Shown here in pieces: positions 1-38,286 of a stretch of DNA of 38,286 nt (the first letter of the stretch is position 1; every line of letters starts with the position of its first letter). Under the pieces are notes generated by a model that worked only from the letters and a program-made list of their open reading frames with translations, had not been told where the DNA came from and made no database searches. Location: the IMG/VR virus record IMGVR_UViG_3300034418_011806, positions 1-38,286 of that record; one strand, 5' to 3'. The DNA is from a virus. The translations under genes and the position numbers were made by a program.

Positions 1-983
1 TTGATCTGCATATCATCGGGTTCGATGGCTGGCGCGGCGGGCTGGTGATGGACCGCAAGTTCGGCCTCGGCCAGCAGGCTTTCATGCTGGCGTGGACTGA
101 CATCGGGCGGGCGCTGCGTTTCGATGCTGCCCAGCACATTGCCGGCGTCGATCGCGCCGCGCAGCTCGGGCGCCATGGCTGCGCGGGCCTCTGGCGTCAG
201 TCGGGAAAAGTCAACCGTTTCGGCAAGCCCGCGTCCAGCGGTTCCAAATAACCCACCCAGCCCAGCAGCAAAGGCAACATTGCTCACGGCCTGGTCCCAG
301 CCATGGTCAAGGCCCGCCTTGGCGCGCCAGTCCTGCACCCAGGGCTGCATCACGGCCTCAGTGCCGGCATTGATCAGCGCCTCGCTTCCGGCTGTCGCCA
401 ATACGCGTCCCAGCACCGTGCGGGCGCCGCCAGGGCCGCCCCCGGCAAAAAGCGAGCCAATGGTCACCGGATCACGCAAAGAGGCGCCAGCAGCCCCGCC
501 AAAGGCATAGACATACTTGTCCCAGCCGGGGCGGCTCTGCATTTGCATGGCCAGATTTTCATCCGAGGCGCGGGCAATCGCCTCGGCATCCTGCACCGGA
601 TCACGCTGGGCCCAGCTTTTTACGGCCTCGGCTGGATAGCCTGCGGCCAGCTCATTGAGCTTTTGCATAAAGTGCAGGCGCTGTTCGGCAACAATATCTG
701 TTGCCATCGGCGCACCGGCAAACATCGTCAGCGGATTAGGCACCAGACTGGCAACCGGGTACATCATGGGATTGCCCAGATCCGTACCGGTCGCGGTCTT
801 CACGTCGCGGCGCAAGGCCTCATAGGCATCGACCAGGCTGTCATTGGCTGCCGTGGTATTGTCCACATGGTACATCTGGTCAAAGGCGGCGCCGGCGATA
901 TCGGTGCCGCTGGCCATGCCGCCGGCGGCGATGGCGGTCGATGGCAGGTCAGGCGTGGACCATGGAACACGTTTTGCTACCAT
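1..983 (-). CDS. Internal virion/ejection protein, N-terminal part (gene crosses the window ends)
   Basis: The frame opens with ATG at 983 and stays open through position 1. Its last two bases plus the base at 38286 form a codon that continues in frame into the segment ending at 37422, giving a 615-aa protein if the molecule is circular. The start overlaps the stop of the 920-aa gene by 7 nt, so the two are probably translationally coupled. About 327 residues lie here. They include a glycine/alanine-rich hydrophobic stretch around residues 165-270 (FGGAAGASLRDPVTIGSLFA and following), typical of membrane-interacting helices in DNA-ejection proteins. Its place between the gp14-like and gp16-like genes matches T7 gp15. 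Function is inferred from position and composition; no catalytic motif is visible. Confidence 0.75.
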   Translation of the reverse strand, partial: MVAKRVPWSTPDLPSTAIAAGGMASGTDIAGAAFDQMYHVDNTTAANDSLVDAYEALRRDVKTATGTDLGNPMMYPVASLVPNPLTMFAGAPMATDIVAEQRLHFMQKLNELAAGYPAEAVKSWAQRDPVQDAEAIARASDENLAMQMQSRPGWDKYVYAFGGAAGASLRDPVTIGSLFAGGGPGGARTVLGRVLATAGSEALINAGTEAVMQPWVQDWRAKAGLDHGWDQAVSNVAFAAGLGGLFGTAGRGLAETVDFSRLTPEARAAMAPELRGAIDAGNVLGSIETQRPPDVSPRQHESLLAEAELAVHHQPAAPAIEPDDMQI

Positions 984-3739
984 TTGAACAGGCTTCCGAT
1001 CCCCGATGCGCCCAGCCCGAGATTGATCCCCTGCTGGAGTTCATTGGGTGTTGGCCGCGATGCTGCGGCCTGTTCGAGCGCATAGAGGTCAAGCACCCAG
1101 GGCTGGCCATCACTGCCCATCACCAGATTGGGCGTCAGACTGGCCGGGTCACCCAGCGAAACGGCATATTGCCCGTCGCCAATGGTCAGCAGGCGACCAT
1201 TCTGCAGGTCACCTGCTGTGATCTCAATGCCGTTGCCGCTGCGGATCGGCGCCATGATTGTGAGGTCTTCGGCGCGCAGCGAGCGCAGCAGCGGCTCTAC
1301 GCGGTCAGCTGCCATCTGGGTTGGCGCCACGATCTCCTGTCCATTGACCATGGCCAGCCCACCATATTGCTGACCATTGACCAGGCTCGAGCCGAGCGCC
1401 CGATTGACGGCATGCTGATAGGCAAGATAGGCCGCCGATCCCTCGGTCTTGATATCTGCGGGATCAAACCCCATGGCGGCCGCCTGCCCCTCAAACAGCA
1501 TACCGGCCACATTGGTCACTGCTGCCCGGGTCGCCGGGTTTTGCGCCATCGCCGAACCGATCACATTGGCGGCCGCTGTCGTCATCACGGCATCGGTCGG
1601 CATTTTGACATTGATGGTCTTGTCGCGCCGGCCGGCCAGCACCCGCGCCACGTCGGTGGCCACGCTGGTATCGCCGGTCGCCAGCGTAATGCCGGCAGCA
1701 TGCGCCAGCTCGGGTCCGGCATCGCTGAGTTCGCTCAGCGCCGTGCTCGCGCCATCGCCAAAAGTGCTGGCAACACTGGCGGCAAAGCCGGGCAGCATGG
1801 CCGGATTGTCCAGCAGCGCATTGGCGATTGCCGCGCGCTCCTCGGGGCGGAAATAGCTCGGGGCCATGCCATACATGTCACCCACAGCCTTGCCCTGCTG
1901 GGCGCGCAGTTGCAGTGAGCTGGCCATGCCATCGGCTGTTGTGAAGTCAATTGGCTCGAGCTTGATGGCGCCCGCCTTGGCGGCCTGTCCCAGCGGGTCG
2001 ATGGCGCGTCGCTTATGCACGTCCTGCGCCTGCGCCACAGCCTGGGCATAGATTTCGCTCTGTTGTACAAAGTCAGGTGCGCCGGGTACGGGCGCCAGCG
2101 CGGCGAGGCGGTCATTGAGTTCGGCCGGGGTCTCGGCCTCCATGCCGGCTGTGGCTTCCCAGCCCTGTCGGGCGCGGTCACGCGCTGCCGACCAGGCAGC
2201 CGGATCAAGCCCCAAAGCCTCGATCCGGTCTGGCGTCAGGCCATTGGCAACCGTATCGATCCCCATACCGGTGGCGGCGATCGACGCGATGTCGTTCTCG
2301 ATCAGCCCCTGCACCGCGCTGCGATCTGCCTTGGTGGCAGCGGTCTGCTGGTTCTGCGATATCAGGGCCTGGGCCGAAAGCTGATCGGCCAGGGCCTTGA
2401 CCTGGTTAAAGCCCAGCTTGGTCAGTGGCCCCTTTCCGGCGGCCCATTCGGTCAGCAGATCATTGGCAAATGCCTGTTTGGCGGCCGGCGATGGCAGCGC
2501 GGCGAATACGCCATTGGTGCGGGCATAGGCCAGTGTCGTATTCAGCTTGTCGCGTTCGGCCGCCGCCGCGCTGGAGCTGATGACATTGGTTGCTTGGGCA
2601 TGGTCGATATTGTTCAGGATCCGCGCTGACTGGGTTGCCAGAATGGCATCGCCATCGGGATTGGCACCCAGCAGATAAGCCTGCTTTTCGAGGTCGCCGC
2701 GCATGGCGTCCAGGCCGCTGCCAAATGCGGCAGACTGATCGGCGATAAGCCGGGCCTCGCTGCGTTGCGTTACCGAGCTGGTATAGGTCTGGCTGCGCTC
2801 GGCAAAAGTCTTGTCGAATACATCGCGGACACGCGGATCGTTAAAGTTGCCATCCTGGCTGTATTTGTCGCGGATATCGCCCAGTGCCTTGTTCCAGGCA
2901 GCGGGATCATCCTTGTTCTGCTCATAGGCTGCACCCAGATCATTGCTGACCCCTTCCTGCAGGCGCCAGCCATAGGTGCGGATGGCGGCCGCGTCGAAAT
3001 TGTCGCCATAGATCGTATTGTCATTGCGCAGCGCCAGGGGTTGTGGGTTGAGCCCGCCCGTGGCTGGCGCCTCGGGTGGCGGGGCTTTGGCGCCACCGGC
3101 AAGATGAGCGTCGATTGCGCCAGAAGCCCAAGCCGGGACGCTGGCGCGCTTGTAGCTTGGGCCCCATGCACGTCGGGCACCCATGTCAAGGTGCAGCGAA
3201 TTATCATAGACGCCAATGCCCGTAAAACCTTGGGCGGATGCCGTCTGAATGAGGCGCTGACGTTCCTGCTGGCTTACACCAGTCAGATCAATATCAAGTG
3301 CTCCGCCGTGCAGATGCTGGCTGGATTTGGCGCCGCCGACCTTGGCATTGCGGGCGGGGTCGCGATACCCGGAAATAATCGGCAGCGGGGCACCAAACGC
3401 TCCCTGCAGTTTTTTCATGCGGTCCAGCAAGTCTGAATTGACGCCATTGAGGTCGCCGCTTTTCACCACCAGCTCGCCCGAAACTATAGCCGTTCCCGAT
3501 GCGGCAGCAATGCTGGCCTGTCGTTCGATATAGCCGGCGCCCGCTACCTGGCCGGCATTCATGCCAGCCATTTCCCCCTCTTTGGCCCGCGCATTGTCGG
3601 CCATCTGCCGCAGTCGGCCTGCTGCATTGCCGCCCAGCGCCGTCAGGGTCTGGGCAATGTCGCCACCGGCCACAACATAGTCGGGCGTATCGGCGATTTG
3701 CGCGCGCGGCTGATATTTCTGGATTTGCCTATTTGCCAT
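977..3739 (-). CDS. Large internal virion protein with M15-type peptidase domain
   Basis: This 920-aa protein probably forms part of the ejected core and opens the cell wall during DNA entry. Residues about 105-190 hold a D-Ala-D-Ala carboxypeptidase-like (peptidase M15) domain. The signature SxHxxGxAxD appears as SQHLHGGALD at 140-149, with H142, D149 and H183 as the expected zinc ligands and D185 nearby (HLD). The rest is alanine-rich and helical with no motif I recognise. In T7 the wall-degrading activity sits in gp16 as a transglycosylase; here a peptidase in a different core protein seems to do that job. The ATG at 3739 follows only a G-rich, weak ribosome site. The stop overlaps the next gene's ATG by 7 nt. 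Confidence 0.85.
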   Translation of the reverse strand: MANRQIQKYQPRAQIADTPDYVVAGGDIAQTLTALGGNAAGRLRQMADNARAKEGEMAGMNAGQVAGAGYIERQASIAAASGTAIVSGELVVKSGDLNGVNSDLLDRMKKLQGAFGAPLPIISGYRDPARNAKVGGAKSSQHLHGGALDIDLTGVSQQERQRLIQTASAQGFTGIGVYDNSLHLDMGARRAWGPSYKRASVPAWASGAIDAHLAGGAKAPPPEAPATGGLNPQPLALRNDNTIYGDNFDAAAIRTYGWRLQEGVSNDLGAAYEQNKDDPAAWNKALGDIRDKYSQDGNFNDPRVRDVFDKTFAERSQTYTSSVTQRSEARLIADQSAAFGSGLDAMRGDLEKQAYLLGANPDGDAILATQSARILNNIDHAQATNVISSSAAAAERDKLNTTLAYARTNGVFAALPSPAAKQAFANDLLTEWAAGKGPLTKLGFNQVKALADQLSAQALISQNQQTAATKADRSAVQGLIENDIASIAATGMGIDTVANGLTPDRIEALGLDPAAWSAARDRARQGWEATAGMEAETPAELNDRLAALAPVPGAPDFVQQSEIYAQAVAQAQDVHKRRAIDPLGQAAKAGAIKLEPIDFTTADGMASSLQLRAQQGKAVGDMYGMAPSYFRPEERAAIANALLDNPAMLPGFAASVASTFGDGASTALSELSDAGPELAHAAGITLATGDTSVATDVARVLAGRRDKTINVKMPTDAVMTTAAANVIGSAMAQNPATRAAVTNVAGMLFEGQAAAMGFDPADIKTEGSAAYLAYQHAVNRALGSSLVNGQQYGGLAMVNGQEIVAPTQMAADRVEPLLRSLRAEDLTIMAPIRSGNGIEITAGDLQNGRLLTIGDGQYAVSLGDPASLTPNLVMGSDGQPWVLDLYALEQAAASRPTPNELQQGINLGLGASGIGSLFKW

Positions 3740-3772
3740 CGGCCGCCCCCCGGACGAGTGAAACGAGGACCT

Positions 3773-3788
3773 CGCGCGACGTCGCGCG
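3773..3788. repeat. 16-bp perfect palindrome in intergenic gap
   Basis: The 93-nt gap between the gp14-like gene and the 920-aa gene contains the perfect palindrome CGCGCGACGTCGCGCG. A close relative with one central change (GCGCGACATCGCGC) occurs at 15863-15876 in another non-coding gap. It could be a hairpin in the late mRNA or a protein site. The gap holds no ORF. Confidence 0.5.
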
Positions 3789-3832
3789 CCCTGCCGGAGC
3801 GCTTCTGGCGCGTGAGGCGATACAAGTGCCCA

Positions 3833-4414
3833 TTAGCCGCGCCCTGCCAGGTCCATGCCATAGTTGACGCCAGTACCCACTGCGCTGAGGAGGCCGGAAA
3901 AGACCTGTTCGCCACCACGGCGCCGCAACCCGCGTGCGCGCGCCTGCATCAGGGCGCGGCGGTATTCGTCCTGGCTGCGATTGATATTGATATCGGTGGC
4001 TGCGTCCTGTTTGGCGCGGGTACGGGTCTGTTCGGCAATGCCGCCCGATCCCACGTCGATACCAGCAGCTGCAAAGGCGACGTCGTTTTCACCGAGCACC
4101 TTCATCAGTTCGCGCTTCATGGTCAGGCTGCGCTGTTCGCTGGCAAGCTGCTCCTGTCCGGCCTGCAGCTCGGTTGCCGTCGCTGCCTCATTGCTGGCAT
4201 TGGCTGCAGATAGGCCGCCACCGATTGCGCCAAGGGCAGAAACGGCTGTTGCGACCCCCTGCAAAATCGATAGCGCGCTTGAACTGGCGGCACCAATGCC
4301 GGCTGCAGCAGTGGTTGCCGTGGTGGCTGCAACGCCCGCTGTTGCCGTTGCGGCACCCGTGGCGCCGCCGCCCGACAGGCCCAGCGCGGAGAACGTGGTC
4401 AAAAGTTCAGCCAT
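3833..4414 (-). CDS. T7 gp14-like internal virion protein
   Basis: This 193-aa protein probably belongs to the internal core that is ejected into the host envelope. Residues 1-75 are almost entirely Ala/Gly/Thr/Ser and hydrophobic. Residues 80-165 are charged and helical (LASEQRSLTMKRELMKVLGE), followed by an arginine-rich stretch (ARARGLRRRGG) and a short hydrophobic C-terminus. T7-like gp14 proteins share this size, an apolar start and the position directly after the tail nozzle gene. The ATG at 4414 overlaps the nozzle gene's stop by 1 nt (TGATG), so translation is coupled. The assignment rests on position and composition rather than a clear motif. Confidence 0.65.
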   Translation of the reverse strand: MAELLTTFSALGLSGGGATGAATATAGVAATTATTAAAGIGAASSSALSILQGVATAVSALGAIGGGLSAANASNEAATATELQAGQEQLASEQRSLTMKRELMKVLGENDVAFAAAGIDVGSGGIAEQTRTRAKQDAATDININRSQDEYRRALMQARARGLRRRGGEQVFSGLLSAVGTGVNYGMDLAGRG

Positions 4415-6471
4415 CAGAGCCTTGCCTCCAGGGTAATCGAGCGCACCTCGAGCCGACCTGGCCGGATTTGCGATATGGTCAAATAAGGTTGGTCAGTATA
4501 GCCGACCAGGCCGCGCACGGTGATCTCGCCGGTGACGCCCTGGTTGAGTTCGGGTACGTCGGCCTGCATACCCCAGCGCCGCAGACTGACATCCTGCAGC
4601 GGGCGCCCATTGGTCGATATCGCCAGCGAGGTGGTATCGATCACAGAGATCTTGACCGAATGAATGCGGGCCTTGCGTTTGAGCACCATGTTGGAGCCAA
4701 TATCGCGCGGGATCGGCAGGGTATTGACCTTGGGCGGTGTCCAGGTGCCGACCGTCCATTCCGAAACAGGGAAGGCCAGCGTCAGCGCGCCGCCGCTCAC
4801 GGTAAAAGGCCCCAGTACATGGCCATCGGCCAGGCACCAGACTTCGCGACCGTTAAACCGTGCACCACATGGCACCAGTGCCGATGGCGTTTCATTGGTG
4901 GCGCTGATTGCTTCGTCGAGCAGCAGGCCGTCGATACTGCGCTCCAGGCGCCGCCCCTGCGGGCGATCGACAATCCAGCTCACCTGATTGCGGCCGTTGA
5001 CAGCAACGGCCTTGAAAGTGGCGTTGTCGCTGGTGATGCGCGAGAATCCCATGACGTCCTGTTCGCGCAGCATGGTGGCAACGCGTGCAGAACCGTCATC
5101 GTTGATGATATGCAGCTGATGGCCATCGCTCGACAGGGCGGCACGGCGCACTGCGATATCGACCAGCCCGTGCACCAGGTGCGAACCGAACAGGGAAATA
5201 TCCAGGGCCGCAAAATTGCCTTCGACATTGGTGTAGCGCAGTTCGCTGATCACACCGCCCTGGCTATGGGTAAAGACGGCGGCGCCTTCGTTCTTGGCAA
5301 TTGGCACGCCACGCTTGGAACCATGTGTCGAGGCCTCGACATGCTGCGGCGCCACAGTGCGACTGAGCGCGCGATCAGCCAGCCAGTATTCGGCCTTGCT
5401 GGTAAAGATCAGCAGGTTCAGGCTTTCCACGATGCGCTCGATGCGTTCGCCGCCGGCGCCAGCCATGGGCACGAGCGCAGGCCCGTCTGCCTCGTCGAAC
5501 CGTTCGTCATAGTTGAAATAATCGGCCAGCCGTGAAAAGGCCCAGGCATTGGGCAGGCTTTTGAAGCCGCCAATGGCCAGCCGTTGCCCACCGGTAAAAC
5601 AGCCGCATTGCGGCCAGCCGCGCACGCTCGAAAATAGCGGTTCGCCCGGCGATACGCCCGGCGTGGTCTTGCTGGCCAGAATGGCAGCATCGGATTTGTT
5701 GATCAGTCGGCCGGAAACGGCCCAGCCATCGCCTGAATTGCCGGTGCCGAGAAACCGGATTTCCAGCTTGGTGCCTGTTGCTGTGGCCACGTCCAGCCCA
5801 GTCGCGATATTGGGCAGGTCAAGCAGGGCCGATTTGACCACATTGGCCAGCGTGGCCATGTCCGAATTATAGGTCAGCGAAACAGTGTCCTGCCCCGATA
5901 TCGTCAGCACAAAGGCACTCACGCCATTGTCCAGCCCCACAAATTCAATGGTCCAGACTGCGGCGACGCCGTTGGTATAGGGGTCGCCATTGATATCGCT
6001 GCCAAAGTCATAGCTGGGAATGCCTTCCCAGGGCGCATTGTCCACTGACCAACTGGTGGGCCCGGCGTGTTTGAGGCGGCGCGTCTGCAGATCCTCATGG
6101 AAGATCAGCATCGTATCGAGCTGCTGCGCCGTGGTGATTTCGGGCAGCGTGGCGCTCGTCAAGCCATCGATGATCACGGTCTGCAGCTGTTCGGCTTCGC
6201 CCCAGATATCGGCAAATCCGTCGCGCAGCACCACATCATAGGTCGATCCCTCCGATGCGTTGAAGGCAAATAGCCGCGATGCGTCGACAGCCAGGGCGCC
6301 GATATCGCGTGTGCCATTGCGATTGCGAAAGCCGCCCTGGGGGAAAGCCAGCACATTCTCGGCATAGGCCAGGCCCGATGAATTTGCCTTGAGCTCACTG
6401 CGCTCGTGCAGCAGCGGGTCAATTTCGAGGGAATGAAAAACGGTCTGCAGGCGTCCGGGGCGACCGACCAT
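4414..6471 (-). CDS. Tail nozzle protein (T7 gp12 / tail tubular protein B-like)
   Basis: This 685-aa protein is predicted to form the tail nozzle distal to the gp11-like adaptor. Features typical of the family include an early FPQGGFRNRNGTRDIG segment and, midway, the motif around RGWPQCGCFTGGQRLAIGGF followed by SLPNAWAFSRLADYFNYDE, matching the GWP...F..GRLW.GG...P..V..S...D.F.FD pattern of phage nozzle proteins. Next comes NLLIFTSKAEYWL (the usual LLIGTSGGEW region) and a beta-rich C-terminus. Length is slightly below T7 gp12. TGATG overlaps couple it to genes on both sides. Direct pairing with a gp11-like gene makes the call firm. Confidence 0.88.
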   Translation of the reverse strand: MVGRPGRLQTVFHSLEIDPLLHERSELKANSSGLAYAENVLAFPQGGFRNRNGTRDIGALAVDASRLFAFNASEGSTYDVVLRDGFADIWGEAEQLQTVIIDGLTSATLPEITTAQQLDTMLIFHEDLQTRRLKHAGPTSWSVDNAPWEGIPSYDFGSDINGDPYTNGVAAVWTIEFVGLDNGVSAFVLTISGQDTVSLTYNSDMATLANVVKSALLDLPNIATGLDVATATGTKLEIRFLGTGNSGDGWAVSGRLINKSDAAILASKTTPGVSPGEPLFSSVRGWPQCGCFTGGQRLAIGGFKSLPNAWAFSRLADYFNYDERFDEADGPALVPMAGAGGERIERIVESLNLLIFTSKAEYWLADRALSRTVAPQHVEASTHGSKRGVPIAKNEGAAVFTHSQGGVISELRYTNVEGNFAALDISLFGSHLVHGLVDIAVRRAALSSDGHQLHIINDDGSARVATMLREQDVMGFSRITSDNATFKAVAVNGRNQVSWIVDRPQGRRLERSIDGLLLDEAISATNETPSALVPCGARFNGREVWCLADGHVLGPFTVSGGALTLAFPVSEWTVGTWTPPKVNTLPIPRDIGSNMVLKRKARIHSVKISVIDTTSLAISTNGRPLQDVSLRRWGMQADVPELNQGVTGEITVRGLVGYTDQPYLTISQIRPGRLEVRSITLEARL

Positions 6472-7103
6472 CAGCTTCCCCCACGTGCATCAATGAGCAC
6501 ATTGCTGGACAGCCAGTTATTGCTGCGTGGCGGTGTGGAGAAACTGTCGGCGCGGATGGCAGCGCCAAGCTGGCCGCCGCGATAATTTTCCGATGGGTTG
6601 CCATAAGCCTCGGTCGTCAGGTCATTGGCCAGGTTACGATCGTCAGCCAGTGCCAGCGCAAGCCTGCTGGCAAATGAGGTCACGGTGGCGCTGCGAAAGG
6701 TTGGTGTCCATTTGCGCGGATCCGGCAAATAGCGGCACATGGCAAACAGCGGGTTGGCATCGGCATGCACCTTGCCGTCCAGGATCACATAGCGCGAAAA
6801 GCGGTGATCGGGATCCCTGACATTATCGGTGACATAGATCGGCAGCTCGAGCGCTTCGGGGGGCAGGTCGAAGGCATATTTGTAGCCTGAGAGCGGCGTC
6901 GCAATCGCATCGTCGACCGATAGGGCAAACAGCTGCTTGGAAAAGCTGAACAGGTAAATGCCCAGATTGAAGCCGACCAGATCTTCATAGAGCAGCGATA
7001 CGGGGCCGGCGCCCTCAATATCCTGATCAAGGCTTTCAAAGGGCTCTGCGCCAAAGCGTGCGCAGGCGGCATTGACGATATCGAGGTGCTGCAGCAGAGC
7101 CAT
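6471..7103 (-). CDS. Tail adaptor protein (T7 gp11 / tail tubular protein A-like)
   Basis: This protein of about 210 aa is predicted to form the ring between portal and nozzle. The opening LLQHLDIVNAACARFGAEPF followed by ESLDQD fits the gp11 family start, which reads roughly as a helix, an N-x-A-L..IG-type turn, then V-x-S-L-D. Further on are the conserved regions around FNLGIYLFSFSKQL and PLSGYKYAFDLPPEAL. I place the start at ATG 7103 (MALLQHL), which has a GGA five bases upstream. An in-frame TTG at 7127 or ATG at 7121 would add 6-8 residues with no better ribosome site. The stop overlaps the nozzle start by 1 nt. Confidence 0.85.
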   Translation of the reverse strand: MALLQHLDIVNAACARFGAEPFESLDQDIEGAGPVSLLYEDLVGFNLGIYLFSFSKQLFALSVDDAIATPLSGYKYAFDLPPEALELPIYVTDNVRDPDHRFSRYVILDGKVHADANPLFAMCRYLPDPRKWTPTFRSATVTSFASRLALALADDRNLANDLTTEAYGNPSENYRGGQLGAAIRADSFSTPPRSNNWLSSNVLIDARGGS

Positions 7104-7132
7104 GGCAATCCAACCTTGCATTGACAATTGAC

Positions 7133-7158
7133 GACGCAGGGAGCGTCAGCCCTGCGTC
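7133..7158. terminator. Intergenic hairpin, possible attenuator
   Basis: A perfect 9-bp stem, GACGCAGGG (7133-7141) pairing with CCCTGCGTC (7150-7158), encloses an 8-nt loop. A second 7-bp stem lies at 7170-7191 (GCCAGCC/GGCTGGC). Both sit in the 96-nt gap between the decoration-like gene and the tail adaptor gene. Neither is followed by a T-run on the minus strand, so they are better read as mRNA-processing or attenuating hairpins than as efficient terminators. Confidence 0.4.
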
Positions 7159-7199
7159 GCCCTTCAACAGCCAGCCCGTCCCCTGGCTGGCGTCGGAAG

Positions 7200-7853
7200 C
7201 TAGTCGGGCACGATTGCGGTTGCGACCGCGCCCAGAGCCGTGAATGCCTGCAGCAGCCAGCCGGTCGCCAGGTGCTGGCGCGCGATATAGAGCTGGCTAT
7301 GGGTCAGCAGCGCCTCCTGCGTACCATCGGCATCGACGCCATTGATGGTCTGGCCGGTGGCGTCAGGTGTCCGCAGTTCGCAATTGGTCGATGGCACAAC
7401 CCAGATGGCGATTTCACGGCCACGCGTTGCTGCCGTCGCCAGTGGCAGCGTCAGGATATTGTTGGCGCCTGCGCTGGTGGCCTCGACAAATTCGTCCGTA
7501 TCCAGGATCAGCCCTGTCGTGAGCCCGTCTGCGGTCGGCACCACGGCCCGGGCAGTGCTGCCCTTGTCATCGCCCTGCGGCTTGAGCGTTACCGACGTGC
7601 CGGGCACCACCACAAGCGTATAGGCACGCCGATCGGGCGAGCCGTCGACATCGAAGGTGACATCGAGCTGGTCACCGGTACGCACCTTGCCGCGTGGCGT
7701 GAGCAGGGCACTGAAATAATCGGTAGTCTCGACGGTCGCACGATCATCATTGGTGATGAACGTGTGGACCTGACGGACATTGCCGGGATCTGAGGTGTCG
7801 GCCGGAACACCCATCAATCCCAGAGTGTGAAAGCCTTTGGCGTGAAATGCCAT
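7200..7853 (-). CDS. Putative head decoration/structural protein after the capsid gene
   Basis: This 217-aa protein follows the major capsid gene and precedes the tail adaptor. It appears to have two beta-rich halves: residues about 25-100 (TNDDRATVETTDYFSALLTP, then TGDQLDVTFDVDG) and residues about 115-217 (repeated short strands such as ILTLPLA, REIAIWVVPS, ending YIARQHLATGWLLQAFTALG). There are no catalytic motifs. It is preceded by a good ribosome site (AGAAGGA, 8 nt from ATG 7853). Its position suggests a capsid decoration or head-tail joining protein, but I do not recognise a named family. It is separated from the capsid gene by two hairpins, so it may be expressed at a lower level than the capsid protein. 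Confidence 0.6.
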   Translation of the reverse strand: MAFHAKGFHTLGLMGVPADTSDPGNVRQVHTFITNDDRATVETTDYFSALLTPRGKVRTGDQLDVTFDVDGSPDRRAYTLVVVPGTSVTLKPQGDDKGSTARAVVPTADGLTTGLILDTDEFVEATSAGANNILTLPLATAATRGREIAIWVVPSTNCELRTPDATGQTINGVDADGTQEALLTHSQLYIARQHLATGWLLQAFTALGAVATAIVPD

Positions 7854-7872
7854 GTTTGCAGTCCTTCTACAG

Positions 7873-7917
7873 GCCGCTTATGCGGCGCAAGGGGAGACCG
7901 GCCGGTTACCCGGCCGG
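7873..7917 (-). terminator. Two hairpins downstream of the major capsid gene
   Basis: The 69-nt gap after the capsid stop contains CCGGCCGG (7898-7905) pairing with the same palindromic octamer at 7910-7917 around a 4-nt loop. It also contains GCCGC (7873-7877) pairing with GCGGC (7882-7886). No T-run follows. A partial terminator or RNA-stabilising 3' end after a very highly expressed capsid gene is common in podoviruses; this reading is inference. Confidence 0.45.
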
Positions 7918-7922
7918 CGTGA

Positions 7923-8819
7923 TTACACGAATGTCAGATTGGCGTTGGTAGCGAGGCGGAAGCGCTCGACGCCACGGCCCTCCTGCAGCGTGGTAGCAGC
8001 GCCCTTGGCCTTCATATTGAAGGTCCAGCCGCCGCCGCCTTGCATGCGGTTATCCCACTGCGGGATCATGGTGAGGTCTTCCTTGTTCCCCCATCCCATG
8101 GCGTCGTGATACCAGATGAAGGCATCGCACTTGTTCGCCTCGGGGATAGCGAAGAAGTCGCCTTCATCTTCCTCGATCAGTTCAAACCAGTGCACGCCGC
8201 GCCAGAACCGACTTTCGGTCGGGATCAGGAATGCTTCATAGCCCTGGCCGATTGGCGGAGCGTTGTAGACCACCTTGTTGGCCAGCAACTGGTCAAAGGC
8301 ATCCGATGGCAGGCCGCAATAGACATTGCCGTCTGCCGAGGCGCCTTTGGTTTGCTGGCGGATCGTGCGGGCGAGCAGCATCGCCTGGGCCGCTGTAAAG
8401 GCGCCGGCGGAAAAGTCGAATGCGGCGCCGGGGATCGTTGGTTTTGCGACCTTCATGACATCGTAAATTTCGATGTCGGTCGCGCGACCCAGCGCCATGG
8501 CTCCGCTTTCGTAGATGATCTCGTTTTCCTTCGGCTTGGTGCGATCCATGTCGAAGTCGGAGATCTCGTCGAACGCCTGCCAGGTGGACAGTTGCACGCT
8601 GAACTTCTTGCGGTCGCCGCCGCCTGGCGTGGGCGATGTGGTGCGATCGATCTTACGGGCGACGGTCTTGCCGGCAAGGAAGAACACAGCTTCGTTGTTT
8701 TCATTGAAGCTGGTCGCGGGCTTGATGGTCGTCCGCAGACGATTGCCCTTGGTCTGATAGATGTGCATGGCACGGTTTTCGTATTCGGTACGAAACCACT
8801 CGGGTGCCTGGATGGTCAT
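7923..8819 (-). CDS. Major capsid protein
   Basis: This 298-aa protein is the likely HK97-fold coat protein. It opens with APEWFRTEYENRAMHIYQTK, followed by GNRLRTTIKPAT, the pattern of capsid families whose N-arm starts W-F...Y...V...Q...S.LR..V. The core SDFDMDRTKPKE and AMALGRATDIEIYD fits the (I/S)-D..D..R...........A..R..D..I...... region. It lies immediately after the scaffold gene and terminator and ahead of structural genes. It has its own strong ribosome site (GGAG, about 6 nt before ATG 8819), a 200-bp non-coding leader with a promoter-like motif, and hairpins after the stop, all consistent with the most abundant late protein. The capsid role is well supported by order and sequence; the exact subfamily is uncertain. 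Confidence 0.88.
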   Translation of the reverse strand: MTIQAPEWFRTEYENRAMHIYQTKGNRLRTTIKPATSFNENNEAVFFLAGKTVARKIDRTTSPTPGGGDRKKFSVQLSTWQAFDEISDFDMDRTKPKENEIIYESGAMALGRATDIEIYDVMKVAKPTIPGAAFDFSAGAFTAAQAMLLARTIRQQTKGASADGNVYCGLPSDAFDQLLANKVVYNAPPIGQGYEAFLIPTESRFWRGVHWFELIEEDEGDFFAIPEANKCDAFIWYHDAMGWGNKEDLTMIPQWDNRMQGGGGWTFNMKAKGAATTLQEGRGVERFRLATNANLTFV

Positions 8820-8853
8820 GTCTTTGCTCCGATGCTTTGGGAAACACCGGGGT

Positions 8854-8927
8854 GTCGGAGAGGCCGCGTGTGTCGGCAGGTCCGCATGGGGTCGGAGAGG
8901 CCACCGACACTAACAGGTCCGCATTCC
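8854..8927. repeat. Two 37-bp direct repeats upstream of the capsid gene
   Basis: Copies at 8854-8890 and 8891-8927 share GTCGGAGAGGCC and, after 11 variable bases, CAGGTCCGCAT, at exactly 37-bp offset. The variable centres are GCGTGTGTCGG and ACCGACACTAA, so copy 1 contains TGTCGG and copy 2 its complement CCGACA. They lie between the promoter-like motif (8944-8972) and the capsid start codon, so they would be in the 5' leader of the capsid mRNA. They could be protein sites or RNA structures. Confidence 0.6.
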
Positions 8928-8943
8928 CGCTAGTGATGCCTTC

Positions 8944-8972
8944 ACGCTAGGCGCGCAGGCGTGCCGTCAACC
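8944..8972 (-). promoter_or_regulatory. Putative late promoter for the capsid unit
   Basis: On the minus strand GGTTGACGG (TTGACG at 8970-8965) is followed after 15 bp by TAGCGT (8949-8944), about 125 bp upstream of the capsid ATG and just downstream of the terminator that ends the preceding transcript. The same arrangement recurs at four other late leaders (15631, 30530, 33709, 34850). The -35-like half is strong; the -10-like half is not a standard TATAAT box. Confidence 0.5.
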
Positions 8973-8976
8973 GGGC

Positions 8977-9006
8977 AAACAAAAACCCCGCCTCGGGGCG
9001 GGGTTT
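8977..9006 (-). terminator. Rho-independent terminator after the scaffold gene
   Basis: A 10-bp stem, AAACCCCGCC (8983-8992) with GGCGGGGTTT (8997-9006), closes a TCGG/CCGA tetraloop. On the minus strand it continues as TTTTTGTTTG. It begins 16 bp after the scaffold stop codon at 9023. It is the clearest intrinsic terminator in the window and separates the packaging/portal/scaffold transcript from the capsid unit. Confidence 0.9.
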
Positions 9007-9022
9007 CATTCAGGCTTTAGGG

Positions 9023-9997
9023 CTAGGCACTGGCGCCGTATTTCTTGCGGCCCCGGGCGGCCATGCCATCGGTGTAGCGCTGGCGCAGCGTGGGGTCATA
9101 ACGCTGGGCTGGGTCTTTGTGATTTTCATTGCGCGGATCGATACGCGGATCGGCCGTCAGCTTGTCCAGATCTCCGTCGCTGAGCGGACCATTGGCATTG
9201 TGGCCTTCGCCAGCAATGCGGATGCCGCTATCGGCGAGGCGTGCAGCAAGCGCCTGAAACAGGGCATTGCCGCCAGCCGTATCGGTCAGCGCGATCAATT
9301 CAGCCTTGGCCTGGTCGGCCAGCTGGGGTGGCAGGCTCTTGCTGAGCTGGTCGAACAATCCGTTGGCGAATGTTTCGTTCTGGGTGAAATGCTGGCTGAC
9401 GGTCATCGCGTCCAGGCCGGATGCCTTGGCATAATTGCTCACTTCGGCCTTGGGATCATAGGGCTCGGCCAGGCCGCCATTCTTGGCCAGCTCGCCATAG
9501 ACTTCGTTGATGAAACCTTCATACTGGGTCTGGCTCAGTCCATGCTTGTGCGCAGCGGTCCGCGCCACGGTCATTGCCGGGTGTTTCTCGATATCGCCAA
9601 AGAACTTGGCGACGTCATCACCGGGCTTGAAAGTGTAGTTTTCCGGTTTTTCCGGTGCTCCCGGTTTGCTCGCCAGCTGCGTGCGCAGGCCAGAATATGC
9701 TGGCAAGACCTTTGCCAGGACCTCGTCGGCCGATGCGCCTTTGAACTGTTCGGGCAGATCTGCCGGCGGTGTCCAAGCGCCGCCGGCCGGGGCCCCGCCG
9801 GATGGTGCGCCACCGGCCGGAGCACCACCTGCTGGAGCACTACCTGTTGGAGCGCCGCCGGCTGGGGCACCACCAGCATTACCAGCAGCAGCGGCAGCAG
9901 CTGCTGCGGCAGCCGCAGCGCCGCCACCACCGGCGCCGCCGCCTTCACCTTCCCACAGGGGACTGGGGTTCATCATACGCAAAATCGAGTATTTCAT
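9023..9997 (-). CDS. Scaffolding protein
   Basis: This 324-aa protein lies between the portal-side genes and the capsid gene, the standard place for the assembly scaffold. After a short start, residues about 20-75 are low complexity: a run of twelve alanines and then repeated GGAPAGGAP units. The rest is acidic and helical (PADLPEQFKG, LAKNGGLAEPYDPKAEVSNY, DQAKAELIALTD) and ends in a basic tail (RGRKKYGASA). Acidic helical bodies with a short basic C-terminal capsid-binding tail are typical of phage scaffolds. The start overlaps the Bbp19-like gene by 4 nt. A rho-independent terminator follows the stop. The low-complexity block is unusual and may vary in length. Confidence 0.8.
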   Translation of the reverse strand: MKYSILRMMNPSPLWEGEGGGAGGGGAAAAAAAAAAAAGNAGGAPAGGAPTGSAPAGGAPAGGAPSGGAPAGGAWTPPADLPEQFKGASADEVLAKVLPAYSGLRTQLASKPGAPEKPENYTFKPGDDVAKFFGDIEKHPAMTVARTAAHKHGLSQTQYEGFINEVYGELAKNGGLAEPYDPKAEVSNYAKASGLDAMTVSQHFTQNETFANGLFDQLSKSLPPQLADQAKAELIALTDTAGGNALFQALAARLADSGIRIAGEGHNANGPLSDGDLDKLTADPRIDPRNENHKDPAQRYDPTLRQRYTDGMAARGRKKYGASA

Positions 9998-10371
9998 GGG
10001 ACGTCTCTCGGTTTGGGTTTGTTTTCAGGGGATCGCGCCACGGCAGCCGTGGCGAGAATGGACTGCACGATGTTGTTTTGCCCTTCGCGGAACTGCGCAT
10101 AGAGCGCGGTCTGCTCGAGCGTCAGGCCATAGCTTACGCTGGGCACAAGGCTGCGATTGAGGGTCTGGTCGATCATGAACTGCATGGCCTCGGCGCCGTC
10201 CGGGCTTTCCAGAAAGTCTGCCCAGATGCCCGCTATCCGCAGTTTCTTCTGTGTCTGCTCCTGCTGCAGGGCCTTGGCCCGGTCGGGGTCAGCGCCGGGT
10301 TGTTCGGCAAACCATCCCCAGCCGGCAGTATTGGCCCGCTCGAGCCATCCCTGAACTGAACCGATATCCAT
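9994..10371 (-). CDS. Bbp19-like small phage structural-region protein
   Basis: This 125-aa protein is encoded between portal and scaffold. The C-terminal half, FLESPDGAEAMQFMIDQT and then LEQTALYAQFREGQNNIVQS, fits the Bbp19-like pattern: a phenylalanine/aliphatic..SP.G..A/VM..L helix and a final Y/F-REG.(R/Q)N.V..I motif. Proteins of this family occur in podovirus structural operons; their molecular role is not settled. The start is ATG 10371, 2 nt after the portal stop. The 3' end overlaps the scaffold ATG by 4 nt, indicating coupled translation. Confidence 0.65.
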   Translation of the reverse strand: MDIGSVQGWLERANTAGWGWFAEQPGADPDRAKALQQEQTQKKLRIAGIWADFLESPDGAEAMQFMIDQTLNRSLVPSVSYGLTLEQTALYAQFREGQNNIVQSILATAAVARSPENKPKPRDVP

Positions 10372-10373
10372 CG

Positions 10374-11945
10374 CTATGCTCCTGCAGCTGCAGCCGGGGC
10401 AGCGCCGGCGGCGCTGGCCGCCGCCAGCAGCAACGCCTGTTGCTGTTTGTCTTTGTCGATCTTGGCGCGTTCATCACTGGTGACGATGTACTGCGGCTCG
10501 ATCCCCAGGCCGGCGCCCGCGTCGGTCAAAATCTTCTCGATATGGGCAATGCGGCTGGCGCCATCGATCTGACCTATCGAGGTGGTCACGGCGATCACCA
10601 TTTCGAGCCACTGGATGATGCGCTGAACGCGCTGCGCCTCGCGCGCCAGGGCAATCGGGGATTTGATCTTGATCTTGACCAATAGCTGGTCGATCGGTGG
10701 CATGTCGCGGATCAGGCCCTTGTTATAGGCCAGCTCGATCACCCGCTTGACGGCAGGCACAGTCAGCTCCTGCACCTGGCGCGCAAAGGCGCCCTGATGG
10801 TCGATGGCCAGGCGCTTGACCCGCTCAAGGATTTCCGTGGGCGATTTGACAGCAGCGCCTTCCACCGGCAAGGCACCATCCATCATGATTTCCTTGACGC
10901 TCATCTGCATGTTCTCAACCACCATCCCGCTCAGATCGAGGCGCGGATCGGGGAACCGCTGCACCGATGGCCCACGGGAACCGCCGCCATTGCTGGCGAC
11001 TTTCCAATGGATGCCGGGCTGCAGCGGCGATAGGTCCGGGTTGAACACGCCATCATCAACGGCGGTATAGATGCCCAGCATTGCGATCGCGGCCGCCTGG
11101 AGCTGCAGACGCTTGGCAGTGTTGAGCGTCTTGATTTCCGGCATGGCGATCATGGCCTGGCCACGACCCATTGTTTCGCCGGGTACGCGCAGATAGCGCG
11201 GTGTCAGCCAGGGGCACGTGCGGCTCTCGCTGGCAAAGATGCGTGCTTCCTGCTTGTCGCACCACACGATCATGCGCCACCGGCCAGCTGCGCGATTGCC
11301 CTTTGGCGCTTCCCATACGGTGTCGATATGGACCACGACCTTGTCGGCTGGTTTGAGCTTTTTCAGATCCTCGCCGATTTCCCCATCCGGCCAGGTCTCC
11401 TGTAGCACGCGAAAGCTCATTTCGCGATCCCAGAAGATGCCCGAAATCTTGTTGTTGGCGCCGCCCTCAAGCGTTACTTCGTCGATCGGCACCGAGATCG
11501 GGGACCATAGTTCGGAATATTCGCTGCCCGGGTTCATCAGAATGCAGCCGGTGCCCGCGTTCAAATCCATGGCCATTTCATGGACCGCCATGTCCCAGTC
11601 GCCTTCAAAGAACGCCTGACAGATGGTCGAGAGGGTGGCCAGATCTGCGGCCAGGCGCTCACGTTCCTTGCCGGGTGGCACCAGCGGGCCGGGCTCGAGA
11701 TCAATGTTCTGTGGCCCGACCGGGAAAATGTCTTGCTGATATTTGCCCGCAAAGCGTACGGCGGCATTGGGGGCGGTGCTGTCGAACACCTGGTCGCTGC
11801 GGTTCTCGCCCGTGCCGGAATTACGCGTGGATTTGCGCAACGGGATGGCATAGCGGAACACTTCATCCAGCAATGGCTGGAAACTGTCGCGTTCTTTCTG
11901 GGCGTCCGCGCGGCGCGATTTTAGCTGGCTGGTCGTGATGGCCAT
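10374..11945 (-). CDS. Portal (head-tail connector) protein
   Basis: This 523-aa protein has the length and sequence features of T7 gp8-type connectors. The N-terminal QKERDSFQPLLDEVFRYAIP is the W/F-x-x-x-x-E..RY..P region. Other family features are VRFAGKYQQDIFPVGP, AMDLNAGTGCILMNPG and a long C-terminal helix with PTEILERVKRLAIDHQGAFA (the family E...R......L.P...R). The C-terminus is an alanine-rich tail after a basic helix. It forms the dodecameric ring through which DNA is packaged and ejected. It lies 2 nt downstream of the gp7.3-like gene's stop. Confidence 0.9.
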   Translation of the reverse strand: MAITTSQLKSRRADAQKERDSFQPLLDEVFRYAIPLRKSTRNSGTGENRSDQVFDSTAPNAAVRFAGKYQQDIFPVGPQNIDLEPGPLVPPGKERERLAADLATLSTICQAFFEGDWDMAVHEMAMDLNAGTGCILMNPGSEYSELWSPISVPIDEVTLEGGANNKISGIFWDREMSFRVLQETWPDGEIGEDLKKLKPADKVVVHIDTVWEAPKGNRAAGRWRMIVWCDKQEARIFASESRTCPWLTPRYLRVPGETMGRGQAMIAMPEIKTLNTAKRLQLQAAAIAMLGIYTAVDDGVFNPDLSPLQPGIHWKVASNGGGSRGPSVQRFPDPRLDLSGMVVENMQMSVKEIMMDGALPVEGAAVKSPTEILERVKRLAIDHQGAFARQVQELTVPAVKRVIELAYNKGLIRDMPPIDQLLVKIKIKSPIALAREAQRVQRIIQWLEMVIAVTTSIGQIDGASRIAHIEKILTDAGAGLGIEPQYIVTSDERAKIDKDKQQQALLLAAASAAGAAPAAAAGA

Positions 11946-11947
11946 GC

Positions 11948-12184
11948 CTAGCCCAGCTTGGCTTGGCCGGAACCGCCGAGCGAGCCCCGCACAAAGGTCA
12001 GCAGGCCGCGACCGCGCTGGCGACGGGTGCCGCCACTGCTGCTGGCGCCGGCCTGGTCGACCTCGGCCTGACGTGCCGCCAGGCTTGCCAGGCTGCTATA
12101 CTGCTGGCTTTGAAGCTGGGTCGCGTTTTGCTGTTGGCTCCGCCGTGCAGGACCGCCCGTCAGTGTATCCAGAAGATCGCCCAT
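11948..12184 (-). CDS. Small gp7.3-like virion/tail assembly protein
   Basis: This 78-aa protein starts MGDLLDTLTGGPARR and is rich in Gln, Ser and Ala. It ends in a basic Arg/Gly tail (SGGTRRQRGRGLLTF, then VRGSLGGSGQAKLG). T7 gp7.3, a small tail-assembly protein, has a similar composition and a basic-Ser-Gly C-terminus; the match is in style, not a proven alignment. ATG 12184 has GAGG 9 nt upstream. The first 89 nt overlap the 3' end of the GNAT-like gene in another frame. Location just before the portal agrees with a virion role. Confidence 0.6.
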   Translation of the reverse strand: MGDLLDTLTGGPARRSQQQNATQLQSQQYSSLASLAARQAEVDQAGASSSGGTRRQRGRGLLTFVRGSLGGSGQAKLG

Positions 12185-12605
12185 AGGCCCATACCTCGCC
12201 AAATTCGCTGTGCTCTGCGAAGGCGAAGCCGGTCGCGCGCGCGATGCGCTTGCCGGCGTCCGATGTGCAAAGCGTGACAATGGCACGGTACGGCGAGGCG
12301 TCCATGGTCAACCGGATGGCGCGCACAATGGCGAGCATGGAGCGGCTGGCGCCGGGGCAAAAATGAAACCAGGCGACAGCCTGGAGATAGGGGTCAGGTG
12401 GGCCGATGAAGTCAGGATCGGCCTTGGGGCCGATCGGCTTTAATCCAGCGACGCCGATCAGTCTGTCATCGCGCCACAGGGACCAGCTCTGGCCCGCCTG
12501 CCAGACATCCCTGATCACGCCCCATTGCGCGCGGCTGGCCATCACCGCCTCGGCCATGTCAGCCATGTCGACGATCGTGGCCGGTGTGATTTCTATTTCA
12601 CTCAC
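12096..12605 (-). CDS. GNAT-fold (T7 gp13-like) protein
   Basis: This 169-aa protein has a GNAT acetyltransferase-like layout: an early helix (MADMAEAVMASRAQWGV), a strand segment LIGVAGLKPI, a centre AVAWFHFCPG, and the end IVTLCTSDAGKRIARATGFA followed by FGEVWAYGR. The GKRIARATGF segment corresponds to the C-terminal A..(L/I)Y...GF region of GNAT folds. T7-like phages encode a GNAT-fold internal virion protein (gp13) that need not be an active enzyme. The canonical Q/RxxGxG/A acetyl-CoA loop is not evident, so an enzymatic role is doubtful. The GTG start at 12605 overlaps the micro-ORF stop by 4 nt. The last ~27 codons overlap the next gene. Confidence 0.65.
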   Translation of the reverse strand: MSEIEITPATIVDMADMAEAVMASRAQWGVIRDVWQAGQSWSLWRDDRLIGVAGLKPIGPKADPDFIGPPDPYLQAVAWFHFCPGASRSMLAIVRAIRLTMDASPYRAIVTLCTSDAGKRIARATGFAFAEHSEFGEVWAYGRSSGYTDGRSCTAEPTAKRDPASKPAV

Positions 12606-12715
12606 TTTTCCGGTGTTTTCTCGGCAGGTAATTTTGGCGCCGGTCGTAATTTTGATAACACCTGTTTGGCTTTTACTTCTTTAACCAGCGATTGGCAGAG
12701 TATCCACGTGGTCAT
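12602..12715 (-). CDS. 37-aa micro-ORF between terL and the GNAT-like gene
   Basis: ATG at 12715 overlaps the terL stop by 4 nt (ATGA). The TGA at 12602 overlaps the GTG of the GNAT-like gene by 4 nt (GTGA). The reading frame exactly fills an otherwise empty 107-nt gap. The peptide begins MTTWILCQSLVKEVKAKQ and is basic, with a lysine/proline-rich end (PKLPAEKTPEK). I do not recognise it. Exact coupling at both ends is the evidence that it is translated; it may mainly serve to carry ribosomes from terL into the downstream gene. Confidence 0.6.
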   Translation of the reverse strand: MTTWILCQSLVKEVKAKQVLSKLRPAPKLPAEKTPEK

Positions 12716-14403
12716 TTGACACCCACCTTATGCGGGTCGAACCCGCCCTGTGATTTCCAGCCACTCTGGCCATTGCGCTGGCTGCTCCAGCCCTGCTGGC
12801 CGCCCTTGCCCTGTTGGCCGCTGATGATCCCCGCCTGCACACGGTTGCCGCGGATCCCGATGATGCAGTATTGCCCGCCATCCTGGATATCGGAAACCGG
12901 GTGTTTCTTCTCGGGCAGATCCTCATATTCATTGCTGGCCGTGTTGGGCTTTTTCTTGAACCGGTACTGCCCGGCAATTCCGGCAATGTAGAGCTTGCAG
13001 CGTGGGCTGATCAGCAGCGATGTATTGGGCTCGATATAGCCGCGCAGCTCGGCGTCGACGGCGCCCAGGCGCAGGCTGATTTCATTGCTGCCGCTGCCGG
13101 GGATCCGCGCAGGCACATTGAGATAGGACGCGATGATTTCCATCGCATTGAGCTGCCCGGCTTCCTTGTCGGCGCCATGCTCAGCCGCCGGGTCAAACCA
13201 CAGCTTGAGGCGGTTACGGGGTAGGTTCGGGAAATCCTCATTCATCTTGCGCTGCAGTGCCTCGCCAAACCGCGCGGGACCGCAACCGGTGTCGACGAAC
13301 AGCTCATCGATGAACACGATCCGCCCGGGCGCCGGGTTTTGCCCAAACATCGCCGCCGGCGATAGTCCGCCCGTCGAGGCGTCGACCCCGATATGCAGAT
13401 CGATATCGGTTTTGAGCGCGATGGGGCTCGCCGCCACGTGACGCTGATGGTCAAAGCTGGGATGCACGGCCTTGCCGGCGCGGCTATAGCCGAATTTGTT
13501 TTCAACCATGCGGCGCACAAAGTGTTCTTCCTGGTTGTTGACGATGCGCTCGTAATAGCCGTCGTCCAGATTGAACAGGTTCTCGGCGTCCTCCGACATA
13601 CCAGATGGCTGCTGGTAGAAGGCGCGGTCAGGCTTGCGATTGGTCACCAGCGTCCCATAGGTCCAGCTGTCGATCGTGGGCGCGTTCATATCGCCAATCG
13701 CCATCTTCATGCGCTCAGTGGGCGCATAGAGCTTGCGGCCCAGCTGCTGCTCCAGCGCGGCGATCTCGCGCTTGGTCAGCAGGATATTGGCGCTGGGATA
13801 GCGGCCCAGGCGTTGCTCGAGGTCATCGATTGCGCCCTCGGCATGCGTGTCCACTTCGTTGAGCCAGCCGAAAGAATATTCGCGGCCCTTCATCATTGTC
13901 TCGATCGAGTTTTCGTTGAGGCCGGCAAATTCGGTGATCATTTCGAGACGTATGCCGTCCATGCCCATAAAGCGCAGTGTATGGGTCACCGGGCGGTCAT
14001 TGCCACCTTCCCAGGTCGAACCTGAATACCCCTTGTGAAACCACTGTTTCCAGCTTTCCAGCACGGTCTTTTCCACCTGGCGGAAGGTATCGCGCAGCAC
14101 GATGCCTCGGCACATGCGGGTTGGTTTATGATCCTTGGGATGCCAGGCGATCGGCGCCAGGCTGCCACACATGATGCGCTTGAAGGTGCAGGTTGTGGTC
14201 TTGCCGCCGCCTAGCGGCCCCATCAGCACTGCCGTCAGCGAGGTGTCGTTCAGGAAGCCCTGCGCAACAGGACCTGGGGGATAATACGATGAGGGGTTGA
14301 AGTCGCCATGGAAGTCGTACTCAATGGCAAGCTGGCGGGTGCGTTCCTCGGCTGCGTCGCGCAGATCGTCGCGATGGACCAGATCGGCGATATGTTCGCT
14401 CAT
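12712..14403 (-). CDS. terL: Terminase large subunit
   Basis: This 563-aa packaging motor and nuclease shows a Walker A-like loop GPLGGGKTT at about residue 62-70 and a Walker B region YSFGWLNEVD. The C-terminal RNase H-like nuclease has acidic motifs IGVDASTGG and WFDPAAEHGADKE. The far C-terminus is a Gln/Gly-rich flexible tail (SGQQGKGGQQGWSSQRNGQS) before the stop. I start at ATG 14403 (MSEHIAD); an in-frame GTG three codons upstream is possible. It cuts and translocates concatemeric DNA through the portal with TerS. It is separated from terS by an unusual 394-bp G-rich gap. Confidence 0.93.
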   Translation of the reverse strand: MSEHIADLVHRDDLRDAAEERTRQLAIEYDFHGDFNPSSYYPPGPVAQGFLNDTSLTAVLMGPLGGGKTTTCTFKRIMCGSLAPIAWHPKDHKPTRMCRGIVLRDTFRQVEKTVLESWKQWFHKGYSGSTWEGGNDRPVTHTLRFMGMDGIRLEMITEFAGLNENSIETMMKGREYSFGWLNEVDTHAEGAIDDLEQRLGRYPSANILLTKREIAALEQQLGRKLYAPTERMKMAIGDMNAPTIDSWTYGTLVTNRKPDRAFYQQPSGMSEDAENLFNLDDGYYERIVNNQEEHFVRRMVENKFGYSRAGKAVHPSFDHQRHVAASPIALKTDIDLHIGVDASTGGLSPAAMFGQNPAPGRIVFIDELFVDTGCGPARFGEALQRKMNEDFPNLPRNRLKLWFDPAAEHGADKEAGQLNAMEIIASYLNVPARIPGSGSNEISLRLGAVDAELRGYIEPNTSLLISPRCKLYIAGIAGQYRFKKKPNTASNEYEDLPEKKHPVSDIQDGGQYCIIGIRGNRVQAGIISGQQGKGGQQGWSSQRNGQSGWKSQGGFDPHKVGVK

Positions 14404-14797
14404 ATCCCACACCCCGCCAGATCATTCCCCCAGCCCCGGTATGCGCGCACCCCCAGCCCCGGCGCGACAAAGCCCCTTACCCCAGCCCGCGCCGCTTCCA
14501 ACACAGTTTTCGCGGCGGCACCCCTTGGCGAAAATCCAGAACGGTGCGCGCTGGCACCCCCCAAGGGGGGAGGGAGGGGGCCCCTTTGGGGGGAGGCCGC
14601 GCGGGGGGCGGGGGGAGAAAAAAATTCCCCGGGAAAATCGCGATCGCGCCCTGGTCGCGCCTGGTCGTGGCCGATCGGCAAAACAGGGGGGACGGCCTCG
14701 CTGAGCCGATGATTTCCAATGATGGGCGCAACACCCGCCAAGCCATTGGAGCTGCTGTGCTTTTCCAATCCGTGCGACGTGATGCCGTGCGACGCTG
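14404..14797. other. Non-coding G-rich, palindrome-rich gap between terS and terL
   Basis: No credible gene is seen in 394 bp. On the plus strand 14565-14615 holds six runs of 3-6 G, flanked by CCCCCC-AA-GGGGGG (14557-14570), an A7 tract (14617-14623), a TCCCCGGGA palindrome and ATCGCGATCGCG. At 14427-14500 there are about three degenerate ~22-bp units starting CCCCAGCCCCGG. Strong quadruplex or hairpin potential beside the terminase genes makes a packaging site (pac or cos) or an RNA attenuator possible. A low-accuracy assembly stretch is the main alternative. Confidence 0.5.
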
Positions 14798-15313
14798 TCA
14801 TTCGTCGCCCTCTAAGTCCTTGATTTTGCTGGCCTCGCCTTCCTCGATCGGCGTGCCCAGGGAAAGCGCCTGGCGTTCGCCCTGGATGCGCTGCGCCTGC
14901 TCCATCTGGTTGGTGTTGGCCATGATGAACAGCGTCGGCAGCCGCTCGTCTGTCAGCACCAGCTCTGTCGGCTTCTTGCCATGCAGGTAGGGCGCCAGGT
15001 CTGTCGCGCAGCGGCGCTGGAAGTCGAGGATTTCCATCAAACTCACGTCCTCGCCCAGCTCCTTGAGCTTCGCCTGGAGCGATCGCGGGTCCATGGTCAG
15101 CATGTCGCCTTCCCACAGCAGCGGATCTGTCCGCCCCGACTGGTAGTAGAGCTTTTCGAAGTCGACCGACTTGCGGTTCCGCGCCCCTCGAGGCCGACCG
15201 ACGCCCTTGCGCTCGCCCGCGTCCGCCACCGCGTCGAAAAACCCCGACGGCGCGCCATTCTCATCCCCTGTGTCGGGATCGTCTTGCTGGAAAAGGTCAG
15301 GATTTCCGGCCAT
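14798..15313 (-). CDS. terS: Terminase small subunit
   Basis: This 171-aa protein sits upstream of terL, as expected for the DNA-recognition subunit. Residues about 35-50 contain GVGRPRGARNRKS, a basic patch frequently seen near the start of terminase small subunits and HTH-type DNA-binding proteins. The middle (LQAKLKELGEDVSLMEILDF, then QRRCATDLAPYLHGKKP) fits helical TerS-family proteins with the motif A..LAPY.H.K.P. The C-terminus is acidic (DLEGDE). I use ATG 15313; an adjacent in-frame GTG precedes it. The upstream gap holds the TGTCTA array, a candidate binding site for this protein. Confidence 0.8.
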   Translation of the reverse strand: MAGNPDLFQQDDPDTGDENGAPSGFFDAVADAGERKGVGRPRGARNRKSVDFEKLYYQSGRTDPLLWEGDMLTMDPRSLQAKLKELGEDVSLMEILDFQRRCATDLAPYLHGKKPTELVLTDERLPTLFIMANTNQMEQAQRIQGERQALSLGTPIEEGEASKIKDLEGDE

Positions 15314-15354
15314 CACAGCCCAATCCGAATATTTAATGGGTTTGCGCTGGCGGC

Positions 15355-15611
15355 TGTCTGTCTAGGCCTGTCTAGGCGTTGTCTAAATGCTAAGTCATTG
15401 AATTTGCAGCAGCTATTAATGAAAAAAGACACATTAGACAGAATAGACAGACAAACACTCCCGTATACGCGCGCGCGCGCGTATGTGTGAGGCCTATGGG
15501 TGTCTAACCCGTCTAATCCGACTAAAATCATGATTGTGCCAGTGTTTCCAATGCCTTGGGACTTAGACAGCGGCTAGACAGAGCAGGCCCCCGAACCCGG
15601 GTGGCTGTCTA
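15355..15611. repeat. TGTCTA/TAGACA site array
   Basis: TGTCTA occurs at 15359, 15369, 15380, 15501 and 15606. The reverse complement TAGACA occurs at 15435, 15444, 15564 and 15575. One-mismatch copies lie at 15355 (TGTCTG), 15448 (CAGACA) and 15510 (CGTCTA). Neighbouring sites within a block are 9-11 bp apart, about one helical turn, and blocks alternate in orientation: 3 forward, 2 reverse, 2 forward, 2 reverse, 1 forward. The best copies extend to CTGTCTAG. An AT-rich stretch (15386-15435) separates the first two blocks. There is no gene here. Candidates are a replication origin, a TerS site or a late-control element. Confidence 0.85.
15463..15489. other. 27-bp alternating purine-pyrimidine tract (Z-DNA-prone)
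   Basis: The stretch GTATAC(GC)n GTATGTGTG alternates purine and pyrimidine without a break and contains the 20-bp palindrome ATACGCGCGCGCGCGCGTAT (15465-15484). It lies in the middle of the TGTCTA/TAGACA array between inverted blocks. Such tracts adopt Z-DNA or cruciforms under negative supercoiling, which would fit a supercoiling-sensitive origin or promoter. That role is inference. Confidence 0.7.
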
Positions 15612-15630
15612 GTCGATCGGCCACGCACAA

Positions 15631-15659
15631 GGCTTGCATGGGTCCGACGCCCGTCAACC
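15631..15659 (-). promoter_or_regulatory. Putative late promoter upstream of terS
   Basis: On the minus strand CGGTTGACGG (TTGACG at 15657-15652) is followed by a 15-bp spacer and CAAGCC (15636-15631). It matches the motif found upstream of the capsid, tail fibre, endolysin and holin genes. Transcription from here would give a leader of about 310 nt before terS that contains the whole TGTCTA array as RNA. Confidence 0.5.
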
Positions 15660-15970
15660 GATCCATATTCGCCTCTCTCGGGGCCGGGGTTGGCGATAGT
15701 GGCGCTGTGATGGGGGTGCAGGGCATGGGTGCTGTCGATTTTCAAGCTGTTTGAGGGTGTGGGAGACAAGGCGGAAGCGGCCGGGCTACGCCCAGCCGGC
15801 GTAGGTTTGTCCCCGCCTGGCGGCGGGAGACTGAATGGAAGCCGATCGAAGGCGCCGGCGACGCGCGACATCGCGCGCTATCAGCAGGCCGGTGCTAAGC
15901 GTCACCTCGCCCTGGTTGCACCAGGGCGCGCCCGATCGGGACTGGTCGGCCGGCTCCGCCGGCCTCCGCG
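15660..15970. other. Non-coding gap with hairpins after the early operon
   Basis: No convincing gene is present. Near the stop of the early operon are three stems: GGCCGGC/GCCGGCC with a TCC loop (15948-15964), the palindrome CCCGATCGGG (15931-15940), and CCCTGG/CCAGGG with a 5-nt loop (15910-15926). A near-palindrome GCGCGACATCGCGC lies at 15863-15876. None has a T-run on the minus strand. Together they could slow or end early leftward transcription before the late region, which is inference. Confidence 0.5.
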
Positions 15971-16543
15971 CTATCCGGCTGCGGCTCTATCAAGCCGCTC
16001 AATCTCTGCGAGAAGCAGGGCAGCAGCCTTGACCAGGTCGCGGCGCTGGTTGGTGGGCTTGAACCACTTTAGCGCCCAAGGCCAAGTCTCATGGGCAATC
16101 TGATCACCGGTTCGCACCGCTGCAGCTGGATGATACTGGCGTCCGTTTAGTGCGTAGCAGGCTGCCGCCCAGGCCAGCTCGCCGGCGACATGACCGTCGT
16201 CATGCTCGGGCGTCCAGCCCTCGCTTTGGATCTGCCGTCGCCGTTCTGCCAGCACGTCGTGCGCTGCGCCTGATACATGCTCAAGCGCATACTCAAATGG
16301 CAGCCAGCCGATTACCGTGCCATGGCCCTCGGTCATGCAAGCATGCGACCAATCCCAGCCCGCGAATTGCCAGACATTGTCGCCAGTATCGCCCAAATTG
16401 TTGAAGCCGATGGTTTCGTAAGGCGCTTCGCTATCGTCAAACGATGTGTGCGCCTCCGGATCTGGCTTGACCAGCAACCGCAGCAGGTTGCCGCCCTTGG
16501 GCGCCGTTTCCATACCTAGCCAGCTTGTGAATTTTTTGCTCAT
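15971..16543 (-). CDS. Conserved phage protein with DUF551-like start and ERRRQ..EGW-type C-terminal domain
   Basis: This 190-aa protein has two recognisable parts. Residues about 1-90 resemble short phage proteins that end in a W-x-P motif (VIGWLPFEYALEH). Residues about 95-190 carry the phage-family pattern LAERRRQIQSEGWTPEHDD, then GELAWAAACYALNG, then WPW.LKWFKP and RRDLVKAAALLLAEIERLDR. That domain is widespread in phages of Proteobacteria; its molecular function is unknown to me. ATG 16543 has GGAGAG six bases upstream and overlaps the previous stop by 1 nt. It is the last gene of the leftward early operon. Confidence 0.75.
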   Translation of the reverse strand: MSKKFTSWLGMETAPKGGNLLRLLVKPDPEAHTSFDDSEAPYETIGFNNLGDTGDNVWQFAGWDWSHACMTEGHGTVIGWLPFEYALEHVSGAAHDVLAERRRQIQSEGWTPEHDDGHVAGELAWAAACYALNGRQYHPAAAVRTGDQIAHETWPWALKWFKPTNQRRDLVKAAALLLAEIERLDRAAAG

Positions 16544-16779
16544 CAATTCTCTCCGTTTGTCGCTTTAACTTCCTCGATATGCTCGGCCGTGATGCCGCCA
16601 TTCTTGGCGAACCATGCCCAGGATCCTTTGCGCAGCAGGCCAAGCGCCTCGAGGCGCTGCACCACGGCCTTGGGGCGTTCGTCCAGCAAGAGCGCGATGG
16701 TGATGGCCATCCGCCTGGTGAATTTGGGCTGGTCGACCTTGTGGGCGTGGAACGCCGCCACCAGGACATCATCGTCCAT
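16543..16779 (-). CDS. Small hypothetical protein, early operon
   Basis: This 78-aa protein starts MDDDVLVAAFHAHKVDQPKF. The core TRRMAITIALLLDERPKAVV followed by QRLEALGLLRKGSWAWFAKN looks like a winged-helix or HTH fold: helix, helix, then a short aromatic wing. That would suggest DNA binding, but the family is not one I can name. The start at 16779 overlaps the end of the upstream gene by 11 nt and lacks a clear ribosome site, implying coupled translation. The stop overlaps the next start by 1 nt. Confidence 0.65.
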   Translation of the reverse strand: MDDDVLVAAFHAHKVDQPKFTRRMAITIALLLDERPKAVVQRLEALGLLRKGSWAWFAKNGGITAEHIEEVKATNGEN

Positions 16780-17062
16780 CAGCTGGGTGCTTGTTGAAGC
16801 GCGCCAGAAAGATCGATTCAGAGACGTTGTAGTCCCGCACGATCGGCATGAGCATCGCGTCGATATTGCCGCGTGCGTGGGCGGCATAAAATGTCATGGC
16901 CTGAGCAACGCTGCTTTTGGGGTCGCCGACACGGGTCAATCCGGCTTCGCCTGGTTCCCATTCCACCCGGGCCACAAAGCTCATGCCGAGTTCTTCGGCC
17001 TTCTTGGCTGCCTCCATGAGCAACGGCGCGACGATGTCGTCATATTGCTGTTCGGTCGCCAT
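16769..17062 (-). CDS. Conserved small phage protein, function unknown
   Basis: This 97-aa protein begins MATEQQYDDIVAPLLMEAAK and has a middle SFVARVEWEPGEAGLTRVGD. It belongs to a group of short phage proteins that I recognise by the pattern of an N-terminal helix followed by G.S.VA.VE..PGE.G.T. It has no enzymatic motif. It follows the helicase gene by 1 nt, with AAAGGGA about 7 nt before its ATG. It is probably an accessory of the replication operon. Confidence 0.65.
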   Translation of the reverse strand: MATEQQYDDIVAPLLMEAAKKAEELGMSFVARVEWEPGEAGLTRVGDPKSSVAQAMTFYAAHARGNIDAMLMPIVRDYNVSESIFLARFNKHPADGR

Positions 17063-17063
17063 C

Positions 17064-18962
17064 CTAATTCCCTTTCTCTTGCCATGCCCGCAGGTCCTGC
17101 AGGCTGATAAACAGGCAGCGCCGTTGCACCCCGCCTATGCTCACGCGGTTGTCCATCTTGTCGGGGTTGCCCTTGCCGGACTTCATCAGGATCTTGGGCT
17201 GAATGATCGGCTCGGGCCCCTGGCCAAGCGCATATTGCCAGCTGCCGGTGCCGCCCTTGCCGCCCCAGCTGCTGTCGGTGAACAGTTTGGCGATGTCCTT
17301 GCCATCCTTGGGCACGGCCAGCCCCAGGCCGGCGCCGACCATGCCGGCGTCCATTGCCTTGAGCCCGGCGATCGCCAACAGCTTGTTGCCTTCATTGACC
17401 GGCATGGAGCCACCCGGGCCGATGTCCTCGAGGATCTGGCCGATGGTGCGGCGCTCCCCCTTGTTCCAGGCGTCGACCTGGCTGGTCAGGATCTCGGCGA
17501 TGCAGCGCGCCCAGTTGGGCGTCTTGCCGCTGACTTCGGGCGCGCTGTCTGCCGCCAGCATCTGCCCCCAGTGGCCCAGCTGCTCCCAGGGCATTTTGAC
17601 CAACTCCATGCCGTCATCGCCCAGCAGCAGATGGCCAGCCGCCAGGAACGTGCCAAAGGTGTTCTGCCCGCGGCTGTCATGGCCATTTTCGCGCAGCACA
17701 TCGCGGTAGGCCTCATAGAGCTTGGGAAAGTGCTGCCAGCGATCGGCGACGCGCCGCAGCAGGCGCGGCCCGATGGTTTCTGGCGCTGGCAGGGTCGGGA
17801 CTTTCGCGGCCGTGTCGGTCAGCGGCCGCAGCTGCAGCAACGCCAGACGGCTCATTGAGGCCTGCCCGAGGTTGGGCGGATTGATCGCTGAAAACAGAAA
17901 CGTCGATCGCGCCTGAAATTCCACGCCCTGGTGGTTGGCGCCCCCGCGAATGCGGATCGATCCCGATGCGGCGTCGCGCGCCATCTTGACGATCTGCGCC
18001 GCCTGCTCCTGGCCGTCTTCGCCCTCCAGCTCGTCGATGCAGATCGGCAGAGCGTCGTGACCGACGATCTGGTAGAGCCCGGCGCTGGTGGCGTTGGTGG
18101 TCGAAATCATGAACCGCCCAAGAATGGCCTTGAAAAGTCTGTGCAGTTCCGATTTGCCGCTGCCGGCGTCGCCCACCACAAACACGCTCGGGCGCCAGTC
18201 CAGCGCCGCGCCCATCAGCGCCACCCCCAGCCAGCCCAGCCCCAGCATCACGTCGACATCGCCGCGCACAAAATTCCAGCTGCGCAGCGCCTCGACGATT
18301 TCCACGGCCGGATTGTCGGCAACGTCATCGACGGTGTCTGGCCATGGCGTGATGGCGTTGGGCCGCCGCACATAAAAATGTTCGCCCAGCTCGCCTGTGC
18401 CTTCCTGCTGGCTGCCTTCGGGGTTGCTGGGGATATACAGCACGTCGCCGCAATGCAGGATCAGCCGGCCGCGATCGTCCAGCCAGGCGCCCCGGCCGCG
18501 CACCTGGTCAGTCATGCTCCAGGGGCCGCGATCGGCACAGGCGGCGAACAGGTCGCGCCGGGCTTCCTCGGCCTTGAAATTGGTTACCGCGCCGCCTGTT
18601 TTGAAGCTTGGCCATGCCCAGCACAAAAAATCCTCATGCCCGGCAAACAGCTTTTGCATGCGCTCCACGCCCATGGCCTTGTCGCCGGTGTTGAACACCT
18701 GGCCCAGTGTGTCGACGAGGTAGTAGTTTTCGCCCTCATAGCCCAGCGGCCGCACGGGGCATGCCTCGGGCAGATGCCCGGTGTCGTCCAGCGGCCCGGT
18801 CGATGGCCACGCCCCGGGCAGCACGCCATCAAGCGGCTCGCCCTTCTTGGGCCATTTGCGCGGCGAGGCCTTGGCCTTGATGGTAGCCTCCTGCCGCGCG
18901 GCGCCGGTGATGGCGCGGATCCGGCGAATGCCTGTCTCATTGTCGGGCTGGCTGGCGGTCAC
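17064..18962 (-). CDS. Replicative P-loop helicase/ATPase (DUF927/SF3-like)
   Basis: This 632-aa protein resembles the helicase half of phage and plasmid primase-helicases. Walker A is GDAGSGKS at 264-271, preceded by RPSVFVV. Walker B is PICIDELE at about 306-313. A sensor-1 type motif FLFSAINPP lies at 356-363. The N-terminal ~230 residues contain WSMTDQVRGRGAW and LHCGDVLYIPSN, typical of the domain ahead of the ATPase in these proteins. With the separate TOPRIM primase upstream it would form the phage replisome, so DNA polymerase must come from the host. The start is GTG 18962, with GGGAA upstream. Confidence 0.82.
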   Translation of the reverse strand: MTASQPDNETGIRRIRAITGAARQEATIKAKASPRKWPKKGEPLDGVLPGAWPSTGPLDDTGHLPEACPVRPLGYEGENYYLVDTLGQVFNTGDKAMGVERMQKLFAGHEDFLCWAWPSFKTGGAVTNFKAEEARRDLFAACADRGPWSMTDQVRGRGAWLDDRGRLILHCGDVLYIPSNPEGSQQEGTGELGEHFYVRRPNAITPWPDTVDDVADNPAVEIVEALRSWNFVRGDVDVMLGLGWLGVALMGAALDWRPSVFVVGDAGSGKSELHRLFKAILGRFMISTTNATSAGLYQIVGHDALPICIDELEGEDGQEQAAQIVKMARDAASGSIRIRGGANHQGVEFQARSTFLFSAINPPNLGQASMSRLALLQLRPLTDTAAKVPTLPAPETIGPRLLRRVADRWQHFPKLYEAYRDVLRENGHDSRGQNTFGTFLAAGHLLLGDDGMELVKMPWEQLGHWGQMLAADSAPEVSGKTPNWARCIAEILTSQVDAWNKGERRTIGQILEDIGPGGSMPVNEGNKLLAIAGLKAMDAGMVGAGLGLAVPKDGKDIAKLFTDSSWGGKGGTGSWQYALGQGPEPIIQPKILMKSGKGNPDKMDNRVSIGGVQRRCLFISLQDLRAWQEKGN

Positions 18963-19018
18963 GAATTATTCCCGTGTGGTTGGTGTGCCGGCGGCCCAAA
19001 ACGGGGTCGACGGTTGAC

Positions 19019-19034
19019 AATTGATCGATCAATT
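19019..19034. repeat. 16-bp perfect palindrome upstream of the helicase gene
   Basis: AATTGATCGATCAATT lies in the 88-bp gap between the 244-aa gene and the helicase gene, the largest non-coding gap inside the early operon. On the plus strand it directly follows GGTTGAC. It may be a protein-binding site or an internal hairpin regulating the downstream helicase gene. No terminator-like T-run is seen. Confidence 0.5.
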
Positions 19035-19050
19035 TCGCGACTGATTTGGC

Positions 19051-19785
19051 CTAAATCGTCTTTTTGTTGCCGCGACCGCCCTTATTGACCGGTGGCCGTG
19101 CCGGCGCTTCGCCTGCAGACAGGGCTGCTGGCCGCTTGCCACCGCGTGGCTTGCCAGCTGGCTTGGGGTCGTCCTGCGGCTGGTCGACTGCCGCTGTTGC
19201 GGCCAGGCGCCGGGCTTCTTCGGCACGGCCGCGATGATAGGCCGGCAAATTTCTGAGGTATTCGACAGCCTCGGGCCGCAGCGCGAACATGTCGTCTTCT
19301 TCCTCAAAAATGCTGTCTTCGCGTTTGAGCCCAGCCGGTGCTGCAGCGTTGACTGCCTTGCGTGCATCGATGATCGCCAGCTGTGCCGTCCTGAGCGCCT
19401 GAAAGCTCTGCAGGCAGCAATGGGCGAAGATTTCCCAGGGCTGGCGCTGCTCAAAGCTCAGCGTGTCCCAATTGGCATTGGGCACCAGGCCCTCGCCGAT
19501 CGCATAGCGAAACAGCTGCTCGCCGCTGTGCACCTGGCGCTGACAGACGTAGGCGCCAAGCCGCTCCAGGATCACCATGCGCTCGAGCATTTCGTCGGCA
19601 TACCTGGCCGCCTGCTTACGCGGCGCATAATTGGGCCGGGTCGGGTCGAACCAGATTTCGAGCGGCGTGACCATGCCGGCATCATCGGCATCGTCTGGCC
19701 CTGCCAGTAGCCCCGCCACTTCGGCCGCGGCCGTCTGGCCAATGCGGGTGGCATAGTCGGCGGTGTGGATCTTGGTGATGTCCAT
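19051..19785 (-). CDS. Hypothetical protein of the replication operon
   Basis: This 244-aa protein starts MDITKIHTADYATRIGQTAA. It has a charged helical body (AARYADEMLERMVILERLGA, then QLAIIDARKAVNAAAPAG), an acidic patch (EEEDDMFA) and a basic Pro/Gly/Lys tail ending GGRGNKKTI. I cannot assign a family. Its place between the gp49-family gene and the helicase points to a replication or regulation role. ATG 19785 has a strong GGAGG 8 nt upstream. Confidence 0.6.
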   Translation of the reverse strand: MDITKIHTADYATRIGQTAAAEVAGLLAGPDDADDAGMVTPLEIWFDPTRPNYAPRKQAARYADEMLERMVILERLGAYVCQRQVHSGEQLFRYAIGEGLVPNANWDTLSFEQRQPWEIFAHCCLQSFQALRTAQLAIIDARKAVNAAAPAGLKREDSIFEEEDDMFALRPEAVEYLRNLPAYHRGRAEEARRLAATAAVDQPQDDPKPAGKPRGGKRPAALSAGEAPARPPVNKGGRGNKKTI

Positions 19786-19788
19786 GGC

Positions 19789-20088
19789 TCAGGCCTCCGC
19801 TAGACGCTGCTTCAGCAGGTAGCCCTCAAGTGCCCAAATCTTGGCGCGAGCATTGTCGCGCGAGATCTTACGACCAATTTCTTCGTCGAAGTTTTCAGGG
19901 CTGGCGGCCGCACTTTCGCCTGTGACGTGAAAGCCGTTGCGCAATGTCAGAGCGCAGACTGTCAGCGTGGTTCCCGGGAACACATAGTACTGCTCGGCCA
20001 AGATGGTCTGGTCGATCAGATCGGGTGTTAGGCGAGGTGCCGTTTTTCCCTTTGCAACAATCTCGCGTTCGATATCAGCTTCACTCAT
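19789..20088 (-). CDS. Phage N4 gp49/Sf6 gp66 family protein
   Basis: This 99-aa protein is recognised from the conserved block LTVCALTLRNGFHVTGESAA, SPENFDEEIGRKISRDNAR and KIWALEGYLLKQRL. These match the family signature T.CI..L.NGF.V.GES..VDP.NFD...G...A..NA...IW.LEGY.L...L. Proteins of this family are common in phage early regions; their function is not established. I choose ATG 20088 (MSEADIE) because AAAGGA lies 7 nt upstream. The same bases encode the end of the primase, whose stop is 4 nt before this ATG. An upstream in-frame ATG at 20118 lacks such a site. Confidence 0.85.
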   Translation of the reverse strand: MSEADIEREIVAKGKTAPRLTPDLIDQTILAEQYYVFPGTTLTVCALTLRNGFHVTGESAAASPENFDEEIGRKISRDNARAKIWALEGYLLKQRLAEA

Positions 20089-20092
20089 GTCC

Positions 20093-21238
20093 TTATCCTT
20101 TCCAGTTGAGAACATCATTGGTGTCCTTGCCCCAGGCGGCCGGCATGGCCACCTCGGTCACGGGCTTGCCAAAGCTCTTGAACCGGGCCAGCGCGCGGTC
20201 GAACAGCTCGACCGCCTGCGGCTTGTCCCAGTCATTGTCGCGAAAAATCAGATAGCCTTTGATGCAGGCGTGGTCGGGCACATGCAGATAGCCGCTGAGC
20301 GATCCGGCCGCGTGCATGCGCAGGTCTGGGTCGCTCATGCCCACGCTCAGGGCGTCTTCCATGCCCTCGGTAATCCCTGCCCAGCCTGTCAGCCCCTGGG
20401 CTGCTGCCGCTTCGCAGTTCAGCCCGCTCGGCCCACGCGTCACGCGCACCACCAGCCCGGTGGTTTCGGGGAACATCAGCTTGGCTGATTTGCCCTTGCG
20501 CCTTCCGTCCGGCTTTTCGTCGACCCAGCCGCGCGCCAGCGTATCGAGCTTGCGCTGGCCATCGGGTTCAAAAAGCGTGTAATGCACCGCGCCCAACTTG
20601 CCGGCGCCGTCGACCATGGCGCTGAGCAGGCCCGGAAAAGCCCGATCGGCCTTGCTGGCACCAAATTCGGTGGCTGGCCAATAGTCGCAATCGCCCCGAT
20701 AGCGGAATGAGTTGACGGCCAGATTGGGAATGGCGCCGATATCGATGCCGCGCCAGCGCAGATAGGTTTGGGCCTTGGTGCCCGCTATCTCGCGCTGCGC
20801 CCCAAAAAACGCCTTGCGGGCGCGCTCGATCTTGTCGTGGCGGTCCCTGGCGGCAGCCTCGTCCAGGTCCTGGCGCCGCGCAGCACTCTGCTGCTTGATC
20901 GCCTCGAGCTTGCCCGGATCCATCGTGCGGATGCCAAAGCGGTTCTCCACCCATTCAAGCGCCTGCATGCGCGCTTCGCGGTTTTTCACCAGCCCGGTCA
21001 GGCCATAGGCCACCAGGTCCATGGCGTCGCCGGCGTCGCCATTGGTGAAGTCTTTCCAGCCACCATTGGCATAGACCTTCATTTCGCTGAGGTCGGCGCT
21101 TGATCGCCATTTATTGGCCACCTGCCAGCTGCCATTGCCCTTGCGCTGGGTCTGCTTTTTCCCATGGCCAAACAGCTCGGGCACAATGTCCGACAGGTTG
21201 GTGATCACCAGATCCTTGGCCACGGAAAAGCGGGTCAT
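20093..21238 (-). CDS. TOPRIM-domain DNA primase
   Basis: This 381-aa protein has a C-terminal TOPRIM catalytic fold: the glutamate motif ITEGMEDAL (E291), then YLIFRDNDWD (D334 and D336) and the end KDTNDVLNW, common in phage primases. The first 100 residues (GSWQVANKW, then YANGGWKDFTNGDAGDAMDL) resemble the DnaG/CHC2-like N-domain fold. However, they contain no cysteine, so the usual zinc-binding residues are missing. It would lay primers for replication with the downstream helicase. The start overlaps the previous stop by 1 nt; the stop is 4 nt before the next ATG. Confidence 0.85.
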   Translation of the reverse strand: MTRFSVAKDLVITNLSDIVPELFGHGKKQTQRKGNGSWQVANKWRSSADLSEMKVYANGGWKDFTNGDAGDAMDLVAYGLTGLVKNREARMQALEWVENRFGIRTMDPGKLEAIKQQSAARRQDLDEAAARDRHDKIERARKAFFGAQREIAGTKAQTYLRWRGIDIGAIPNLAVNSFRYRGDCDYWPATEFGASKADRAFPGLLSAMVDGAGKLGAVHYTLFEPDGQRKLDTLARGWVDEKPDGRRKGKSAKLMFPETTGLVVRVTRGPSGLNCEAAAAQGLTGWAGITEGMEDALSVGMSDPDLRMHAAGSLSGYLHVPDHACIKGYLIFRDNDWDKPQAVELFDRALARFKSFGKPVTEVAMPAAWGKDTNDVLNWKG

Positions 21239-21450
21239 CAGTGTACGTGACCATCCGGCGCAATCTCACCGTCCGCATACTGCTGCAGCTTCTCCCAAAG
21301 CTGTTCGCCGAATGTGCATGCGGTCTCTGCGGGCATTGCTGCCACGGCGAAGATATTGCCCTGCTCGTCGTGAAGCCGGACAGAAGTCGTCCCATGCTCA
21401 CAGACATGGATGCTGACCGATTTTGCCATAAGGATTGTGTGCTCGCTCAC
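21238..21450 (-). CDS. Small hypothetical protein upstream of primase
   Basis: This 70-aa protein opens MSEHTILMAKSVSIHVCEHG and continues with short strands (SVRLHDEQGNIFAVAAMPAE). I use GTG 21450, which overlaps the upstream stop by 4 nt (GTGA); an internal ATG at 21429 (MAKSVS) is the alternative. The family is not recognised. The stop overlaps the primase start by 1 nt, so primase translation is probably coupled to it. Confidence 0.6.
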   Translation of the reverse strand: MSEHTILMAKSVSIHVCEHGTTSVRLHDEQGNIFAVAAMPAETACTFGEQLWEKLQQYADGEIAPDGHVH

Positions 21451-22292
21451 GGCACCACCTCAAAGCTGAGTTTGGCGACGATCTTGGGCATCTGCGCCTT
21501 GACCGCGTCGAACTGCTGGCGCGTGCCATCCCAGGCGTGCTCGATCTTCTTGGTGAAGGCCTGCAGGCTCTCGTGCAGGTACTGGCCATCGTCGCGCACC
21601 AGCCGCACGATGCAGCCGGCCGGAAACAGCCCACCAGCCACCGGGATCAGCTTACCCGGCTGCGCCACCGGCCGCGCCGGGGCAGGCGTTGCTGGTGGCT
21701 GAAATCGCGCTGCCGGCACGGCCGGCGCCTCCGGGGCCATGATGGCGCTTTCCATTGGCCCATGCGCCGCCAGCGCCGCAATCTCGGCCTCGTCGTCTTC
21801 GCGATCGCGTTCATCGCTGGGTTCGACGCGGCATATCGCCGGCGGCTGCATATCGTCATCATCGCGCCCGGGCTCTGCCGGCGGCGCCAGCTGCGCCTGG
21901 GGCACATTGGCCGCGCCGCGCCAGTCGATATCGCTGATGTCACGCACGGCCTGACTGGGCGGCACCACGCCATGCAGCACATATTTCAGCAGCTCGGCCG
22001 GTGGCACCGCCACGGCGTCGGCAATCTCGATCATGGTCAGCCCGAACAGCCGCTGCACCTTGTCGCGCTTTTCCGGCGTCCAGATCCCGGGCTGCAGCTC
22101 GGGCGAATGCCCGGGCTGTCCGGCCAACCGTTTGCGTTCCGTGCGATGGCCAACCTTGGCGCCATCGAGCGTCGTGCCGACCTTGTCGACAATGGTTTGC
22201 CAGTCCAAGCCCCGCTCGCGCAGGGCATAGCTGGCCGCCTGTTTACTGGGATAGGTGACGCCATCGATGGCGACGGGTTGTGCCTGCGCCAT
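21447..22292 (-). CDS. Hypothetical early protein with possible DNA-binding N-terminus
   Basis: This 281-aa protein starts with a short SKQAASYALRERGLDWQTIV region that resembles a small phage HTH module (sequence tag plus helix pair). A further helical region, LFGLTMIEIADAVAVPPAEL followed by LKYVL, looks like a second HTH. The middle is acidic and proline-rich linker (EPSDERDREDDEAE). The C-terminus (ESLQAFTKKIEHAWDGTRQQ) is helical. A replication-accessory or regulatory role is inferred from its operon. TGATG and GTGA overlaps link it to its neighbours. Confidence 0.6.
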   Translation of the reverse strand: MAQAQPVAIDGVTYPSKQAASYALRERGLDWQTIVDKVGTTLDGAKVGHRTERKRLAGQPGHSPELQPGIWTPEKRDKVQRLFGLTMIEIADAVAVPPAELLKYVLHGVVPPSQAVRDISDIDWRGAANVPQAQLAPPAEPGRDDDDMQPPAICRVEPSDERDREDDEAEIAALAAHGPMESAIMAPEAPAVPAARFQPPATPAPARPVAQPGKLIPVAGGLFPAGCIVRLVRDDGQYLHESLQAFTKKIEHAWDGTRQQFDAVKAQMPKIVAKLSFEVVP

Positions 22293-22639
22293 CAGCCCTC
22301 TCCCTGTGTTTCGCCCATGGCGCGCTCAGCGGCGCGCTTGCTGACTTCGCCGGGGATCTGCGCCGTCATGTCGGCCATCACCCGGTCGCGGGCGTCTTGG
22401 TCGTCGATCATGGCCAGGTAATGCGCCAGCCCATTGGCCAGCGCGCTCAGCACGGCGGGCAAAGAGGGGCGGGCGCCTTCGGCTGTCAGATCATCACTGA
22501 CCGCGTTCAGCGCCCGCGAACAGGCCGTTGAATAGCGATTGGCTTGCCCCTGTTCGCCGTGCAGATGGTGCGCCAGCCGCATGGCTTTTTGTTCTTGGGT
22601 GAGGATCAGCGGTTGGCCTGCGCCATTAAAGGACTTCAT
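22292..22639 (-). CDS. Hypothetical early protein
   Basis: This 115-aa, mostly helical protein (LTQEQKAMRLAHHLHGEQGQ, then LPAVLSALANGLAHYLAMID) has no motif I recognise. A good ribosome site GGGAGGG lies 8 nt before ATG 22639. The stop overlaps the next start by 1 nt. It lies in the first half of the leftward early operon. Confidence 0.6.
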   Translation of the reverse strand: MKSFNGAGQPLILTQEQKAMRLAHHLHGEQGQANRYSTACSRALNAVSDDLTAEGARPSLPAVLSALANGLAHYLAMIDDQDARDRVMADMTAQIPGEVSKRAAERAMGETQGEG

Positions 22640-22642
22640 GGC

Positions 22643-22867
22643 TCAAGCCCTCCCCGCCGCGCGCCGCTTTTTCCAGCGCTTGTGTGCGCGGGCGCCAGCA
22701 CTGCGGGCATCACTGCGCACCTTGCCACGACGCGAGCCACGCAGGTCCGGTGGCAAGTCGAAGACATCAAAGGGTGGTGCTGGCGGGCCAAGATCAATGG
22801 CTTGCGACGAAAGGTTCATGGTCATCAGGGCCGCCAGCGCGGCGCCAAGGGATGGTCGGTAGAACAT
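22643..22867 (-). CDS. Small basic hypothetical protein
   Basis: This 74-aa protein has a hydrophobic start (MFYRPSLGAALAALMTMNLS) and a strongly basic C-terminus (LRGSRRGKVRSDARSAGARA, then HKRWKKRRAAGRA). The C-terminus could bind nucleic acid. It has an AGGA ribosome site about 9 nt upstream and sits 3 nt before the next gene. Family unknown. Confidence 0.55.
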   Translation of the reverse strand: MFYRPSLGAALAALMTMNLSSQAIDLGPPAPPFDVFDLPPDLRGSRRGKVRSDARSAGARAHKRWKKRRAAGRA

Positions 22868-22873
22868 CGGGGA

Positions 22874-23146
22874 CTAATCCTGTGTCAGCATCGCCTCGAG
22901 CCGGGCGAGTTCGGCGTCATATTGGGGGTCGTCGCGGCGGTCCTCGACGGCGCGCAGCGCCTTGGACACGTTCTGCTTGCTGCAGCCATAGGCGCGGGCC
23001 GCCAGCGCGCCGGGCACATTGCAGCAGACCACCAGCAGATAGAGCCCGCTGGTCACACGCCGTCCGGCAGGGATGGTGGACATGGCGAGCATGGCGTTGA
23101 CGGCGCGCAACATGCCGGCGCTGGCGCGCTCCATCACCTGGGTCAT
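22874..23146 (-). CDS. HTH DNA-binding protein, early operon
   Basis: This 90-aa protein has a C-terminal helix-turn-helix: NVPGALAARAYGCSKQNVSK followed by ALRAVEDRRDDPQYDAELAR. The A..A...GCSKQNVSKALRAVEDRR stretch is typical of DNA recognition helices in small phage regulators and is reminiscent of replication-initiator or DnaA-like recognition folds. It could regulate early genes or bind an origin such as the TGTCTA array. ATG 23146 overlaps the previous stop by 4 nt. Confidence 0.7.
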   Translation of the reverse strand: MTQVMERASAGMLRAVNAMLAMSTIPAGRRVTSGLYLLVVCCNVPGALAARAYGCSKQNVSKALRAVEDRRDDPQYDAELARLEAMLTQD

Positions 23147-23439
23147 GGGTTCCTCCCGTCTGAACCAGTGGCAGAGCCAGGCCCAGACGCGCCGCCAAAA
23201 GGGAATAGCGCCTCGCCGCGCTGCGCCTCCCCTTCCAGCGTGCGCATGGCCATGGCCAGCGCCTTGACATGGCGCTTGAACGCCAGGCCCGATCGGCGCA
23301 TGCGGTAATAGGTGGGCACCGATATGCCGGCCTTGGCGCAAATATCGGCAAGCGAGATATTGGCGGCGATGCGCCGGGCCTCGATGCGCTCCAGCTCAAG
23401 CCGGTGATTGCTGCGATAGGGCACGCGCCGCTTAACCAT
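23143..23439 (-). CDS. HTH DNA-binding protein
   Basis: This 98-aa protein has a basic start (MVKRRVPYRSNHRLELERIE) followed by a clear HTH: ISLADICAKAGISVPTYYRM, the pattern of phage regulators with A..AGIS..TYYR. A helical tail (FKRHVKALAMAMRTLEGEAQ) follows. It overlaps the previous gene by 8 nt and the next by 4 nt. It is a candidate second regulator or initiator for the early-late switch. Confidence 0.7.
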   Translation of the reverse strand: MVKRRVPYRSNHRLELERIEARRIAANISLADICAKAGISVPTYYRMRRSGLAFKRHVKALAMAMRTLEGEAQRGEALFPFGGASGPGSATGSDGRNP

Positions 23440-23740
23440 GGGGCACCCCGTCGCCCTTGCCGGCGGCAAATTCGCTGATCGCCATGCGCCAGGCCTCGGC
23501 GGCATTGGCGCGCCATTGTGGCAGCAGCCCATGGGCATCGCGCACGGCCAGCAATCCTGCCAGCCGCTCATTGATAAAGGCCGCGCCGGCGGCAAATTTG
23601 AGGGCCCGGCAGGCGGCTATGATGCCGGTGCCATATTCGAGCACCAGCCCATCGCTGAGCCGAAGCAATATGGTGGCGCGCTCGCGATTGCTGGTCGCCG
23701 CGGCGAGTTGGTCGAAGATGGGAAAGGCGGTAGAGACCAT
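23432..23740 (-). CDS. Hypothetical protein following the Cro-like gene
   Basis: This 102-aa protein is mostly helical (FDQLAAATSNRERATILLRL, then AEAWRMAISEFAAGKGDG), with no recognised motif. The ATG at 23740 overlaps the Cro-like stop by 1 nt (TGATG), so it is translated from the immediate-early leftward transcript. The 3' end overlaps the next gene by 8 nt. Confidence 0.6.
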   Translation of the reverse strand: MVSTAFPIFDQLAAATSNRERATILLRLSDGLVLEYGTGIIAACRALKFAAGAAFINERLAGLLAVRDAHGLLPQWRANAAEAWRMAISEFAAGKGDGVPHG

Positions 23741-23943
23741 CACAGTCCCGCCTCCTGCGTCATCCGCACCGCCTCAAGGATCAGCTCGACCTTTTGCCGC
23801 GTTTCCTTCTGTGGAAATCGCCCGGAAGACAGCCCCTTGGTGAAGGCGCTTTCGGAGATCCCTGCGCGCCGGGCCAGTTCAGCGCGGCTCAGCCCGCGCA
23901 GCTTGGTGCGGGCGTCTTCGAGGTCTTGCCAGGATTTTTTCAT
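23740..23943 (-). CDS. Cro-like HTH regulator
   Basis: This 67-aa protein is the first gene of the leftward operon, divergent from the repressor gene. Residues about 17-40 form a textbook HTH, LSRAELARRAGISESAFTKG. Size, position and HTH fit a Cro-type repressor that favours lytic growth. Its ATG at 23943 is about 100 bp from the repressor start; the shared interval has a CACGTG operator and TTGACG box. Confidence 0.8.
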   Translation of the reverse strand: MKKSWQDLEDARTKLRGLSRAELARRAGISESAFTKGLSSGRFPQKETRQKVELILEAVRMTQEAGL

Positions 23944-23967
23944 GCCAAATCACCATCTGAAAGCGTT

Positions 23968-24023
23968 GCCTTGTTAGCTGTCTTGTGATTTGGGTAACAT
24001 CGTCAAGCATTTTGTCACGTGAT
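23968..24023 (-). promoter_or_regulatory. Putative leftward early promoter with CACGTG operator
   Basis: On the minus strand ATCACGTGAC (24023-24014) is followed after a short AT-rich stretch by GCTTGACG (TTGACG at 24006-24001), heading into the Cro-like gene. At the rightward promoter the same order (GTCACGTGACA then CTTGACA) occurs, which suggests that the same regulator controls both. No canonical -10 box is obvious here. Confidence 0.5.
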
Positions 24024-24045
24024 GTTTTGTAGAGTGACGCGTTCT

Positions 24046-24675
24046 ATGCTCCGCCTTGTGGATAACGTTCGGCGCAAACAATTAGCCTGGTTGCAGGCAA
24101 TCTATGACGAGACCGGCTGGAACCAGTCCGAGCTCGCACGCCGTGGTGGCTTCTCCCACGCAACCCTGTCGCGCTTTAAGAATGACGCCAACAATAGCGC
24201 CAAGCTGGACACCGACACCGTCGCCAAAATTCTGGCTGTGTCACCCATTCCGCACTATGAAAACAGCCGCGCGCAGATCCCGCAGGGTTTTACCGAGCGC
24301 GAAGCCGAGCCGATACGGGAAGACACACTTGTCGACCTTACTGTTGCGCGCATGGTGACGGCTGCAAAAGTCGGGCAAAACGCTGTTGATGCTTGGGTTT
24401 TGCATAATCGCGCGATAGAAAACCTCGGCTATTTGCCGGGCGATATCGTGATGGTTGACCTCAATGCCAAACCCGAGGCCGGCGACGTCGTCTGCGCTCA
24501 GGTGTTCGATCGCATGGGCAATCCAGAAACTGCTTTTCGCGTCTATTACCCGCCCTATCTGATGGGCGCTTCCAATGAGCGCATCTATCTCCGCCCCATT
24601 CCCGTTGATGATCGGGTCCTGGTGCGAGGGGTGGTGATTGCCAGCATCAGACCGCGATTACGCCTAGCTTCTTAG
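24046..24675 (+). CDS. CI-type repressor with HTH and S24/LexA-like domain
   Basis: This 209-aa protein is divergent from the Cro-like gene. N-terminal residues about 20-45 form an HTH, WNQSELARRGGFSHATLSRF. The C-terminal 110 residues follow the LexA/S24 fold: WVLHNRAIENLGYLPGDIVM, then PEAGDVVCAQVF, and FRVYYPPYLM. Where self-cleaving repressors have G-x-SM just before the PGD motif, this protein has HNRAIENLGYLPGD. The catalytic lysine position seems to be arginine (FRVYY). It is therefore probably not self-cleaving. I start at ATG 24046; an in-frame GTG at 24019 would overlap the operator. No clear ribosome site is visible. Confidence 0.8.
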   Translation: MLRLVDNVRRKQLAWLQAIYDETGWNQSELARRGGFSHATLSRFKNDANNSAKLDTDTVAKILAVSPIPHYENSRAQIPQGFTEREAEPIREDTLVDLTVARMVTAAKVGQNAVDAWVLHNRAIENLGYLPGDIVMVDLNAKPEAGDVVCAQVFDRMGNPETAFRVYYPPYLMGASNERIYLRPIPVDDRVLVRGVVIASIRPRLRLAS

Positions 24676-24823
24676 CCAAAACCAATTTTCAGATGCTCAA
24701 TTTTCAATGCGCTTGTCACGTGACTTGTTGCACGTGTAACATTGTGTCACGTGACATACTTGACAGAATGTAACCTGTGTAACATTCTTCCGGTGATTTA
24801 TCGGCAAATCACAGGAGCATCAC
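24676..24823 (+). promoter_or_regulatory. Rightward promoter with three CACGTG operators
   Basis: The gap contains GTCACGTGAC at 24715-24724, TTGCACGTGTAA at 24728-24739 and TGTCACGTGACA at 24745-24756, with centres 14 and 17 bp apart. Four bases after the last operator comes TTGACA (24760-24765), then a 17-bp spacer and CATTCT (24783-24788). This is a good candidate for the promoter of the excisionase-integrase operon, repressed by the CI-type protein. A further partial copy (TCACGTGAC, 24820-24828) overlaps the GTG start of the next gene. Confidence 0.7.
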
Positions 24824-25165
24824 GTGACCGATATCGCTTCGGGCAAGGCAACCGCCCTCACCAACCTGCTGCAATTCAATCCCAACGGCTCGATGGTCTG
24901 CACCGCAGGCCAGGTTGCCCAGCTGCTGGGCATGTCGGCCCGCAGCTTTGATCGTCAGCGCGCGGCACTGATCGCCGCCGGTTTTCCCAGCAAGCTGCCC
25001 GGCACCAATGGCTGGAGCCGCCCCGCCGTCGTCGCCTGGATCACCAGCAACGGTGCCCCGCCACCCAAGGCCGGTGCCATCGCCGTGGGTGACCCCGAGA
25101 TTGACGCCCATGTCACCAGGCTGGAAGCCAACTATGTGCAGCCCAGCCATGCGCGGGCGTCCTAG
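24824..25165 (+). CDS. Excisionase/CII-like winged-HTH protein
   Basis: This 113-aa protein is the first gene of the rightward operon. Residues about 25-75 form a winged HTH, CTAGQVAQLLGMSARSFDRQ followed by ...GTNGWSRPAVVAWI, similar to AlpA/excisionase-type domains. It may bend DNA for excision or activate the switch. The GTG start at 24824 has AGGAG 7 nt upstream and lies in a partial CACGTG site. The integrase follows three genes later. Confidence 0.65.
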   Translation: MTDIASGKATALTNLLQFNPNGSMVCTAGQVAQLLGMSARSFDRQRAALIAAGFPSKLPGTNGWSRPAVVAWITSNGAPPPKAGAIAVGDPEIDAHVTRLEANYVQPSHARAS

Positions 25166-25167
25166 CC

Positions 25168-25467
25168 ATGGTCGTCGTTGCTCAAAATCCTGTTGTTCTG
25201 CGTCCGCGTGAATTCCTGTCCGACAACCAGGTGGCGTTGTTGCGCCAGCTGGTCGCCTCCGGCCCGGCCACCAAGGTCAAGAACGGCTGGATGCTGGGCG
25301 GCAAGTTTCATCGGATCGCCACTCTCAAGGCGCTCGAAACCAACAATCTGGCCCATGCCAGTTATCGTTTCGGCAAGCACCGGCTCGAAAGCACCGCCAG
25401 CGGGCGGGCTGTCGTCCAGGCGCTCGACGAACCCAGATCGCGGCGGCCGCCCCTCCCTCGGCGCTAG
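25168..25467 (+). CDS. Small conserved phage protein, possible DNA-binding
   Basis: This 99-aa protein starts MVVVAQNPVVLRPREFLSDN. The core VASGPATKVKNGWMLGGKFH followed by RIATLKALETNNLA has the helix-then-basic-loop style of a winged helix with a conserved GGKFHRIATL motif. The family is common in temperate phages; its role is unclear. It begins 2 nt after the excisionase-like stop with a weak ribosome site, so it is probably coupled. Confidence 0.65.
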   Translation: MVVVAQNPVVLRPREFLSDNQVALLRQLVASGPATKVKNGWMLGGKFHRIATLKALETNNLAHASYRFGKHRLESTASGRAVVQALDEPRSRRPPLPRR

Positions 25468-25538
25468 CTGCGGGGCGGCACCAAGTCCCCAAGCGAGTGC
25501 CGCCCATTTTTCTTCCCTCACACGCAAGGATCACTGCC

Positions 25539-25721
25539 ATGGGCTTTCCCATTCTCAAAAACTGGTCTGTCAAACGCAGCGGCGCCGCCATGACGCTTAT
25601 GAGCACTGCAGAAGACGGGCAACAGCTCAGGCTGACGGTTTTCGATATCCACCGCAACCACAGCACAGGCGGCAAGACCATAGCCACTACAGCTGACGGC
25701 AAGTCCTACGAGCTGCTCTGA
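25539..25721 (+). CDS. Small hypothetical protein before integrase
   Basis: This 60-aa protein (MGFPILKNWSVKRSGAAMTL, then LTVFDIHRNHSTGGKT) appears to be a small beta-rich fold. I start at ATG 25539, with AGGA 8 nt upstream, rather than the in-frame ATG at 25497, which has no ribosome site. Function unknown. It is followed by the hairpin-rich gap before integrase. Confidence 0.6.
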   Translation: MGFPILKNWSVKRSGAAMTLMSTAEDGQQLRLTVFDIHRNHSTGGKTIATTADGKSYELL

Positions 25722-25734
25722 GCCAAAAAATCCG

Positions 25735-25842
25735 ACTGACTGGCAGGCATTGAACCCCCTTCAATCCTGTCCGCCCTCGCTCCAGTCAGTTGTTTAGCCC
25801 GGCGGGATGGTCATGACCTCCTGCCAGCGTACCCGCCGGGCT
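25735..25842 (+). promoter_or_regulatory. Two inverted repeats upstream of integrase
   Basis: A 9-bp inverted repeat, ACTGACTGG (25735-25743) with CCAGTCAGT (25782-25790), encloses 38 nt. A second, 11-bp repeat, AGCCCGGCGGG (25796-25806) with CCCGCCGGGCT (25832-25842), encloses 25 nt that include the palindrome GGTCATGACC. They fill the 161-nt gap before the integrase ATG. Likely roles are an attenuator controlling integrase expression or integrase/Xis binding sites. Confidence 0.6.
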
Positions 25843-25882
25843 CAATCTTTTGCCGACCGTCCCCACGCTGCGGAGTGAGTGC

Positions 25883-27148
25883 ATGTTTATGGGCAAGATT
25901 ACCGTTTCCGTTCCCCTGATCACCTGGCGTGATGGCCGCCCCCGCTTTTCGCCCGGGCCGCGCCTGCGCAAGCCGCCCTTTTCCATGAAGGGCGAGGATC
26001 TGCGCCATGGGCCCAATGGCGCCTGGTTCACGCTCGAGGAAGCCATGGCCTGGAGCGCGGCGCGTCAGGCGCTGATCGCCCAGGCCGAGGCCGCTGCCCC
26101 CAAAGAGGCGCGCCGCATCGTGGCGCGTGGCACCAGCCATGTCACGCTGGCCGAGCTGTTCGATCGCTGGTTCAAGGAACCGCGCATGAAGGGCGTGGCC
26201 GTGGTTGAGGGCCGCAAGCAACGCCGCCCGCTCTCGGCCAACACCGTCGCCAATTATCGCCAGGGCGCCAAACGGCTTGAACAGCTCGACAAGGGCACCA
26301 TCTGGTTTTCGCCGGCGGCGGCCATCACGCCCACCGTGCTGGCCGGTGTATTCCATCGCATTGAGGTGTTGCATGGCCTCTCCAGCGCCAGGGGTGCCCG
26401 GGCCACGCTGTCGGCCATGTTCGGCTGGTCCATCGGCGCGGGGCTGCACAAGGGCGCCAATCCGGTCGCGGCCATGAGCCAGACCATGCCCGTGCCGCCC
26501 CCGCGTATCCGCTTCGGCTCGATCGACGAACTCAAGCACCTGGTCGCCGCGGCCGATGCCATTGGCCGCCCCGAAATTGGCGATGCCATCATGCTGGGCC
26601 TGTGGACCGGCCAGCGCCAGAATGATCGCCTGCTGCTGGTCGAGGATCAGCAGGGCGCCGACGGCATCGGCTTTCGCCAGCATAAAAAGGGCGGCCAACC
26701 GCTGCTGATCCCCGCCGCCCCGGAGCTGAGCGTGCGCCTGCGCGCCATCCGCCATCGGCGGCGCGACTGGAAGGTCAATTTCCCCCTGGTCGTGGTCGAT
26801 GAGCGCCAGCGCCAGCCCTTCACCGCCAGCTGGTATCGCCACACTTTCGCGCGCGTCCGCGATTTTGCCGCCACGGGCAAGGGTATTCACGAGCTGACCA
26901 GCACGCCGGTCACCATCACGCCCATGCCCAGCCTCGCCGATTTCCACGATCAGGACCTGCGCGACACGGCGGTGACCTGGCTGGCCCTGGCCGGCTGCAC
27001 CATCCCCCAGATCGGCTCGATCACCGGGCATAGCCCCAAAACCATCGAGCAGGTCCTCAAACACTACCTGGGCATGCACCCCGAGCTGGCCCGCTCGGCC
27101 ATCGCCAGGCTGGTCGCCTGGTACGACGAAAAGGGAGAAGCCAAGTGA
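25883..27148 (+). CDS. int: Tyrosine-family site-specific integrase
   Basis: This 421-aa recombinase inserts the phage at attP/attB. The N-terminal half has arm-binding and core-binding segments (LAELFDRWFKEPRMKG; SANTVANYRQGAKRLEQLDK). The catalytic half has the first arginine in LWTGQRQNDR (R245) and the second in HDQDLRDTAVTW (R360). The histidine is in ITGHSPKT (H383) and the nucleophile in LKHYLGMHPE (Y395). The residue three before R360, usually His, is Gln, with a His two residues further upstream. ATG 25883 has GGAG 7 nt before it. The stop overlaps the next gene's GTG by 4 nt. Confidence 0.93.
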   Translation: MFMGKITVSVPLITWRDGRPRFSPGPRLRKPPFSMKGEDLRHGPNGAWFTLEEAMAWSAARQALIAQAEAAAPKEARRIVARGTSHVTLAELFDRWFKEPRMKGVAVVEGRKQRRPLSANTVANYRQGAKRLEQLDKGTIWFSPAAAITPTVLAGVFHRIEVLHGLSSARGARATLSAMFGWSIGAGLHKGANPVAAMSQTMPVPPPRIRFGSIDELKHLVAAADAIGRPEIGDAIMLGLWTGQRQNDRLLLVEDQQGADGIGFRQHKKGGQPLLIPAAPELSVRLRAIRHRRRDWKVNFPLVVVDERQRQPFTASWYRHTFARVRDFAATGKGIHELTSTPVTITPMPSLADFHDQDLRDTAVTWLALAGCTIPQIGSITGHSPKTIEQVLKHYLGMHPELARSAIARLVAWYDEKGEAK

Positions 27149-27384
27149 GTGCATCATTGGCACAGGCTCACGCTGACGTGCGGACAGCGCAGCGACGTGA
27201 AGTTGAAGTTCTGGCCCGCGACTATCCGCTTAATGGCGATGTCTATTGGAAGCGCGGCCGGCACACCCATCAGGGCAAAGTTATCAACCATGGCCAGTTG
27301 AGCCCGCACCTTTGGGCGATCAACGTCAATACCGGCAAGGAAGTTAAGGTCAGCAGCTTTGACATAATCGAGGCCATGAAATGA
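27145..27384 (+). CDS. Small hypothetical protein, int operon gene 1
   Basis: This 79-aa protein has a GTG start within the integrase stop (GTGA) and a stop inside the next start (ATGA). Its centre, NGDVYWKRGRHTHQGKVINH, is a short basic beta-type segment followed by LWAINVNTGKEVKVSSFDII. The style is that of a small nucleic-acid-binding or SH3-like fold. Family not recognised. Confidence 0.65.
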   Translation: MSASLAQAHADVRTAQRREVEVLARDYPLNGDVYWKRGRHTHQGKVINHGQLSPHLWAINVNTGKEVKVSSFDIIEAMK

Positions 27385-27578
27385 CCGCCCGCGTCTTCGC
27401 CCTGCACCCGGAGCCGCCCGTCAATCCGCGCGAGCGGCTGGCCGACGCCTACCTGCGCTTTCTGCTGGCCAACCAGGTGCCGCCATCCCCCTCCGAGCTG
27501 ATCGATCAGCTCACCCACACCACCGATCCCGCCCAGCGCCAGGCGCTGGCCGATCAACTCGCCAGGAGCGCCCCATGA
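27381..27578 (+). CDS. Small hypothetical protein, int operon gene 2
   Basis: This 65-aa helical protein (NPRERLADAYLRFLLANQVP, then SELIDQLTHTTDPAQRQALA) has 4-nt ATGA overlaps at both ends. It has no recognised motif and no independent ribosome site is needed. Confidence 0.65.
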   Translation: MTARVFALHPEPPVNPRERLADAYLRFLLANQVPPSPSELIDQLTHTTDPAQRQALADQLARSAP

Positions 27579-27889
27579 GCAAACGCCGCGAACTGACATG
27601 GATCGAACGGCGCGACTGCGCCTTGGCCATCGACATGATCGAGCGCGAACTCGCGGCGATGCCTGCCTTTGCCAGTGATGCTGATGGCTGGCTGGCCCGC
27701 AAGAAATATGTCCACGCGATGATGGACCGCCTCGAAGACCTGCTCGGCCTGACGATTGAGGACAACTGGAATGGCGCCGTCGTTCGGGGCAATGGCGTGC
27801 GCGCCACCAGCACCAGCAGCGTTTCCGGAGCCCTGCAGAACTGGGTCACTGCTGCCAAAAAGCGTCTCGCGCCGGCGGTGTCATCATGA
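27575..27889 (+). CDS. Small hypothetical protein, int operon gene 3
   Basis: This 104-aa protein has a basic N-terminal helix (MSKRRELTWIERRDCALAID), an aromatic/basic centre (GWLARKKYVHAMMDRLEDLL) and a serine-rich then basic C-terminus. ATGA overlaps tie it to both neighbours. Family unknown. Confidence 0.6.
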   Translation: MSKRRELTWIERRDCALAIDMIERELAAMPAFASDADGWLARKKYVHAMMDRLEDLLGLTIEDNWNGAVVRGNGVRATSTSSVSGALQNWVTAAKKRLAPAVSS

Positions 27890-27996
27890 GCCAGCAAAGA
27901 GCCCTGCTCAAGGGCATGTTCTGGGGCGCGGTACTCACTGTGGTGCTGGTCTGGCTGGCGTGGCCTGTCGTCACTGGCCGGTGGGATCTGCTATGA
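27886..27996 (+). CDS. 36-aa single-span membrane micro-protein
   Basis: A short frame exactly fills the interval between two annotated genes, with ATGA overlaps on both sides. The peptide starts MSQQRALLKGMFWGAVLTVV and has one hydrophobic helix (FWGAVLTVVLVWLAWPVVT) preceded by a positive N-terminus, so an N-in single-span membrane peptide is expected. It could be a small regulator or a superinfection factor; function is unknown. Confidence 0.65.
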   Translation: MSQQRALLKGMFWGAVLTVVLVWLAWPVVTGRWDLL

Positions 27997-28298
27997 CCCC
28001 GCCCATTGCCCGCTGGTCTACCAGCCCCCGCGCCAATCTATTGCCGCCCACCATAGTGGCGCTGCTGCGCGCCGCCAGCAATGCGGCCCGGGCCAATCGC
28101 CCGCTCCGCTATCACAAGCTGGGGTTTTACGATCCACGGCGTGTCAACGTGCTCGATGTCCATAGCTTTGCCACGGCCCGCGCGGCCGAACGGCGCGGCC
28201 TGGTACAGACCAGCGGCGAAGCCCCCTTCCGCATTCTCCACATAACCGGCCTCGGCCTCGACGCCCAGGCCCGGCTGAACCGAAAGGCCAGACCATGA
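27993..28298 (+). CDS. Small hypothetical protein, possible winged helix
   Basis: This 101-aa protein starts MTPPIARWSTSPRANLLPPT. The later HSFATARAAERRGLVQTSGE followed by APFRILHITGLGLDAQARL resembles a winged-helix pattern with a beta wing and a final T.LG..A. It may bind DNA. ATGA overlaps join it to the membrane micro-protein and the zinc-finger gene. Confidence 0.6.
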   Translation: MTPPIARWSTSPRANLLPPTIVALLRAASNAARANRPLRYHKLGFYDPRRVNVLDVHSFATARAAERRGLVQTSGEAPFRILHITGLGLDAQARLNRKARP

Positions 28299-28597
28299 CC
28301 CAGCGCACCTGCCGCGCCTGCGGCTGCACCGAGAGCCACGCCTGCCATAACGACATCGATGGCGCCTGCTGGTGGATCGCGCCCGACTTGTGCAGTCATT
28401 GCCAGCTGACGGCCGCTGCCCTGGGCGCCAAGATAAATGTTGCCCAGGATCTGGGTGGCGATCTGGTCAGCCTCGAGCTGCGCCACGCCCTGCAGCTGCA
28501 GAAGATGACGACCTGGCTGCTGCAGCTGCCGACCGCCAATACCATCGACCAGATCTATGCCTGCGTGCAGGCGGTGGCGGCAAAGGCAAACGCATGA
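28295..28597 (+). CDS. Small zinc-ribbon-like phage protein
   Basis: This 100-aa protein has an N-terminal cysteine cluster, CRACGCTESHACHNDIDGAC, followed by APDLCSHC. The C-x2-C ... C-x2-C spacing with C.W/WW..PDLCS.C is a known small phage and plasmid zinc-ribbon pattern. The rest is helical (LELRHALQLQKMTTWLLQLP). The role is unknown. Four-nt overlaps join it to both neighbours. Confidence 0.7.
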   Translation: MTQRTCRACGCTESHACHNDIDGACWWIAPDLCSHCQLTAAALGAKINVAQDLGGDLVSLELRHALQLQKMTTWLLQLPTANTIDQIYACVQAVAAKANA

Positions 28598-28893
28598 CCG
28601 AGGCACCTAAACCTGCGCACTGCTACTACGATGTCGATGGCAGGATTTGGAGTGTCGAGGGTTTTTGGTGCCATCCTCAGCATCGGCCGTATCACAAGGG
28701 CTGGAGCGGCGAATATGTCATCGCCCAGGAGTACGGAAACTTCAAGAACGAAATCCGACTTGTGAAACTAGAAGACTGGCCCAGCGAATATACACTCGCC
28801 TGGGCCCCAATGCGGGTCTGCCAGTTTTGCGGGTTCACACGCATGATGCCGTGTGCGACGCGCCAAAGGTGCCCGAACCTTGGCTCGATTTAA
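28594..28893 (+). CDS. Small protein with C-terminal cysteine motif
   Basis: This 99-aa protein has an aromatic, charged first half (VDGRIWSVEGFWCHPQHRPY, then GWSGEYVIAQEYGNFKNEIR). It ends CQFCGFTRMMPCATRQRCPN, a C-x2-C / C-x5-C cluster able to bind zinc. It is the last gene of the rightward operon. Its stop overlaps the convergent lipoprotein gene's stop by 4 nt, leaving no room for a terminator. Confidence 0.65.
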   Translation: MTEAPKPAHCYYDVDGRIWSVEGFWCHPQHRPYHKGWSGEYVIAQEYGNFKNEIRLVKLEDWPSEYTLAWAPMRVCQFCGFTRMMPCATRQRCPNLGSI

Positions 28894-29261
28894 CCCGCAG
28901 GCGCAAAGGTGATACCGCATTTCTTGATGCGGTTGACCTGCTCGATCGCCTGCATTTCGCCCTTGAGGCGCGCGACCTCGGCCGCGTCGGCGCCGTCGCC
29001 CTTCATGAAGAAGGCAGCCGGCCAGAACAGCACCAGGGCCACCGTCGTCATGGCCGCGTCCTGTCCCCGGTTCTTGTCCTGCTGGCCGAATGCAGTGGCG
29101 GCGCGGGCCGAAACGCCCTCGGCCTCGGTGCGCAATTGACTGCAGCTCAAATTCTCATAGAGCCCAGTCGACACATAGGCCGGCGCAATATCCTTGGGCG
29201 GCGTGGCGCACCCGGCAAGCATCACGGCGGCCACAGCGCCGATGGCAATAGATCTGTTCAT
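28890..29261 (-). CDS. Lipoprotein (bacterial-type cargo next to attP)
   Basis: This 123-aa protein has a lipoprotein signal MNRSIAIGAVAAVMLAGC, with Cys18 as the lipidation site. The mature part starts ATPPKDIAPAYVS and contains a second hydrophobic segment (MTTVALVLFWPAAFF) followed by LKGEMQAIEQVNRIKKCGI. I recognise this as a widespread chromosomal lipoprotein family (CATPPKDIAPAYVS...SC.QL...ALVLFWPA.FF.KGD). It is likely lysogenic-conversion cargo, although an outer-membrane lysis role is possible. ATG 29261 has GGGGGAG 6 nt upstream; an in-frame start at 29294 lacks one. It is separated from the lysis genes by attP. Confidence 0.8.
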   Translation of the reverse strand: MNRSIAIGAVAAVMLAGCATPPKDIAPAYVSTGLYENLSCSQLRTEAEGVSARAATAFGQQDKNRGQDAAMTTVALVLFWPAAFFMKGDGADAAEVARLKGEMQAIEQVNRIKKCGITFAPAG

Positions 29262-29286
29262 TGAAAGCTCCCCCAAAGCCTGCAGG

Positions 29287-29301
29287 TTAAGCAAAAGTTA
29301 A
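29287..29301 (-). promoter_or_regulatory. CtrA-type box upstream of the lipoprotein gene
   Basis: The minus strand reads TTAACTTTTGCTTAAC, a perfect TTAA-N7-TTAA followed by C, the published consensus for the alphaproteobacterial cell-cycle regulator CtrA. It lies 26 bp before the start codon, very close for an activating site and placed well for repression. Such an AT-rich box is unexpected in this GC-rich sequence. Confidence 0.45.
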
Positions 29302-29347
29302 TGGCTATGTCCATCGGCTTGACTGCAGGCGAAAGCTGCCATGAACA

Positions 29348-29390
29348 GAACATGCACAGAACAGGCGCATCGCACATGCGACATGCGACG
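29348..29390. repeat. Short repeats beside attP (possible integrase arm sites)
   Basis: A dense cluster of short repeats lies about 100 bp from the tRNA half: AGAACATGC / AGAACAGGC (29348 on) and the tandem ACATGCG ACATGCG ACG (29374-29390). An inverted GTCGCACGT follows at about 29412. Arm-type integrase or Xis sites typically form such clusters next to the core; the assignment is inferred from location. Confidence 0.45.
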
Positions 29391-29446
29391 GCTCAATAGG
29401 CGAGTTTGTTCGTCGCACGTTCCGCATTCAACACGGCAGCAACCTC

Positions 29447-29475
29447 TTGCAAACGTCCGGTGCGCCTGCTATCTG
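29447..29475 (+). promoter_or_regulatory. Promoter in front of the attP tRNA half
   Basis: TTGCAA (29447-29452), a 17-bp spacer and TATCTG (29470-29475) lie 10 bp before the first base of the tRNA-Thr half. The spacing is ideal for a sigma70-type tRNA promoter. If integration joins this to the rest of the host tRNA, the tRNA would be expressed from the phage promoter. Confidence 0.6.
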
Positions 29476-29485
29476 CGGACCCGTT

Positions 29486-29527
29486 GCCGCATTAGCTCAG
29501 TTGGTAGAGCACATCATTCGTAATGAT
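29486..29527 (+). other. attP core: 5' half of tRNA-Thr(CGT)
   Basis: These 42 bases read as the start of a tRNA: acceptor strand GCCGCAT, D-arm GCTCAGTTGGTAGAGC, and anticodon arm with loop TTCGTAA (anticodon CGT, Thr codon ACG). The match ends near the 3' side of the anticodon stem (ATGAT then ATGTACG). There is no variable loop, T-arm or CCA in what follows, so this is not a complete tRNA gene. The most likely meaning is the phage attachment site for a host tRNA-Thr(CGT), carrying the 5' half rather than the more usual 3' half. Confidence 0.8.
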
Positions 29528-29586
29528 ATGTACGATCAACAATTTCAATAGCTTATCTAATCATATCGCGCGAAAGCACCGGCAAA

Positions 29587-29955
29587 TCATTGGCTTTTCG
29601 CGCGGCGTTCTGCCTCAAGCACGGCGGTCAGCGCAGCCACGGAATTGGACAGGTCGATGACATTGCTCTGCAGCCTGTCGAGCTGGGCCTTTATCTCGGT
29701 CTGGTCGCGATCGCTGCGCAGCAGATTGCTTGTTCCGGCCTGTTTGAGCAGGGCAAGATCCTGGCCATAGCTTGCCAGCGTGTGCTCATTGGTCACGACG
29801 CGCAGGGTCAGTTGCGTCGCCGCATCGGCCTGGCTGCTGAAATACCAGCCGCCAATGGCCATCATGATGGTGAGCACCGGGCCGACCAGCACCATGCTGA
29901 TCCGCGTGAAAGCCGTCAGCCCCTTGTTTTCGATGATCCGTTCTGCCGGGCTCAT
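29587..29955 (-). CDS. Single-span membrane protein with coiled coil (spanin/lysis accessory)
   Basis: This 122-aa protein has a transmembrane helix near the N-terminus (ISMVLVGPVLTIMMAIGGWY), then a long charged helical region (LALLKQAGTSNLLRSDRDQT, KAQLDRLQSNVIDL). The layout fits an inner-membrane spanin (Rz-like) or holin-accessory protein. ATG 29955 has AGG about 8 nt upstream, within 10 nt of the holin stop. It is the last gene of the lysis unit before attP. Confidence 0.6.
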   Translation of the reverse strand: MSPAERIIENKGLTAFTRISMVLVGPVLTIMMAIGGWYFSSQADAATQLTLRVVTNEHTLASYGQDLALLKQAGTSNLLRSDRDQTEIKAQLDRLQSNVIDLSNSVAALTAVLEAERRAKSQ

Positions 29956-29964
29956 GCTGGCCAC

Positions 29965-30501
29965 CTAGCGGCCGCGTGTGGCCAGCGATTGCTGGCGGCT
30001 GTCCCAGCCGATAACGCCACCTTGGATTGTCAGGACAGGCATCACCAAAGCTAGAAGCGGTGACACCGAATTGATATCGAGGTCGGGCGGAATGCCGCGA
30101 ACGACAACAATACAGACCGATGCCATCAGACTGGCGCATTCAAAGCCAAACAGGATGGTGTTGAGCGGGCGGCCGATGCGGGCGAGCAGGCCGGCGCCCA
30201 GCTCGGCCTGCTGCAGCTGGTGCTGGCTTTGCATGGTCTGGTTGCGCGCGATTTCGATATCGGCATAGTGCTGGTCGACCTGCTGGACGGCGTCGATCAC
30301 GTCGTTTGGATTGTCCTTATAGGCCTGCTCGATACTGGCCTTGGTGGGCTGCACGCCCAGCTTGCCGGCGATCTGGTCGACAACGCCGCCGGCGATCTTG
30401 CCGGCTGATCCGTCGCCCAGCATTGTCTTGAGCTGATCAGCACCCGCCTCGAGCAGGATGGGGCCAAGCCAGGATAGAATACCGGTGGCAAGCGTGGACA
30501 T
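29965..30501 (-). CDS. Holin (3TM-type)
   Basis: This 178-aa protein starts with a hydrophobic helix (ILSWLGPILLEAGADQL), has a charged middle (EQAYKDNPNDVIDAVQQVDQ), and ends with ARIGRPLNTILFGFECASLM plus another membrane helix (LLALVMPVLTIQGGVIG). The R...RP.N....... element before the last helices is a hallmark of the 3TM holin family. It would permeabilise the inner membrane for lysozyme access. Its ribosome site lies inside a near-perfect palindrome, so translation may be controlled. Confidence 0.75.
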   Translation of the reverse strand: MSTLATGILSWLGPILLEAGADQLKTMLGDGSAGKIAGGVVDQIAGKLGVQPTKASIEQAYKDNPNDVIDAVQQVDQHYADIEIARNQTMQSQHQLQQAELGAGLLARIGRPLNTILFGFECASLMASVCIVVVRGIPPDLDINSVSPLLALVMPVLTIQGGVIGWDSRQQSLATRGR

Positions 30502-30507
30502 GGGTCA

Positions 30508-30530
30508 TGATCTCCATTGCAATGAGATCA
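30508..30530 (-). promoter_or_regulatory. Palindrome covering the holin ribosome site
   Basis: The near-perfect 23-bp palindrome pairs TGATCTC (30508-30514) with GAGATCA (30524-30530) around a CATTGCAAT-like centre. On the minus strand its 3' arm contains GGAGATC, which holds the likely holin ribosome site about 10 nt before ATG 30501. It also abuts the -10-like element of the upstream promoter motif. It may be an operator or an RNA hairpin that delays holin synthesis. Confidence 0.6.
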
Positions 30531-30558
30531 GCTTAGCGGCGCGGCCATGCGGTCAACT
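30530..30558 (-). promoter_or_regulatory. Putative late promoter for the holin
   Basis: On the minus strand CAGTTGACC (TTGACC at 30556-30551), a 15-bp spacer and TAAGCT (30535-30530) match the late motif seen upstream of terS, capsid, tail fibre and endolysin genes. It sits about 30 bp before the holin ATG. Confidence 0.5.
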
Positions 30559-30572
30559 GCGGCGATGATGCT

Positions 30573-30597
30573 CACCCCCACAGTTGATGTTGGGGTG
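30573..30597 (-). terminator. Hairpin after the 244-aa membrane protein gene
   Basis: CACCCCCAC (30573-30581) pairs with GTTGGGGTG (30589-30597) except for one mismatch, with a 7-nt loop. It begins 5 bp after the stop at 30602. There is no T-run on the minus strand. It could partly insulate the holin promoter from upstream transcription. Confidence 0.4.
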
Positions 30598-30601
30598 GCA
30601 G

Positions 30602-31336
30602 CTAGCTGACGGGCCAGCGCGGCAGGTTCATGTCCTGGTACTTCTCGGTCATATGCAGCATGTAGGAGCCCTTGGTGATGGTCTCCACGTTCTTAACAAA
30701 CCGGGCAAGGTTCAGGCCATCCGCTATTGCCTTATATGGCTCCGGCACATGTTCTGCTGTGGCAGCAAGCTTGAGCAGGGCAGACCGAATCTCGAGAAAT
30801 TCGTCCGCTCCCTCGTGCAGAAACGGCGCCCAGACCGCGGTAGGGTTTTTCTCCCGATACGCTTTCATGAATTCAGTCAACTGGCGCTGCAGCTCCGCCT
30901 CTGCCTTCATGACGGTCAGCGCTTCATCGCTGGTCTCATACGCGGTTCGATCAAAGTGAATCTGGGCATCCTTGAAGGTAAGGTTCCATCCTTTGTCCGC
31001 TACCACTAATTTGTTCGCGAACGCTGCCAACGCCGCATCAAAGGCACGCTCCGCCTGTAGATCATTCGCCTGTTCCGACATCGTCCTCAATTCCCTTCTC
31101 TGTTCCTGCAACTGCTGGAACTGCAACAAGAGCGCAAGCACCAGTCCCGCACCGGTGATAGGCGCCATAGCGCCGCTAAAGAAGCTGCCGAGCGCGCCAA
31201 TATCCCCGCAACTCAGCCATTCATCGGCAGTATTCCCGCACTTCTCGATCAGAACATGTGCTGAAAGCCACATACTGCCGAAGAAAGCAGCGACAAATAT
31301 CGACCAAGCCAAAACCCACCAAACCGTTGTCCGCAT
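30602..31336 (-). CDS. Membrane protein with cytoplasmic coiled coil; putAbiC/exclusion-like cargo
   Basis: This 244-aa protein has two N-terminal membrane spans: VWWVLAWSIFVAAFFGSMWL and, after a short loop, LGSFFSGAMAPITGAGLVLA. A coiled coil follows (QFQQLQEQRRELRTMSEQAN), then a soluble domain. The F-x-x-F-F-x-G-x-x-x-P span followed by a Q/E-rich coiled coil is the topology of putative AbiC/superinfection-exclusion-like phage proteins. GC is visibly lower than in neighbouring genes, suggesting recent acquisition. ATG 31336 has GAGGG 9 nt upstream. Function is inferred from topology only. Confidence 0.6.
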   Translation of the reverse strand: MRTTVWWVLAWSIFVAAFFGSMWLSAHVLIEKCGNTADEWLSCGDIGALGSFFSGAMAPITGAGLVLALLLQFQQLQEQRRELRTMSEQANDLQAERAFDAALAAFANKLVVADKGWNLTFKDAQIHFDRTAYETSDEALTVMKAEAELQRQLTEFMKAYREKNPTAVWAPFLHEGADEFLEIRSALLKLAATAEHVPEPYKAIADGLNLARFVKNVETITKGSYMLHMTEKYQDMNLPRWPVS

Positions 31337-31403
31337 TTTGCTTTACCCTCACCAAAGAACGAGCATGAGAGTAGCGACTGCGGGCGACCTAGCAAACGCC
31401 CCA

Positions 31404-32669
31404 TCAAGACACCCGGCGAGGAACAATGCCCTCAACCAAGCTCATCTGCGCAAAATAGGCTTTTGAGCCAGCATTGGCCGACGTGTCGCAGAGTGCAAAT
31501 GCCCTGGCTGTGGTTGGCGCGGCTGTGAATGTGAAAGACATGATCGACCAGAACCAACCGCCCTGTGGGATCAACCCGCCATAGCTAAACTCGGTCAATC
31601 CGTCTTCGCTAATACGTTGACGCCCGACGCCCAAGGCCGATCCTGTGGGAACAAATACCAAAGCTGCGAGCGTGACAGTCTTGCCGCCTGGAGACGATGG
31701 GGCGGCAAAGATACCGGCTTGCGCTGTCGTTCCCTCAATCAATGCCGAGTAAGCCGCGCCAACCGGCTTGATGGTCAGTTCCTTGGTGGCTGTCGCGCTG
31801 TTGGCCGATGACCAACTGGTGGGCAAAGCCCCAGGCCATGCTGAGAAATCCCCGTTGGGCAGAAGATTGGAGCCAAGTGTCGCAAGGAAAGCCTGCTCAA
31901 CCGGGCGAGAAACGCGACCGGAACTGACAAACACAGCAATGGCAGCAGCAGCAAGTTCAGCCGACCCTGTGGCGTTTGGATGAATTTCATCCGTATACCA
32001 GCCAGCGGGCTTACCCGCTGCAATGAACCTGTTATAGCCTTCGATATAAGTCACATCACCGTAAAGATCGCAAATCTCGCGTACGGTCGAGATAACCGAC
32101 GCCATCAGATCATCGTCGCGGCGCGGGTTTTGAAGCATCACCACTGCAGGCACGCCGGGATGCGACAGGCGGACGTTTTCGAAGCCCATGAAGAAGCAAT
32201 CGCGCTTCACTTCATCGGTGAAACTGGTCGTGTTTTGGCCGTGGTTCCAGATGATCATATCCGGCGTCACACTATCGATAGCCACAGCCTTGCGGGCGCC
32301 GAGCAAGTATGTCGGGTTCGTCGTGGCGACACTGGCGTTCCAGATATGCAGTTCGGCCGCCGTGCTACCCGTGGAGACGCTAACCGGGCTACCCCACGCA
32401 TTGGCTCCGCCGACTGCGCCCGCGTCATACAGGTGATAGATGACCGAATGTGTCGGATATTTATCGGCAAGGTCGGCAGCAAACAGATAAATCCACTCGT
32501 CCGCTCCATTGCCCGTACTGTCGCCAATAGCGAGGATCGTAGCGTCATTGCCGTCGATCAGTTTAGCCTTGGTTGATCCGAAGGCCGACACCCCCCCACC
32601 CGATACGGGACTGATGGCCACCCCGATGGTTCTGCCGATTGGGCGGCCGATGGATTGGCCCATGCTCAT
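31404..32669 (-). CDS. SGNH-hydrolase (GDSL-like) tail protein
   Basis: This 421-aa protein has an SGNH esterase domain after a basic N-terminus (MSMGQSIGRPIGRTIG). Block I is GDST at 49-52 (S51), block III is HGQN at 143-146, and block V is DEIH at 227-230 (D227, H230). Residues 265-421 form a beta-rich, Ser/Thr/Gly-rich module resembling carbohydrate-binding domains (LLPNGDFSAWPG). It probably removes acyl groups from host surface polysaccharide. GC is a little lower than in the virion genes, in keeping with a variable host-range module. ATGA overlap with the gene before it. Confidence 0.85.
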   Translation of the reverse strand: MSMGQSIGRPIGRTIGVAISPVSGGGVSAFGSTKAKLIDGNDATILAIGDSTGNGADEWIYLFAADLADKYPTHSVIYHLYDAGAVGGANAWGSPVSVSTGSTAAELHIWNASVATTNPTYLLGARKAVAIDSVTPDMIIWNHGQNTTSFTDEVKRDCFFMGFENVRLSHPGVPAVVMLQNPRRDDDLMASVISTVREICDLYGDVTYIEGYNRFIAAGKPAGWYTDEIHPNATGSAELAAAAIAVFVSSGRVSRPVEQAFLATLGSNLLPNGDFSAWPGALPTSWSSANSATATKELTIKPVGAAYSALIEGTTAQAGIFAAPSSPGGKTVTLAALVFVPTGSALGVGRQRISEDGLTEFSYGGLIPQGGWFWSIMSFTFTAAPTTARAFALCDTSANAGSKAYFAQMSLVEGIVPRRVS

Positions 32670-32977
32670 GAGGGGATCCGCTTGGCTTCCACAGTAAGGC
32701 TGGTGGTGCCGCTGGCGCCGGTGATGGCGGCGGTAATCCAGCCCGGGGGCAAGGTGAAGTTGACAGCGCCTGCAGCGGCGAGCGCCACACTATCGTCGAG
32801 CGGGTGCGGCGTGCCGGTCTTGCCCTCCTGCCATTGCAGCGCCACCGTAGCGCCGCCCGGCGTGCCGGAGACAAACAGCGTGCCGTCGCCGCCCGCCCAG
32901 TTGAAGGCGTCGCTGGTGCCATTGGCCGTCTTATCGGTTAACAGCGTCATCAGGGCATTGCCGTCGATCATGGTCAT
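32666..32977 (-). CDS. Small tail-associated protein
   Basis: This 103-aa protein is encoded between endolysin and the SGNH protein. From ATG 32977 it reads MTMIDGNALMTLLTDKTANG and then beta-rich (DGTLFVSGTPGGATVALQWQ, VNFTLPPGWITAAI). The pattern resembles small phage tail-fibre accessory or beta-sandwich domains. ATG 32977 is 1 nt after the endolysin stop; the frame upstream of it only overlaps that gene. The stop overlaps the next ATG by 4 nt. Confidence 0.6.
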   Translation of the reverse strand: MTMIDGNALMTLLTDKTANGTSDAFNWAGGDGTLFVSGTPGGATVALQWQEGKTGTPHPLDDSVALAAAGAVNFTLPPGWITAAITGASGTTSLTVEAKRIPS

Positions 32978-32978
32978 G

Positions 32979-33686
32979 TCAGAGTTTCCCCAGGGCCAAA
33001 CGAATATGGGTGGCGATGGCGTGGCGCTTGGGCCAAGCCAGGATGCCGGCGATGCTGGTGGCGCCAATCAGCAGCCATGCCCACAGGGGCAGGGCGAGCA
33101 GCGCGGCAAGCACCACAGCGCCCAGACCAAGCGTAGCGCCGCCAGCGGCCGCCTCTGGGCGCACAATGGGCGGTTTGGGCACGGGTGGCGTCGCGCCTTT
33201 GACGTCTTTGGTGGCCATGGGCGAGCCTGCTGCGCGATAGGCTTCAAGCGCAATTTTTGCCCATTGCTGGCGGCTCGAATAATGTTTGATGCCAGCGCGC
33301 AGGAATGCCTTTTCAAAAGCGACCACCTTGTCTTCCAGCGTCTTGGCCGCCAGTAAGGCGGCAATTGCGTGCTTCTCAGTGGTTTTGAGTTCGACGAACA
33401 GAAACGCATAGGCGGCTTCGTCACTGTCTGGATCGCGACCGGTACGCGCGCAATAGGCCTCGAGGGCGCGACGGCGCGCGCCGGTCCACTGCGCCCAGTT
33501 GCGGCCGCCCCTGCTGCCCTTGACGGTGGGGTTGTCCTCCTGGTCGTCGGTGAGCCCCTTGCTCTCATGGCCGAAATTACCGAACACGGCGGCGGCATCA
33601 TTGGGCCCGAGCTGGGGGAAGTCGGCGCGCAGCAGGCCCATCCATTGGGGCGCGACGGCGCGGAAGTGGTCAACGGCAGAGGTCAT
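32979..33686 (-). CDS. Endolysin with C-terminal membrane anchor
   Basis: This 235-aa protein has an N-terminal lysozyme-like domain (residues about 1-155) of the phage tail lysozyme/glycosidase type: FGNFGHESKGLTDDQEDNP, with E41 as the likely catalytic acid, and RNWAQWTGARRRALEAYC. A Pro-rich linker (KGATPPVPKPPIVRPEA) follows. Then come two closely spaced hydrophobic stretches at about 182-217 (GATLGLGAVVLAALLALPLW, LLIGATSIAGILAW) and a basic tail. A C-terminal hairpin anchor is unusual for a secreted lysin. ATG 33686 has AAAGG about 8 nt upstream and a late promoter motif beyond. Confidence 0.82.
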   Translation of the reverse strand: MTSAVDHFRAVAPQWMGLLRADFPQLGPNDAAAVFGNFGHESKGLTDDQEDNPTVKGSRGGRNWAQWTGARRRALEAYCARTGRDPDSDEAAYAFLFVELKTTEKHAIAALLAAKTLEDKVVAFEKAFLRAGIKHYSSRQQWAKIALEAYRAAGSPMATKDVKGATPPVPKPPIVRPEAAAGGATLGLGAVVLAALLALPLWAWLLIGATSIAGILAWPKRHAIATHIRLALGKL

Positions 33687-33708
33687 GGCTACACCTTTCG
33701 ATGAAGCC

Positions 33709-33737
33709 AGCTTGCCTGTGTCGGCATGGGGTCAACC
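33709..33737 (-). promoter_or_regulatory. Putative late promoter for endolysin
   Basis: On the minus strand GGTTGACCCCATGC (TTGACC at 33735-33730) and, after 15 bp, CAAGCT (33714-33709) lie 23-50 bp upstream of the endolysin ATG. The first 14 bases are identical to those at the tail-fibre leader (34878 downward). Confidence 0.5.
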
Positions 33738-33747
33738 AGATTAGTCG

Positions 33748-34821
33748 CTAGGCCCAGGCCTTGACGATGAGTTGCCATTTGGCACTATCAGCGACGATGT
33801 TGCTACCCAAGTCCCAGCGAATTAAGCGTACACCGGCCGCGCCGATCTTGATATCGATCGTAGTTGTCGATGCTGCGGGGATGCGCACCGAGAGGCCGAC
33901 CTCATTGCTGTCGCCGTGCGAACCTGCAGACAGCAGGATTTCATCGGCGACAGAATAGCCGGAGTCTGCCGAGATACACACCAGGGAGACGGTGACCAGC
34001 TTGGGACGAATACCAAGGTCGTGGGTAAGGGCATAGGTAGCACCGGCGGCAATCGAACTGGCTGCGCTCTGCCATGATTTGATGAAGGGCGAACCAATCG
34101 TGGCGAGCACGGCCTGCTGCTGTGGCGCCGTCAATACCTGCCCGTTGCTCAATACGGCATGGTCGGCGTCGGCCGCATTGATATTGTCGCGCCCCTGCTC
34201 CTGCTCGGCCGGCGTTAGCGCCAGATCTGCCTCATAGAAATTCAGGGCCAGCGCGTTCCGCAGATTGGGCGCTGTGTCGGTTGTCAGCAGTCCTTGCATG
34301 AAGGGCGATACGGCCAGATCGCCCGCGTTGAGGATGTCGACAAAGTTGACGCTGGTACCCTCTGCATTCCACTGCCAGAACGTGCCGGGTACAGCGTTGG
34401 GAAATTCAGGAAAAGTCTGCCCATAGGGCATGCGCAGCGAGCGCTCGTTTTCGCGCCGCAGCTCCTGGGCAATCAGGACCCATCGGTCCAGATCATCATC
34501 GATGGCAGCAGAGCTGAATCTGCCGTTGCGCGTCACCGAGGTGGTATGATTGAGGGCAGCCATGCCCAGCCGCAGGATTTTCTGGCCGGCCGTCAGCGGC
34601 GTTGTCAGCGTGGCGCTGCCCCCGGCAGCATCGCCTGCGCCGGTCAACGTGTAGTCTATGCCTTCGTCGAGCGTATTGTCGCTGCCATCGGTATCGAAGA
34701 TGATCAGAACAATGTCGCTGTTCTTCTGGAATGGAAACGGCACCGATGCCGTGGTTTCGCCGCCCACTGCCGTGGAAATGCGAAAGCGCGGATCCTCGTT
34801 GATCGGAAAATTGACAGACAT
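33748..34821 (-). CDS. Tail fibre with T7-type N-terminal domain
   Basis: This 357-aa protein is the T7 gp17-type fibre. Residues about 1-140 match the virion-anchoring domain of T7-type fibres: PFPFQKNSDIVLIIF, then DEGIDYTLTGAGDAAG, GQKILRLG, NGRFSSAAIDDDLDRWVLIA, ELRRENERSLRMPYG. The C-terminal ~150 residues are beta-rich and include LAVSPFMQGLLTTDTAPNLR. The protein is much shorter than T7 gp17, so host binding may rest on the SGNH protein. ATG 34821 has GGGG about 6 nt upstream; a GTG four codons before it is possible. Confidence 0.88.
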   Translation of the reverse strand: MSVNFPINEDPRFRISTAVGGETTASVPFPFQKNSDIVLIIFDTDGSDNTLDEGIDYTLTGAGDAAGGSATLTTPLTAGQKILRLGMAALNHTTSVTRNGRFSSAAIDDDLDRWVLIAQELRRENERSLRMPYGQTFPEFPNAVPGTFWQWNAEGTSVNFVDILNAGDLAVSPFMQGLLTTDTAPNLRNALALNFYEADLALTPAEQEQGRDNINAADADHAVLSNGQVLTAPQQQAVLATIGSPFIKSWQSAASSIAAGATYALTHDLGIRPKLVTVSLVCISADSGYSVADEILLSAGSHGDSNEVGLSVRIPAASTTTIDIKIGAAGVRLIRWDLGSNIVADSAKWQLIVKAWA

Positions 34822-34849
34822 GGCGGACCCCACTTTTGGCGATGCTGCC

Positions 34850-34878
34850 AGAATGGTCGCGCGCGCATGGGGTCAACC
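34850..34878 (-). promoter_or_regulatory. Putative late promoter for tail fibre
   Basis: On the minus strand CGGTTGACCCCATGC (TTGACC at 34876-34871) is followed after 15 bp by CATTCT (34855-34850), 29-55 bp upstream of the fibre ATG. Member of the five-site late motif set. Confidence 0.5.
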
Positions 34879-34883
34879 GCATT

Positions 34884-37403
34884 TCACGGTGTCGCTGGCG
34901 CCCCCAGGGCATTGCCCAGATTGGGGGCGCGGCTTGGCGCTGTTTTGCCCTTCTCCCACCAGAAGCTTTGGCCGAAATCCTTTTTCCAGCTCTGCTGGCT
35001 GCGCTTGAAGGCAGCATTGGCCTCGGGGTCGACGAGAAACTGCACCTGGTCGAGCACCAGCCGCTCCCAGGCCAGCCGCGTGTACCAGATATTGCCCCCC
35101 GGGATATTGCCCCGGGCGAACTTGAGCAATTCGCGGCCGAACTTGGTTTCCTTGCCCTGCGCCAGCTCGATCGCATTGCCCAGCGTCAGATTGATGAAGT
35201 CGCCGCCCCGTTCGATCAGCGGGCCGCTCAGCGCGCCCTGCAGCCCGCCGCCATAGCGGTTGATATCGGAAAACAGAAAATCGCCATAAATACCGATACC
35301 GCCGCCCTGCAGCAGCGCTGCGCCCCAAAAGGCGCTGGTGTTCATGGGCTGCGGGTCGCGCCCGGCCGCCACCGATTTGAGCTGCATGGCGAGCCCACCC
35401 AAAAGGGTGGTGGCCAATAGCATGCTGCCGGCATAGGTCGCGGCCCCGGCATAGTCCTTGCCGCGCATACGGCGAAACACTTCGCCGCCATGCTGCATGG
35501 CAAATACCGCGCCAAAGCTCTTGAACTGGGCAACGCTGCGCAAGAACTCGCCGCTCCAGGTGCCGGCGCGCGAATTGCCCAGCAATGCCGATCGGCTGCG
35601 GTGACTGCCCTCGGGCACGGCATAGCCGGTCAGAGTCAGGATCATGTTGATATAGCGGTCGGCCAGCTCGGGCCGATGCACGGCAATCTCATTGGGCCGC
35701 AACAGCGTCAAGCCGCTTTCGGTATTGTGGACGCCGGCCAGATTGATCGTTGCCCAGTCGCGTTCGTTCAGGCCAAAGCGGCCAAAGGTATTGCGGAAAA
35801 ACGGATGCAGATCGCCCCATGCCTTGCCGCGTGCATTGGCCACCTCGTGCATGAAGGCCAGGCCAAAGGCATGTTTGCCGCCTTGGGTAAACGGGGTTAG
35901 CCCCGAATAGGTCAGCACGCGATCGCCGATGTAATTGGCCCATTGTGGCCCCTGCATGGTGCCGACATAACGGGCCTGCTGGTGCATGACATGCTGGGCA
36001 GCGTCCAGGATCAGCCCGGCGCTCACCGCTTCGCGCCGTCCCGATGGGGTCAGCGCATAGATCATGTCTTTGGCCACGCCGATGGGCGAGCCGCCGGCGC
36101 CCAGAGCGAAGTGGCGGGTCACGGCCTGGCTGGCGATATCGGTCACCGATGACAGCGCCGCGCTGCCCAGTACCGAGCTGGTGATGAACGTGCGCGCCCC
36201 GCCCGCAATCGCCGCCAGCTGGTTGCCCACGGGCGTATTGAGCGTGCCGCGGATCGATGACCAGAGATTGTCGATTTCATGGGTGATCTTGCTGGCGCGG
36301 TTTTCGGCGCCGGCGGCGCTGCCGGCAAAGCGCGATTTCTCGCCAGCGGTTTTTAGCCCGGCTTCCTTCATTACCGCTTGTTTGAGAAAATCCACCGTCG
36401 ATTGCGGGTTCGGTCCCAGCACTTCCATGGCCGCGATATCCTTGGCCATGCGGTTGATCTGGCCCATCATGGCCGCGAAGGGATCGCCGCCGCCACCAAA
36501 ATCGCGCTGATAGGCCAGCCATGTGTCGGCATCTTTGAAGACCAGAAACCGATGCTCGGCGTGCTGATTGGCCAGCGCGCCCTTGCCAAAGGGCTGGCGC
36601 AAGGCATCGCGGCTGTCCCAGCCACCCGAAACAATGCCTGTCCAGGTCTCCCCCAGAATATGATCAAGCTCCTGCGGCAAAACCTGCTGACCGCTGAGGG
36701 GGTGGCGCATCCGGCTGGCATCCAGCATCGGCTTGATCGCGTCGATCCAGCCCTGCTTGCCTGCCGATAGCAGGGCGCGGGCATCGTGCATTTGCGGCAG
36801 GCCCCAGTTTTCCAGCCTGCCGATGGCGCCGCCGGCGGCGTTGAAGCGCTGGCGCAGATATTCCGATGTTTGTGCCCAGGTCTCGGCCAGCCCCTTGGCC
36901 GCCAGGTCGTCGGTCTTTTCGCCAAAGGCTTCGCGCACCACATTGGGCAATTGCGCCTGATTGTGCCGGATCTTGTCACCTGCGATCGCTGAGCGACGGA
37001 ACTGATAGAGCAGGCTTTCCATCATCGCATGGGCGCGTGAAACAATGGCGCGCTCCTGCCCGGCAACGCTGGTGAATTTGGCCGTGCCATCGTGTTCGAG
37101 CATGGCCACTGCAGCCGCGCCGATATCCTTCTGGCCCGTTGGCGTACGATAGGCATCCAGATCTGCCGCAATGCGGCGAATGCTTGAAATCCCCAGCTTG
37201 GCCTTGCGCTTCTGGTGCTCGGTCTCGGCTTTCAGCAGGGCCTCGAGCTGGCGCTTGGCCTCGGCCGCTGCCAGCCCTTCGCCCATGTCGTCGGCAGCGC
37301 GGCGGCGAAAGCCATTGTAGAGTGCATTGAGCCGATCGGCATCGCCCTGCTCGATCTCTTTTTTGCTGACAGCCGCGTCCAGGCAGGTCTTGAGGCTTGG
37401 CAT
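34884..37403 (-). CDS. Large internal ejection protein (T7 gp16 position)
   Basis: This 839-aa protein starts MPSLKTCLDAAVSKKEIEQG and is rich in helices. It has hydrophobic segments such as AGSMLLATTLLGGLAMQL at about 640-660, and ends WWEKGKTAPSRAPNLGNALG, a sequence style shared by large phage virion proteins of this type. It lies between the gp15-position gene and the tail fibre, the place of T7 gp16. No transglycosylase motif is evident, so wall cleavage is probably done by the M15 domain of the 920-aa protein. ATG 37403 has AAGGA about 7 nt upstream. A role in forming the trans-envelope channel is inferred. Confidence 0.8.
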   Translation of the reverse strand: MPSLKTCLDAAVSKKEIEQGDADRLNALYNGFRRRAADDMGEGLAAAEAKRQLEALLKAETEHQKRKAKLGISSIRRIAADLDAYRTPTGQKDIGAAAVAMLEHDGTAKFTSVAGQERAIVSRAHAMMESLLYQFRRSAIAGDKIRHNQAQLPNVVREAFGEKTDDLAAKGLAETWAQTSEYLRQRFNAAGGAIGRLENWGLPQMHDARALLSAGKQGWIDAIKPMLDASRMRHPLSGQQVLPQELDHILGETWTGIVSGGWDSRDALRQPFGKGALANQHAEHRFLVFKDADTWLAYQRDFGGGGDPFAAMMGQINRMAKDIAAMEVLGPNPQSTVDFLKQAVMKEAGLKTAGEKSRFAGSAAGAENRASKITHEIDNLWSSIRGTLNTPVGNQLAAIAGGARTFITSSVLGSAALSSVTDIASQAVTRHFALGAGGSPIGVAKDMIYALTPSGRREAVSAGLILDAAQHVMHQQARYVGTMQGPQWANYIGDRVLTYSGLTPFTQGGKHAFGLAFMHEVANARGKAWGDLHPFFRNTFGRFGLNERDWATINLAGVHNTESGLTLLRPNEIAVHRPELADRYINMILTLTGYAVPEGSHRSRSALLGNSRAGTWSGEFLRSVAQFKSFGAVFAMQHGGEVFRRMRGKDYAGAATYAGSMLLATTLLGGLAMQLKSVAAGRDPQPMNTSAFWGAALLQGGGIGIYGDFLFSDINRYGGGLQGALSGPLIERGGDFINLTLGNAIELAQGKETKFGRELLKFARGNIPGGNIWYTRLAWERLVLDQVQFLVDPEANAAFKRSQQSWKKDFGQSFWWEKGKTAPSRAPNLGNALGAPATP

Positions 37404-37421
37404 AATGATATCCTTATGCGG

Positions 37422-38286
37422 CTAGAATGGGCAGTCAGAGACAATTTTGGCCAATGCGGCCGGGCGCTCGACATCGGCGCCATATTGCTTATCCAGGGCG
37501 TCGGCCAGTTCGGGATCTGTCTCGCGCAGCGCCTTGAGTTCAGCGCTCCAGTCCGATGCCTCCGGCGTCACCTGTGCCGGATCGTCCAGCCCATGCGGGG
37601 CAGGGACGGTACTGGATCCGGCAAATTCGCTGTCGGGCAGTGTGCGGGAAACGCCGGCGGCGTCGCTCATCGCCCATTCCACGGCGCTGGCCAGCGGTTC
37701 CTTTTCCATGCGGTGCAGATCCACGGCCGCCCGGATCACCTTGTCAGGCACACCGGGCCCGGCGAGGCGGCTGGCTTGGCGCACCAGGTCAGCGGTCTCA
37801 AGCCGCGCATTGGGGCCCGCCTCGGCATAGGCGCGCTCGGTGCCATCGATGGCGGCCATGCGGCTCATGATGGCCTGGTCGCTCATGGTTTCAAAGTCGA
37901 TGCCGCGCCGCTCATAAAAGGCGCGCTGTTCGGCCAGGGCAGTGATATCACCGCTGCGCTGGGCCACTTCAGTTGCCATGCCATCGATGAACGCCTGGCG
38001 GCTGACATAGCCATTGCCATCACCAATATCAGTGCGGCCGGGAAAAGCCTCGGCCGCCTCACCCACTGGCACATTGTCCAGATGCTGCGCGCCGTCCTTT
38101 TTGAACAGGCCGGGCATGTCCCTGCTGGTGACGCCAATGGCGCGCAGTTCTTCGGCCATGGGCGATTTCGGGTCGATGCCGCCGATAGAGGCCACAAACC
38201 GCATGATCGGGCGTGGCGGCGCTACACCAGCCACGTCGCCCGTGCGGATGGCGCTCAGGGTTTGCGCAAAGCTGTCGGCTGGCGGG
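37422..38286 (-). CDS. Internal virion/ejection protein, C-terminal part (continues from position 1)
   Basis: The frame is open at the end of the window and ends with a TAG at 37422. It continues the 1..983 gene in exact frame if the molecule is circular. This part covers about 288 residues: TLSAIRTGDVAGVAPPRPIM, then FVASIGGIDPKSPMAEELRA, IGVTSRDMPGLFKKDGAQHL, a segment common in large phage polyvalent/virion proteins (GGI.P.....ELR.IG.....PGLF...G...D). The rest is helical and acidic. A GTG at 38234 could be mistaken for a start, but coding clearly runs upstream of it. The next gene begins 18 nt further on. Confidence 0.75.
   Translation of the reverse strand, partial: PPADSFAQTLSAIRTGDVAGVAPPRPIMRFVASIGGIDPKSPMAEELRAIGVTSRDMPGLFKKDGAQHLDNVPVGEAAEAFPGRTDIGDGNGYVSRQAFIDGMATEVAQRSGDITALAEQRAFYERRGIDFETMSDQAIMSRMAAIDGTERAYAEAGPNARLETADLVRQASRLAGPGVPDKVIRAAVDLHRMEKEPLASAVEWAMSDAAGVSRTLPDSEFAGSSTVPAPHGLDDPAQVTPEASDWSAELKALRETDPELADALDKQYGADVERPAALAKIVSDCPF

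Follow-up and report, generated by a model that had tools for sequence, protein, structure and literature searches.

A dyad of short iterons in a temperate phage genome is very probably a replication origin of the SaPI/PICI type

The stretch of viral DNA analysed here (38,286 bp, hereafter the window) contains a dyad of TGTCTA iterons that is very probably the phage's DNA replication origin, working in the manner of SaPI/PICI origins, with the iterons predicted to be read by the phage's own AAA+ helicase and two opposed helicase hexamers predicted to load there. This reading draws on properties that we computed directly: the symmetry of the dyad, its conservation, its coupling to a helicase gene, the concerted change of the iteron hexamer, an enrichment of IHF-like sites, the occurrence of six iterons per arm in relatives, and likeness to a satellite origin that has been tested. 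Because the window encodes an integrase and a repressor-like gene together with a full head and tail gene set (portal, capsid, head-tail adaptor, major head, tail and structural proteins), we regard it as a complete temperate phage, and this virion gene set of its own is also why it is not filed as a PICI.

Results

Exact copies of TGTCTA or its reverse complement TAGACA occur 12 times in the window, as against about three times overall when the window is shuffled, and nine of these copies lie within 15359-15611, the number given in a preliminary description of this DNA. That description had listed three further copies with one mismatch, of which there are in fact four (at 15355, 15426, 15448 and 15510), two of them overlapping exact sites. 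Its spacing of 9-11 bp within blocks is correct, and its suggestion of binding to one face of the helix at one-turn spacing fits. The array of five alternating blocks that it reported is real, but it overlooked that the blocks form a single dyad centred on 15474.5, from whose symmetry the copy at 15606 is excluded (Table 1). The sites mirror one another to within 1 bp, with centres at -113, -103, -92, -46 (one mismatch), -37 and -28 on the left and at +29, +38 (one mismatch), +92 and +103 on the right, and the mirrored-base score at the dyad centre (56/120) ranks second among some 37,800 centres in the window. We also used a detector of opposed tandem arrays that runs through all hexamers, with order-1 resamples and 951 kb of other phage DNA as the null. 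The window array scores 8.5, while 100 order-1 resamples of the window peak at 5.0; a score of 6 was reached by none of 180 resamples and nowhere in the 951 kb.

Table 1. Features of the predicted origin and of the genes discussed in the text
Feature	Position	Strand	Basis or remark
Predicted replication origin, a single dyad made of four iteron blocks (outer >>>, inner <<<, inner >>, outer <<)	15355..15590	.	Dyad score; inverted-repeat arms; same element beside helicase genes in relatives
Inverted-repeat arms of the dyad	15368-15400 + 15549-15581		
Outer left iterons, TGTCTA at 15359, 15369, 15380	15359..15385	+	Exact matches
Inner left iterons at 15426 (one mismatch), 15435, 15444	15426..15449	-	Three exact copies at the same place in relatives
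Inner right iterons at 15501 (exact), 15510 (one mismatch)	15501..15515	+	
Outer right iterons at 15564, 15575	15564..15580	-	
Exact TGTCTA outside the dyad symmetry	15606..15611	+	
Alternating purine-pyrimidine tract, 28 bp, spanning the dyad centre; candidate opening site	15462..15489	.	No longer run of this kind elsewhere in the window
AT-rich spacer separating the outer from the inner iterons on the left	15386..15434	.	69% AT vs 38% in the whole window
IHF-like site ATTCAATGACTTA, left arm	15391..15403	-	One mismatch to WATCAANNNNTTR
IHF-like site AATCATGATTTTA, right arm	15523..15535	-	One mismatch to WATCAANNNNTTR
AAA+ helicase (D5/SaPI-Rep-like), proposed initiator	17064..18962	-	Walker-type motifs in alignment; fold matches; gene co-occurs with array
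Helicase C-terminal domain, candidate iteron-binding domain	17064..17531	-	AlphaFold2 pLDDT 85; weak fold matches
Separate primase (DUF7146 + Toprim_3)	20093..21238	-	
Gene in terminase-small-subunit position, beside the origin	14798..15316	-	Place before terL only; no clear family match
Terminase large subunit	12712..14412	-	31% identity to BcepC6B TerL; PHROG 979

The right arm of the dyad is the poorer one, with only four or five recognisable iterons. CGACTA at 15519, two mismatches away from the iteron, may be a decayed third inner right copy, and we found no third outer right copy in the window, where three related elements (L124, L125 and L137) have one. Judged by such comparisons of sequence, the window array is a partly decayed form of the fuller element that relatives carry. 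The solitary TGTCTA at 15606-15611 may be a chance copy or a stand-in for a lost outer iteron.

The centre of the dyad is distinguished by its composition. The alternating purine-pyrimidine tract that had been described as 27 bp long is present with a length of 28 bp, and the second-longest such run in the 38,286 bp measures 14. The AT-rich stretch described earlier likewise stands; the spacers of the two arms are 69% and 56% AT, whereas the dyad centre is 37% AT and alternates purines and pyrimidines instead. Central alternating runs of 19-53 bp are shared by the window and the elements L123, L125, L157, L134, L144, L022, L017, L145 and L179, and the elements of Arsenophonus plasmids have an AT-rich centre in place of the alternating tract. 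The idea of IHF sites came from comparing the outer spacers with one another, and we searched for them with the published consensus WATCAANNNNTTR, allowing at most one mismatch. The window holds eight such sites, two of which lie inside the element, one in each arm. Across the elements, 31 of 65 outer spacers contain the consensus, roughly a sixfold enrichment over resampled spacers (mean 4.7, maximum 10), although related elements are not independent observations. Permuted consensus patterns gave a mean of 5.4, centre spacers 1/34 and flank pieces 42/1169. The same scan found no IHF-like site in the element of a Synechococcus phage; to our knowledge, IHF is not known in cyanobacteria.

The refuting condition in the preliminary description included related phages that lack the sites while keeping the adjacent genes. 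The relatives looked at do have the sites: the array is kept beside terS in two relatives of the window's helicase (L123 and L124, 57% and 55% identity) and in one relative of its terminase (L125, 58%). L124 shows the complete form, >9>11>43<9<9<56>9>9>44<12<11<, which amounts to four triples, or 12 iterons with six per arm, and the same layout occurs in prophages of Stappia, Labrenzia and Flavimaribacter. More distant relatives of the helicase accompany the same dyad plan built from different hexamers: GTTACC in Bdellovibrio phage phi1422, where the array starts 11 bp past the helicase gene, CTCACA in Synechococcus phage MinM1 and GGTTCT in MT835534. Three Arsenophonus nasoniae plasmids have helicases that are 71-74% identical and a layout common to all (four, two, centre, two, four), but the iterons are GTTACC, TGTAAT or TTGTA, with every copy changed in concert, as would be expected if one sequence-specific protein reads every iteron. 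A full element found by way of a scrambled-hexamer control (L145, 2663-2950), which overlaps or adjoins the end of an ORF for a CHC2-type primase, has AGGTCTG(TA) as its iteron, so the hexamer is not fixed. We make no claim that TGTCTA itself is conserved across helicase families, a search by TGTCTA pattern biasing the sample towards it. We rejected a host factor specific for TGTCTA, since the hexamer changes along with the helicase. The records of phi1422, MinM1 and the Arsenophonus nasoniae plasmids that we saw carry no origin annotation.

The Arsenophonus nasoniae plasmids paPv15, paNv_CH14 and paNv_CAN17 (L172, L185 and L186) are 8-12 kb long and, besides the helicase and the origin, encode a terminase small subunit and/or a protelomerase; with this gene content they look like packaged, possibly linear, phage satellites.

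The array is coupled to a helicase gene. A viral scan by DNA pattern alone yielded 24 loci with a dyad array and 95 array-free loci; an AAA+ helicase or primase-helicase gene is present in 18 of the former and two of the latter (p 2e-14). Search seeds came from some of the array loci, and leaving these out still gives 10/16 against 2/95 (p 9e-9). The helicase-free array loci are mostly ended by contig ends. Conversely, when loci were collected by their helicase alone (17 loci), an array scoring above the null was present in 12 of them, at a score unreached in the 951-kb control. Four of the 17 (L174, L176, L183 and L184) show no array, a relaxed search returning only low-complexity matches, which means that some relatives use another origin or that the hexamer has decayed beyond detection. 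Two of them (L174 and L184) are 40-kb phage-plasmids of Phaeobacter and Leisingera that carry a homologue of the window's helicase but in which no array could be detected; the origin of these two may have decayed or be located at another place. Among 46 non-redundant loci with both an array and a helicase gene, 32 have the array no more than about 190 bp from the gene's 3' end, and this holds for the D5_N, VapE-like, DUF5906, Toprim-fusion, Prim-Pol and DUF927 families. In six close relatives of the element (L014, L098, L124, L129, L137 and L158) the distance from the homologous helicase gene is 154-187 bp. The window departs from this rule, with 1452 bp and small genes between array and helicase gene, which counts against the origin reading.

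The number of sites per arm is another regularity, noticed in the course of the analysis and not predicted beforehand. Counting exact sites in 42 non-redundant elements (84 arms), we found a mode of six per arm (41/84) and more than six in only five arms, with the proviso that the iterons of related elements are non-independent observations, which applies to the counts of centres as well. Six is reached in different ways: as 3+3 (L124, L137, L014, L162), as 3+1+2 (L009, L069, L081, L087, L092 and phi1422) and as 4+2 (Arsenophonus).

We modelled the helicase of the window with AlphaFold2 on a ten-sequence alignment. Confidence is moderate (pLDDT 60.6), the AAA+ core and the C-terminus being sound. 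VIA matches, both extending over core and C-terminus, are SCCmec Cch (5dgk; Z 13.4 over residues 195-622) and SaPIbov1 Rep (8tch; Z 11.5 over residues 200-628), and the top ranks in Foldseek are poxvirus D5/E5, NrS-1 and SaPI PriRep (PriRep1, SaPI5). A search of PDB sequences with the helicase profile gave no convincing relative, the likeness emerging only in fold comparison. The model thus places the putative initiator among AAA+ helicases of the D5/SaPI Rep kind. Its C-terminal domain, taken alone, has weak matches (Foldseek E >2; best VIA Z 5.1, to 5vfy), and the best of these are DNA-binding proteins, several of them winged-helix proteins, which is suggestive of a winged helix but only suggestive. 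On this model the C-terminal domain would be the likeliest reader of the iterons.

Discussion

The origin that we propose would work as follows. The AAA+ helicase would read the TGTCTA iterons, about six per arm (three outer and three inner), and IHF, if it binds the predicted sites between them, would bend the DNA so that the outer and inner groups are folded together. One helicase hexamer would assemble on each arm, the two facing each other across the centre, where they would open the DNA at the alternating purine-pyrimidine tract and the AT-rich spacers, and two forks would start, with primers supplied by the separate primase. An alternating or AT-rich centre would ease opening, which is the weakest step of the scheme. 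Ring helicases of this class are hexamers. From this, from the six sites per arm and from the loading of two hexamers at SaPI origins, we infer one hexamer per arm. Firing in this phage, binding of the iterons by the helicase, binding of IHF, loading of two hexamers and the start of melting at the centre are all predictions of the scheme. Besides the distance from the helicase gene, points against the origin reading are the four or five iterons of the right arm, the helicase loci that show no array, the moderate quality of the helicase model and the weak fold matches of its C-terminal domain. GC skew gives no clear sign: there is no minimum at the array and the cumulative skew is near its maximum there, with weak values.

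Likeness to studied systems strengthens the case. The pri-rep-ori segment of EcCICFT073, an E. coli PICI and thus a satellite, of about 11 kb, replicates a plasmid. A deletion of rep puts an end to this replication, and one of ori strongly reduces it (PMC6092414). Autonomous replication of such an origin with its initiator has been shown only for EcCICFT073 and SaPIs (PMC6092414). The ori region of EcCICFT073 (L187, 8997-9284) contains a TGTCTACC/TCTACC dyad, >9>46<22>11>9>31<11<22>46<9<, 17 bp past a D5-type helicase gene. Like the window it has opposed iteron sets arranged as a dyad, the same iteron core (TGTCTACC/TCTACC) and an AAA+ helicase as partner. The window, a complete temperate phage, differs from it in having a central alternating tract, a GC-rich centre and an array 1.45 kb from the helicase gene, and no relation between the two helicases is detectable by Pfam. 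SaPI origins are described as sets of opposed repeats on which two helicases load head to head, as at SV40 (PMC9894130). Those of SaPIbov1 and SaPI1, with Rep and PriRep as self-loading helicases, share with the window the opposed short repeats and the AAA+ helicase initiator, but host phylum, iteron sequence and genome context differ. The two opposed sets of short iterons that characterise SaPI/PICI origins are found in the window, and their location immediately 3' of the initiator gene is found in its close relatives. Phi1422, MinM1 and the Arsenophonus nasoniae plasmids resemble the window in having the dyad plan beside a homologous helicase gene and six iterons per arm, and they differ from it in their hexamers (GTTACC, CTCACA, TGTAAT, TTGTA). 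At SV40 there are fewer sites per hexamer. The origins of SV40 and papillomaviruses, which use SF3 helicases, also load two head-to-head hexamers at opposed sites (PMC9894130), as proposed for the window, but have no homology with it at the DNA level and no IHF.

Other functions have to be weighed against a replication origin, two of which had been offered alongside it in the preliminary description. As a pac-like site, the array would be bound by TerS through its iterons, and terminase would cut nearby to start headful packaging. The array does adjoin the gene before terL in the window, L123, L124, L125 and L014, and terminase genes are the only recognised neighbours in L069, L087 and L101. 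What argues most strongly against packaging is that two E. coli satellites, EcCICFT073 and the CP104681 element, have the same array directly past the helicase gene and no annotated terminase gene nearby; in the latter a TGTCTACC array is placed between primase-helicase and SSB genes. In phi1422 and L185, too, the array comes past the helicase gene, in stretches that lack an annotated terminase gene. The element thus shows none of the dependence on adjacent terminase genes that a headful pac site would have, its adjacency to terS follows from the gene order helicase - origin - terS, and we consider a pac function very unlikely. Still less likely is a late-control centre, at which a phage regulator on the iterons would switch transcription from early to late. 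The array sits between the early operon and the terminase and virion genes, and its alternating blocks could form a repression loop, but its region contains no sigma-70-like promoter, the architecture is kept beside helicase genes in small plasmids without a late operon, and an operator is not expected to show exact symmetry with six sites per arm and concerted change of the hexamer. Late control thus has no support of its own, although a side role of the element in regulation is possible.

Iteron arrays can also serve as plasmid centromeres, and a parS-like partition site bound by a ParB-type protein would account for an array of this kind. The array tracks helicase genes, however, no ParA/ParB family was recognised among the window proteins scanned (small ORFs being partly covered), and a partition system is not expected in a phage that encodes an integrase, which makes partition highly improbable. 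We assign an equally small probability to chance clustering or a simple-repeat artefact. Short motifs do cluster, and a scrambled-hexamer pattern matched 7 viral contigs against 21, but at least one of these matches, L145, proves to be a complete element built on this architecture with another iteron, the detector score of the window array exceeds anything in resampled or real control DNA, and conservation in relatives already refutes chance. By comparison, the origin reading, the other possibility raised in the preliminary description, is strongly supported by the coupling to the helicase and by a tested origin of the same plan in EcCICFT073. The binders proposed there, three small HTH proteins or TerS, are probably wrong, because in phages, plasmids and satellites alike the array goes with the AAA+ helicase gene. 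We also considered a protelomerase telomere, the central ATAC(GC)nGTAT palindrome being reminiscent of N15 telRL, and rejected it as the main reading: the window proteins that we scanned include no recognised protelomerase, and many relatives have a non-palindromic centre.

The replication origin reading has wider implications. The PICI origin plan has been called unique to PICIs (PMC6092414), and we find it in complete phages and plasmids as well. The remark in the preliminary description that it knew of no standard phage element with such a layout was a fair one. The reach of the design into complete phages and plasmids, the rule of six per arm, the IHF-like sites and the alternating centre look new; we found no prior report of the design beyond satellites or of the other three, most subscription papers lying outside the search, and a literature search on TGTCTA or TAGACA origins returned nothing relevant. 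A broader proposition, whose chances of being right or wrong we judge to be about equal, is that one origin design is common to satellites, small plasmids and complete temperate phages from several bacterial phyla. Each arm would have exactly six iterons, enough for a single AAA+ hexamer, in interchangeable layouts (3+3, 3+1+2, 4+2); in hosts that possess IHF, a bend made by it would separate the outer from the inner group, and the DNA would open at a central site. The site count would set the stoichiometry of a head-to-head double hexamer, and the iteron hexamer would drift freely with the initiator. How ring helicases are loaded in opposition at an origin is a long-standing question, and if the number of sites equals the number of subunits, these origins write the loading stoichiometry into DNA. 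An architecture that does not depend on the hexamer also offers a way to locate origins in phage genomes without origin annotation, and families like that of the Arsenophonus plasmids lend themselves, as natural compatibility sets, to the study of joint change of initiator and iteron.

Some arrays encountered in the searches are recorded here as separate observations. Bacteroidales contigs (L163 and L165-L169) carry TGTCTA half-elements without a recognised helicase, and were set aside; those of L163, L165-L167 and L169 have an extra TGTCTA or TAGACA, recur on several contigs of one genome (DBXI01000003, 14, 58) and perhaps belong to a different repeat family. In Tychonema (L160, 6200-6500), the detector found another opposed array, TTGGCA in a 4+4 arrangement, adjoining TGTCTA copies. 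An Atlantibacter plasmid (L173) and Serratia phage MQ-4 (L177) have arrays of TATTAC/GGTAAT and TGTTAC, respectively, past their primase-helicase genes.
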